This document shows, piece by piece, positions 1 through 32,529 of a DNA stretch of 32,529 nucleotides. The DNA is from a virus: positions 1-32,529 of IMG/VR virus record IMGVR_UViG_3300008450_007994; one strand, written 5' to 3'. Position numbers and translations under genes: made by a program. Each line of letters begins with the position of its first letter. Positions within the stretch are counted from its first letter, which is position 1. Below the pieces are notes generated by a model. The model saw nothing but the letters and a program-made list of their open reading frames with translations. It did not search any database and had not been told where the DNA came from.

Positions 1-116
1 GAGCTTACATTCATTGTGAAATGACGTTCACATACTGATATAATCACTCCTGAATTCTTATCAGGTTGATCATACTTGGACATCTTGTCGCAAAACATAC
101 ACATTGGATATTCCAT
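1..116 (-). CDS. partial small CxxC protein
   Basis: Open frame beginning ATG at 116 and running off the left edge, so the C-terminus is missing; 38 residues are visible. The start is set by AAGGAG nine bases upstream (spacer TAATATC). The N-terminus has Cys6 and Cys9 as a C-x2-C pair and a further Cys at about 31, followed by E-R-H, which suggests a small zinc-binding fold. It has its own -10 box just upstream (137-142). Function not recognised. Confidence 0.65.
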   Translation of the reverse strand, partial: MEYPMCMFCDKMSKYDQPDKNSGVIISVCERHFTMNVS

Positions 117-136
117 GATATTACTCCTTATATCTG

Positions 137-142
137 AGTATA
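137..142 (-). promoter_or_regulatory. extended -10 promoter element
   Basis: On the minus strand the sequence reads TGCTATACT, an extended -10 box, 20 bases before the ribosome-binding site of the partial gene at 116. A TTGACT lies too close (11 nt) to act as its -35 box, so this would be an extended -10 promoter. Confidence 0.5.
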
Positions 143-164
143 GCATATATTCTAGTCAACTGCT

Positions 165-386
165 TTATGATCTAACCTTTAATTCATTTGTGATCATATC
201 TTCAGCTTCTGCTCTTGTGTGACAATATCCATAGGTTAATATGTTTCCATTATGGTATATAGTCCATTGATAGGGTAATGGATCAAATCTAAAGTTTGAT
301 TCAAGTCTCTTGGGACTTCTGCCATTGTTTGGTCCCGCCTTAAATTTAGGGACATATTCCTCTATCTCATAGTATAGATTCTTCAT
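165..386 (-). CDS. hypothetical protein, 73 aa
   Basis: Soluble 73-residue protein with a basic N-terminal half and an aromatic stretch (residues 38-55, containing YQWTIYHNGN and YGYCHT). Its ATG overlaps the stop of the cysteine-rich gene upstream as ATGA, so translational coupling is likely. It has only a weak ribosome site of its own. The family was not recognised; the pattern of a short beta segment followed by a helix containing AEAEDM is typical of small phage accessory proteins. Confidence 0.65.
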   Translation of the reverse strand: MKNLYYEIEEYVPKFKAGPNNGRSPKRLESNFRFDPLPYQWTIYHNGNILTYGYCHTRAEAEDMITNELKVRS

Positions 387-520
387 TGCCTATGAGCACA
401 GCCTTTTGGATTGCTACAGCAACATGTGCAGTTATCTGGTGGACAGCCACATGGACACTTATCCATGTTTTCTTTAATATCTAATTCAAGATAAGCTTCA
501 AAGTTATCTAGGATTCCCAT
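383..520 (-). CDS. cysteine-rich 45-aa protein
   Basis: ATG at 520 follows a near-perfect ribosome site (AAGGAGGAGAGCA). The 45 residues split into an acidic helix-like N-terminus (1-20) and a dense cysteine cluster (22-41) with eight Cys in 20 residues: C-P-C-G-C-P, then C-T-C-C-C, then C. This spacing suggests binding of several metal ions, as in metallothionein-like proteins or clustered zinc knuckles. It overlaps both neighbours (508-798 upstream, 165-386 downstream). Metal binding is inferred from the spacing only; no family was recognised. Confidence 0.75.
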   Translation of the reverse strand: MGILDNFEAYLELDIKENMDKCPCGCPPDNCTCCCSNPKGCAHRQ

Positions 521-798
521 TGCTCTCCTCCTTTTTCATCTTCCCACTTCCATTGTGTTTCCCATAGCTCCATGAGAGATGTTGATCCAATATCATCAAA
601 GAAGTATCTATTCTTAGAATAGTTATATGTCCAGCCATACCAAGTATCGCCTTCTTTCCAGGCTAAATTATTGGCTCCCCATATATCAAATCCAGTATTG
701 TTAGATTGACGTAGAGATTGTTCCTCCATGAGGACTTCTTCTATCGCCTTTTCAAGGAGTCTATTCCTCAATAGGAATTTACCTACTATATTAAACAT
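508..798 (-). CDS. hypothetical protein, 96 aa
   Basis: An in-frame GTG exists at 831, but ATG at 798 is preferred: it has GGGAG upstream and overlaps the stop of the membrane-protein gene (791-1054) by 8 nt, the usual spacing in this genome. The protein is helical and charged over residues 1-35, then rich in Trp and Tyr (WGANNLAWKEGDTWYGWTYNY), and ends in an acidic, Trp-rich tail. Family not recognised. Confidence 0.65.
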   Translation of the reverse strand: MFNIVGKFLLRNRLLEKAIEEVLMEEQSLRQSNNTGFDIWGANNLAWKEGDTWYGWTYNYSKNRYFFDDIGSTSLMELWETQWKWEDEKGGEQWES

Positions 799-1054
799 GT
801 GTTCTCTCTCCCGCCGCACTTTTCGCTTCACTAATTGCGGTCAATATGTCTTTTTTCCAATGCATATAAGATTTAATATATACTGCTGCATATGCTACAG
901 CCATAGCTATAAACCCGTATTGGTCTGTGGCAAGGGCGTAGGCGATCCATAGGCATTCATTTACGCATAGTATCAGCCAACCCCATATAGTCTTTCTACC
1001 TACCAGGAATATGCCTGTAACACCTATTGCTGCCAATATCCATGACCACATCAT
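791..1054 (-). CDS. small membrane protein, about 3 TM segments
   Basis: Start taken at ATG 1054, which has AGAGGG seven bases upstream and overlaps the preceding stop as ATGA; an in-frame ATG at 1072 lacks a ribosome site. The 87 residues contain hydrophobic segments at about 3-20, 26-45 and 50-65, with the motif WLILCVNECLWIAYALAT, then a soluble helical tail. Segments of this kind (WGW, WIAYA) recur in small actinophage membrane proteins and resemble half of a PnuC-like transporter; transport activity is not supported. Confidence 0.7.
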   Translation of the reverse strand: MMWSWILAAIGVTGIFLVGRKTIWGWLILCVNECLWIAYALATDQYGFIAMAVAYAAVYIKSYMHWKKDILTAISEAKSAAGERTHV

Positions 1055-1230
1055 TCTTTTACCCTCTTCCATTTCCCATACTTATTGGGTATTGTTTGGC
1101 CACGATACTCTTGACCAGTCTCTAGATCAACCAGTAGCCATTTTTCTGGGCACTTTGTATGTATTATTAGATCAACTGGAGTTTCTAAGTTTTCTACTTC
1201 TTCTCCACTTAATAAGATTCTTTTATAAAT
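1051..1230 (-). CDS. 59-aa open frame with no ATG/GTG/TTG start
   Basis: Open frame of 59 codons between the TAA at 1231-1233 and the TGA at 1051-1053, which overlaps the next gene's ATG. It contains no ATG, GTG or TTG. GGAGG lies 8 nt upstream of an ATT at 1228-1230, so an ATT start is possible. Alternatively it is read as an extension of the 40-residue gene 1231-1353, which is in the same frame and separated only by one TAA. The C-terminal half reads like a beta-hairpin (KWLLVDLETGQEYRG then GKWKRVKE), a pattern familiar from phage proteins, so the frame is probably expressed. Confidence 0.5.
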   Translation of the reverse strand: MYKRILLSGEEVENLETPVDLIIHTKCPEKWLLVDLETGQEYRGQTIPNKYGKWKRVKE

Positions 1231-1353
1231 TTAAATGGCCTCCAACTTCATGCATCTGCTACAGGCCATATACGTTTTACCAGTAAATGGGCATGTGCCA
1301 GCCTCTACTGTTAATGAATGTCCTACAAATAAGCATAAAAGACTACTCAGCAT
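1231..1353 (-). CDS. small zinc-knuckle-like protein, 40 aa
   Basis: ATG at 1353 lies inside the end of the CDGSH gene and is preceded by AAGGATGAGG, a good ribosome site. Residues include Cys7, His12, Cys21, Cys31 and Cys34, with CPFTG and CSRC motifs resembling small phage zinc-binding proteins. It ends in TAA at 1231, and the same frame continues open for 59 codons beyond (see 1051-1230). Function not recognised. Confidence 0.6.
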   Translation of the reverse strand: MLSSLLCLFVGHSLTVEAGTCPFTGKTYMACSRCMKLEAI

Positions 1354-1474
1354 CCTCATCCTTAACATTAAAAGTCAAAGGTACTCTTACTTCCATAGCA
1401 GAATCTAAAGCTTTATGGCTTCCATCGCATATTGGATATTTTGCAGAATGCCCACATGTACATTGTTTAGGCAT
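1343..1474 (-). CDS. CDGSH-type iron-sulfur domain protein, 43 aa
   Basis: Residues 5-20 match the CDGSH signature exactly: C5-x-C7-x2-S-x3-P-x-C16-D-G-S-H20. Three Cys and one His ligate a redox-active, labile 2Fe-2S cluster in this family (mitoNEET-like and bacterial zinc-finger CDGSH proteins). The protein is almost only the binding motif plus a 23-residue beta/acidic tail, so it would have to work as a dimer or a partner subunit. ATG at 1474 overlaps the end of groES by 8 nt and the ribosome site is weak, so coupling to groES is likely. Electron transfer or cluster donation is inferred from the family. Confidence 0.8.
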   Translation of the reverse strand: MPKQCTCGHSAKYPICDGSHKALDSAMEVRVPLTFNVKDEDAE

Positions 1475-1781
1475 TAGTATATTTAAACCCCAATAAATTC
1501 TTATAGTTAATTAAGATGTATTCTTCTCCATCCTCATCTTTGATATCTGTTCCAGCACCACGACCATAATAAACAGTCATACCTTTTTCAATGCCGTCCA
1601 TTATCATAATATCATTATTAAATGCACTTCTTTCTCCTGGACCAACATCAATTACAGTACCAGATCTTACATAACTATCAACAATTCCAGCTGTTAAAAC
1701 TAATCCAGATGCAGTTGTTGTATCAGTTACAACATTTTCTTTTACTAAAACCAATGATCCGTATGGCCTGATACTAGTCAT
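1467..1781 (-). CDS. groES: GroES-like co-chaperonin, 104 aa
   Basis: The N-terminus (IRPYGSLVLVKENVV) and the following segment TTTASGLVL match the Cpn10 beta-barrel and the mobile-loop region that contacts GroEL. The central G-x-V-x-x-V-G-P-G-E motif is also typical (GTVIDVGPGERS), and the end (DGEEYILINYKNLLGF) matches the last strands. Length is normal for the family (95-105 aa). Start ATG 1781 has AAGAAGG six bases upstream. No GroEL gene is visible here, so it would cap the host chaperonin, as phage T4 Gp31 does. It is coupled to CDGSH downstream. Confidence 0.85.
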   Translation of the reverse strand: MTSIRPYGSLVLVKENVVTDTTTASGLVLTAGIVDSYVRSGTVIDVGPGERSAFNNDIMIMDGIEKGMTVYYGRGAGTDIKDEDGEEYILINYKNLLGFKYTNA

Positions 1782-1953
1782 TTAGAGCCTTCTTTGCATT
1801 TATCTCAGTCCAGTATTTATTTCCTGGAGCCTCACTATTACTGTTCAATAAAAGCCCATGACCATATCTATTAAATAATCCTTTTAGATAGTTTTCATGT
1901 GCTTTCTTTTTTTGAGAACGCTTTAGATCTTTTGATCTTTGTTTTTGACTCAT
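1774..1953 (-). CDS. hypothetical basic protein, 59 aa
   Basis: ATG at 1953 with AAGG four bases upstream; the stop TAG overlaps the groES start by 8 nt. The first 20 residues are very Lys/Arg-rich (KQRSKDLKRSQKKK), followed by a helical part (NYLKGLFNRYGHGLLL) and a polar tail. The basic N-terminus could bind nucleic acid. Family not recognised. Confidence 0.65.
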   Translation of the reverse strand: MSQKQRSKDLKRSQKKKAHENYLKGLFNRYGHGLLLNSNSEAPGNKYWTEINAKKALND

Positions 1954-1965
1954 TTTACCTTTTCC

Positions 1966-2175
1966 TTAGTATCCATTTAGACATTCATTGCGAGTGTGAT
2001 ATAGCTTTATCTTTAGCAATATTTTTTTGCTTGGGCCGTCTAATTCTAAATTACATGTGCCACATTTAGTACTCCATATTTTATCAAAAAAATGATATTT
2101 TAATCCTTTAACATTTGCATATTTTCTTTCAATAAAATCTGCAAAAGGATCTGGTATTTCGTAAATACTTAGCAT
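1966..2175 (-). CDS. hypothetical CxxC protein, 69 aa, leaderless
   Basis: A longer frame reaches 2271 but runs through tRNA-Lys. ATG 2175 is chosen because a consensus promoter (TTGACA, 17 nt, TATGAT) ends six bases before it, which fits a leaderless message; there is no ribosome site. The protein starts LSIYEIPDPFADFIERKYANV and holds a CGTC pair near residue 38 and a single Cys near the C-terminus, so a zinc site is possible. Function not recognised. Confidence 0.65.
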   Translation of the reverse strand: MLSIYEIPDPFADFIERKYANVKGLKYHFFDKIWSTKCGTCNLELDGPSKKILLKIKLYHTRNECLNGY

Positions 2176-2181
2176 TGTACT

Positions 2182-2210
2182 ATCATATAATTTATTTCTT
2201 TGATTGTCAA
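2182..2210 (-). promoter_or_regulatory. sigma70-like leaderless promoter
   Basis: Minus-strand TTGACA (2205-2210), a 17-nt spacer, and TATGAT (2182-2187). The -10 box ends six bases before ATG 2175, so transcription should begin at or next to the start codon. It lies directly after tRNA-Lys, so it may also serve as an internal promoter of the same unit. Confidence 0.7.
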
Positions 2211-2213
2211 TAG

Positions 2214-2286
2214 TGCCCCCAGAAGGTTTCGAACCTTCGACCCGCAGATTAAAAGTCTGCTGCTCTACCAACTGAGCTATAGGAGC
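2214..2286 (-). tRNA. tRNA-Lys (TTT)
   Basis: 73-nt cloverleaf: acceptor GCTCCTA/TGGGGGC, D-stem GCTC/GAGC, anticodon stem GCAGA/TCTGC with loop CTTTTAA (anticodon UUU), T-arm GAAGG-TTCGAAA-CCTTC, discriminator A. CCA is not encoded. A TTGACA at 2315-2320, overlapping the stop of the protease gene upstream, may supply the promoter, but no well-spaced -10 box is seen. Confidence 0.95.
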
Positions 2287-2316
2287 GCATGAACCAATAT
2301 ATATAAACTTATATTG

Positions 2317-3561
2317 TCAATTATTTAAAACTTTTTTAGCTAATATTTCAGCAATTAATGGAACTGCAGAAGACCAGCTAATTCCAAAATTTTTCTCAAA
2401 AGCTTCTGCCCCGCTAAAACCAATTGCCACATCTCTAATAAGATTCATACTAATATCTGGGCCCTTAAGAGAAACAAAAATTTCTTCTACCATTGCGCCC
2501 CCCGAGTAAATCTTCCATTGATATTGCTTCTCGCCCCACATTAAAGGGCTACTTGGTTGAAGGAACTTTTCAAACCACTCTTTTGTGTAAGGCCCTTCGG
2601 AGCTAAACAAAAAATCATTGTAAGACTTTGACATATATATCTTATAGCCATCAAAAGAATCAAAATTAATCGCTACTGTTTCAGCAAAGGTAGCTCCGCC
2701 CTCTACAGTCCACCAAGGAAGGTAATGCTTTATACAACAATAGCTATTAAATTCTTTTGTGGTTCCAACAAATTGCGTGGCCTGAAATGTGTGTGCGAAC
2801 TCATGAGCCTGTAGTGGTCCTGATGTGTGCTGCTTATCAATTTTTGTAGTCTCATTAACACTCATTAATAATATTCCTATGCCCCTGTAGTCAATCTCTG
2901 CCATTCCGCCCCAACAAGTAATTGCAGTCTGACACATATTTTTTGTTTCATCTCCCTTTGGCCTTAAGCTATATTTTTCAAAAGTGGACTGACCCCATTC
3001 TCTATCTTCATACGAGTAATATATAGCAACTATTTTTTTAGGTGAAATTGCCCCAGAATACAGCTTTGAAACATTTTGTACAGCCAAATTAGTGTTATGA
3101 GTAATTTTTGTGGTACTTGGTCCAAACAATATCTCTACTTCGATAGATGTCTCACTGGAGTTTTTAATCTTTTCAGCGCTAGTCGCCCATGCCCAATAAG
3201 AAATACCATCGATATTCTCCAAAAGATCACCAAATGATTTTGGTCGAGCTGGTGCAGTAAAAGTTGGCGTTGGTGAAGCTGTCGGAATTGGTGTTGCACC
3301 AGGAATAGGGGCCGCATTAGGCGTTACGCTTGCAGTAGGAGTTGGTGCTGGAAATTTTGTAGGTACTGCCTTAACTAGAATACCTTTATCCCAAACTAAT
3401 TTCTTACCTTGCTTAATACAGGTATATTTGCGACTGCCGTCGATTGTTGTAATACCTAATTTTTTACAGACATTACCAGATTTGATTCCAGCAAATGATA
3501 AAGGTGTAGCAATAGATAGGGAAAGTACCGCAATACTTGCAATAGTAGAAATCCGCCTCAT
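2317..3561 (-). CDS. exported HExxH (gluzincin-like) metalloprotease
   Basis: 414 residues. Signal peptide 1-24 (RRIS, a hydrophobic core, cleavage after SFA). Residues 32-60 form a two-Cys domain (CKKLG, KYTCIKQGKKLVWDKG) that I associate with exported proteins of freshwater acI actinobacteria. A Pro/Thr/Ala-rich linker follows (66-107). The catalytic domain has H253-E-F-A-H257, and E287 in W-T-V-E-G-G-A is the expected third zinc ligand, as in gluzincins; Cys210/216 and Cys275/276 could form disulfides. A consensus promoter lies upstream. It should act outside the infected cell or in its wall. The substrate is unknown. Confidence 0.8.
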   Translation of the reverse strand: MRRISTIASIAVLSLSIATPLSFAGIKSGNVCKKLGITTIDGSRKYTCIKQGKKLVWDKGILVKAVPTKFPAPTPTASVTPNAAPIPGATPIPTASPTPTFTAPARPKSFGDLLENIDGISYWAWATSAEKIKNSSETSIEVEILFGPSTTKITHNTNLAVQNVSKLYSGAISPKKIVAIYYSYEDREWGQSTFEKYSLRPKGDETKNMCQTAITCWGGMAEIDYRGIGILLMSVNETTKIDKQHTSGPLQAHEFAHTFQATQFVGTTKEFNSYCCIKHYLPWWTVEGGATFAETVAINFDSFDGYKIYMSKSYNDFLFSSEGPYTKEWFEKFLQPSSPLMWGEKQYQWKIYSGGAMVEEIFVSLKGPDISMNLIRDVAIGFSGAEAFEKNFGISWSSAVPLIAEILAKKVLNN

Positions 3562-3599
3562 GGTAATAATTTCCTGTCTCTAGTTTTAAATCTTTATAA

Positions 3600-3628
3600 A
3601 GTATATATAATTTACATGTTTATGTCAA
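3600..3628 (-). promoter_or_regulatory. consensus sigma70-type promoter
   Basis: TTGACA (3623-3628), 17-nt spacer, TATACT (3600-3605) on the minus strand, about 40 nt before the metalloprotease start at 3561. The -35 box includes the stop codon of the HTH gene 3625-3792. Confidence 0.8.
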
Positions 3629-3792
3629 TGATTTAATCTTCGCCAATTCCTATAAATTCTGTATTCATCTAGCCATCTAATTATAACTGACTTATCGACA
3701 CCGCAAGATTTGGCGATATCTTCTATCTCTATCTCCTGTGTCACGTACTGATTAACTAACCAGTTTTTATCTGTGTATCTATATCCAGCCAA
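3625..3792 (-). CDS. small helix-turn-helix protein, 55 aa, TTG start
   Basis: TTG at 3790-3792 is preceded by GGAGG with a 6-nt spacer, the best start in the frame. The protein has a homeodomain-like HTH: the segment IEIEDIAKSCGVDKSVIIRWLDEY is helix-turn-helix with A, G and V at the usual core positions, followed by a basic tail (YRNWRRLNH). It resembles the 48-residue HTH protein at 25897-26043 in length, aromatic N-terminus and helix register, so the two may be paralogues. A DNA-binding regulator is likely; the target is unknown. Confidence 0.75.
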   Translation of the reverse strand: MAGYRYTDKNWLVNQYVTQEIEIEDIAKSCGVDKSVIIRWLDEYRIYRNWRRLNH

Positions 3793-3862
3793 GTTTATCC
3801 TCCATGATGTCTATAGCATCATCTATATCTTTATTTATGTCTAATTCGAAAGGGTCTATCAT
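3779..3862 (-). CDS. possible 27-aa acidic peptide
   Basis: ATG at 3862 opens a 27-codon acidic frame ending at TAG 3779-3781 and overlapping the TTG start of the HTH gene by 14 nt. No clear ribosome site precedes it, but the overlap arrangement matches true neighbours here, and the downstream gene's ribosome site lies inside it. It could be a small coupled peptide or simply leader. Confidence 0.35.
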   Translation of the reverse strand: MIDPFELDINKDIDDAIDIMEDKLGWI

Positions 3863-3870
3863 ATATGTAA

Positions 3871-3909
3871 ATAGTAAAGCCCACACCATTATGGCATGGG
3901 CTCTACTAT
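3871..3909 (-). terminator. hairpin terminator
   Basis: Stem 3871-3883 pairs with 3897-3909: two 6-bp blocks (ATAGTA/TACTAT and AGCCCA/TGGGCT) around one mismatch, with extra pairing of CCAT/ATGG in the loop. It lies 10 nt after the stop of gene 3919-4122. The U tract after it is weak. Confidence 0.6.
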
Positions 3910-3918
3910 AGTAATCAA

Positions 3919-4122
3919 TTAAACTTTCTTTCTTCCAGTTTTCTTTGGCTGAGACGGCAATGTCTCTCTACGAATACCATGTCTGTTAGTGTCAATTTTT
4001 GGCTTTATGCCAGATCTAAATCCTGACTGATTTGGTTTTTTTCTTGTTGCCTCAGAACTTGTAACAGCACCAGATGGTGCTGAATTTGGAGGAGGAGTCA
4101 TACCTGTTCCATCAGTTGACAT
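3919..4122 (-). CDS. hypothetical low-complexity basic protein, 67 aa
   Basis: ATG 4122 overlaps the stop of the gene upstream as TAATG. The first half is Gly/Pro/Ser/Thr-rich, and the second half is basic (RKKPNQSGFRSGIKPK, then a KKTGRKKV tail). No ordered domain is evident. It is the last of three adjacent short, disordered proteins (3919-4489) that share a promoter at 4544 and end at the hairpin 3871-3909. Function not recognised. Confidence 0.6.
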   Translation of the reverse strand: MSTDGTGMTPPPNSAPSGAVTSSEATRKKPNQSGFRSGIKPKIDTNRHGIRRETLPSQPKKTGRKKV

Positions 4123-4286
4123 TAATTCATGTCCATTTCTGTTTTTGAAACTCCAAGATTGTTAATAGAGTCTGTATTAAACATCTCTGGTGATGGCATC
4201 TCTGATGGGCCAGCATTAATAGCTGCTGGTGTTGAAAGACTTACTCCCATAAATTCTTGTGAGCTACATCCACACATTACGCACAT
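4122..4286 (-). CDS. hypothetical protein with N-terminal CxxCxC, 54 aa
   Basis: ATG 4286 with AGGGA seven bases upstream. The protein begins MCVMCGCSS, giving Cys2, Cys5 and Cys7, and continues as a Pro/Ser/Asn-rich chain without clear structure. It sits three bases after the gene 4289-4489 and overlaps the start of 3919-4122 by one base. The short Cys motif might bind metal or be modified; no family was recognised. Confidence 0.65.
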   Translation of the reverse strand: MCVMCGCSSQEFMGVSLSTPAAINAGPSEMPSPEMFNTDSINNLGVSKTEMDMN

Positions 4287-4288
4287 AA

Positions 4289-4489
4289 TTAGTTCCCTGT
4301 GCCGAATGATGATGTCTCTGCTGCAGTGTGAACCATCTTATTTGTTGTTCCTGCTGCACCCTGTGAGGACATATCCTGAGCTGCTGGGAATGATCCTGTA
4401 GCTGGTGAGTAATCACCAGATGCATTAATATCATTATTTCCTGCTGGCTTTGTATCGTTAAATCCTGTTAAATTCAATCCGTCTGTCAT
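4289..4489 (-). CDS. hypothetical low-complexity protein, 66 aa
   Basis: ATG 4489 with GGAG seven bases upstream. The sequence is rich in Gly, Ala, Ser, Thr and Asn with no predicted core (NLTGFNDTKPAGNND, then SFPAAQDMSSQGAAG), as in disordered virion or linker proteins. It is first in the three-gene group that follows the promoter at 4544. Function not recognised. Confidence 0.65.
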   Translation of the reverse strand: MTDGLNLTGFNDTKPAGNNDINASGDYSPATGSFPAAQDMSSQGAAGTTNKMVHTAAETSSFGTGN

Positions 4490-4543
4490 TTTATTTCTCC
4501 TATAGGTTTTATTTGGATAGTTCTAGAAGTCTACCCATACTCT

Positions 4544-4549
4544 ATTATA
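4544..4549 (-). promoter_or_regulatory. extended -10 promoter element
   Basis: Minus-strand TGCTATAAT, an extended -10 box, 55 nt before ATG 4489. No good -35 box is seen at 17 nt. It lies in the 72-base gap between genes 4562-4678 and 4289-4489. Confidence 0.55.
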
Positions 4550-4561
4550 GCATTTAGTTGA

Positions 4562-4678
4562 TTAAGACTTGTATTTGTCGACATAGCAGTCTGAGCATAG
4601 ATATACATATTTAGTTTCATTAGTAGTTATATACTTAGCTGGCTTTAAACAATCTTTATTTTCGCAAAGGTCTGTCAT
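4562..4678 (-). CDS. zinc-binding mini-protein, 38 aa
   Basis: ATG 4678 starts a 38-residue protein with Cys5, Cys10, Cys28 and Cys31 (CENKDC, then CSDC), a four-Cys zinc-ribbon layout with a beta-hairpin between the pairs. The ribosome site is weak. It begins three bases after the stop of 4682-4825. Function unknown; similar knuckles recur at 28386-28574 and 26593-26871. Confidence 0.6.
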   Translation of the reverse strand: MTDLCENKDCLKPAKYITTNETKYVYLCSDCYVDKYKS

Positions 4679-4681
4679 ATA

Positions 4682-4825
4682 TTACTTTGGGCCTTTTGCC
4701 CTTTGGCCTCTATAACCAGTCTTTTTCTTATTCATAGAGCCTGGCTTTTTAAACCCTGCCCCATTCGGAGTAGCAGCAATTCTTTGCTCTAAAGCCTTTT
4801 TAATTTTATCATGGTGTTTTGACAT
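4682..4825 (-). CDS. hypothetical basic protein, 47 aa
   Basis: ATG 4825 overlaps the stop of the DUF2061 gene by one base (TAATG). The 47 residues are strongly basic and glycine-rich toward the C-terminus (GSMNKKKTGYRGQRAKGPK), with a short helix at 5-18. A nucleic-acid contact is possible. Family not recognised. Confidence 0.6.
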   Translation of the reverse strand: MSKHHDKIKKALEQRIAATPNGAGFKKPGSMNKKKTGYRGQRAKGPK

Positions 4826-5025
4826 TATTTAATCTTCTTTCCAAATCTAGCCCAAATTCTTTCGTGAATAAAGTACCCTGCTGCTTCAAAAGCTATATAA
4901 AGCATGGCTCCGAGAGTTGCATATTCCCACTCTCCAGTAAATAAAAATATTATTCCAGCAAGCACAACAAGATGAAACACTTCCCAGCTTATTGTTTTTA
5001 AAGAAGTTCTTTTAGTTGATTCCAT
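4825..5025 (-). CDS. DUF2061-type small membrane protein, 66 aa
   Basis: The pattern is that of DUF2061: an N-terminal K-T-I-S-W motif, a first hydrophobic helix (about 17-31), a short G-E-W turn, a second helix (about 35-52), and the closing Y-F-I-H-E-R-I-W-A-R. The family occurs in bacteria and phages as two-helix inner-membrane proteins of unknown function. Start ATG 5025 has GGGA close upstream. It is first in the unit that runs to 4562 and lies just after the terminator at 5049-5080. Confidence 0.75.
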   Translation of the reverse strand: MESTKRTSLKTISWEVFHLVVLAGIIFLFTGEWEYATLGAMLYIAFEAAGYFIHERIWARFGKKIK

Positions 5026-5048
5026 GTTCCCATTCTATCATTTAGGTA

Positions 5049-5080
5049 ATAAAGGGGCAAGGTTTCCCTTGCCCCTTTAT
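5049..5080 (-). terminator. strong hairpin terminator
   Basis: Perfect 14-bp inverted repeat (5049-5062 with 5067-5080) around a 4-base loop, GC-rich in the middle and A/T at the base. It starts nine bases after the stop of the surface-protein gene 5089-6795. No long U tract follows, but the stem is the strongest in the window. Confidence 0.85.
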
Positions 5081-5088
5081 CTAATTTA

Positions 5089-6795
5089 TTACGCTTTTAC
5101 CCTTTTAGCAATCTTTGCAACTACTGCTGCAAGTGACTTGATCTGAGCCTGTAGGCCTGCGATCAACTTGGTTACAGACTCTGAAAGAGCTGCAACTGCA
5201 TCTGTTGCTGCTTGTGCTGCTGCGGTTGCAGCATCAGCTGCTTTAGCTGCATCAAGCGCTGCAGTTGTTGCTGCGTTAGAAGCCTCTAGAGCCTCTTTAG
5301 CTGCATCTGTTGCTGCTTTCTGTGCAGAATCTTCAACAACTGCTTCTGCAGAAACTACAACCTGACCTGCTACTGGAAGAGATGATCCACCAGTTGCTGT
5401 AATCTTAATTGTATTTTGTACGAGTGGCATAAAGACCTTGTAAGTCTTAACTGTTGCTGTATCTGTTGTAACAGAAGTCGCTGTTAGTACATCAGATGCT
5501 GATCCAAATGCGTAGTTAGAAACAATTCCACCTGTAGCAAATAGATTAGCGTGTGTCTTTCCAGATAGTGGAAGTCCTGCTGCATCTAGAACCTGAACTG
5601 TAATGTTTGCTGCTTCTCCTGGAAGGTACTGAGCCTTATCAAAAGATAGCTTAACTGTTGTTGCGGTTCCTTCTACACGAGTGGCAACTGGGGCAGATGA
5701 TACTGTACCTGACTTAACGGTTACAGCAACTCCACCTGTCTTAACTCCCGTAAGAGTAAACACTGCTTCACCATTCACGATTGTTGCTGCAGTTCCTGAA
5801 TCGGATACCACTGAAACATCGCTTGAAAAAGCATTAAGTGTTCCTGCTCCAACTGTTACGCCTGAAGCATCGTATGCTACTGCCTTAATTGTTGAAGCAT
5901 TTGATCCCACTGGGATAACAGACTTAACTGTTGTTGCTACGATAGATGCGATATCTCCGTAGAATGTTACCTTCTCAGTTGCAAGAACTACACCTGCAAG
6001 TGTTGTAAGAGTAATTGTTGATACTCCTGCTGTACCGTCAGCAAATACACCAATGTGGTTTCCTGAAGGAATTACCAATGAGCGACCTTGTGCTGAAATC
6101 GATGTAGCATTTGATCCACTACCAATCATTCCTGAACCTGAAACTGTTGCAAGAATTGACTCAGTTGCTGATCCTCCTGCTGCATTCTTAGGTGTAACAA
6201 CAATTACTGCTGCTGCATCTGTTGAAGTAGCTTTTGGAGCATAAACTGTAGCATCTGCTGTTGCAGTTGTTACCTCACCAGAATTAAGGATAGATGTAGT
6301 AGTTGAAGCAGATGGAGTTAGATCCGCTGCCTTAACTGTTACTGTCCATGAAACTGATGGTCCGTTGATTGGGCTTGTTGTTAAAATCTTTGCATCATAT
6401 GTACCTGCAACTGTTGGTGCATTTAAAGCTACCAAGAACTTTGCTGTTACATATGTTGGTGTGTTAACTGTTGAGTTAACGTTTGCTGAAACATTATTTC
6501 CTGCAATAACTACTGAGGATGTTGATGTTTCTAGAAGTGATAGGGTTGCAGACTTTGCTGCCCCTGCTGGCTGAGAAAACATAGCAGAAATAATTGTTGC
6601 TGTATCTGCTGATGTTTCTGAAATAAATGACAATGTTACGACTGCTGTAGCAGACTCTCCAGATGTAACGGCATCTGTTGCCGAATCAATCGTTAGAGTT
6701 GGTGCATTTACAGCAGCACTTGTCGGAAGTGCTGATAATACGCCGAAGGACATAGCTGCAGCAAGTCCTAGAGCAATTTTTTTAAATGAATTCAT
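5089..6795 (-). CDS. exported Ig-like surface protein with Ala-rich coiled-coil tail
   Basis: Start ATG 6795 is set by AAGGAGA three bases upstream; the frame extends to 6876 but that part overlaps gene 6840-7010. 568 residues: signal peptide 1-29 (NSFKKIALGL to TSAA), about 450 residues of Thr/Ser/Ala/Val-rich beta sequence with Ig/invasin-like strands (for example LSFDKAQYLPGEAANITVQVLD), then an alanine-rich helix (about 505-545) and a terminal helix with L-I-A-G-L-Q-A-Q-I-K-S-L. This layout resembles abundant S-layer-like proteins of acI actinobacteria (from memory). It is last in the operon from 8001, followed by a strong terminator. Role in infection unknown. Confidence 0.75.
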   Translation of the reverse strand: MNSFKKIALGLAAAMSFGVLSALPTSAAVNAPTLTIDSATDAVTSGESATAVVTLSFISETSADTATIISAMFSQPAGAAKSATLSLLETSTSSVVIAGNNVSANVNSTVNTPTYVTAKFLVALNAPTVAGTYDAKILTTSPINGPSVSWTVTVKAADLTPSASTTTSILNSGEVTTATADATVYAPKATSTDAAAVIVVTPKNAAGGSATESILATVSGSGMIGSGSNATSISAQGRSLVIPSGNHIGVFADGTAGVSTITLTTLAGVVLATEKVTFYGDIASIVATTVKSVIPVGSNASTIKAVAYDASGVTVGAGTLNAFSSDVSVVSDSGTAATIVNGEAVFTLTGVKTGGVAVTVKSGTVSSAPVATRVEGTATTVKLSFDKAQYLPGEAANITVQVLDAAGLPLSGKTHANLFATGGIVSNYAFGSASDVLTATSVTTDTATVKTYKVFMPLVQNTIKITATGGSSLPVAGQVVVSAEAVVEDSAQKAATDAAKEALEASNAATTAALDAAKAADAATAAAQAATDAVAALSESVTKLIAGLQAQIKSLAAVVAKIAKRVKA

Positions 6796-6839
6796 TTTTC
6801 TCCTTGTTTTATCTGCCTCTTTTTGAGCACAGAATTCTA

Positions 6840-7010
6840 TTAATTTAGTTCTAGCATCTTTACATGAAAAGAACATGGATCTCCACCATCATCCCATTCC
6901 TGCATTTCTTCATCTGTTAATGGTGGTCCATCATGAGTATCACAAAATACTTCTGATATCCAACCATTATCTTGTCCAATCTTCATCCAATCCCAATAAT
7001 TTAAATCCAT
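6840..7010 (-). CDS. conserved actinophage-type small acidic protein, 56 aa
   Basis: ATG 7010 overlaps the thioredoxin stop. The protein reads as a known actinophage small-protein pattern: W-x-x-W-M-K near the start, G-W-I-S-E-V-F-C-D-T-H-D-G-P, then E-E-M-Q-E-W and D-D-G-G-D-P-C-S-F-H-V. Two Cys and two His could bind a metal. The family recognition is from memory and its function is unknown. It replaces the N-terminal extension of the next frame downstream. Confidence 0.75.
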   Translation of the reverse strand: MDLNYWDWMKIGQDNGWISEVFCDTHDGPPLTDEEMQEWDDGGDPCSFHVKMLELN

Positions 7011-7306
7011 TGACTGAATTCCTTTACGATTAAATGTTTAGGCATAGCGCCTATTATGGTCTTAATTGGTGCACCATCTTCAAATAATACCACAGTTGGT
7101 ATTGAGAATACTGAGAATTGAGAAACTTTGATAGGATTTTCATCAGAATTAACTTTAAATACACTAATCGCATATTCTGACTCTATGTCCTGCATTATCG
7201 GCGAAATCCTTTTGCATGGAACACACCACTCAGCCCAAAAATATACTAGGCACTTTTTAGAAGAATTGATTTCCTCATCAAAGTTCAAGTCCGTCAAATC
7301 AATCAT
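7001..7306 (-). CDS. thioredoxin-like protein
   Basis: 101 residues with a complete thioredoxin fold: first strand (KKCLVYFWAEW), active-site W-C28-V-P-C31, cis-proline in S-I-P-T, and the closing G-A and helix. The active site is WCVPC instead of WCGPC, which would shift its redox potential. It should reduce disulfides in the cytoplasm; phage partners could be a ribonucleotide reductase or a polymerase outside the window. ATG 7306 overlaps the upstream stop as ATGA, and the gene is the fourth in the operon from 8001. Confidence 0.9.
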   Translation of the reverse strand: MIDLTDLNFDEEINSSKKCLVYFWAEWCVPCKRISPIMQDIESEYAISVFKVNSDENPIKVSQFSVFSIPTVVLFEDGAPIKTIIGAMPKHLIVKEFSQWI

Positions 7307-7509
7307 TTATCTTTTAGTTCCTCTGCAGCAGCATTAAACTTATTCATAAAAGATTGAATAACAAATATGGTGGTTTCTCTAGAGTTTAATCCTATTGCTC
7401 GTGAAGAATCTTCTGTCTGCTCTTCTACTGGAATAGCATTCCAAAGTTTTTGGTACAGCTCTGTTGAAACATCTTCTATGATGCCTTCAAGCACTGTCAT
7501 ATTAGCCAT
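7303..7509 (-). CDS. hypothetical helical protein, 68 aa
   Basis: ATG 7509 is chosen over the in-frame ATG 7536 because it follows the upstream stop directly (TAAGTATG) with AAAGG before it. The protein is helical and acidic, with VLEGIIEDVSTELYQKLW and a second amphipathic helix TTIFVIQSFMNKFNAAAEEL. Family not recognised. It is translationally coupled to thioredoxin. Confidence 0.65.
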   Translation of the reverse strand: MANMTVLEGIIEDVSTELYQKLWNAIPVEEQTEDSSRAIGLNSRETTIFVIQSFMNKFNAAAEELKDK

Positions 7510-7511
7510 AC

Positions 7512-7673
7512 TTACTTTGCCTTTTTGTCGTACCATTTACCAGAATCTAGGTCTGGGATTGACATCTGGTTTTGCTCCATAAAAGATGTTAGGGCTGAAG
7601 TAATTACCTCAAGATGAAATTGAATTCTTACCATTTCAAGCTCTAACTGTCTGATTCTTTCTGATTTTCTCAT
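7512..7673 (-). CDS. small coiled-coil-like protein, 53 aa
   Basis: ATG 7673 begins two bases after the stop of the upstream gene. Residues 1-35 form one amphipathic helix (RKSERIRQLELEMVRIQFHL) suited to dimerisation, and the tail has G-K-W-Y-D-K-K. It is similar in style to small actinophage accessory proteins. Function not recognised. Confidence 0.6.
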   Translation of the reverse strand: MRKSERIRQLELEMVRIQFHLEVITSALTSFMEQNQMSIPDLDSGKWYDKKAK

Positions 7674-7674
7674 T

Positions 7675-8001
7675 TTATACTTCTCTATCTACTGGGGTTG
7701 GAGCAGTTGCTACACTGCCACACTGGACACAATGCATGTCTAAATAATATGTAGCAATTTCATAATCGCTAAAGAGTACTTGAAGATTCCAAACTTCATT
7801 TCCGCAAATGCACTGATGGGTTGGTGTTCCACGAAGATCCATTGCATTTTTTGGAATTCCAGAATTGTCTTCCTCTATCTTCTTTTCTTCTTCTTTGTCT
7901 ACATAATATATTCCGACAGCGTACTTACTTAAAATACTTTGCACAAAACGAAACCCTGCATATACTGTAGAGAGACTAGCTAATATTTTAAATAGTTTCA
8001 T
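7675..8001 (-). CDS. membrane-anchored zinc-ribbon protein, 108 aa, leaderless
   Basis: A hydrophobic N-terminus (residues 4-25) could be a membrane anchor, followed by an acidic linker and a C-terminal zinc ribbon with C-I-C-G and H-C-V-Q-C-G pairs about 27 residues apart. The ribbon, ending A-T-A-P-T-P-V-D, is a pattern I know from actinophage proteins of unknown function. ATG 8001 lies seven bases after a TATAAT with a good -35 box, so the message is probably leaderless. It is first in the operon that ends at the terminator 5049-5080. Confidence 0.75.
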   Translation of the reverse strand: MKLFKILASLSTVYAGFRFVQSILSKYAVGIYYVDKEEEKKIEEDNSGIPKNAMDLRGTPTHQCICGNEVWNLQVLFSDYEIATYYLDMHCVQCGSVATAPTPVDREV

Positions 8002-8008
8002 AACTACT

Positions 8009-8037
8009 ATTATACCTTAAACTTGAATGTATGTAAA
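8009..8037 (-). promoter_or_regulatory. leaderless promoter TTTACA-17-TATAAT
   Basis: TTTACA (8032-8037), 17-nt spacer, TATAAT (8009-8014), ending seven bases before ATG 8001. It overlaps the 3' end of the Ntn-hydrolase gene and would drive the six-gene operon down to 5089. Confidence 0.75.
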
Positions 8038-8571
8038 TGGGGGAGATACGCTCATTGAAAATTCTGCAGATGCTTCTAATGCTGCCTTTAGCCTCATCTT
8101 AGGGTTCTTTTGATTTTTTGTCGCATGCAATGCGCCTAGGGCAAAGAACGCTCCGCTACCCTCTGCCATATAATTAACTATGTTTTCTCCGACATGAAAG
8201 TCTTCATCTATAGTAAAGATTCTTCCCTCTACACCAATTATAAATATTCCACCTGAGTCTTCTTCTGAGCCACCAATTGTTCCATAACCATTGTCTTTAA
8301 ATGCTTGTTTTACTGAATCAATAAATTTTGTACGCATAAACTTATCTAATCCTGAATTAGTTTTAGTAGGGGTATATTTTGGAGGGTTCCAATTATATTG
8401 CAATATCTGACCCATTCTGAAGCTATCTGTAAAAGCTACACCATACTGCCCAACCTTAAAAACTTTTGGCTCTCTTCTGGACAGGATCCACCCAGTTTTA
8501 TCATCTGATGCGGCATGGTCGGATCCCATATAAACGGTCCCATTTTGAGCAATAGCAACTATGCAGGTCAT
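8017..8571 (-). CDS. HslV/proteasome-like Ntn hydrolase
   Basis: 184 residues. After Met removal Thr2 would be the N-terminal nucleophile (T-C-I-V-A-I), with Asp18 in G-S-D-H and Lys36 in E-P-K-V-F placed like the proteasome-beta/HslV catalytic set. A conserved segment E-G-S-G-A-F-F-A-L-G-A-L-H-A near residue 140 supplies the usual small-residue turn. I know this type from actinobacteria and their phages. No ATPase partner (HslU, Mpa, ClpX) is seen here, so it may act alone or on a host unfoldase. Protease activity and substrate are inferred. The start codon is six bases after a TATACT. Confidence 0.8.
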   Translation of the reverse strand: MTCIVAIAQNGTVYMGSDHAASDDKTGWILSRREPKVFKVGQYGVAFTDSFRMGQILQYNWNPPKYTPTKTNSGLDKFMRTKFIDSVKQAFKDNGYGTIGGSEEDSGGIFIIGVEGRIFTIDEDFHVGENIVNYMAEGSGAFFALGALHATKNQKNPKMRLKAALEASAEFSMSVSPPFTYIQV

Positions 8572-8577
8572 AATACT

Positions 8578-8583
8578 AGTATA
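8578..8583 (-). promoter_or_regulatory. leaderless -10 box
   Basis: TATACT ending six bases before ATG 8571, in the context GTATACTAGTA-N2-ATG, which is shared with the promoter of gene 11238-11381. The -35 region is not recognisable. Confidence 0.55.
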
Positions 8584-8603
8584 CTATTTTTAAATTCGTA
8601 GTG

Positions 8604-8909
8604 CTAGTCCTCATTTTCTAAATGAATTAAAGATAATTTAATTAGGGTCTCTTCTAATTCAGCACGAACTGATATCAGCTCTTGTATAGTGGAATAATAT
8701 TTATCCTTCCATTCAGAAAGATCTTTTTCTAATTTATACAATTTAATTTGAAGGTCTTTCAAGTCCATTTTAAGCTCATCTTGAGCTTTTTCGTACTGAC
8801 GAACCTTTTCTTTTTTATTTTCATTAATTATCGCAATTAAAGCAGTTCCAGCCCCACTTAATATAGAGGCAAGAATAGCAATAATTATAGAGTTAGCATC
8901 AATTACCAT
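8604..8909 (-). CDS. membrane-anchored coiled-coil protein, 101 aa
   Basis: One hydrophobic segment (about residues 5-27, SIIIAILASILSGAGTALIAI) followed by a charged, heptad-rich helix to the C-terminus (KAQDELKMDLKDLQIKLYKL, LEKDLSEWKDKYYSTIQELI). This matches phage single-TM coiled-coil proteins such as XhlA-type lysis accessory or spanin-like proteins, but it lies away from the endolysin, so lysis is only one option. A TATAAT lies ten bases before ATG 8909. Confidence 0.65.
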   Translation of the reverse strand: MVIDANSIIIAILASILSGAGTALIAIINENKKEKVRQYEKAQDELKMDLKDLQIKLYKLEKDLSEWKDKYYSTIQELISVRAELEETLIKLSLIHLENED

Positions 8910-8919
8910 TATAGGTAAT

Positions 8920-8925
8920 ATTATA
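8920..8925 (-). promoter_or_regulatory. -10 box with very short leader
   Basis: TATAAT in the context CTGGTATAAT, ending ten bases before ATG 8909, so the 5' leader would be about 3-5 nt. No clear -35 box. Confidence 0.5.
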
Positions 8926-8940
8926 CCAGTATATATATAA

Positions 8941-9177
8941 TTAAACTAATAGTTCTGATGCTGAAATATCATTTCCAATGTATCTTTTCTTTAATACAAA
9001 GTCTCTTACAAATTCAGATCCACTCTGTCTTCCAGCCAAAATAACTACCCACCTAGGCTCAAACTTAGAAGATATGCATGTTTCGCACATAAGTAAATTT
9101 ATTGGGAGAAGTGATGATCTCCTGACATGCAATTGGTTTTTTGTCTTATTGCATGAGTAACATAATATTTTTTCCAT
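8941..9177 (-). CDS. zinc-finger-like protein, 78 aa
   Basis: ATG 9177 overlaps the upstream stop (TAATG). Residues 6-9 (CYSC) and about 31-34 (CETC) form a two-pair zinc site; the segment after it (EPRWVVILAGRQSGSEFVRDFVLKKRY) looks like a beta strand plus a basic helix. Likely a small nucleic-acid- or protein-binding module. Family not recognised. Confidence 0.65.
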   Translation of the reverse strand: MEKILCYSCNKTKNQLHVRRSSLLPINLLMCETCISSKFEPRWVVILAGRQSGSEFVRDFVLKKRYIGNDISASELLV

Positions 9178-9395
9178 TAGTTTTCTTCCTCAGAGTGTTG
9201 AAATACGATTTCATCTATAATGACAAAATCTTCATTGTTTATGCTTTCTGTTGTTTCTATTCCATCTTTTATATACTTAATAATTGACACATATGCGCCA
9301 AGAGTCTCTACGGTACCTGTAGTTTTTTCATCAAAAATATATGCTATCGGGACTCTATCATAATACTCTATCACTTGGGGCACCTTCCAATTCAC
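9177..9395 (-). CDS. hypothetical acidic protein, 72 aa, GTG start
   Basis: GTG 9395 is supported by GGAG six bases upstream. The protein alternates short strands (VPIAYIFDE, TVETLGAYVSIIKY, DFVIIDEIVF), suggesting a small beta-barrel or SH3-like fold, and ends in an acidic tail. It overlaps the 3' end of 9358-9678 by 38 bases. Function not recognised. Confidence 0.6.
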   Translation of the reverse strand: MNWKVPQVIEYYDRVPIAYIFDEKTTGTVETLGAYVSIIKYIKDGIETTESINNEDFVIIDEIVFQHSEEEN

Positions 9396-9678
9396 ATCTT
9401 ACTCCGTAAGATTCTATTAGTTTTTTAACTTTTGAAACGTAATCAATTACCATTTCTTTTTTATTACCACTGAACTGCAAAAAGTTATCCTCGTAAAGTC
9501 TGATTGCTAAAAATTCTGGATACATAACAATATCTATAAGCAAATCATATGTAGGCTTTGGTATCTCTCTTACCTTTTTACGCATCTCATCTGTATAAAA
9601 TACTGGCTTGTTTGGATCACCAGTCCATTCATTTACCCCGAACTTAAAGTGATTCTTACTTCTATCTATAAAAGTCAT
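9358..9678 (-). CDS. hypothetical protein, 106 aa
   Basis: ATG 9678 overlaps the WhiB stop as ATGA. Mixed alpha/beta sequence: N-terminal Phe-rich segment, a helix (TDEMRKKVREIPKPTYDLLI), a strand (FLAIRLYEDNFLQF), and a closing helix (VIDYVSKVKKLIESYG). Family not recognised. It is co-transcribed with whiB. Confidence 0.65.
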   Translation of the reverse strand: MTFIDRSKNHFKFGVNEWTGDPNKPVFYTDEMRKKVREIPKPTYDLLIDIVMYPEFLAIRLYEDNFLQFSGNKKEMVIDYVSKVKKLIESYGVRCELEGAPSDRVL

Positions 9679-9974
9679 TTTTTTAGCCTTTTCCAGACAT
9701 CTGGTGTCTTATGAATATTTTTATTTGTATCAATAGATCCTGCTGATAAATATATTCCTCCCCAAACACCGTACTCATTATTTGTCTGCCCTGCTAACAA
9801 GCAATTCTTTTTTACTGGGCAGGATATGCATGCTTGATCAATATTTTTTGCTATATTTATATCTGTTTCGTATTGATCAAAGAATAGGTTAGTGTCCATT
9901 CCTTTGCATATAGCAAAATCAAACCAGTCAAAATCCTCTTTGTCTATACCTAAATCATTTAAAATGCTTGACAT
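9675..9974 (-). CDS. whiB: WhiB-family transcription regulator
   Basis: 99 residues with the four cluster-binding cysteines C23, C49, C52 and C58 in the WhiB spacing (C-x25-C-x2-C-x5-C), followed by G-V-W-G-G (69-73), the turn that contacts the sigma factor region 4 in this family. WhiB proteins carry a 4Fe-4S cluster and are confined to actinobacteria and their phages, where they redirect host sigma-A promoters or block host WhiB. The basic DNA-contacting C-terminus (TPDVWKRLKK) is present. The 5' end overlaps gene 9955-10188 by 20 bases. Strong host-range evidence. Confidence 0.92.
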   Translation of the reverse strand: MSSILNDLGIDKEDFDWFDFAICKGMDTNLFFDQYETDINIAKNIDQACISCPVKKNCLLAGQTNNEYGVWGGIYLSAGSIDTNKNIHKTPDVWKRLKK

Positions 9975-10188
9975 ATTTTAAAGGCAGCTTCCATATCCCA
10001 TGATCATCAACAGAAATTGTTTCTGCTGTACCCCATGAATCTTTTCTAAACATCCCCTTGATGTTAGTATATCCGCCGCTATCTTTTTTCCATATTATAA
10101 GATCGTAATTATCCCAAAATGATTCCTGACTTTTGGTCTTTGATCTATTCATAAAAACTTCTACACCCTTTAGTGTAAGGTTAAGCAT
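9955..10188 (-). CDS. hypothetical protein, 77 aa
   Basis: ATG 10188 has AGGGA five bases upstream; an internal ATG at 10152 has a poorer site. The protein contains several Trp residues (SFWDNYDLIIWKK, DSWGTAE, GIWKLPLKYV) in a likely small beta domain. It is the first gene after tRNA-Asn and probably shares its promoter. Function not recognised. Confidence 0.6.
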   Translation of the reverse strand: MLNLTLKGVEVFMNRSKTKSQESFWDNYDLIIWKKDSGGYTNIKGMFRKDSWGTAETISVDDHGIWKLPLKYVKHFK

Positions 10189-10224
10189 TTTTTCCCTATC
10201 TAGTAAGTCCGCCTAGATTCTTAG

Positions 10225-10297
10225 CTGATCCACCAGGCCTCGATCCTGGGACATCCGAATTAACAGTTCGGCGCTCTACCAACTGAGCTATGGACCA
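10225..10297 (-). tRNA. tRNA-Asn (GTT)
   Basis: 73-nt cloverleaf: acceptor TGGTCCA/TGGATCA, D-stem GCTC/GAGC, anticodon stem CCGAA/TTCGG with loop CTGTTAA (anticodon GUU), T-stem CCAGG/CCTGG, discriminator G, no encoded CCA. The T loop begins A-T-C-G rather than T-T-C-G, an unusual substitution. A consensus promoter lies 27 bases upstream. Confidence 0.93.
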
Positions 10298-10302
10298 ATA
10301 AC

Positions 10303-10344
10303 AAAACCGCAACAACTATATATATTATACAGCAAGAGTTGCGG
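10303..10344 (-). terminator. hairpin terminator containing a promoter in its loop
   Basis: A 7-bp stem (10338-10344 with 10307-10313, CCGCAAC/GTTGCGG) with a 24-base loop, followed on the minus strand by TTTTGTT. It ends the transcript of gene 10358-11236. Its loop holds the -10 box of the tRNA-Asn promoter. Confidence 0.6.
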
Positions 10345-10353
10345 CTCTGTCAA
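10324..10353 (-). promoter_or_regulatory. perfect consensus promoter for tRNA-Asn unit
   Basis: TTGACA (10348-10353), 18-nt spacer, TATAAT (10324-10329). Both hexamers are exact consensus. Transcription should begin near 10317, so the new RNA lacks the 5' arm of the overlapping terminator hairpin. Confidence 0.85.
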
Positions 10354-10357
10354 TGGA

Positions 10358-11236
10358 TTATTTTATAAATACTTTACCCCAGAATGATTTTTTAACCTGA
10401 TCCGCTTCAGATAAATCTTCTGCTTTTTCTACTGGGACACAATTTGGAACCATTCTGCCACCCTTTTCTTTCATACCACGTTGAGTATATCCAGACCAGC
10501 ATTTCTGCATTTCATTATCCCATTTATCTTCGTCCTGATTATCTGATTTATAGGTTTCATTTTCATTTTCAGTCTCTATATCAGTTTGGCCATCTACTTT
10601 TGTTACTGGCCAATTAACATCATTTTTTTCTGGATCTCCAATTGGAGCAGGATTTCCATTTTCAACTTTAATATCTTCTGACTCTGATTCTGAGTCTTCT
10701 TCCTCTTCTTCTGGAACTTCAATCATCGATTCAATTGCTTCCATAAGGTGTTCTATAACAATACCAAGCTGCTCTTTTGTAATTTCAGAGCGCAAGGCTT
10801 TTGTAACTTCCTCGTCATCTGCAATTTCTACTACTGTATCTACTGGATTAACTACATCATCTAATATATCTTTAATCTCTTCTACCAACTCATTTGTTGT
10901 AATTGATTTCTTCATATTTTTCTCTCTCTCTACTATTTTACGAGACCAAGAGAAACCTGCGTCTCCGCCCCATGCTAACCACATAATCTTTCCATTTGAA
11001 GGACTTTCTGAATTATCCCAGTCCTTACCCTTTTTATCTACTTCATGACGGGAAAAATAAGAATACATCCGCTTTACTGTTGAAAGACTAAGTGTCTCAC
11101 CTCTAGCCAACTGTCCTGCACGAGTCCAACCTACAGCGGTTCCTGCACCTTTAGCCTTACCCTGCTCTTTTAGTTTAATTGCTCTACGAGCAGCAGACTT
11201 CATTCCTGCAGTTGGCTTGTATCCTTCTTTTGCCAT
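10358..11236 (-). CDS. conserved phage protein with N-terminal W-x-G-G-D-A-G domain, 292 aa
   Basis: Residues 1-105 carry a domain common in phage proteins, often next to or fused with head-maturation proteases (from memory): A-A-R-R-A-I-K-L-K-E, G-T-A-V-G-W-T-R-A-G-Q-L, L-S-x-x-T-V-K-R-M-Y-S-Y-F-S-R-H-E-V-D, then W-L-A-W-G-G-D-A-G. The middle is helical, followed by a very acidic Glu/Ser stretch (about 175-190). The end has C-W-S-G-Y-T-Q-R-G-M-K and P-N-C-V-P. Function unknown; a head-related role is a guess from domain company. It ends at the hairpin 10303-10344. Confidence 0.75.
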   Translation of the reverse strand: MAKEGYKPTAGMKSAARRAIKLKEQGKAKGAGTAVGWTRAGQLARGETLSLSTVKRMYSYFSRHEVDKKGKDWDNSESPSNGKIMWLAWGGDAGFSWSRKIVEREKNMKKSITTNELVEEIKDILDDVVNPVDTVVEIADDEEVTKALRSEITKEQLGIVIEHLMEAIESMIEVPEEEEEDSESESEDIKVENGNPAPIGDPEKNDVNWPVTKVDGQTDIETENENETYKSDNQDEDKWDNEMQKCWSGYTQRGMKEKGGRMVPNCVPVEKAEDLSEADQVKKSFWGKVFIK

Positions 11237-11237
11237 C

Positions 11238-11381
11238 TTACTTCTCCTTAATAGTAACTATATTAATTTTTTTAATTTCATCGTCTACATTAAAAATATC
11301 ATATATATATTCAGAAGCGTCCTCAGAGGTAAAGGCTTCGACTTCTACCTCTACCTCTAAGGACACCTTGTAAATATTCAT
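11238..11381 (-). CDS. hypothetical acidic protein, 47 aa, leaderless
   Basis: ATG 11381 lies six bases after a TATACT and has no ribosome site, fitting a leaderless message. The protein is very acidic with an alternating E-V-E-V-E-V strand near the start, then a short helix (TSEDASEYIYDIF) and a final strand (KINIVTIKEK): a small beta-alpha-beta pattern. The next gene's ATG (11236) follows just after its TAA. Function not recognised. Confidence 0.6.
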   Translation of the reverse strand: MNIYKVSLEVEVEVEAFTSEDASEYIYDIFNVDDEIKKINIVTIKEK

Positions 11382-11387
11382 GTTACT

Positions 11388-11393
11388 AGTATA
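11388..11393 (-). promoter_or_regulatory. leaderless -10 box
   Basis: TATACT in the context GGTATACTAGTA-N2-ATG, ending six bases before ATG 11381. No good -35 box. It shares the TATACTAGTA string with the promoter at 8578. Confidence 0.55.
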
Positions 11394-11399
11394 CCATTT

Positions 11400-11711
11400 T
11401 TAGCCCTTATTGGCTTTAGCTTTTTGAGAAGCTCGTCTTTCCTCTACTTCTACATCGGCAACAGTTTTTGCACCTTTATCAACGGTAGAAAATGCAGAAT
11501 TAATTTCATCTGCTGTAAGCTTTCCGTCATCCATAAATGCACGAGCCAGCTTTTCAATTACGGCTGCCACTGCTGTAAGCCCTGCCACAGTTATGGCCTT
11601 AGCCGTAGAAATACCAGCAATTGCTCCTGCTCCAATAACAGCCAAGCCATTTGCGGCGAAGACTGCTACTATACGCATTATTATATTTTTAATATTTTTT
11701 ACGCTTTCCAT
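11400..11711 (-). CDS. holin-like small membrane protein, 103 aa
   Basis: ATG 11711 follows AGGAGG with an 8-nt spacer. A long hydrophobic, Gly/Ala-rich region (about 10-52) could form one or two membrane helices, followed by an acidic segment F-M-D-D-G-K-L-T-A-D-E-I-N and a charged, basic tail. Small Gly/Ala-rich membrane proteins of this shape are often phage holins, but the endolysin lies 6 kb away, so holin is a tentative call. It is in one unit with 11714-11884 and 11878-14382. Confidence 0.6.
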   Translation of the reverse strand: MESVKNIKNIIMRIVAVFAANGLAVIGAGAIAGISTAKAITVAGLTAVAAVIEKLARAFMDDGKLTADEINSAFSTVDKGAKTVADVEVEERRASQKAKANKG

Positions 11712-11713
11712 AG

Positions 11714-11884
11714 TTAGTCCTCCTCTCTATTACGCAATGGGTATGTAATTACCCATGCAATGAGTGTACATATTATTGCATAGCCAACTATTGTTTTTGC
11801 ACTTCCGTCCAAAACAACCCAAGCAATAAACATGCCAAGCAGGGTCCATAGCTGGTCAACCATATCTTTTAGTATCTTTACCAT
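11714..11884 (-). CDS. two-TM holin-like protein, 56 aa
   Basis: ATG 11884 has AGGAGG eight bases upstream and overlaps the stop of the large exported protein. Two hydrophobic helices (about 13-26 and 31-49) separated by a short D-G-S-A-K turn, with a charged C-terminus (RNREED), form a class II holin-like outline. Lysis function is inferred only from topology. Confidence 0.65.
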   Translation of the reverse strand: MVKILKDMVDQLWTLLGMFIAWVVLDGSAKTIVGYAIICTLIAWVITYPLRNREED

Positions 11885-14382
11885 TTTCCGTTCCTCCTCG
11901 ACCCCGTAGAGCCGTTTCCAGACCCTCCAGAATTTCCTCCACCAGTTGATCCTCCTGATGATGTTCCGCCTGCTGCAGCGGCTCCTACAGCGTTTATAGC
12001 AGCACCTGCTGCAATAACTGTAGCAACGACAGCCTCTGTTGATTCTTTTCTTTCTTCATCTGACATATCAGCGCCAATACTTCCAAGGGCAGCTAAAGCG
12101 GCTCCTGGGTCGCTAAATAATTCTTGAGCAAATGCGCCTGGGTCTGTTATTAATTCAACCTGGGCTGCAACTTCTGCAGTTATAACAACCTCATTTCCAT
12201 TTATATCTGTTCTTAATTCAACTGGTGTTTCTGGTGGAAGATCTGAATAAGAAATTCCAGATTCAGCGATTGCTGCTGCTGTGACAGCTTCACCAGGCTT
12301 TAGGTCTTCCAATAATGCCTCAACTACTACTTCCTTTTGCTCTTCAGTTAATTCTTTACCATCTTTTGCATCTTCAATGGCTTCCTTAAGATCTTCTTCT
12401 TTTGCTTTTTCTTCTTCTTCAGCAGCTTTTTCTTCTTCTAATTCTTTAGCCTTTTCCTCAGCCTCTATAGCATCCGCTTCTGCTTTTGCATCTTCTTCTG
12501 CTTGTCTTATTTCTTCTGCAATTGCTTCTTCTTCAGCAGCTATACGCTCAGCCTCTGCTTTTGCTTCTGCAATGACCCTTTCTTCTTCCGCTATACGCTC
12601 TGCTTCTATGCGTTCAGCCTCTGCCTTAGCCTCCGCTTCTGCTTTTTCTTCTGCTGCTTTAACCTCTGCTGCAATACGGTCTGCTTCTTCTTGCGCTTCT
12701 ATCTCTGCTTGAATTCTTGCTGCTTCAATCTCTGCCTCTATACGATCAGCCTCTGCTTTTGCCTCAGCCTCTGCTTTAATTCTTGCTGCTTCTCTGGCTG
12801 CTTCTTCTGCAGCAATTCTATTTGCTTCTGCCTGAGCTGCTGCTGCTTGGGCTGCAATCAATGCTGCTGTTTCAGCTTGTATTCTTGCTGCTTCTGCTTG
12901 CTGTGCAAGCGCCTGTGCTGCAGTTACTGCTGCAATTTCTGCCTCTGCTGCTGCTTGTTGTGCCTCAAGACTTGTTTTTGTATCATTTATAGATGCGGAT
13001 TTATAATCAATTCTAGATTGAAATCCAGCCTTAGCAGCTAAATTTCTAACTAAGTCTACTAATGATTGTGCTGCATCCTTTAATGCAGTTATTGGATTAT
13101 AATCAGATAGACTTGTCATTGTTGCCGTCTCATAAATTAATACAGCAGCACTAGCTTGATTTTGTCTGACTGTTTCAGACTCCGCTTCTTGCTGAGCAGA
13201 TATTTCTTCTGGTGTTGGTCCAGGCAGATCAATAAACGTTACATTGGCAATTAAAATTTTTCCTACTCCTGGAACTGGATCTCCAAACACATCGTTGTTT
13301 GCATAAATTACGGTTGTTGTTTCTCCACTATGTGAGGCTGTTAGGGTATCTGTTACAAGTGCTCCATAATTTCCATCATTAGGATCGCCATACCATGCTG
13401 TAATTGTTTCTATCATTTTCCCAGATGGGGCATTGATACTAAATGATCCATTTTCGTCTACTCTGTAAGTATAATTAAATGGTAGGGGTGCTGCAACGTA
13501 AGGCTCTGGAGCGGGTGCTACATATGTAGAACCAGTAACAACATTTGAATTTTCAGAGTAAAGAGCAAATGTATCATTGTCAGATCTGATATGAAATGAC
13601 CATATAGTTCCTGCTGGCATAAGCCCATCTAGCAAGGAGTGTTCGATTGTAATTGTTGTATTTAAGGAATTTGGTCCGCCAACATTTCCAGTAGCAATTC
13701 CCCAGCCATTGCAACCAGTACAATTAAAACTAATCGCATATCTTTCTGGCTGAGTATTTCCAGTATTTGGAGGCTCCCAACTTAACACTGTTGATGTTTC
13801 TCCACTGCTAATTGTTAAATTTCTTGGGGCACCTATTGTTTTTACTACAGGTGCAACCTGAGTTGTGCTAAATACAGATGATGGGACTACTACCCAACCA
13901 TCTCCAATATTCCATTGAAGACTACCATTTGATCCTCCGCCATTTTCATAAAACCATACGTCTATTGGAACCCAATCATTATTTGTCATGGCATATGAAA
14001 CTGGCAAGCCACACTGTCCGCCTCTATCAAACCAGTCGTTTACGATTAGCTGTCCATTAATGTATAGTCTCATGCCATCATCAGAGCATGCTCTAAATTG
14101 TACAGTTAAGCCATTTGTTTGTTGTAAATATCCAGACCAATGATATTGATAGTCTTCTGAAACTCCTAATGGGCCGCTACTTCCATCATTAAAATCTATA
14201 TAAGGAACAACTCCAAGAGATTGTCCCGTTGTGTTACATCCCTCTGGGGGAGATTGATTATAGTACCATCCACAATTGTATGCTTCTAGATTTAAGCCCT
14301 GCACAGCATTTGCCGCTGGAATTGCAAGAAGCCAGCCAAATGAAAGTAGGCTGGCAAGTAGTAATCTAAACTTTCTGCTCAA
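11878..14382 (-). CDS. large exported PA14/Fn3/coiled-coil protein, 834 aa, TTG start
   Basis: TTG 14382 with AGGAG seven bases upstream. Signal peptide 1-26 (ends ANA). PA14-like beta domain about 30-170, with the typical sequence F-R-A-C-S-D-D-G-M-R-L-Y-I-N-G and a following V-x-F-Y-E-N-G, suggesting carbohydrate binding. Fibronectin-III-like domain about 185-290. A further beta domain about 297-385 (Y-R-V-D-E-N-G-S-F-S-I). Alanine/glutamate-rich coiled coil about 440-680. A small folded region, an Ala-rich helix and a Gly/Ser-rich tail end the protein. This is an adhesin outline. As it carries a signal peptide it should be exported from the infected cell. Its message comes from the -10 at 14424. 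Confidence 0.75.
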   Translation of the reverse strand: MSRKFRLLLASLLSFGWLLAIPAANAVQGLNLEAYNCGWYYNQSPPEGCNTTGQSLGVVPYIDFNDGSSGPLGVSEDYQYHWSGYLQQTNGLTVQFRACSDDGMRLYINGQLIVNDWFDRGGQCGLPVSYAMTNNDWVPIDVWFYENGGGSNGSLQWNIGDGWVVVPSSVFSTTQVAPVVKTIGAPRNLTISSGETSTVLSWEPPNTGNTQPERYAISFNCTGCNGWGIATGNVGGPNSLNTTITIEHSLLDGLMPAGTIWSFHIRSDNDTFALYSENSNVVTGSTYVAPAPEPYVAAPLPFNYTYRVDENGSFSINAPSGKMIETITAWYGDPNDGNYGALVTDTLTASHSGETTTVIYANNDVFGDPVPGVGKILIANVTFIDLPGPTPEEISAQQEAESETVRQNQASAAVLIYETATMTSLSDYNPITALKDAAQSLVDLVRNLAAKAGFQSRIDYKSASINDTKTSLEAQQAAAEAEIAAVTAAQALAQQAEAARIQAETAALIAAQAAAAQAEANRIAAEEAAREAARIKAEAEAKAEADRIEAEIEAARIQAEIEAQEEADRIAAEVKAAEEKAEAEAKAEAERIEAERIAEEERVIAEAKAEAERIAAEEEAIAEEIRQAEEDAKAEADAIEAEEKAKELEEEKAAEEEEKAKEEDLKEAIEDAKDGKELTEEQKEVVVEALLEDLKPGEAVTAAAIAESGISYSDLPPETPVELRTDINGNEVVITAEVAAQVELITDPGAFAQELFSDPGAALAALGSIGADMSDEERKESTEAVVATVIAAGAAINAVGAAAAGGTSSGGSTGGGNSGGSGNGSTGSRRNGKW

Positions 14383-14423
14383 TTAGGATCTCCTAAGTAA
14401 CACACTTGTTGCATTACATAGTA

Positions 14424-14429
14424 ATTATA
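14424..14429 (-). promoter_or_regulatory. extended -10 promoter element
   Basis: TGATATAAT on the minus strand, about 40 nt before TTG 14382. No good -35 box at 17 nt, so an extended -10 promoter. Confidence 0.6.
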
Positions 14430-14446
14430 TCAGATTTAAGTTTTAA

Positions 14447-14635
14447 TTACTTAGGATTATCGGTTTTATAAAAGCCTTGGCCCTTAAATTGTATGCCAAA
14501 TGGGGTGAAGTGTCTAGACATTAAAGACTCACACTCTTCACAAACATATCCTGGGTCATCCTCAGAGATAGATCTTGTCACAGAAAGAAGTGCATGTGAC
14601 TCATCTTCTGTACACTTATACTCATATACTGGCAT
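14447..14635 (-). CDS. FmdB-like zinc ribbon protein, 62 aa
   Basis: The start MPVYEYKC and the end G-I-Q-F-K-G-Q-G-F-Y-K-T-D match the FmdB regulatory-protein family. The ribbon has Cys8 and a CEEC pair; the partner of Cys8 (normally C-x2-C) is missing and is replaced by a D-E-S-H segment, so His14 may be a ligand. FmdB-type proteins are small putative regulators of unknown detail. ATG 14635 overlaps the end of the oxygenase gene by 14 bases. Confidence 0.8.
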   Translation of the reverse strand: MPVYEYKCTEDESHALLSVTRSISEDDPGYVCEECESLMSRHFTPFGIQFKGQGFYKTDNPK

Positions 14636-15215
14636 TATTAGAATTAACCCCTATCATTGGCATAACGTCTATAAGTAAATGTACTCTATTTTCAACACCT
14701 TCATTTTTAACAGAATGTGGTTTAGAATTATTAATTTCCCAACACTCTCCCGCCTTCATATTTTTTACTTCATCTCCTACCTGGAAATAAACATTTTTAT
14801 TTGTAATAATTGGTATATGAAATCTTCTAACTATATCCAAATAATCCCCACTGTCTTGATGTTGCAATATCTCTTTATTTCCTGGAAGATTAATCAAAAC
14901 TACTTTACCCATTTTACCACCAATAATTGATTCTAAATAATTTACTATTGGCTTAACAATTTCCCACAATTCTATATCTAAATATCTAGACTCTGGCATG
15001 TATTTATCTTCATACTGCCAGTCATTTGAGTGTTCAATTAAAAAATATGTATGGGTACTTTTATGAGGCCAATACATATCTTGACGAGAAGTATCAATAA
15101 ACCACTCTGAATTTAATAATCTAACTTTATTCTCTATTTCTGAAATGTCAAAAGTTTTATGAAGTTTAAAATTAAATTCTTCATTTTGTTTATTAAAATA
15201 TCCTACACTTCGCAT
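14622..15215 (-). CDS. Asp/Asn beta-hydroxylase-type 2OG-Fe(II) oxygenase
   Basis: 197 residues with the family's cupin core: H119-x-D121 (Q-H-Q-D-S-G-D), R-R-F-H-I-P-I-I-T strand, a V-Y-F-Q strand, the distal metal ligand His167 (K-P-H-S-V-K-N) and Arg177 (N-R-V-H-L-L-I-D), which binds 2-oxoglutarate. It should hydroxylate a peptide Asp/Asn, a proline or a small substrate in the cytoplasm using O2 and 2-oxoglutarate. Substrate unknown. A structured leader (15221-15285) precedes ATG 15215, and its ribosome site AGAGG lies within that structure. Confidence 0.82.
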   Translation of the reverse strand: MRSVGYFNKQNEEFNFKLHKTFDISEIENKVRLLNSEWFIDTSRQDMYWPHKSTHTYFLIEHSNDWQYEDKYMPESRYLDIELWEIVKPIVNYLESIIGGKMGKVVLINLPGNKEILQHQDSGDYLDIVRRFHIPIITNKNVYFQVGDEVKNMKAGECWEINNSKPHSVKNEGVENRVHLLIDVMPMIGVNSNNASI

Positions 15216-15220
15216 TATTA

Positions 15221-15285
15221 AGACCTCTTTATTTTAGTGAGCCTTTTAAAGACTTGCTCAGGTCTCCTTCGGTAGCGAATCGAAG
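15221..15285 (-). promoter_or_regulatory. structured leader RNA before the 2OG oxygenase gene
   Basis: The 70-base gap holds three inverted repeats on the minus strand: CTTCG/CGAAG with a 9-base loop (15267-15285), TGAGC/GCTCA (15256-15260 with 15238-15242), and AGACC/GGTCT (15261-15265 with 15221-15225). The last pair includes part of the ribosome site, so folding would hide it. This could be a regulatory element or an mRNA processing site. No known riboswitch class was matched with confidence. Confidence 0.45.
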
Positions 15286-15286
15286 A

Positions 15287-15703
15287 TTATTTAATTTTTA
15301 GAATCTTTGGCTTCTTCTCTGCTGGAACATTTCTAATTACTCTGATATGTAGCATACCATCCTTAAGTTCAACATTAGAAACTTCCATGTACTCGCTTAG
15401 TTCAAAGATTCTAGTAAATTTACGTGCAGCTATTCCTTTATGAACAACCTCTGCATCAATTACCTCTGTGATTTCACCAGTAATCCAAAGACTTCCGTCC
15501 TCTATAGATACTGTTAAATCATCTTTTGTAAACCCAGCAACTGCTAGAGTTAGCTGATAGTTATCTTCGTCTAACTTAAGTAAATCATACGGCGGGAAAG
15601 CAGTATTGTTTACCCTACTTAGACTATTAAATCGTTCCAACTCTCGGTTGAAACCAATAAAAAATGGATCCTTAAAAAGATCCATAGCAAATTGTGTTAC
15701 CAT
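15287..15703 (-). CDS. hsp20: Hsp20 small heat-shock protein
   Basis: 138 residues with the alpha-crystallin domain: strand Y-Q-L-T-L-A-V-A-G-F, the segment D-D-L-T-V-S-I-E-D-G-S-L-W-I-T-G-E, and the closing D-G-M-L-H-I-R-V near residue 120. The C-terminal I-x-I-type motif (ILKIK) for oligomer contacts is present. It binds unfolding proteins without ATP. Phages with small heat-shock proteins are known, mostly cyanophages. ATG 15703 has AAGGAGG upstream, and a strong promoter lies at 15763-15791. Confidence 0.92.
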   Translation of the reverse strand: MVTQFAMDLFKDPFFIGFNRELERFNSLSRVNNTAFPPYDLLKLDEDNYQLTLAVAGFTKDDLTVSIEDGSLWITGEITEVIDAEVVHKGIAARKFTRIFELSEYMEVSNVELKDGMLHIRVIRNVPAEKKPKILKIK

Positions 15704-15762
15704 TTTATTCCTCCTTCAAGCGAATAAGTTATCTTAGGCCCTCTATTGAGCAGCCTTAATAT

Positions 15763-15791
15763 ATTATATCAAAGTATTTTTATCTTGTCTA
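15763..15791 (-). promoter_or_regulatory. promoter TAGACA-17-TATAAT before hsp20
   Basis: TAGACA (15786-15791), 17-nt spacer, TATAAT (15763-15768), which also carries the extended -10 TG. Three more TATAAT copies lie just upstream (15791-15796, 15805-15810, 15815-15820), all in the 157-base gap before hsp20. Confidence 0.75.
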
Positions 15792-15860
15792 TTATATCTA
15801 ATTTATTATACCTTATTATAGTAATAAACTTTGCCCTTACGCACACATATAATCTGGTAT

Positions 15861-16643
15861 CTAATATTCTGTAAGCTTTTTAACCATAGAATGTATTCTA
15901 TGGGTTTCCTTATCTAATAAACTTGGTCTTATCATTATATCGGTAACTCCGTAATCTGATAATTTTTTTATAAATAAAATAACATAATCTTCTGTACCAG
16001 CTATACAATATTTTTGTTCATACGGCTTTAAGCCTTTAATGAAATTAAAGGCCTCCTCATTTGAGTCACGTATTACTATTATTGCAGAAACCATTTTGTT
16101 TTTTACATTACTATACTTATTCATATTTTCAAGGTAGTCATCCATCATGCACAAGCTATACTCACCATATTCTACAGCCGATTCTAAGCTATCAGCAGAA
16201 GTTCCAGATATTACTATCGAAGGAAACTTCTTATCAGACCTTATTCTCTTTAAAGCTGCCAGCCATTTTTTGGTGTACAAAACTCTATCGTGGTGTGTAT
16301 CTAATGGGTGAGATATTTCAATTAGATTATCAAGACTTTTTTCTTCTGGCAATATGTTTCCAGCCAAAACATTAAAAACAATTCTGTCTTCTTGTATCTC
16401 CTCAAACGCATCGTACATCATAGAAAAATATTCTGGGCTTAAAGCATAAGTTCTTACTGCTGGCATATATTTAATTTTTAAATCTTTATCTAGTATATTG
16501 GAGCATTTTATCCAATAATCTGGTAGCAATGAGTGATATACCATTAAAATAGAATAGTATCCAAACTTATCTAGGTCTTCAAACATTTGCTTTAGTGAAT
16601 TAATATCTGGGCTTGAATTAATATCCATCCAGCTGTATCTCAA
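15861..16643 (-). CDS. LLM-class (luciferase-like/SsuD-type) flavin monooxygenase
   Basis: 260 residues that follow the TIM-barrel LLM pattern: W-M-D-I-N near the start, L-D-K-F-G-Y-Y-S-I-L, K-Y-M-P-A-V-R-T-Y-A-L-S-P-E-Y-F-S, R-I-V-F-N-V-L-A-G-N and S-I-V-I-S-G-T-S-A-D-S-L-E-S-A-V-E-Y-G. Relatives such as SsuD use FMNH2 from a reductase and O2 to cleave C-S or oxidise other bonds. At 260 residues it is shorter than SsuD (about 380). TTG 16643 has GGAG eight bases upstream; an ATG five codons in (16628) is possible. Reductase partner and substrate are not visible. Unusual in a phage. Confidence 0.8.
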   Translation of the reverse strand: MRYSWMDINSSPDINSLKQMFEDLDKFGYYSILMVYHSLLPDYWIKCSNILDKDLKIKYMPAVRTYALSPEYFSMMYDAFEEIQEDRIVFNVLAGNILPEEKSLDNLIEISHPLDTHHDRVLYTKKWLAALKRIRSDKKFPSIVISGTSADSLESAVEYGEYSLCMMDDYLENMNKYSNVKNKMVSAIIVIRDSNEEAFNFIKGLKPYEQKYCIAGTEDYVILFIKKLSDYGVTDIMIRPSLLDKETHRIHSMVKKLTEY

Positions 16644-16676
16644 TTAAATACTCCAAACTAATAGATACCGATGTAC

Positions 16677-17084
16677 TTACTTTTTTGATTTAGCCCTAAT
16701 CTTTGCAAGTGCTTCAAAGTCTTTTACTTTAGTGTCTCCTAGATATCCCCAGGCGTACCCCTCAGAAATCATTTGCTCGTTTATAGAAATACTTGATCCA
16801 TCTAGATATACCCAGCCTAATATTCTTCCATATTTTTCTGAGCTATCCATTTTTTCTGTCTTTATCACAACGGTTTTAGCATCTTTAATTTTAGACTTAA
16901 GAAATTCTTTTGACTCAAGACCTAAAACTTTTTCTGCTTTATCTGATGTGCGACTTTCTGGAGTATCTATACCAGCAAGTCTCACTCTTTGAGAATAAGA
17001 TATGCTAAATCCTAAATCAATATCAACATCAATTGTATCTCCGTCAACAACATTAGTGACTTTCTTTACATAGTATTCAAACAT
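16677..17084 (-). CDS. staphylococcal-nuclease-type thermonuclease
   Basis: 135 residues matching the SNase OB-fold: V-V-D-G-D-T-I-D-V (14-20), V-R-L-A-G-I-D-T-P-E (34-43), K-Y-G-R-I-L-G-W-V-Y-L-D-G (84-96) and I-N-E-Q-M-I-S-E-G-Y-A-W. Catalytic candidates R35, E43 and R87 and the calcium-binding Asp residues are all present. No signal peptide is seen, so it may act on DNA or RNA within the cell or on release. ATG 17084 overlaps the endolysin stop (TAATG), giving coupled expression with lysis. Confidence 0.9.
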   Translation of the reverse strand: MFEYYVKKVTNVVDGDTIDVDIDLGFSISYSQRVRLAGIDTPESRTSDKAEKVLGLESKEFLKSKIKDAKTVVIKTEKMDSSEKYGRILGWVYLDGSSISINEQMISEGYAWGYLGDTKVKDFEALAKIRAKSKK

Positions 17085-17707
17085 TACTTTACAGCGGGAG
17101 GCTTAGCTCCACCACCTTTAGCTACAGGTTTAGCTGCAGGCTTAGCTGCTGCTTTCTTAGCTGGAGTTGCAGCCTTTGGCTTAACTGCTTGTCCAAATGC
17201 TGGTCTTCCAAATCCTACAATAAATACTGGCTGGCTCTTACGAAGCTTTGAACCATTCTTTTTCTTGTATGCACGATTCTTGAGACAGGCTTCTCCGCCA
17301 TTTCTCTGATCTCCCTTTTTATCTGCAGAAGTATTTCCTTCTGCAACGTCTACCGTTCCATCTGCATTCACTGCAGTAACAATTCCTACGTGAGAAATTC
17401 TATCGACGCCATCATTTGGGAAATCAAAATAACATATATCTCCAACTGCTGGGGCTGCTGTTTCTACTGGCTGCCATGTTCCTGCCTTAATAAATGCTTG
17501 TGCTCCCGCTGGAGTATAAACTGTATTTGGAACTTTTACTCCTGCTTCGTTAGCACACCACATTACGAATGATCCACACCATGGCTGAAAGTTAGCCTTG
17601 GCAAACTTTCCATACTTTGTTTCATTATCTTTTGGACCTTCAATGTATCCAATCTCTCCCAGTGCTACTTCTACTAGTCTTGCTGCTGATCCTTGTACTG
17701 CTGTCAT
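17084..17707 (-). CDS. CHAP-domain endolysin
   Basis: 207 residues. CHAP (papain-like) domain about 10-165, with Cys44 in P-W-C-G-S-F-V-M-W and His106 in S-H-V-G-I-V as the catalytic pair and E-G-N-T downstream. This fold acts as a peptidoglycan amidase or endopeptidase. The C-terminus (170-207) is a Lys/Ala/Pro-rich tail (K-K-A-A-A-K-P-A-A-K-P repeats), which may bind the anionic cell wall. No signal peptide, so release needs a holin. ATG 17707 has GGGAGG upstream; TATAAT boxes lie 30 bases before it. Confidence 0.85.
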   Translation of the reverse strand: MTAVQGSAARLVEVALGEIGYIEGPKDNETKYGKFAKANFQPWCGSFVMWCANEAGVKVPNTVYTPAGAQAFIKAGTWQPVETAAPAVGDICYFDFPNDGVDRISHVGIVTAVNADGTVDVAEGNTSADKKGDQRNGGEACLKNRAYKKKNGSKLRKSQPVFIVGFGRPAFGQAVKPKAATPAKKAAAKPAAKPVAKGGGAKPPAVK

Positions 17708-17739
17708 TTTGATTTCCTCCCAGAAATTTTATTATATTT

Positions 17740-17745
17740 ATTATA
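17740..17745 (-). promoter_or_regulatory. -10 box(es) before the endolysin gene
   Basis: TATAAT at 17740-17745 and again at 17731-17736 on the minus strand, between tRNA-Arg and the endolysin start. No good -35 box is seen; the first sits right after the tRNA, where tRNA processing would also free the message. Confidence 0.45.
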
Positions 17746-17760
17746 CCATTTAATATTTTG

Positions 17761-17833
17761 TGCCCTCGGCTGGAATCGAACCAGCGACCTGCGGATTAGA
17801 AGTCCGTTGCTCTATCCCCTGAGCTACGAAGGC
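17761..17833 (-). tRNA. tRNA-Arg (TCT)
   Basis: 73-nt cloverleaf: acceptor GCCTTCG/CGAGGGC, D-stem GCTC/GAGC, loop CTTCTAA (anticodon UCU), T-arm GCTGG-TTCGATT-CCAGC, discriminator A, no CCA. The top anticodon-stem pair is an A-C mismatch. The stop of gene 17838-18134 lies only four bases upstream, so it is co-transcribed. Confidence 0.93.
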
Positions 17834-17837
17834 ATTT

Positions 17838-18134
17838 TTATATGTCATCCTCAATAGGAATGATTCCGTATTCTTTGGCAACCATCCTGCCTTCTTCTGT
17901 TAACTCAAACTCTGCCTCTAAATTTTCATTGTATGTTATGTTTACTAGGCCCATATCAAATAGCTCCATGAATATCTTATCAATTTCTTCTACGTGAACC
18001 TCCCACAACTCTGGGGCAAGGTCCTTAGCCAGATCAGTTATTTTAAATATAAACTCGCCATCTTCCTCTATACCAACAACCTCAATAACACCCATTTGAA
18101 GATACTCGTACATCTTGTCGTCGCTGTCTTCCAT
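17838..18134 (-). CDS. winged-helix-like small protein, 98 aa
   Basis: ATG 18134 is chosen over a longer frame that runs into tRNA-Leu; it has AAAGG five bases upstream and starts 13 bases after the tRNA. The sequence alternates helices and a strand-turn-strand (ITDLAKDLAPELWEVHVEEI, IFMELFDMGLVNITYNENLEAEFELTEEG), the outline of a winged helix with the wing before the last helix. The protein is acidic, so it may bind protein rather than DNA. It lies between tRNA-Leu and tRNA-Arg in one transcript. Confidence 0.7.
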   Translation of the reverse strand: MEDSDDKMYEYLQMGVIEVVGIEEDGEFIFKITDLAKDLAPELWEVHVEEIDKIFMELFDMGLVNITYNENLEAEFELTEEGRMVAKEYGIIPIEDDI

Positions 18135-18147
18135 GTCTACCTTTCTG

Positions 18148-18220
18148 TACCCCCAGTGGGATTCGAACCTACGCTGTATGGATTTTAAGTCCACTGCCTC
18201 TACCGCTGGGCTATGAGGGC
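18148..18220 (-). tRNA. tRNA-Leu (TAA) with a short variable loop
   Basis: 73-nt cloverleaf: acceptor GCCCTCA/TGGGGGT, D-arm with GCC/GGC, anticodon stem GTGGA/TCCAT with loop CTTAAAA (anticodon UAA), variable loop of five bases (ACAGC), T-arm GTAGG-TTCGAAT-CCCAC (one mismatch), discriminator A. Bacterial leucine tRNAs normally have a long variable arm, which is absent here. An extended -10 promoter lies directly upstream. Confidence 0.85.
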
Positions 18221-18228
18221 CTAACGTA

Positions 18229-18257
18229 ATTGTATCAGATATTTTAAAATATTTAAA
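18229..18257 (-). promoter_or_regulatory. extended -10 promoter for tRNA-Leu
   Basis: TTTAAA (18252-18257), 17-nt spacer, TACAAT (18229-18234) with a TG one base before the box. It ends eight bases before the tRNA 5' end at 18220, so transcription would start at the tRNA. Confidence 0.6.
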
Positions 18258-18263
18258 GAGTTT

Positions 18264-18836
18264 TTAAAAACTTATACATCTTGATTTTGCAAGGGAGTAC
18301 AGTCTATAATGCTCAGAAAGATCCATTTGTTTTACATAATCCATATAATTGTTGTAATCTAAATCACCTTTTGAGCTAATTAGTTTAAATGAGTTTTGTG
18401 TCTTTGAATACCAATCTTTGTAATCTTTAACTGAATCAGTTACAAAATTTATATCGCCGTTAAACTCTTTACATATATGCTCTACGATCTTGCTAGTGTT
18501 ATTAACCAAGTCTTCAAAGCGAAAAAACATCGATGCTTTATCTAAAACAAAATTATAATGCTCTATGTATTGATCTGGCCTATACCAAGCAAGTCCGTTT
18601 TTTTCCATTGTGTTTATTGATGAAATGCAATCTACTGGGTTTCTAACTATTGTTATTATTGGATCCGATAACATTTTTTGGTAAAGAATTTCTTTAGGAT
18701 CATTTGCTTCTTTCATATCGTAATGAATGAAATTAACTTTTAAATCTGTATTTGTATTTATATACCAATATAGCCAATGTCTGCCCGATCTAGGGTATGT
18801 CAACATAGTTATATTATTATCTTTGCTTACATCCAT
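18264..18836 (-). CDS. PAPS-dependent sulfotransferase-like protein, 190 aa
   Basis: Two signatures of the sulfotransferase fold: T-Y-P-R-S-G-R-H-W (13-21), the 5'-phosphosulfate loop, and I-V-R-N-P-V-D-C-I-S-S (63-73), the 3'-phosphate contact with R65 and S72/S73. A third region F-R-F-E-D-L-V (about 105-111) matches the following strand-helix. It is short for the family (usually 250 or more), so the acceptor-binding part is minimal. It would move sulfate from PAPS to a hydroxyl or amine of a sugar, lipid or protein. It starts 17 bases after tRNA-Met and follows the carbamoyltransferase. Confidence 0.82.
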   Translation of the reverse strand: MDVSKDNNITMLTYPRSGRHWLYWYINTNTDLKVNFIHYDMKEANDPKEILYQKMLSDPIITIVRNPVDCISSINTMEKNGLAWYRPDQYIEHYNFVLDKASMFFRFEDLVNNTSKIVEHICKEFNGDINFVTDSVKDYKDWYSKTQNSFKLISSKGDLDYNNYMDYVKQMDLSEHYRLYSLAKSRCISF

Positions 18837-18852
18837 TATATTTCTCTTTCTG

Positions 18853-18926
18853 TGCGGAATGTAGGACTTGAACCTACGATTACCGAATTATGAGTTCGGG
18901 GCTTTAACCAACTAAGCTAATTCCGC
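18853..18926 (-). tRNA. tRNA-Met (CAT), possibly Ile2
   Basis: 74-nt cloverleaf: acceptor GCGGAAT/ATTCCGC, anticodon stem CCGAA/TTCGG with loop CTCATAA (CAU), T-arm GTAGG-TTCAAGT-CCTAC, discriminator A. A G1-C72 pair argues against initiator tRNA. CAU can be elongator Met or, with lysidine, Ile for AUA codons; the window does not decide. Its 5' end overlaps the last codons of the carbamoyltransferase gene by 10 bases. Confidence 0.92.
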
Positions 18927-20398
18927 CTGCCTGTTAGTATATTATATCCATAATGTTCCTGCCAGTCAATAGCATCTTGATTGTCATTTAATAATGGTTG
19001 ACCTTTTATATTTAAGCTTGTGTTTAATAGCATTGGCACTCCAGTTGCCCAATAAAACTTTCTTAAAGCCATGTGAAGACCTGGATGCTGATCTTTATTT
19101 ACAGTCTGGACTCTAGATGTTCCGTCTACATGCACTACAGATGGAACCTTTTCTGGGTATTTGCATTTAACTGTATATTGCATATAAGGAGATGCAAAAT
19201 TCATATCAAACCATTCGCTAGCAAATTCTTCTAGTACTACTGGGGCAAACGGTCTAAACAGCTCTCTTTGCTTTATTAGATTTACCTTATCTTTAATGTT
19301 TGGATCTCTAGGATCTGCCAATATACTTCGATTTCCTAAAGCTCTAGGTCCATATTCTGCTCTTCCTGAAGCAACCGCCACTATTCCATTTTGCAATATA
19401 CCATCAACAATTTTTTGAGTTGGATATTCATCGCTAATGTTGTGTCCGAGGTACGGCCCTTTCCAATCTATATGATTTCCATATAAAGCTGCTGCAGCTC
19501 CCAATGAGCTTCCAGCATCACCTGGATTTGGCATTATCCAAACTTCTTTAAATATATTCCATAAGATTGTATTTGCTTTGCTGTTTAAAGCACATCCACC
19601 CATAAAAACTAAATTTTTTTTACCAGTAATATTATAGGCCATATGCATAAACTCGCTAAGTCTTATCTCGTATACTTTTTGAACCGCTGCAGCCAGATCA
19701 AATTTTCTTTGCTCAAACCACTCTCCAATATAGCCAGTGCCCTCTTGTCCCGCAAAACAGGGGACATGGCCCCAATCAAAATCTTTTATACCAGTATGAA
19801 AATTGTATTTTTGCCAATTGTATTTTGGAAAATATTCGTTTACTTGTTTAAAATATCTATCTGGGTTTCCATACGCTGCCATGCCCATCATTATATATTC
19901 TTCTTGATTTGGAATAAGACCTAGTAGCCCTGTGAATGCGGAATAAAATAATCCAAAGCTGAGGGGGTAGTTTTGCTTAAATTTTAATTTAATGCTTGAG
20001 CCTTCTCCAATCCATACTGTAGAGGTATTATATTCTCCAATTGAGTCTAGTACAACAATAACTGCATCATTAAATTTACTTGTATAGTAACCAGCTGCTG
20101 CATGTGAATAATGATGAGAAAAATATTTAATTGGTAGGTCCATAGGAATATTAGGCTTCCAGTCTCCAGCTCCGCCACGGAGTAACAGCCTTGACCTCTT
20201 TAGCTGAGGTTTTTCATAATAAGCAATGTGTGTTGGGATTCCATAATTAAGCATATCTTCATATATATCTGCATTGTTATACCAGTCATTTTTTCTCTTG
20301 CTATATCTTTCTGAATGAGCGGAAAAAAGTATCTCTCCATCTTTTAACAGAGAAACTGATGCGTCATGAGATGTTTCATTGATTCCTAAAATTATCAA
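18917..20398 (-). CDS. NodU/TobZ-type O-carbamoyltransferase
   Basis: 493 residues, slightly short for the family (550-600). N-terminal Kae1-like domain: G-I-N-E-T-S-H-D-A-S, H95-H96-Y-S-H99 metal site, V-V-L-D118-S-I-G-E and G-M-A-A-Y-G-N-P; then F-M-G-G-C-A-L-N-S-K. C-terminal YrdC-like-adjacent region: G-R-A-E-Y-G-P-R-A-L-G-N-R-S-I-L-A-D-P-R. Such enzymes use carbamoyl phosphate and ATP to make carbamoyl-AMP and carbamoylate a hydroxyl of a sugar, an antibiotic or, in some phages, a hydroxymethyl base. TTG 20398 has AAGGGG nine bases upstream. The stop is inside tRNA-Met. Confidence 0.9.
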   Translation of the reverse strand: MIILGINETSHDASVSLLKDGEILFSAHSERYSKRKNDWYNNADIYEDMLNYGIPTHIAYYEKPQLKRSRLLLRGGAGDWKPNIPMDLPIKYFSHHYSHAAAGYYTSKFNDAVIVVLDSIGEYNTSTVWIGEGSSIKLKFKQNYPLSFGLFYSAFTGLLGLIPNQEEYIMMGMAAYGNPDRYFKQVNEYFPKYNWQKYNFHTGIKDFDWGHVPCFAGQEGTGYIGEWFEQRKFDLAAAVQKVYEIRLSEFMHMAYNITGKKNLVFMGGCALNSKANTILWNIFKEVWIMPNPGDAGSSLGAAAALYGNHIDWKGPYLGHNISDEYPTQKIVDGILQNGIVAVASGRAEYGPRALGNRSILADPRDPNIKDKVNLIKQRELFRPFAPVVLEEFASEWFDMNFASPYMQYTVKCKYPEKVPSVVHVDGTSRVQTVNKDQHPGLHMALRKFYWATGVPMLLNTSLNIKGQPLLNDNQDAIDWQEHYGYNILTGRRN

Positions 20399-20412
20399 CT
20401 ATCTAGACCCCT

Positions 20413-20505
20413 TTAGTAAATAAAATCACGTCTTTTTTTATTTTTTCTTTTTGCCCTTAAATTATAAAAATAAATATATACTCTTTTATAAAAATCACTA
20501 ATCAT
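20413..20505 (-). CDS. basic mini-protein, 30 aa
   Basis: ATG 20505 overlaps the stop of the SGNH gene by 8 bases. 30 residues: aromatic first half (SDFYKRVYIYFYNL), basic second half (RAKRKNKKRRDFIY). Very short basic peptides ending in F-I-Y often precede carbamoyltransferase genes, as I recall, which supports this frame; the ribosome site is weak. It could be a membrane-surface or partner peptide. Confidence 0.5.
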   Translation of the reverse strand: MISDFYKRVYIYFYNLRAKRKNKKRRDFIY

Positions 20506-21529
20506 TGTTTTTCCAATTTTCATTAAAAAATTTTTCAAAGGCTTCGGCGATATGAATATTTTTGTGCCCTCCAAAATGTGAGTGCTCTGCCCCGTACTGC
20601 CTATCTAAAGCTGCATGAAATTGTTTTCCCCAAGCATTTTTATAGTCTTCGTGGCAGTTTACTATAGTTTCATTTTCGATATAATATATTTCTTCAGACC
20701 GCTTATCAAAAGCCCAGTTATGAGAATACATATTTATCATATTTTTGTATGTTCCTGGGTATTGATCATTAACTTGAGACAAAACATAGTACTGCTGCTG
20801 GTGCCATGTGCCCCATGCAAACTTGATTCCTGCAATATCACAATACTGCTGCAACATTTGTACATACATGCTAGAATAAAATTGAGGAATCTCTGATGGT
20901 ATTACATCTTCTGCAATTAATGGCTTAGATAAAAATTTTTGATTTCCTGGTATCATACATATATTGGCTGTTTGCCTAAAAGGTTCATGCCACGGAGTTG
21001 GAATTTTTTGATGCTCTTCTAGCCTATCAAATGCGCCATGCTTTAGGTACTTAGGATTTGATACTATTTCAAATCTATTAAATACTGGAAATAACGCAAA
21101 TATATACTTCGGGTGTCCAAATTCTTTAAAGTACGCAAATATGTCTCTGACTTGTTTTGTTACGCCGCTTCCAGGCACACCTAAATTAGAATGAGTAAGC
21201 CCTAATTTATTTGAAAGTATATCGCCCCACCTAAACTCTTCATCCAAGCCAGTGCCATATGTATGAGAACATCCAGTTATAAGTATATCTGTTCCAGAAG
21301 AAAATTCTTTTGACCTATAAGTTTTTTTATTATGATGATACTCTATGCCTTCATGAATATAGTCAAATTCTTTTATGCCATCTAGCAGTATATTTGTGTA
21401 TATCTGTCTAGCAGTAAGATCTGTATACTGATAGTTATCATTGCTTTTTTTATCAAGCATAGCTTGAAGTAGTGTGCCGTCAAAAACATCGCTAACCTCT
21501 TTAACACTTGCTAAATCTATTTTAGCCAT
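20498..21529 (-). CDS. SGNH/GDSL-type hydrolase-like protein, 343 aa
   Basis: Block I: I-L-I-T-G-C-S88-H-T-Y-G-T-G (nucleophile Ser88 in the GxS context). Block II/III: H-S-N-L-G-V-P-G-S-G (Gly and Asn that stabilise the oxyanion). Block V near the C-terminus: S-H-F-G-G-H322-K-N, with His322 as catalytic base, although the usual Asp three residues before it is replaced. Family members are esterases and O-acetyl or acyl transfer enzymes. It sits upstream of the carbamoyltransferase, so it could process the same acceptor. ATG 21529 overlaps the gene before it. Confidence 0.72.
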   Translation of the reverse strand: MAKIDLASVKEVSDVFDGTLLQAMLDKKSNDNYQYTDLTARQIYTNILLDGIKEFDYIHEGIEYHHNKKTYRSKEFSSGTDILITGCSHTYGTGLDEEFRWGDILSNKLGLTHSNLGVPGSGVTKQVRDIFAYFKEFGHPKYIFALFPVFNRFEIVSNPKYLKHGAFDRLEEHQKIPTPWHEPFRQTANICMIPGNQKFLSKPLIAEDVIPSEIPQFYSSMYVQMLQQYCDIAGIKFAWGTWHQQQYYVLSQVNDQYPGTYKNMINMYSHNWAFDKRSEEIYYIENETIVNCHEDYKNAWGKQFHAALDRQYGAEHSHFGGHKNIHIAEAFEKFFNENWKNND

Positions 21530-21776
21530 ATATTTTACCGTCCATTTCTTTAATTATAGTTTTTTCAACAATTTGTTGTACAAAATCTGAAAAATGTTTT
21601 CTAATTGACCCAGAAGGTCTTGATCCAAAAGATGTCCACAGTCTTTTATATTCTACAATATTTGCAAATGTGGTGGGGCACACGACTATACCATTGTATT
21701 CTTTTAGTATTGTTGGTAGCGGAACGTGTTTACTGCAACATTTGCATTCTTTTGCTTTTTCTTGATATGTGCTCAT
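21522..21776 (-). CDS. zinc-binding protein, 84 aa
   Basis: ATG 21776 overlaps the terminase stop as ATGA. A C-K-C-C cluster (11-14), a later single Cys (V-V-C-P) and nearby His suggest a zinc site; the C-terminal half is helical and basic (IRKHFSDFVQQIVEKTIIKE). The position directly after the large terminase is often that of a small homing or packaging helper, but no family was recognised. Confidence 0.65.
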   Translation of the reverse strand: MSTYQEKAKECKCCSKHVPLPTILKEYNGIVVCPTTFANIVEYKRLWTSFGSRPSGSIRKHFSDFVQQIVEKTIIKEMDGKIYG

Positions 21777-23605
21777 AGTATTTCCATATTCTCTAGCGCT
21801 CTTGACATTTTATCTATCTCCCCCGCCAATCTTTCAGGCATTCTTGGTGCTCTAATTAAGTTGTCTCTGTAAACTTCTTGATCTTCCTCTAAATAATTAT
21901 CTTCAACAAACGACTCATATGTATGTATATTTACTTCATCATTTATATTAGGCCTTGTCCTGCTAATTGAATTATATACCGAGCCGCATACTGCGTCAGC
22001 TAAGTCTTTAGACCCTTTTCTAGGGTGATCTACTCTATCTCTCATAATTTTAAGCTGAAGCAATTCATCTATAAGCAAGGGTATGTGCGGGCCGTGAAGT
22101 CTTTCTTCTAGAACTACCATTGCCATATCGTCATAATGTTTTTTAGCAACAGAAAGTATCTCTGTATTAATTCCATATTGTTTTAACTGCTGCATCATAT
22201 CGTGTGAGTTCCACCTGTCAAATGTGCAGACCGATATATTAAATCCTCTAGTCCTTAAGGACAATATGTAATCTTTAACTTCTGTAAAATCTACAGACTT
22301 ATCTGGTGTTGGCGTCCAATACCTGACAGCATCTACGGATACTATTGGGGCTGGCTGAGAGTATTCGTTAGTCACCCTTACATTAACCCAATTCTCAACA
22401 TGAGCCATTGCTACTGCACAGTGGTCATGCTTTTGCGCTAAGTCTACGTGTAAAAAATATTTTTTATCTGGATCTGGCTTAAACCATTCTTCAAGCCTAC
22501 CAAATTTGTCTACTGCAAGTCCTGTGTTATTAAAAGCTTTCTCGACTTTTTCTCTAGACTTAAAGAATGCATCAATCATCTCTGGTGGCATGCATGCGAA
22601 TCTTCCTAGGGCATCTAGCGAATTCTTATAGAATGCCGTTTTAAAGTCCTCTATACTTCTAGTAGGATTTACTTCCCATGTAGGTCTTCTCAAAGCATAC
22701 ACCTTCGGAATTAAATAAGAATTAATATGGTCTTCTTCCCATTCAATTTCAAATTCATTGCCCTCTGTTCCGTCTGGCAAATCTTCATCCATCTTAAACT
22801 TATGCGACCTAACTATAGTTTCTTTGTCAGCAATCACTGAGTTATAAAACTTTTGAATAGGATCATTTTTAAATCTTGGAAATGAAAGTAAAATAACTTT
22901 TCCAAAGTCTGGGAAACGAGAATCCACTGAGGCTCTGTACATTTCATAAATTGCATCAGCTGTTTTTGCCTGGTCATGACCCGTCGTATTCTCAATAGCA
23001 AATCCTGAAATCTCGTCAAGAATTACAACGATTACGTTATACCCCTCCCATGCCTCACGCTCTGAGTGACCAGAGTGTACTGTTATAGCCTTGTCAAATT
23101 TCATCTCAGAGGCTTTTGGATCATACTTGCCAACGAACCATGGTGAGCGGTCTATTCGTGTCTTAAATCCCTTAAAGAATACGTTATTGGCCTGCTGTGA
23201 GTTTATTGCTATATTAAGAATATCAATTGAATCTCCAGGAGGTTTTCCATAATATGTTGCTGGATCTTTTAAGCATAAAAGTAAATAAACAATATATGCA
23301 ACAGCTATCGTCGAAGAATAATCTTTACCAGAACCTTTGCCGAGCTGGGCAATAACTTCTGTACATGTTTGTTTATATATTCTTTCGCCTTCTTGCTCTC
23401 CAAATAATTTCTTTAGGGTGGCTTCTTTATAGATCTGAGAGCTTTTTTCAATTAAAGTATATTGTAATTCAGAAAGTGGTGGCAGTCCTAGGTAGTCTGG
23501 GCTAGTTACAAATGTTCGTAAATCTACTGGACGCTCTTCAAACTCTTCGCCATCCAATATGTCAATTAAGTCATCAAAACTAAATTCCACTGACATTTTC
23601 CTCAA
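21773..23605 (-). CDS. terL: large terminase subunit (TerL)
   Basis: 610 residues. ATPase: Walker A G89-K-G-S-G-K94-D in A-Q-L-G-K-G-S-G-K-D, Walker B V-I-V-V-I-L-D197-E198, and a coupling motif near L-L-S-F-P-R. Nuclease: D388 in H-V-D-L-A-Q, D463 in F-D-R-W-N-S, and D537 in K-D-L-A-D-A-V, the RNase H-like metal triad. It packages DNA into the prohead from the portal. The first codon is TTG 23605, with AGAGG nine bases before it; ATG at 23596 is an alternative. It overlaps the small-subunit gene by 26 bases. Confidence 0.93.
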   Translation of the reverse strand: MRKMSVEFSFDDLIDILDGEEFEERPVDLRTFVTSPDYLGLPPLSELQYTLIEKSSQIYKEATLKKLFGEQEGERIYKQTCTEVIAQLGKGSGKDYSSTIAVAYIVYLLLCLKDPATYYGKPPGDSIDILNIAINSQQANNVFFKGFKTRIDRSPWFVGKYDPKASEMKFDKAITVHSGHSEREAWEGYNVIVVILDEISGFAIENTTGHDQAKTADAIYEMYRASVDSRFPDFGKVILLSFPRFKNDPIQKFYNSVIADKETIVRSHKFKMDEDLPDGTEGNEFEIEWEEDHINSYLIPKVYALRRPTWEVNPTRSIEDFKTAFYKNSLDALGRFACMPPEMIDAFFKSREKVEKAFNNTGLAVDKFGRLEEWFKPDPDKKYFLHVDLAQKHDHCAVAMAHVENWVNVRVTNEYSQPAPIVSVDAVRYWTPTPDKSVDFTEVKDYILSLRTRGFNISVCTFDRWNSHDMMQQLKQYGINTEILSVAKKHYDDMAMVVLEERLHGPHIPLLIDELLQLKIMRDRVDHPRKGSKDLADAVCGSVYNSISRTRPNINDEVNIHTYESFVEDNYLEEDQEVYRDNLIRAPRMPERLAGEIDKMSRALENMEIL

Positions 23606-24122
23606 TGACTACTGCCTCTACAATTCCAGTAATTTGAGAAAGCCTTTTGGCAACTTCCATTTTACATTTTGGGCAGGTAGAGGTAACTTCTTTTAATATC
23701 TTAACAAGCACTTCTTGTTTTCTTTCCGCCTCTGCAACTTGTGTAGCAAGTTCGTTATTTTCTAAAACTCCGACGGACTGAAGCATTGCAATTCTTTTAG
23801 TCTCTATATCTGCAATAAGCTTAAGGGCTCCAGATTTAATTGCTAATTGGCCAGATTGATCTGCCTCATCAACTGTCCTCCACGCCTCTTTGATAAGCAT
23901 TGCATAATGCTGATCTGCACCAGAAATAGCCTCTTTTGCTCTATCACGAACAGCATTGTCATTATGAACAATGTTCTTCCACTCGTCTATTAGTTCGACC
24001 ACTTCTTTTCTCTGAAGCCCAGTTATAGTTGCAATTTGTGTAGGGTTATTTCCCTGTAATAGTTTTTCTACTACATTATTCATTCTATCCATATGCTGGG
24101 GAAGATCAATTTCCATTGTCAT
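23580..24122 (-). CDS. terS: terminase small subunit-like protein
   Basis: 180 residues. An N-terminal HTH (about 27-48, QIATITGLQRKEVVELIDEW) fits DNA recognition at the packaging site, followed by a long helical middle (60-145) for oligomerisation. C150-P-K-C153 forms one half of a possible zinc site near the end. Size, order and overlap with terL support the call; direct homology is not shown. ATG 24122 lies six bases after a TATACT, so the message is probably leaderless. Confidence 0.75.
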   Translation of the reverse strand: MTMEIDLPQHMDRMNNVVEKLLQGNNPTQIATITGLQRKEVVELIDEWKNIVHNDNAVRDRAKEAISGADQHYAMLIKEAWRTVDEADQSGQLAIKSGALKLIADIETKRIAMLQSVGVLENNELATQVAEAERKQEVLVKILKEVTSTCPKCKMEVAKRLSQITGIVEAVVIEENVSGI

Positions 24123-24128
24123 TCTATA

Positions 24129-24134
24129 AGTATA
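24129..24134 (-). promoter_or_regulatory. leaderless -10 box before the terminase operon
   Basis: TATACT in GGTATACT, ending six bases before ATG 24122. No good -35 box. It lies in the 27-base gap between the Nmad1-like gene and terS. Confidence 0.55.
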
Positions 24135-24149
24135 CCATATTTTAGTTGA

Positions 24150-24476
24150 CTAAGATTGATTAGCAATTTTAAGAAGAATTAAATATCCAATTAAATCATC
24201 AATATCATTATCTCCAGCAAAGCCTTGGGCATGACTAATTCTATTTAACTTATCGTCAATACGAACTTTAAGCTGCTCTACCGAATTAGATGTAGCAAAC
24301 AGCCTCATAGGATTTAATGCTGAATCTCCATATGATATATTCTTTTTAATTAACATTTCTGATACCTCTAGGCATTGATTGAGAATCTTATTGCCTGATG
24401 GAGCATCTGTTGCTATTACCTGTAGATCTGTAATCCACATTTGGTAGCCTTTATCTTTTTGTGGGTATCCCGCCAT
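24150..24476 (-). CDS. Nmad1/DUF1599-like protein, 108 aa
   Basis: The motif K-K-N-I-S-Y-G-D-S-A-L-N-P-M-R-L-F (43-60), then V-R-I-D-D-K-L-N-R-I (71-80) and D-I-D-D-L-I-G-Y-L-I-L-L (91-102), match the family called DUF1599 or nucleotide modification associated domain 1. Its acidic residues are arranged as in all-alpha NTP pyrophosphatases. The family is linked to phage genomes with modified bases. Whether this phage modifies its DNA is not known. It follows the nucleotidyltransferase gene directly (two-base gap). Confidence 0.75.
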   Translation of the reverse strand: MAGYPQKDKGYQMWITDLQVIATDAPSGNKILNQCLEVSEMLIKKNISYGDSALNPMRLFATSNSVEQLKVRIDDKLNRISHAQGFAGDNDIDDLIGYLILLKIANQS

Positions 24477-24477
24477 T

Positions 24478-25137
24478 TTATTCCATTTCTCTATATAGTC
24501 TTTTTAAACCTTTTAAGGTTCCAATATCCATATATTGACCTCCTGGTTTTACAGCACGAACATCTAAACTCATATCAATCCATTCCTGAATTTGTTTTCC
24601 TGGATGATCTAAATCTGTATCTACATATCTTATCAAATTTTTTCTAAACAGCATAGTGCCCCACATATACTCATATTCGCAGTCTTGAACTTTATCTTTA
24701 GAAGACAGAACCTTATCTCCAGATAAAGATATCTGCCCAACTCTTCCTTTTAAATCATCTGTACATTTCCATGCCCCAAGAACTACATCGCCTTCTGACT
24801 TCATCATTTCTTTATATATGTTTGTCTGAGCACCCAATATAAATGTATCTGGCATTCCAATAAGAACTGTATGGTTATGTTCTCCTACCATAAATTTTAC
24901 AGCATCAGACATGGTTGAAGGCTCACGCACGATAAGTTTAATATTCATATCCATATTCTGAATAATAGGAACCCATTCAGCTCTGGTAGAAACTATAACC
25001 TCATCACAAACTTCTAACATTTGCTCCACATGCCATTGCAATAATGATCTTTCGTCTGATATTGGAAGGCAAAACTTAGGTATACCTCCGACTCTAGAGG
25101 CTTTACCTGACGCTGGTAGAACTCCTACAATGGGCAT
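24478..25137 (-). CDS. sugar-phosphate nucleotidyltransferase
   Basis: 219 residues from ATG 25137, which overlaps the glycosyltransferase stop (TAATG) and has GGAGG upstream; an in-frame GTG at 25149 is less likely. Signature: G-V-L-P-A-S-G-K-A-S-R-V-G-G-I-P-K-F-C-L-P, the nucleotide-binding loop with the conserved Arg and Lys; G-M-P-D97-T-F, the metal-binding Asp; W-G-T-M-L-F-R near 160. It belongs to the glucose-1-phosphate nucleotidyltransferase group and makes an NDP-sugar from NTP and a sugar phosphate. It is paired with the glycosyltransferase upstream. Confidence 0.85.
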   Translation of the reverse strand: MPIVGVLPASGKASRVGGIPKFCLPISDERSLLQWHVEQMLEVCDEVIVSTRAEWVPIIQNMDMNIKLIVREPSTMSDAVKFMVGEHNHTVLIGMPDTFILGAQTNIYKEMMKSEGDVVLGAWKCTDDLKGRVGQISLSGDKVLSSKDKVQDCEYEYMWGTMLFRKNLIRYVDTDLDHPGKQIQEWIDMSLDVRAVKPGGQYMDIGTLKGLKRLYREME

Positions 25138-25895
25138 TATTCCTCCCACTCGTGAGGATTAAATCCGTTAGGATAAGATTCATTTACCATCGGATCTTTT
25201 TTCCAAGCAATCCATCCTTCTTCTCTATCGTCTCCCCAATATAGATGAACTACATCTCTATCTAAAAGTCTTTTAGCATCTTCTCCGTGAAAAATATAAA
25301 CCTTATTGTCTTTTAAAAATGGCATTTCAATAAGCTCAGAAGCCCATTCGTTAATGTGTTTTTGATATGGATCTACTCCAAGCTCACGGTATAAGGCATC
25401 TGTAAACATCTGAACATCAGTATAGTAATGAACCATATGATTATGCTGAATAATTCCTTCGGAACATCTTTCAACGCAAAGATCTATGGCTGCCTTTAAT
25501 AGTGGATGCCCAGCCTTTGCAGCAATTGTTTGAGTTGCTAGCCACGGAGTATCTTTTTCAATATCTAAAATCATATCGTATTCAGGATTTAGCCATGTGT
25601 CTACTGGGACCTTGCAGTGCGTATCCATGTCCGCATATATTCCACCATGTATGTAAAGAATGGCAAATCTCCAAAGACCAGCTTTCATTACACCTAAAGG
25701 CAAATTTACATATGCTTCATATGTTTTTGAATCAAAATGTTCTTTAAAGAAATTTTCTCTATCCTGTCCGCTCATGTACCCATAAGTATATTCTGGATTT
25801 TGATAAGTCCATGTTCCTACGCTTTCTTTAGCGTAAGCTGGCAATTCGTCAAAACTTGTTTCATATGTCTGCCAAATATTTTTTTCTATGCTCAT
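25137..25895 (-). CDS. GT32/OCH1-like glycosyltransferase
   Basis: 252 residues. N-terminus N-I-W-Q-T-Y-E-T matches the I-x-Q-x-W-x-T start of the DXD sugar-transferase family (Gly_transf_sug). Core: K-A-G-L-W-R-F-A-I-L-Y-I-H-G-G-I-Y-A-D-M-D-T (71-92), with D89-x-D91 binding the metal and nucleotide sugar. A later segment H-Y-W-G-D-D-R. It would move a sugar from an NDP donor to a glycan, teichoic acid, protein or DNA base. ATG 25895 has AAGGAG upstream, lying in the end of the HTH gene. Confidence 0.88.
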   Translation of the reverse strand: MSIEKNIWQTYETSFDELPAYAKESVGTWTYQNPEYTYGYMSGQDRENFFKEHFDSKTYEAYVNLPLGVMKAGLWRFAILYIHGGIYADMDTHCKVPVDTWLNPEYDMILDIEKDTPWLATQTIAAKAGHPLLKAAIDLCVERCSEGIIQHNHMVHYYTDVQMFTDALYRELGVDPYQKHINEWASELIEMPFLKDNKVYIFHGEDAKRLLDRDVVHLYWGDDREEGWIAWKKDPMVNESYPNGFNPHEWEE

Positions 25896-25896
25896 A

Positions 25897-26043
25897 CTAT
25901 CTCCTTTTAATTAATCCAAACTGTTCTAGGTATCTCTGTATGGTCATAGCAGAGACATTGCACTCTTTTCCAATTTCTGTTACTGTCTTTTTTTGAACTA
26001 CATATCTTCTATATAGCCACTCTTTGCTTTGATAGAATTTCAT
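25897..26043 (-). CDS. small helix-turn-helix protein, 48 aa
   Basis: ATG 26043 overlaps the resolvase stop as ATGA. The segment K-T-V-T-E-I-G-K-E-C-N-V-S-A-M-T-I-Q-R-Y-L (about 19-39) is a clear HTH with a Cys-Asn turn, preceded by aromatic/basic residues (KFYQSKEWLYRRYV) and followed by K-R-R. It resembles the 55-residue HTH protein at 3625-3792 in both halves. It may be a regulator or a homing-type DNA-binding module. The ribosome site of the glycosyltransferase gene lies at its end. Confidence 0.75.
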   Translation of the reverse strand: MKFYQSKEWLYRRYVVQKKTVTEIGKECNVSAMTIQRYLEQFGLIKRR

Positions 26044-26606
26044 CTTTCAGTGAGCACCTTATTTGCGTAATGTGCAATTCCAAATGAATCAGCAACATCA
26101 AAATCATCTAGGGATAGGTCATACTTATTGTTAAAGTAATCTACAGTTCTCTGCTTTCTCATATTACGTATTTGATTTTTATACCATGAGTCAGCATATC
26201 CTGGATACCTTAATCTTATCGCCGCTTTTTCATCTTTTGTAGGATTTTTATTTCCTATATATGCCTGCCACGCAGTAGGGCTAATCGTAATAACCTTTGC
26301 TCCAGTTGACATAAGCTCAGCAATTACTACGCCATATACATAAGATAATTTTATCACAGCATCTGGTGATCTGACAAGAACTGCGCCCTCAACTACAATA
26401 TAATCTGATTTTAATTCTTCCAGCATAACAGACATTTTCTTTTTGGCGTCGTGTATCTTTTCATAAATATCATTTCCATATAGATCTATTTTTCCCCATT
26501 TAAGAGGAATATCATTTTCCATAAGGCAAAATGCTATTGAGTTTGTAGATGCATCTATGCCCAATACTCTGTGTGCTTTAACTTTTATAAGGTCAGCTAA
26601 TTTCAT
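26040..26606 (-). CDS. RuvC-like Holliday junction resolvase
   Basis: 188 residues with the RuvC/RNase H metal site: D18 in V-L-G-I-D-A-S-T-N-S, E73 in I-V-V-E-G-A-V, and D170/D173 in D-V-A-D-S-F-G-I-A-H-Y near the C-terminus. Helix-forming middle with K-N-P-T-K-D-E-K. It would cut four-way junctions and branches made during replication and recombination, before packaging. It follows the zinc-finger gene and precedes the HTH gene, in the recA-nuclease operon. Confidence 0.9.
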   Translation of the reverse strand: MKLADLIKVKAHRVLGIDASTNSIAFCLMENDIPLKWGKIDLYGNDIYEKIHDAKKKMSVMLEELKSDYIVVEGAVLVRSPDAVIKLSYVYGVVIAELMSTGAKVITISPTAWQAYIGNKNPTKDEKAAIRLRYPGYADSWYKNQIRNMRKQRTVDYFNNKYDLSLDDFDVADSFGIAHYANKVLTER

Positions 26607-26871
26607 TTATCCGCCCCAGTATATTTTTTTTATTATTTAGACTGCCAATTTTTTCACATGAGGCACAGATATCGCTTTTATTATATCTGCTTAGTCTGCT
26701 ACCACACTTTTTGCAACCCCTAAATGCACCATTTTTAATTGCCTTTTTTTCGTAATACTTTTCCATGATTCTTCGATTAGTTGCAACTCTGCAACATTCA
26801 TCGCAACAATACTTTTGGTTATGTGTTTTAGAATCAAATTCTTTAGCGCATTCTTTATTACTGCATATCAT
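26593..26871 (-). CDS. multi-zinc-finger protein, 92 aa
   Basis: Three Cys pairs: C3-x4-C8 and C22/C23 with C26/C27 in an HNH-like knuckle (MICSNKECAKEFD, KYCCDECC), then C-K-K-C-G near 53-57 and C-A-S-C near 69-72. The first half resembles zinc fingers of phage DNA-handling proteins; the second half is a zinc ribbon. No nuclease His-Asn-His is seen. ATG 26871 overlaps the stop of the Cas4-like gene as ATGA. Confidence 0.7.
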   Translation of the reverse strand: MICSNKECAKEFDSKTHNQKYCCDECCRVATNRRIMEKYYEKKAIKNGAFRGCKKCGSRLSRYNKSDICASCEKIGSLNNKKNILGRINEIS

Positions 26872-27659
26872 ATTACTGGCACCTCAAATAACTCTATCTG
26901 TACTGTACCAAGCTTGGCATCTTTTGCAAAACACTCTTTCTTTACTGGACAGTATGTACATGGCATTTTTGATTTTGTGGCACCTGAAGGTCTCATTGGA
27001 AGATCACCGCTCTGAAAATTATCCCAAACTTCTTGCATCCAAATAAATGTATCCTCAATAATTTTTTTATTTTTATCATTCATTGATACTGGTATTATTA
27101 AAATTTCTTGTGTATTTTTATTTTCATAAAGAAAGAATCCTTCTTTAGCATTCTTTAATTTCATATAGGTCAAAAGCTGAAGCATATGATTGGGGGAAGA
27201 CTTCATTTCAGCCTGCCTAGCATCCCATACTTCTTGCTTAGCTGTTTTAATTTCTCCGATTACGGTCTCTCCATCATAGCTCATAATTAGATCTATGAAT
27301 CCCCTGATTGGAGGATAATCATTAATTATTTCTTCTTCTTCTGATACAAATTCTGGCATTGTTGCTATGAGCTTTTGCAGTCTTTCATGAGCTTGGGTTC
27401 CTTGTGCCATATTAGCAACTGCGACAGCATCGTTATCATCAATAAACATCGCACCACTAAATGCCATATACCAATATCTGGGGCATCTTCCGTGTCCATA
27501 ACCAAGCGAGCTTGGGCTAAAAGATTTTTTAGTCATCTCTCCATCTGCACGTTTTGTATTTCGATATGACTCATCGAGCAACTCGGCAAATCTTTCTGGG
27601 TCAAAGTGTTTCCCTGTATGCTTTTTAAATTTAAGATTCTTTACTATATCTCTACCCAT
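26868..27659 (-). CDS. Cas4/RecB-type PD-(D/E)xK nuclease with four-Cys cluster
   Basis: 263 residues. Nuclease core: H91 (Q-G-T-Q-A-H-E-R-L), D123 (R-G-F-I-D-L-I), E136-x-K138 (I-G-E-I-K-T-A) and Q161-x3-Y165 (Q-L-L-T-Y). C59 before the core and C234, C237 and C243 after it (C-T-Y-C-P-V-K-K-E-C) match the iron-sulfur staple of Cas4 and AddB-type nucleases. It should degrade or trim DNA ends, a partner for the RecA-like protein. No CRISPR array or cas1/cas2 is present, so it is a replication or recombination nuclease. Confidence 0.88.
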   Translation of the reverse strand: MGRDIVKNLKFKKHTGKHFDPERFAELLDESYRNTKRADGEMTKKSFSPSSLGYGHGRCPRYWYMAFSGAMFIDDNDAVAVANMAQGTQAHERLQKLIATMPEFVSEEEEIINDYPPIRGFIDLIMSYDGETVIGEIKTAKQEVWDARQAEMKSSPNHMLQLLTYMKLKNAKEGFFLYENKNTQEILIIPVSMNDKNKKIIEDTFIWMQEVWDNFQSGDLPMRPSGATKSKMPCTYCPVKKECFAKDAKLGTVQIELFEVPVI

Positions 27660-27997
27660 TATGAATTGTACCTAACGACATACTTGAGTGCATCTACAAG
27701 TTTGTCTATAGACTCCTTTAGAGAATAGTACACATTCTTTTTATTGTTATTTATAGTTCCAGCCTTATCTTTAGCTATTGTAGAATAATATGAGGCAAGT
27801 ACAGCAAATTTTGTAGACATTGCCTGCAACTCCATTATAAGCATTGGAGATTTAGCGGAGGGAACATCGGGATTCATAAGTAATTTTACAACAATAGCCA
27901 GAGCTTTATCTAAGTGTTCGTCCTTCATAAACTCATGAAGATCGTTGAACTCTGTGATGTCGCTAATAAGCTCTAATGTATTTTTATCCTCTGTCAT
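27659..27997 (-). CDS. hypothetical helical protein, 112 aa
   Basis: ATG 27997 overlaps the small membrane-protein gene (27984-28088) by 14 bases. All-alpha sequence (DLHEFMKDEHLDKALAIVVK, SPMLIMELQAMSTKFAVLAS, SIDKLVDALKYVVRY). It is the gene just before the Cas4-like nuclease in transcription order, and its stop overlaps that gene's start by one base. Family not recognised; a small helical DNA-metabolism accessory is a guess. Confidence 0.65.
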   Translation of the reverse strand: MTEDKNTLELISDITEFNDLHEFMKDEHLDKALAIVVKLLMNPDVPSAKSPMLIMELQAMSTKFAVLASYYSTIAKDKAGTINNNKKNVYYSLKESIDKLVDALKYVVRYNS

Positions 27998-28088
27998 TAG
28001 TAATTACCTTATCGATTTTAAACACAAAGTAATATGTAACTCCGCCAAAAACATATCCCACCAATAATCCAAATAAAAAATTAATCAC
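27984..28088 (-). CDS. single-TM mini-protein, 34 aa, GTG start
   Basis: GTG 28088 has GGAGG six bases upstream. 34 residues: a single hydrophobic helix (about 3-24, NFLFGLLVGYVFGGVTYYFV) with a GxxxG-like pattern, then a short basic/polar tail. It overlaps both neighbours (28081-28386 and 27659-27997). A small membrane protein of unknown role. Confidence 0.6.
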   Translation of the reverse strand: MINFLFGLLVGYVFGGVTYYFVFKIDKVITNDRG

Positions 28089-28386
28089 GATTTTCCTCCC
28101 AAAATTGGATCAGTTCCTCTAAAACTGCCCACTCAATTATACCAAGTCGTACCTTGGAATCTGTTCCAACTATAATTTTTAATGCTGGATGCATATCCCT
28201 ACTTACTCTAAATGTATCTGTACATATTTTTGACCACACATCTTTATTTAAAGTAAATGATTTGCTTGCTTCTTTATAATCTACTACAAAACTTTTCCAT
28301 TTTGCATCACCCTTTTGATAGTCACCACGACCACTATTTTTTTGTGCCTTGGCCCCATCTCTTTTTACTTCTGATCTTTCTGACAT
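28081..28386 (-). CDS. hypothetical phage protein, 101 aa
   Basis: The N-terminal 25 residues are basic and polar (SERSEVKRDGAKAQKNSGRG), followed by F-V-V-D-Y-K-E-A-S-K-S-F-T-L-N-K-D-V-W-S-K-I-C-T-D and a strand-helix end (LGIIEWAVLEELIQFWEE). I recall this sequence type from phage recombination regions but cannot name a function. ATG 28386 overlaps the upstream stop (TAATG). It lies in the recA-nuclease operon. Confidence 0.65.
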   Translation of the reverse strand: MSERSEVKRDGAKAQKNSGRGDYQKGDAKWKSFVVDYKEASKSFTLNKDVWSKICTDTFRVSRDMHPALKIIVGTDSKVRLGIIEWAVLEELIQFWEENRD

Positions 28387-28574
28387 TACTGAACCCTATA
28401 TTGATTATCATGTCCTTCTGGACACTTCCATGTCATTGTTAGCGTGTTTGGATCCCAAAATGCTTCTTCTGCATCCTTATCACATTTAGAGCATGGTTTT
28501 AGTCCACTTATTTTTTCAAGACCTTCTTTATGAAGAATTTCTGGTCTATTAAAAAATTCATTAAGATTTGGCAT
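28386..28574 (-). CDS. zinc-ribbon protein, 62 aa
   Basis: ATG 28574 overlaps the end of recA by 14 bases. C-S-K-C near 28-31, then W-K-C-P-E-G-H near 50-56 gives a Cys3His zinc ribbon; the first 25 residues form a helical Asn/Phe-rich segment. Co-transcribed with recA, so a DNA-metabolism accessory is likely. Confidence 0.7.
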   Translation of the reverse strand: MPNLNEFFNRPEILHKEGLEKISGLKPCSKCDKDAEEAFWDPNTLTMTWKCPEGHDNQYRVQ

Positions 28575-29565
28575 TTATTTCTCCAATCAAGCTGTCTACA
28601 ACATTTGGATTTTCTCTTAAATATGCTACAGCCTTTGCACGTCCTTGAAAACGCTCTCCATTTATTGTATACCATGCACCACCCTTTTCAATAATCCCAT
28701 ACATTTCAGCAACATCAAGTGTCTCACCAACACTGTCTACCCCCAAAGAATCCCCTTGGTAGTAGAAGTCATACTGCCCCGATAAATTTGGGGGGCTTGT
28801 TTTGCTGTAATCAACAATCCAATTAACTGGTCTTCCGACTCTTTGTTCGATAATTTTGTCGCCAACCTTAATGCCAGCTTTAATAGCATTAGCCTCAGCC
28901 TCAGAAGACCAAAGCTTAACGACTGTTGAGGAGAAGAACTTGACAGCCATTCCGCCTGTGGGGATGTGACTAGCATGCATAGATCCAAACTGATTTCGTT
29001 GTTGTGAGATGAGAACAAGTAGTGTGTTTTTGTTTGCATAGTTTAACATTTTGACTGCGTGGGTCATATCCTTTGCTTCAGCGCCGATTTGCTTGGTATC
29101 TTGCAAATCCTTCATTTCATTTCCATCTTTTTCAAAGTAAATTGCTGGGAGCAGTGCTGATATAGAATCAACTACTATTAAATCAACTCCAGCATCCATT
29201 AGTTTTGTTGCAACATCAACCATATCATTAACAGTTTTGGCTGGAGAATAAATTAATTTAGAAGAATCTACTCCCAAAACTTCTGCCCATGCTTGATCAT
29301 AAGATGCCTCAGCATCTATCCAGGCACATGTTTTGCCATCTTTTTGAGCCATGGCTATCATCTGTAAGCAAAAAGATGACTTACCAGCAGACTTATTTCC
29401 CCAAACAAGAACTTGTCTCCCATAGGCAAACCCGCCCTTTAGTGCGTCTGTTAAACCAATACTGGGAGTCTTTTGCTTTTCAATATGAATATCTTGTGCG
29501 GACTGAACCCTTGCTCTTGTTTTTGGATCTAGCTTTGCTAATATTTCATCTAATACGAGTGTCAT
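28561..29565 (-). CDS. recA: RecA/UvsX-like recombinase
   Basis: 334 residues. Walker A W-G-N-K-S-A-G-K-S-S (55-64), Walker B G-V-D-L-I-V-V-D133-S-I-S-A-L-L-P, the segment L-V-L-I-S-Q-Q-R-N with the ATP-sensing Gln, and loop L2 (about 198-215, GSMHASHIPTGGMAVKFFSS). It forms filaments on single-stranded DNA and drives strand exchange and recombination-dependent replication. ATG 29565 has a weak ribosome site with a -10 promoter before it. Confidence 0.95.
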   Translation of the reverse strand: MTLVLDEILAKLDPKTRARVQSAQDIHIEKQKTPSIGLTDALKGGFAYGRQVLVWGNKSAGKSSFCLQMIAMAQKDGKTCAWIDAEASYDQAWAEVLGVDSSKLIYSPAKTVNDMVDVATKLMDAGVDLIVVDSISALLPAIYFEKDGNEMKDLQDTKQIGAEAKDMTHAVKMLNYANKNTLLVLISQQRNQFGSMHASHIPTGGMAVKFFSSTVVKLWSSEAEANAIKAGIKVGDKIIEQRVGRPVNWIVDYSKTSPPNLSGQYDFYYQGDSLGVDSVGETLDVAEMYGIIEKGGAWYTINGERFQGRAKAVAYLRENPNVVDSLIGEINAKS

Positions 29566-29589
29566 ATGTACTCTTTCTGTTATCTCTCT

Positions 29590-29618
29590 ATTATATCATT
29601 AAAACAAATTGCCGTGAA
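29590..29618 (-). promoter_or_regulatory. promoter for recA
   Basis: TTCACG (29613-29618), 17-nt spacer, TATAAT (29590-29595) with an extended -10 TG (TGATATAAT). It ends 24 bases before ATG 29565 and overlaps the 3' end of the MazG-like gene. Confidence 0.65.
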
Positions 29619-29955
29619 GTAGTGGTCTACTATTATTTACTTCCATTTTTTGATAAAGCATTTCATCTAAACTGTCTTCAATAAAAGTGGCATTCATCAT
29701 TGCTGCATATAAATCTAATAGCCTAATTATAATATCAGCCATTTCTTCTACAATTTCTTGACTACCTTTATTTTTTCTAATAGCCTCTAAAACCTCAGTA
29801 ACTTCAGAATGAATTAAAGCTAGCTTATTTCCAATTTTATCGTGATTAATTGGCCCATCCCAAAATCCTTTTTTAATTGCTGTTTCATGTAGTACCGCAG
29901 ACAATGCATCTAAGCCATACTGAGAAACTAACCTATCTTCATTATTCGAAATCAT
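29599..29955 (-). CDS. MazG-like NTP pyrophosphohydrolase
   Basis: 118 residues, one all-alpha MazG-type domain. The metal-binding motifs are E-V-T-E-V-L-E-A (about 51-58) and E-E-M-A-D-I-I-I-R-L-L-D (about 70-81), the E-x2-E and E-x2-D pattern that binds Mg2+. It converts NTPs or dNTPs to monophosphates, or degrades ppGpp, as proposed for phage MazG. ATG 29955 overlaps the gene before it by 14 bases. Confidence 0.88.
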   Translation of the reverse strand: MISNNEDRLVSQYGLDALSAVLHETAIKKGFWDGPINHDKIGNKLALIHSEVTEVLEAIRKNKGSQEIVEEMADIIIRLLDLYAAMMNATFIEDSLDEMLYQKMEVNNSRPLLHGNLF

Positions 29956-30172
29956 TTACTAATTCCTTTTCTTCTAAGTCTTTATCTCTAAGTCTAAAAG
30001 TAAAAGATTCTGTATCAGAATCATATGTTACTTTCATTTCTCTATTTTCTTGATTTGAATCTAAAAATGTAATTACTGGTACATTTATCTCTTTAAGGGT
30101 TGCTAAAATAGAAACCAATATATTACTGAGATTCATTCCTTCTATAAGTTGCTCTGGGTTATTGCTTGTCAT
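29942..30172 (-). CDS. hypothetical protein, 76 aa
   Basis: ATG 30172 overlaps the dnaE stop as ATGA. A helical first third (NNPEQLIEGMNLSNILVSIL) followed by three strands (INVPVITFLDS, REMKVTYDS, ESFTFRLRD) and an acidic tail. Function not recognised; it is coupled to the polymerase and the MazG-like gene. Confidence 0.6.
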   Translation of the reverse strand: MTSNNPEQLIEGMNLSNILVSILATLKEINVPVITFLDSNQENREMKVTYDSDTESFTFRLRDKDLEEKELVNDFE

Positions 30173-32529
30173 ATTATCTCCTTTATATTTAATGTGCCAT
30201 CATCTAATTTAGATAGCACTACCTTACACTTCATTCCTTCACGCAATTTAGCAAGTGTCATCTTGTACATGGTAGGGAAGGCAATTGCTCTAATTAATTC
30301 TTTATCCTTATTTGCAAACACTATGTGGCTCATCATTTTACCCGCCTTTGTTTTAAATGGGGTAAAGTTAATAACCATATATTCATCTTCTTCTAAGTCA
30401 TATTCTTTTCTGTAAAGATAATCCACAAAAAGATCTGAGCCGTTTGGATCTATATCTTTTACATTTATATATCTAGCAATTCTATTATCTCCTACAAGAA
30501 TAAAATACATCTGGTTTGACTCAATTTGAGTATCTTCATGATGGAATAGACCAATTGTTCCAGTCTCGTCAACTAGCTCAACTCTTGCCCAACCAGTTCC
30601 ACGTTTAATATTTTTAACCATACCAAACATTACAAATGAGCCTAGGTCATCAAAATCTTCAATTGGTCTTGCCTGTGCTTTAATTCTTGGGGGTATGCCC
30701 TCTAGATTAAATGTTGGTATACCAAGATACTCATAGTAATTATCTTTTTCATTTCCAGATCTTGGGTTATCTTCAAAAGCTGCCCCTCCGATTGCATTAA
30801 GTGCGTCTATCGCCCTGCTATTAATACCACTTCCCTTTTTAGAAGCTTTAGAAATTAAATCAGCATAGTCTTTAAATGGACGTTGTGCCATAAGCTTATT
30901 TGCAATATTATCTGATATGAATTTAACTTCCGCTAAACCAAATCTAATTCCCTCATCTTGCAAGGAAAAGTATATGTCTGACTCGTTGACGTGTGGCAGC
31001 ATTATTCGAAGCCCAAGTCTTTTTGCTTCGATTAAATATTCCGTCCTAGCATCTTTATCATTTTCGTTTTTAAGGATTGAAAACATAAACTCAAGAGGAT
31101 AATAAGTCTTAAGCCAAGCAGTATAATAAGAAAGCATGGAGTAAGCAACAGCATGAGAGCGATTAAAAGAATACCCAGCATGCGCTTCAAAATCATGCCA
31201 AAGCTCTGCCGCTTTCTTTTCTGAGATATGCTCAGAAGCCCCGCTAATAAACTTATCCTTGAACTGGTCGAACTCTTTTGCATCTTTCTTTTTACCAATG
31301 ATCTTGCGAACCTTATCGGCTTCTGACCAAGACATCCCTCCTAAATATACACAGGCTTGCATAACCTGCTCCTGATAAATAATAACACCATATGTATTCT
31401 CGGTAAAGTCTTTCATTAATACATGGCTATAGTCTACTGCTTCTCTACCATTTTTACGATCAATATACGAAGCGCCTACAGTATTCATTGCTCCTGGTCT
31501 TACTAGGGCATTTGAGGCAACCAAATCTTCAAACTTATCTACACCCATTTTCATAAGAAGATTTGTATATGGCGTTGCTTCTGCCTGAAATACACCTTTG
31601 GTGTATCCTTCGCTTAACATTTGATAAACTTTTGGATCGTCCATAGTTAATTCTGAAAGATTAATCTGCTTTCCAGATCTCTTTTTAATCGATCCCAATG
31701 TATCTGATATAACAGAAAGTGTTTTTAATCCTAGCGCATCAAGCTTAATCAAACCAATATCTGCAACAGTATCCATATCGTATGCTACAACTGGAATACG
31801 TCCAGAGACTTTATCTTGTGCGTCTTCACGAGATTCAACTGGAGCATACTTTCTTAGATCATCTTTTGCCACAACAACTCCTGCAGCATGAACACCAACA
31901 GATCTAATTCTGCCACGCAGTCTTTCTGCTAGCCATACAACTTCTGGGTACTTAGCTCTGAATTCTTTTGTATTCGGCGAACTTAAAAAGTCTTCGAATG
32001 TGTCAATTTGTTTTGTTGCACGATTTACCTCTTGAAGGGGGACCATAAATACACGAGCAGCATCTCTAATTACACCCTTATCTTTAAAGTATGTGTATGT
32101 AGAAATAGAAGCAACATGCTTAAACTTACCCTTTAAGTAATCTTTTACTTCCTTACGGCGTCTATCCTCAAAGTCTGTGTCAATATCTGGAAAATCATTT
32201 CGCTCTGGATTAATAAATCTAAAAAACAATAGGTTATATTTAATTGGGTCTACATCTGTAATTCCTAGGGCATAGCAAACTAATGACCCCGCTGCAGAAC
32301 CACGTCCTGGACCAACTCTAATTCCAGATTCTTTTGCCCAATTAATCATATCACCAACAACTAAAAAGTATGAGGCAAAGTTCTTTGAAGCGATAACCGA
32401 TAGCTCTTCTTCTAAGCGGTCCATATAAATTGGATCTGAAGCCTTCTGAAGGCCCTCTAAGCCCTTTACAGCCAGTGATCTTAGTCTTTCATCAGCATCT
32501 GTTTTTGGAACTGGTAAGAGGTCAAGGCC
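30169..32529 (-). CDS. dnaE: DNA polymerase III alpha (DnaE/C-family) polymerase, partial
   Basis: 786 codons are visible and the frame continues past the right edge, so the PHP domain is outside. Visible parts: G-P-G-R-G-S-A-A-G-S (palm start), F-P-D-I-D-T-D-F with the catalytic Asp pair, V-G-V-H-A-A-G-V-V (thumb/palm), Y-Q-E-Q-V-M-Q (fingers), F-N-R-S-H-A-V-A-Y, a helix-hairpin-helix (I-N-S-R-A-I-D-A-L-N-A-I-G-G), and an OB-fold near the C-terminus. It is the phage replicase. A bacterial-type C-family polymerase is less common in phages than family A or B. The visible ATG 32424 is internal. Confidence 0.95.
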   Translation of the reverse strand, partial: GLDLLPVPKTDADERLRSLAVKGLEGLQKASDPIYMDRLEEELSVIASKNFASYFLVVGDMINWAKESGIRVGPGRGSAAGSLVCYALGITDVDPIKYNLLFFRFINPERNDFPDIDTDFEDRRRKEVKDYLKGKFKHVASISTYTYFKDKGVIRDAARVFMVPLQEVNRATKQIDTFEDFLSSPNTKEFRAKYPEVVWLAERLRGRIRSVGVHAAGVVVAKDDLRKYAPVESREDAQDKVSGRIPVVAYDMDTVADIGLIKLDALGLKTLSVISDTLGSIKKRSGKQINLSELTMDDPKVYQMLSEGYTKGVFQAEATPYTNLLMKMGVDKFEDLVASNALVRPGAMNTVGASYIDRKNGREAVDYSHVLMKDFTENTYGVIIYQEQVMQACVYLGGMSWSEADKVRKIIGKKKDAKEFDQFKDKFISGASEHISEKKAAELWHDFEAHAGYSFNRSHAVAYSMLSYYTAWLKTYYPLEFMFSILKNENDKDARTEYLIEAKRLGLRIMLPHVNESDIYFSLQDEGIRFGLAEVKFISDNIANKLMAQRPFKDYADLISKASKKGSGINSRAIDALNAIGGAAFEDNPRSGNEKDNYYEYLGIPTFNLEGIPPRIKAQARPIEDFDDLGSFVMFGMVKNIKRGTGWARVELVDETGTIGLFHHEDTQIESNQMYFILVGDNRIARYINVKDIDPNGSDLFVDYLYRKEYDLEEDEYMVINFTPFKTKAGKMMSHIVFANKDKELIRAIAFPTMYKMTLAKLREGMKCKVVLSKLDDGTLNIKEII

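Follow-up and report, generated by a model that had tools for sequence, protein, structure and literature searches.

The 43-residue CDGSH gene and its surroundings

The window, that is, the whole stretch of DNA analysed here, is the 32,529-nucleotide IMG/VR virus record IMGVR_UViG_3300008450_007994. ORF translation revealed a minus-strand gene at 1343-1474 encoding a 43-aa protein (MPKQCTCGHSAKYPICDGSHKALDSAMEVRVPLTFNVKDEDAE), with an ATG start and a TAG stop; the plus strand gives a nonsense reading across the same positions. The initial annotation had placed a 43-aa CDGSH protein beside groES here, and this was confirmed, the minus strand being the detail that it lacked. Residues 5-20 form a perfect C-x-C-x2-S-x3-P-x-C-D-G-S-H motif. 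The protein is a member of Pfam PF09360 (zf-CDGSH) by profile (30.3 bits, E 5.2e-7, curated cut-off 29.5), with a match that spans only profile positions 32-48 of 48, and its gene is the sole PF09360 match in the whole 32.5 kb record. The ORF was taken from the first ATG, GTG or TTG. The open frame around it has 55 codons, and since the 12 in-frame codons upstream contain no start codon, the protein can be at most a few residues longer at its N-terminus. The gene, its parts and the other genes considered in this work are as follows:

1343-1474, minus strand: gene of the 43-aa minimal CDGSH protein (PF09360, 30.3 bits; dN/dS about 0.13 against L121)
1415-1462, minus strand: CDGSH motif (translation)
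1460-1462 (C5), 1454-1456 (C7), 1427-1429 (C16) and 1415-1417 (H20), minus strand: predicted cluster ligands (translation)
1343-1414, minus strand: C-terminal tail KALDSAMEVRVPLTFNVKDEDAE, of low predicted order (AlphaFold2 pLDDT about 50-56)
1467-1781, minus strand: groES, co-chaperonin 10 (PF00166, 3.7e-14; phrog_3188)
1231-1368, minus strand: small Cys protein of 45 aa, CPFTG...C..C (translation; weak phrog_2670)
1774-1953, minus strand: basic protein of 59 aa upstream of groES (ORF)
7001-7306, minus strand: thioredoxin (PF00085, 5.9e-24)
9675-9974, minus strand: WhiB-like protein (PF02467, 1.1e-11)
14622-15215, minus strand: aspartyl/asparaginyl hydroxylase-type 2OG oxygenase (PF05118, 3.2e-15)

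The CDGSH gene overlaps groES by 8 nt (ATGCCTAA), the basic protein gene overlaps groES by a further 8 nt in the same gene string, and the first 26 nt of the 45-aa Cys gene overlap the 3' end of the CDGSH gene. Small Cys proteins of this family (CPYTG...C..C) lie within three genes of CDGSH in six locus clusters. The record also encodes RecA, a DNA polymerase III alpha subunit, HSP20 and a Cas4-like nuclease. WhiB has been suggested as an actinophage marker (PMC10202952) and, taken as host marker, suggests that the record belongs to a phage of Actinobacteria. A PnuC-like short membrane protein is encoded at 791-1072 on the minus strand (PF04973, first 69 of 175 profile positions), and several of these phages encode a PnuC-like protein (phrog_2421) close to CDGSH. 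The record has five tRNA genes; a predicted tRNA-Leu (18147-18220, minus strand) overlaps the ORF at 17838-18194.

The same gene was found at the same site in three other contigs (L036, L038 and L091), with a protein that is 93% identical. Compared with L121, which comes from the same contig as L036, dN was 0.030 and dS 0.226; five of the eight codon differences were synonymous and three conservative (A/S, I/V and V/I). The CDGSH gene is under purifying selection. The profile score, the genes at the same site and the low dN/dS together show that it is not a chance frame, and related phages do keep it, a point to which the initial annotation had tied its proposal. Contig L124 has no CDGSH gene, though its groES (90% identical), downstream small Cys gene and PnuC-like gene are kept in the same order, indicating that the CDGSH gene is dispensable cargo.

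Short CDGSH frames in viral and cellular genomes

CDGSH proteins are usually longer, as had been pointed out before, and the short form proved to be a phage class. A degenerate motif pattern gave at least 119 stretches in viral contigs and, among the matches listed, many of the viral frames were 24-60 aa long with the CDGSH motif at the very start. A start-anchored pattern (M-[KRQNHS]-[KRQNHS]-C-x-C-G...P-x-C-D-G-[ST]-H) was then run on the viral and the cellular collections. It matched 61 stretches in viral contigs and none in 84,980 bacterial and archaeal genomes (257 Gb). With one residue more (M-x-x-x-C) cellular genomes matched, but 117 of the 120 frames ran at least 13 residues further upstream and are therefore ordinary CDGSH proteins with an internal Met. 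Truly short-looking cellular frames numbered only two, both alphaproteobacterial (L309 and L321); a third, L293, is at the edge of its contig. Minimal CDGSH proteins, which the initial annotation had proposed to seek in phage genomes, are widespread in viral contigs and seem to form a class nearly confined to phages, whose members do without the N-terminal strand of solved CDGSH proteins. Among the isolated phages of INPHARED, tblastn with the window protein, a 39-aa form and a KOW-type form gave no convincing match, and a search of a literature collection found no paper linking CDGSH with phages.

Several variants of the short form were seen. Podovirus-like contigs hold motif-only frames of 24-32 aa (L013:293-367, L054:8850-8924, L028:5135-5224, L004:1866-1964 and L109:6838-6936) in the stretch that separates scaffold/capsid from tail genes, surrounded by small basic proteins (e.g. 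SFCARMSGVKGPMKDSKGRPTRKALALRKWKC). In L129 (6002-6085) a short variant with altered spacing (MPKQCTCGNTKNELGNCDGSHKNKDKE) lies between a MazG-like gene and recA, which is not the site occupied in the window. Related frames in L167 (about 6859-6912) and L168 (about 7321-7377) lack the His and Gly of the motif (CNRNPD and CDRNGD), a natural loss of ligand. A second phage architecture, 67-73 aa long, joins a KOW-like domain of about 45 residues to a C-terminal CDGSH module (L024:1422-1640, L027:3992-4213, L074, L077 and others; the KOW label was assigned by eye). A C-terminal module was also seen on a WYL_2 (PF10902) domain in L006 (9122-9493), L017, L030 and L035.

CDGSH modules beside oxygenase and peroxide-enzyme genes

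PF13640 2OG-Fe(II) oxygenases are common in T4-like cyanophages. The CDGSH module was found fused N-terminally to oxygenases of this family, of several divergent types, in L007, L008, L086, L348, L358, L363, L365 and L410, L348 being just below the PF13640 cut-off. The L008 and L086 fusions are about 30% identical to that of L007; in L086 the module sits on a 2OG paralogue other than that of L007, and an unfused L007-type enzyme adjoins. In L007, L014, L048, L058, L090 and loci related to them, up to five or six 2OG paralogues were observed within approximately 13 genes, and an N-terminal CDGSH module is present on one or two of these paralogues.

Retrieval by motif biases such a set, so viral contigs were also searched with the oxygenase domain alone. 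This motif-independent scan gave 80 relatives, and 63 of these loci hold a CDGSH module: it is fused to the oxygenase in 21, sits on a neighbouring 2OG paralogue in 19 and is a separate small gene nearby in 23. These counts do not represent independent events because the loci are often near-identical. The 23 stand-alone modules are genes of 36-65 aa, and 13 of them overlap or abut the oxygenase frame. The other 17 of the 80 loci showed no module within 2-kb flanks, some of these being cut by contig ends. In all 26 distinct modules of this set C, C, C and H are retained, the His without being demanded by the listing pattern, and N or E can replace the G of CDGSH. The loci retrieved by motif were not used to judge ligand conservation, since the argument would be circular. 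The three Cys and one His, conservation of which the initial annotation had also made decisive, are kept throughout the motif-independent set.

Proximity, assessed by within-locus permutation with a 2OG model built from the fused members, was only moderate: in 9 of 25 dereplicated clusters a 2OG gene lay no more than two genes from CDGSH (3.7 expected, p 0.0015). The association was weaker at other ranges and not significant within one gene. With single-linkage clusters at 50% identity, which lumped too many loci together, the test lacked power (p 0.2). PF13640 genes were present in 27 of 44 CDGSH contigs (73 per Mb) and in 16 of 50 groES contigs without CDGSH (27 per Mb), kinship being ignored in both figures. 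In the closest relatives of the window (L036, L038 and L091) a PF13640 gene lies six genes downstream of CDGSH. The window record itself gave no match to PF13640; the PF05118 enzyme, 13 kb from the CDGSH gene, was the only 2OG-type enzyme found in it and is a possible candidate partner of the CDGSH protein. The podovirus-like contigs with the shortest CDGSH genes (24-41 aa; L013, L054, L028, L066, L114 and L004) have no PF13640 gene, and there the surroundings are virion genes. Among the matches listed for INPHARED isolates, none of the 2OG matches covers the CDGSH part, all starting at query residue 60 or later. The window also encodes a very Cys-rich 45-aa protein at 383-520 on the minus strand (CPCGCPPDNCTCCCSNPKGC); at roughly this site the relatives L036 and L091 encode a PF13640 oxygenase together with a CxxCxxCC protein.

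Peroxide enzymes form a further set of neighbours. The window-type relatives L018, L032 and L045 have an AhpC-AhpD-CDGSH string in which the CDGSH start overlaps the AhpD stop (TAATG). L023 has a glutathione peroxidase near CDGSH. Of the two CDGSH genes in L029, one follows AhpD and the other lies two genes from a 2OG oxygenase. The AhpC/AhpD link, though locally strong, is not general, as it was found in only two of the stricter locus clusters, and no AhpC or AhpD was seen in the window record.

Proposed role and comparison with known CDGSH proteins

In solved CDGSH domains, which are all paired, a beta-strand precedes the motif, the residue immediately before the first Cys is hydrophobic and a proline motif is present (PMC3174974). 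In the window protein, which has a single CDGSH motif, just MPKQ precedes C5, so that the N-terminal strand is missing and the residue before the first Cys (Phi1 position) is Q4, which is not hydrophobic. There is no N-terminal proline (lid) motif, and the C-terminal VPLTF, the only candidate, was not confirmed by structure prediction. AlphaFold2 with a 30-sequence alignment gave a mean pLDDT of 62 (a moderate 70-75 for residues 1-20, about 50-56 for the tail); the prediction for the fused L007 protein was similar (mean pLDDT 61), with a poorly ordered CDGSH module. Foldseek with the predicted model of the window protein found no fold match. As the missing strand is common to all solved CDGSH structures (PMC3174974), cluster binding is not to be assumed.

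From the 2OG fusions, the 2OG linkage and the AhpC-AhpD strings we infer a small redox or iron helper. The Cys3His module would most likely bind a labile, redox-active [2Fe-2S] cluster. The minimal protein appears stripped of the beta-strands by which cellular CDGSH proteins dimerise alone, and would probably fold or bind its cluster by self-pairing or by docking on a partner. The module may be an accessory of the enzymes with which these phages handle oxygen and peroxide, chiefly 2OG-Fe(II) oxygenases, whose iron it would re-reduce or re-load; beside AhpC-AhpD, it would pass electrons. Uncoupled turnover can oxidise the iron of 2OG oxygenases and so inactivate them, and ascorbate usually restores their activity in vitro. 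A tethered [2Fe-2S] module could do the job of ascorbate or reload the iron. In the window phage the partner may be the PF05118 hydroxylase, a PF13640 enzyme beyond the contig end or a peroxidase, and the thioredoxin at 7001-7306 is a possible candidate for the upstream reductant. This reading of the protein as a minimal [2Fe-2S] helper, redox- or iron-related, for phage enzymes that handle oxygen or peroxide is our main one, with a probability of roughly 45%; that it binds a cluster, which way the transfer runs and which enzyme it serves in the window phage are all deduced rather than observed. The redox relay put forward by the initial annotation is plausible and is better founded through the 2OG fusions and the AhpC/AhpD gene order. 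We hold more tentatively that motif-only CDGSH modules evolved by phages (24-50 aa, no N-strand) are dedicated electron or iron donors for phage 2OG-Fe(II) oxygenases and peroxidases.

The same residues could instead form a zinc knuckle, in which Cys3His binds structural zinc and the protein is a small protein- or nucleic-acid-binding element with no redox centre. The absence of the N-strand of the usual [2Fe-2S] fold, the small Cys-rich protein encoded by the next gene, the 24-41 aa forms among basic virion-cluster proteins in podovirus-like contigs and the presence of the module at the C-terminus of KOW-like and WYL_2 SH3-type domains are consistent with it. We consider it unlikely: the S, P, D and T/S of the CDGSH motif are kept along with the ligands, and recurrent partners that are oxygen and peroxide enzymes would be odd for a mere zinc knuckle. 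Rather less likely again is a modulator of iron or oxidative stress that buffers iron or senses oxidants in the infected cell with no single enzyme partner. NEET proteins affect labile iron and ROS (PMC6006223), gene neighbourhoods vary, and relatives have the AhpC-AhpD-CDGSH string and the nearby glutathione peroxidase, but the repeated fusion of the module with certain enzymes speaks for a specific partner. That the gene is a relic, a functionless, decaying fragment of a longer CDGSH protein, is improbable: its absence in L124 and the loss of the His in two related frames (L167 and L168) would fit, while the low dN/dS, the conserved ligands and the wide distribution of the short start-anchored form in phages argue against decay.

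Two further proposals concern genes of the same record, and both are very improbable. NEET clusters are redox-active (Em about 0 to +30 mV), pH-labile via the His ligand and transferable to apo-proteins (PMC6006223), and the initial annotation had envisaged the protein as cluster donor to WhiB or the Cas4-like nuclease, both encoded here. Neither gene is near CDGSH. Of 50 related contigs that carry groES but no CDGSH match above the cut-off, 44 encode WhiB, and WhiB is absent from podovirus-like contigs that have CDGSH genes; a dedicated WhiB donor is therefore unlikely, and this part of the proposal is not supported. A groES-coupled folding or assembly function, the other proposal, had been read from the 8-nt overlap. 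The synteny is recurrent, groES lying within one to four genes of CDGSH in five locus clusters, but of 61 groES loci just 14 have a CDGSH gene within 5 kb and 47 have none at that range, L124 keeps the gene order without it and most CDGSH loci have no groES nearby. The coupling thus stands as synteny and shows no role in assembly.

The window protein is a new and seemingly almost phage-restricted PF09360 variant with a testable partner class. The biochemical role of CDGSH proteins is unsettled and 2OG oxygenases are common but poorly explained genes of aquatic phages; the recurrent CDGSH-2OG fusion offers a concrete partner for both. If the dedicated-donor proposal is true, the module would be a kind of built-in reductase that is not known for 2OG oxygenases and peroxidases. 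The 43-aa, 39-aa and 24-aa forms would rank among the smallest natural iron-sulfur proteins and would test how little protein a [2Fe-2S] cluster needs.

Compared with known CDGSH proteins, the window protein falls outside all seven structural types (Lin 2011), as its N-strand is absent. Its nearest PDB sequences were 3tbn (best, 6.5e-6), CISD3 and 3tbm, with alignments that cover the motif only. Types 3 and 4 (PDB 3tbo, PcCISD, 53 aa; 3tbm, RsCISD), both among the solved sequences nearest to it, share its single motif and its ligands, but dimerise through beta-strands and a P motif that lie on the N-terminal side of the CDGSH motif (PMC3174974), where the window protein has four residues. Type 6 (PDB 3tbn, MmCISD; human CISD3), which includes its best PDB match, carries two motifs and N-strands in one chain, in contrast to one motif and no N-strand here. 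MitoNEET (CISD1, type 1) has the same motif and, by eye, a strand-like V-P-L-x-F stretch at a similar C-terminal distance, the PDB alignment covering only the motif; it also has a membrane helix and an N-strand, whereas the window protein has neither. By this comparison by eye, VPLTFNV in the tail (within 1343-1414) could replace the C-terminal proline/strand element of mitoNEET. Among phage proteins, the PF13640 2OG oxygenases are the family that serves as fusion and neighbour partner of the relatives of the window protein.

What the first reader, a model, noticed from the sequence alone, without database searches (positions are those of the whole stretch)
18264..21776. Carbamoyltransferase, sulfotransferase and SGNH hydrolase in one phage cluster
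Downstream of terL lie, in order, an SGNH-type hydrolase, a 30-residue basic peptide, a NodU/TobZ-type O-carbamoyltransferase, tRNA-Met and a PAPS sulfotransferase-like protein. With the GT32-like transferase and nucleotidyltransferase 3 kb away they make a set of donor-making and transfer enzymes. The same two activities (O-carbamoylation and O-sulfation) are used in Nod factor tailoring by NodU and NodH. The phage may decorate a surface glycan to block superinfection, or a small molecule or its own DNA. The motifs are visible; the joint substrate is inference.
Basis: partly seen in the sequence, partly recalled or inferred. Interest (0 to 1): 0.75.

Follow-up and report, generated by a model that had tools for sequence, protein, structure and literature searches.

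The report
Phage carbamoylation module with partner micropeptide
Freshwater and marine phages share a small gene cassette - a carbamoyl-adding enzyme, an SGNH-type esterase and a roughly 30-residue basic peptide ending in Phe/Tyr-Ile-Tyr - that travels as a unit and probably decorates a sugar or other membrane-bound molecule during infection; the neighbouring sulfotransferase, glycosyltransferase and nucleotidyltransferase are separate passengers.

Summary
The genes are real and where stated: SGNH hydrolase (20498-21529), 30-aa peptide (20413-20505), NodU/TobZ-type carbamoyltransferase (18917-20398), tRNA-Met and a short PAPS-sulfotransferase-fold protein (18264-18836), all minus strand. In relatives sampled through terL, carbamoyltransferase and SGNH come and go together (15 both, 1 CTase only, 0 SGNH only, 26 neither; p=1.6e-10). 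The sulfotransferase occupies the same slot in relatives that lack both. GT32 and nucleotidyltransferase are independent (p=0.70 each). The overlooked part is the micropeptide. K/R-rich 25-36-aa peptides ending in [FY][ITV]Y-stop sit beside the SGNH or CTase gene in 67 of 80 CTase loci; 65 CTase-negative relatives have only two unrelated chance matches. Marine phages carry a counterpart (...DPYIYE(D)n). Bacterial CTase loci carry a different small membrane protein, DUF5989, ending ...APFIYTLF. I read the peptide as a partner that docks or tethers the CTase; a RiPP-like precursor (compare crocagin) is the novel alternative. 5hmC-DNA carbamoylation is disfavoured: no thymidylate-synthase partner in 11 relatives, different CTase clade. 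The acceptor is unknown; a glycan is most likely. Published sxtI/J/K/L/N tailoring genes combine the same enzyme types; nothing suggests a toxin here.

The parts
18917..20398 (-). NodU/TobZ-type carbamoyltransferase, 493 aa, TTG start preceded by AAAGGGG (20408-20414)
   Evidence: Pfam/PHROG hits; aligns with GdmN/TobZ motifs; 72-84% identical over full length to 80 IMG/VR relatives
20413..20505 (-). 30-aa basic micropeptide MISDFYKRVYIYFYNLRAKRKNKKRRDFIY, proposed CTase partner (or RiPP-like precursor)
   Evidence: Family with K/R-rich body and C-terminal [FY][ITV]Y in CTase-positive relatives
20498..21529 (-). SGNH/GDSL hydrolase, 343 aa, no signal peptide seen, S88/D309/H318
   Evidence: AlphaFold pLDDT 90.6 and Foldseek; paralogue alignment; co-occurs with CTase
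18264..18836 (-). Short PAPS-sulfotransferase-fold protein, 190 aa; accessory, not part of the conserved module
   Evidence: in relatives found without CTase/SGNH
18852..18926 (-). tRNA-Met (cat); its 5' end overlaps the last 10 bases of the CTase gene
   Evidence: ARAGORN, sequence
21522..21776 (-). 84-aa conserved protein of unknown function immediately after terL (left border of the variable slot)
   Evidence: Cluster c5, in 65 loci
17838..18194 (-). 118-aa conserved acidic protein, right border of the variable slot in this phage
   Evidence: Cluster c6, in 65 loci
21773..23605 (-). terL (anchor gene)
   Evidence: PHROG terminase hits; 64% identical to Streptomyces phage Phredrick and relatives

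Best explanation
The core is a three-part phage carbamoylation module: CTase + [FY]IY micropeptide + SGNH hydrolase. Shown: the three genes are gained and lost together in terL-defined relatives, and the enzymes keep their catalytic motifs. Inferred: the CTase makes carbamoyl-AMP from carbamoyl phosphate and ATP and transfers the carbamoyl group to a hydroxyl (or amine) of an acceptor that is most likely a membrane-associated, lipid-linked or surface glycan. The micropeptide (hydrophobic/amphipathic N-terminus, polybasic middle, C-terminal Phe/Tyr-Ile-Tyr) docks the cytosolic CTase through its FIY end and holds it at the membrane, the role I also propose for the DUF5989 membrane protein (...APFIYTLF) beside bacterial CTases. 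The SGNH enzyme edits the same acceptor, by removing an acyl group to free the hydroxyl or by removing the carbamoyl group again, as was proposed but not proven for SxtL. The sulfotransferase is an interchangeable extra that could sulfate the same product in this phage. The likely benefit is alteration of host or virion surface chemistry, for example against superinfection.
For: CTase-SGNH co-occurrence: 15 both / 1 CTase only / 0 SGNH only / 26 neither, p=1.6e-10. Peptide: found in 67 of 80 CTase loci, two chance matches in 65 CTase-negative loci; terL sample 14/16 versus 1/26, p=3e-8. 0 of 1653 longer phage proteins end in [FY][ITV]Y. 55 of 71 peptides overlap the next SGNH/CTase start by one base, and synonymous codons vary in the end motif. 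Marine phages: peptide ...DPYIYE in 35 of 58 loci and SGNH homologues in 41 of 46. Bacterial CTase loci carry DUF5989 ending P-F-[IV]-Y, SxtJ, GDSL and glycan genes; L181 reads SGNH-CTase-SxtJ-like-DUF5989. Cyanophage CTases sit among ADP-heptose-type sugar genes and tail fibres. [quoted passage not shown]
Against: No physical contact between peptide and CTase was tested, and the peptide has no Pfam match to DUF5989, so the shared FIY may be convergence or coincidence. The freshwater peptides are not transmembrane (15-residue hydropathy median 0.4 versus 3.3 for DUF5989). No acceptor is identified. The phage SGNH proteins show no export signal, whereas the adjacent SGNH in L181 has an N-terminal hydrophobic stretch. 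In the nearest bacterial relative (L180, Streptomyces) the CTase lies in what looks like a small-molecule cluster, not a glycan locus. Sampled contigs are related, so p-values are optimistic.
Confidence: 0.42

Rival explanations
1. RiPP-like system: the micropeptide is a ribosomal precursor with a basic leader and a C-terminal Phe/Tyr-Ile-Tyr core; the SGNH enzyme releases the core and the CTase carbamoylates it, giving a small phage-made effector.
For: Crocagin precursor CgnA is 21 aa with a lysine-rich leader and a 3-residue C-terminal core (Ile-Tyr-Trp); hydrolase CgnD cuts the core free and CgnI carbamoylates it (PMC10070186). CgnD is among the Foldseek hits of the phage SGNH (8a2n, E=9.7e-4). 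2OG-Fe oxygenases are moderately enriched near CTase (12/16 versus 8/26, p=0.01 uncorrected).
Against: In marine phages and in DUF5989 the [FY]IY is followed by further residues. DUF5989 is a conserved membrane protein next to CTases, which suits docking better than a precursor. No exporter and no CgnB/CgnE-like protein was identified. Other SGNH enzymes match the model with better E-values than CgnD.
Confidence: 0.17
2. The CTase carbamoylates the phage's own hydroxymethyl-pyrimidine DNA, as the 5hmC carbamoyltransferase found by MetaGPA does.
For: A phage CTase with this activity is known (PMC8670742).
Against: No thymidylate-synthase/dCMP-hydroxymethylase in 11 relatives up to 117 kb; no TET/JBP above cut-off in 8. 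The window CTase is only 25% identical to the 5hmC enzyme over part of its length and groups with Streptomyces L180, marine virus AG-345-D19 and phage C48C1. The SGNH partner makes no sense for DNA.
Confidence: 0.06
3. The SGNH enzyme is a virion esterase that deacetylates the host glycan during entry, and the CTase re-decorates the glycan later; the two share a target but not a reaction, and the peptide is a translational-coupling leader.
For: SGNH domains occur in tail fibres (weak hit to PHROG 5240, E=0.0016); most peptides overlap the next start codon.
Against: SGNH genes lie between terL and the CTase rather than with tail genes. The peptide end is conserved at amino-acid level, and in L084, L032 and L051 it follows an SGNH gene with no CTase start after it.
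Confidence: 0.12
4. One reading: CTase, sulfotransferase, SGNH, GT32 and nucleotidyltransferase act jointly on one acceptor, NodU/NodH-like.
For: All lie within about 8 kb here; sxtI, sxtL and sxtN show that CTase, GDSL and sulfotransferase can act on one molecule (PMC2679770).
Against: Sulfotransferase relatives lack CTase and SGNH; GT32 and NTase are independent of the CTase (p=0.70 each).
Confidence: 0.1

Closest known systems
sxtI/sxtJ/sxtK/sxtL/sxtN tailoring genes of cyanobacteria (PMC2684587, PMC2679770)
   Same: Carbamoyltransferase, small partner proteins (sxtK is 165 bp), GDSL-type hydrolase (proposed decarbamoylase) and sulfotransferase in one cluster; an APS-kinase gene there too, and an APS-kinase-like gene in 18 of the relatives fetched here (c20)
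   Different: No SxtJ-like gene was recognised next to the phage CTase; the phage peptide is not detectably homologous to DUF5989; in phages the sulfotransferase is not linked to the CTase; nothing here points to the toxin itself
Bacterial CTase-SxtJ-DUF5989 loci (Bacteroidota and others)
   Same: CTase beside a small protein with P-F-[IV]-Y near its C-terminus; SGNH/GDSL and glycan genes close by
   Different: DUF5989 is a transmembrane protein; the phage peptides are short and polybasic
Crocagin RiPP cluster (CgnA, CgnD, CgnI; PMC10070186)
   Same: Short basic precursor with a C-terminal aromatic tripeptide, SGNH-fold hydrolase, carbamoyltransferase
   Different: No CgnB/CgnE-like proteins identified; in marine phages residues follow the YIY
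Cyanophage Nol-like CTase operons (P-SSM2, S-CAM1, S-SSM7)
   Same: Phage CTase among tailoring enzymes
   Different: Flanked by GT9-like and heptose-pathway genes, no SGNH and no FIY peptide found; CTase about 30% identical
5-hydroxymethylcytosine carbamoyltransferase (MetaGPA, PMC8670742)
   Same: Same enzyme superfamily in phages
   Different: Distant clade, thymidylate-synthase partner absent here
NodU / NodH of rhizobia
   Same: O-carbamoylation and sulfation chemistry
   Different: No joint cassette conserved in these phages

Membership tests
NodU/TobZ (class III) carbamoyltransferases | Carbam_trans_N and Carbam_trans_C domains above cut-off | tested here: met
   131 and 183 bits against cut-offs of 24 and 27
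NodU/TobZ (class III) carbamoyltransferases | Conserved motifs aligned with GdmN/TobZ (HHxxHA, VLDxxGE, GDAG, EYGPRALG, RPFAPVV, NTSLN) | tested here: met
   most of these residues are invariant in 27 relatives
NodU/TobZ (class III) carbamoyltransferases | Carbamoyl transfer from carbamoyl phosphate and ATP | not testable with these tools
   Needs an enzyme assay
SGNH/GDSL hydrolases | SGNH fold | tested here: met
   pLDDT 90.6; PDB top hits all SGNH
SGNH/GDSL hydrolases | Catalytic Ser/Asp/His and block-II Gly | tested here: met
   S88, D309, H318 at 98%, G120 at 95% in 66 sequences; active-site geometry in the model was not measured
SGNH/GDSL hydrolases | Block-III Asn of the oxyanion hole | tested here: inconclusive
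   The conserved residue there is R152; no Asn column reaches 75% in that block
PAPS sulfotransferases | Fold and 5'-phosphosulfate-binding loop (TYPRSGRHW) | tested here: met
   29 PDB hits at E<=0.001, all sulfotransferases; SG and RNP motifs invariant in 6 sequences
PAPS sulfotransferases | Score above the Pfam gathering cut-off | tested here: not met
   18.9 bits against 27, 16.8 against 22
5hmC-DNA carbamoyltransferase pathway | Thymidylate-synthase-type hydroxymethylase in the same phage | tested here: not met
   0 of 11 relatives; the window itself is a 32.5-kb fragment
5hmC-DNA carbamoyltransferase pathway | CTase in the same clade as the characterised enzyme | tested here: not met
   (the enzyme is a long branch, so its exact place is unsure)
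DUF5989 (PF19451) proteins | Pfam match | tested here: not met
   No match for the window peptide, two marine peptides or a second freshwater peptide
DUF5989 (PF19451) proteins | C-terminal P-F-[IV]-Y next to a CTase | tested here: inconclusive
   [FY]IY next to CTase is shared; the Pro is present in marine but not freshwater peptides
RiPP biosynthetic systems | Small precursor with conserved C-terminal core beside modifying enzymes | tested here: met
RiPP biosynthetic systems | Modified, released peptide product | not testable with these tools
   Needs mass spectrometry
NodU/NodH-like joint decoration | CTase and sulfotransferase conserved together | tested here: not met
   c40 sulfotransferase in 1 of 80 CTase loci; a more distant sulfotransferase-like c77 in 4 more

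The most novel reading that the evidence does not exclude
Phages of dominant freshwater and marine bacteria encode their own RiPP-like pathway: a roughly 30-residue precursor ending in Phe/Tyr-Ile-Tyr is trimmed by an SGNH peptidase and carbamoylated, yielding a small virus-made effector molecule.
Probability: 0.17. Interest if true: 0.88.

Novelty: new variant of a known kind. Interest (0 to 1): 0.66.

Why it matters
Small proteins next to carbamoyltransferases (SxtJ, SxtK, DUF5989) are listed as unknown in the sources read here. A motif, [FY]-I-Y, shared by three unrelated small-protein families beside CTases in phages and bacteria gives a concrete, mutable docking or precursor hypothesis. 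It also shows that an abundant group of aquatic phages carries a compact chemical-decoration cassette with an unrecognised micropeptide component that usual ORF length cut-offs hide.

Tried and rejected
Single-reaction reading of all five enzymes: rejected by co-occurrence. 5hmC-DNA carbamoylation: no hydroxymethylase or TET, wrong clade. 'The 30-aa peptide is spurious': my first view; overturned by tblastn and HMM searches. 'Peptide end is only a Shine-Dalgarno spacer': AAG/AGG codons often precede the end motif, but synonymous codons vary in it and it persists where no gene start follows, so rejected as the sole cause. T4-GC302 next to cyanophage CTases as an SGNH: it is a weak GT9-like protein instead. 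The A1 SGNH profile does not securely detect the SGNH proteins of L180 and L181; the link to L180 is a short profile alignment only. Sulfotransferase-like genes near the CTase in AG-345-D19 and C48C1 were suspected by eye but Pfam support was E=0.045 and none, so not used. Literature searches for a phage CTase-SGNH pair and for DUF5989/SxtJ/SxtK found no description of this module; a search for phage-encoded RiPPs was not read in depth.
Full report
WHAT THE WINDOW IS. The window is a whole 32.5-kb viral contig. terL is 61-64% identical to Streptomyces phages of Stanwilliamsviridae, and the RuvC/Cas4/terL order is the same. A WhiB gene (9675-9974) and the Streptomyces link point to an actinobacterial host; many relatives are 80-117 kb, so the window is a fragment. 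A freshwater, Nanopelagicales-type host is inference.

All genes lie on the minus strand as described. The CTase is beyond doubt. The 190-aa sulfotransferase is short and below Pfam cut-offs, yet its model matches PAPS sulfotransferases. Two details were missed: an 84-aa conserved gene between terL and SGNH, and the overlap of the CTase end with tRNA-Met.

WHAT TRAVELS TOGETHER. I fetched 80 CTase relatives (72-84% identical, besides contigs of the same phage) with flanks and clustered all their proteins. SGNH genes, one to three copies, are in 68 of 80 loci and adjacent to the CTase in 59; all but one (L077) of the 12 without are cut near the CTase on at least one side. To avoid sampling on the CTase, I took the nearest relatives by terL. 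Of 42 with at least 4 kb after terL, 15 have CTase and SGNH, one has CTase only, none has SGNH only and 26 have neither (Fisher p=1.6e-10). Contigs are related and some near-identical, so the p-value is optimistic, but the pattern is clear. The sulfotransferase family (c40) is found in seven other contigs, in the same slot between terL and the 118-aa gene, all without CTase or c2 SGNH. GT32 and nucleotidyltransferase upstream of terL are similarly frequent with and without the CTase (9/13 versus 9/16 and 4/13 versus 7/16, p=0.70 each). The slot is a variable cargo island: relatives put GT61, GlcNAc-type glycosyltransferases, 2OG oxygenases, SDR, methyltransferase or AhpC genes there.

THE MICROPEPTIDE. 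A tblastn search found the 30-aa peptide at 53% identity in a different relative, and profile iteration found a family. A simple rule (18-48 codons, K/R-rich, ending [FYW][IVTL][YFW]) finds 71 peptides with the strict [FY][IVT]Y end in 67 loci (45 distinct sequences, median 32% K/R) and nothing comparable in 65 CTase-negative relatives, where the two hits look like chance. Further loci carry FMY or YNY variants. In the terL sample the peptide is in 14 of 16 CTase-positive and 1 of 26 CTase-negative loci (p=3e-8); the single negative hit lies at a contig edge before terL. The chance rate among small ORFs of CTase-negative loci is 4 in 8968, and none of 1653 longer phage proteins ends this way. 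Fifty-five of 71 overlap the next SGNH/CTase start by one base (TAATG-type coupling). The end motif varies in synonymous codons (TTT/TTC, ATA/ATT/ATC, TAT/TAC), so selection acts at least partly on protein.

BEYOND THIS LINEAGE. The nearest annotated-collection CTase relative (marine virus AG-345-D19, 42% identical) has SGNH-SGNH-peptide-CTase. A scan for its relatives gave 80 marine loci. Peptides such as MNPIAKLIRWIKGEYKLWKLRRQDPYIYEDD lie upstream of the CTase in 35 of 58, and SGNH homologues, up to six in tandem, are near it in 41 of 46. In bacteria, CTase loci contain SxtJ, GDSL and nucleotide-sugar/glycosyltransferase genes, and 13 of the loci inspected carry a 49-66-aa protein with P-F-[IV]-Y or G-S-F-I-Y near its end, four of four tested being DUF5989. 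In a Bacteroidia genome (L181) the order is SGNH-CTase-SxtJ-like-DUF5989. Thus three small-protein families with nothing else in common share [FY]IY beside a CTase.

MECHANISM. Shown: gene linkage, motif conservation, folds. Inferred: carbamoyl transfer; docking of the CTase by the FIY end; membrane tethering, because DUF5989 is a membrane protein (hydropathy 3.3) and the freshwater peptides combine an amphipathic stretch (moment 0.61) with a polybasic run; a glycan acceptor, because bacterial and cyanophage CTases sit among sugar genes. The nearest bacterial CTase (Streptomyces L180, 45%) instead sits with an EPSP-synthase-like gene, radical SAM, aminotransferase and a DUF6071 protein bearing GCSMTYG, so a small-molecule acceptor remains possible. 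SGNH as deacylase or decarbamoylase is by analogy with SxtL, itself only proposed (PMC2679770).

RIVALS. Crocagin biosynthesis (PMC10070186) uses a short basic precursor with a C-terminal aromatic tripeptide, the hydrolase CgnD and the carbamoyltransferase CgnI; CgnD is among the structural matches to the phage SGNH. I rank this RiPP-like reading second because the motif is internal in marine peptides and in DUF5989. DNA carbamoylation is disfavoured by the absence of thymidylate synthase in 11 relatives, of TET/JBP above cut-off in eight, and by phylogeny.

NOVELTY. The enzymes are known kinds. The CTase-SGNH-micropeptide unit in phages, and the FIY link to DUF5989, were not found in the literature searched. 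I call it a new variant of a known kind.

Noticed in passing
window 18917-18926: The CTase stop codon (TAG) and last codons lie inside the tRNA-Met gene, as if tRNA insertion had reset the CTase C-terminus.
   Followed up: partly
window 1467-1781: Looks by eye like a GroES/Cpn10 co-chaperonin encoded by the phage; other host-like genes nearby are a thioredoxin-like protein (7001-7306, by eye), Hsp20 (15287-15703; PHROG hit) and an HslV-family peptidase (8017-8571; PHROG hit).
   Followed up: no
L305, L306, L310 upstream of the CTase: Up to six tandem SGNH paralogues precede the micropeptide and CTase in marine phages; why so many copies are kept is unexplained.
   Followed up: partly
L079:15294-16055 (cluster c20, 18 loci): Protein with an APS-kinase domain followed by a weak cytidylyltransferase-like match; might supply PAPS, function unclear.
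   Followed up: partly
L036:11659-12402 (c33) and L052:3921-4538 (c68): Further short proteins with GDS motifs, probably other SGNH families, in the same phage islands; c33 sits next to the sulfotransferase in L086-L090.
   Followed up: no
window 14622-15215: Aspartyl/asparaginyl-hydroxylase-type 2OG oxygenase; 2OG-Fe oxygenases of cluster c11 are moderately enriched in CTase-positive relatives (p=0.01 uncorrected).
   Followed up: partly
L093 (Streptomyces phage Phredrick) 3148-4872: Two glycosyltransferases and a nucleotidyltransferase lie between ruvC and terL, the same stretch as GT32/NTase in the window, so it may be an old glycan-gene site.
   Followed up: no
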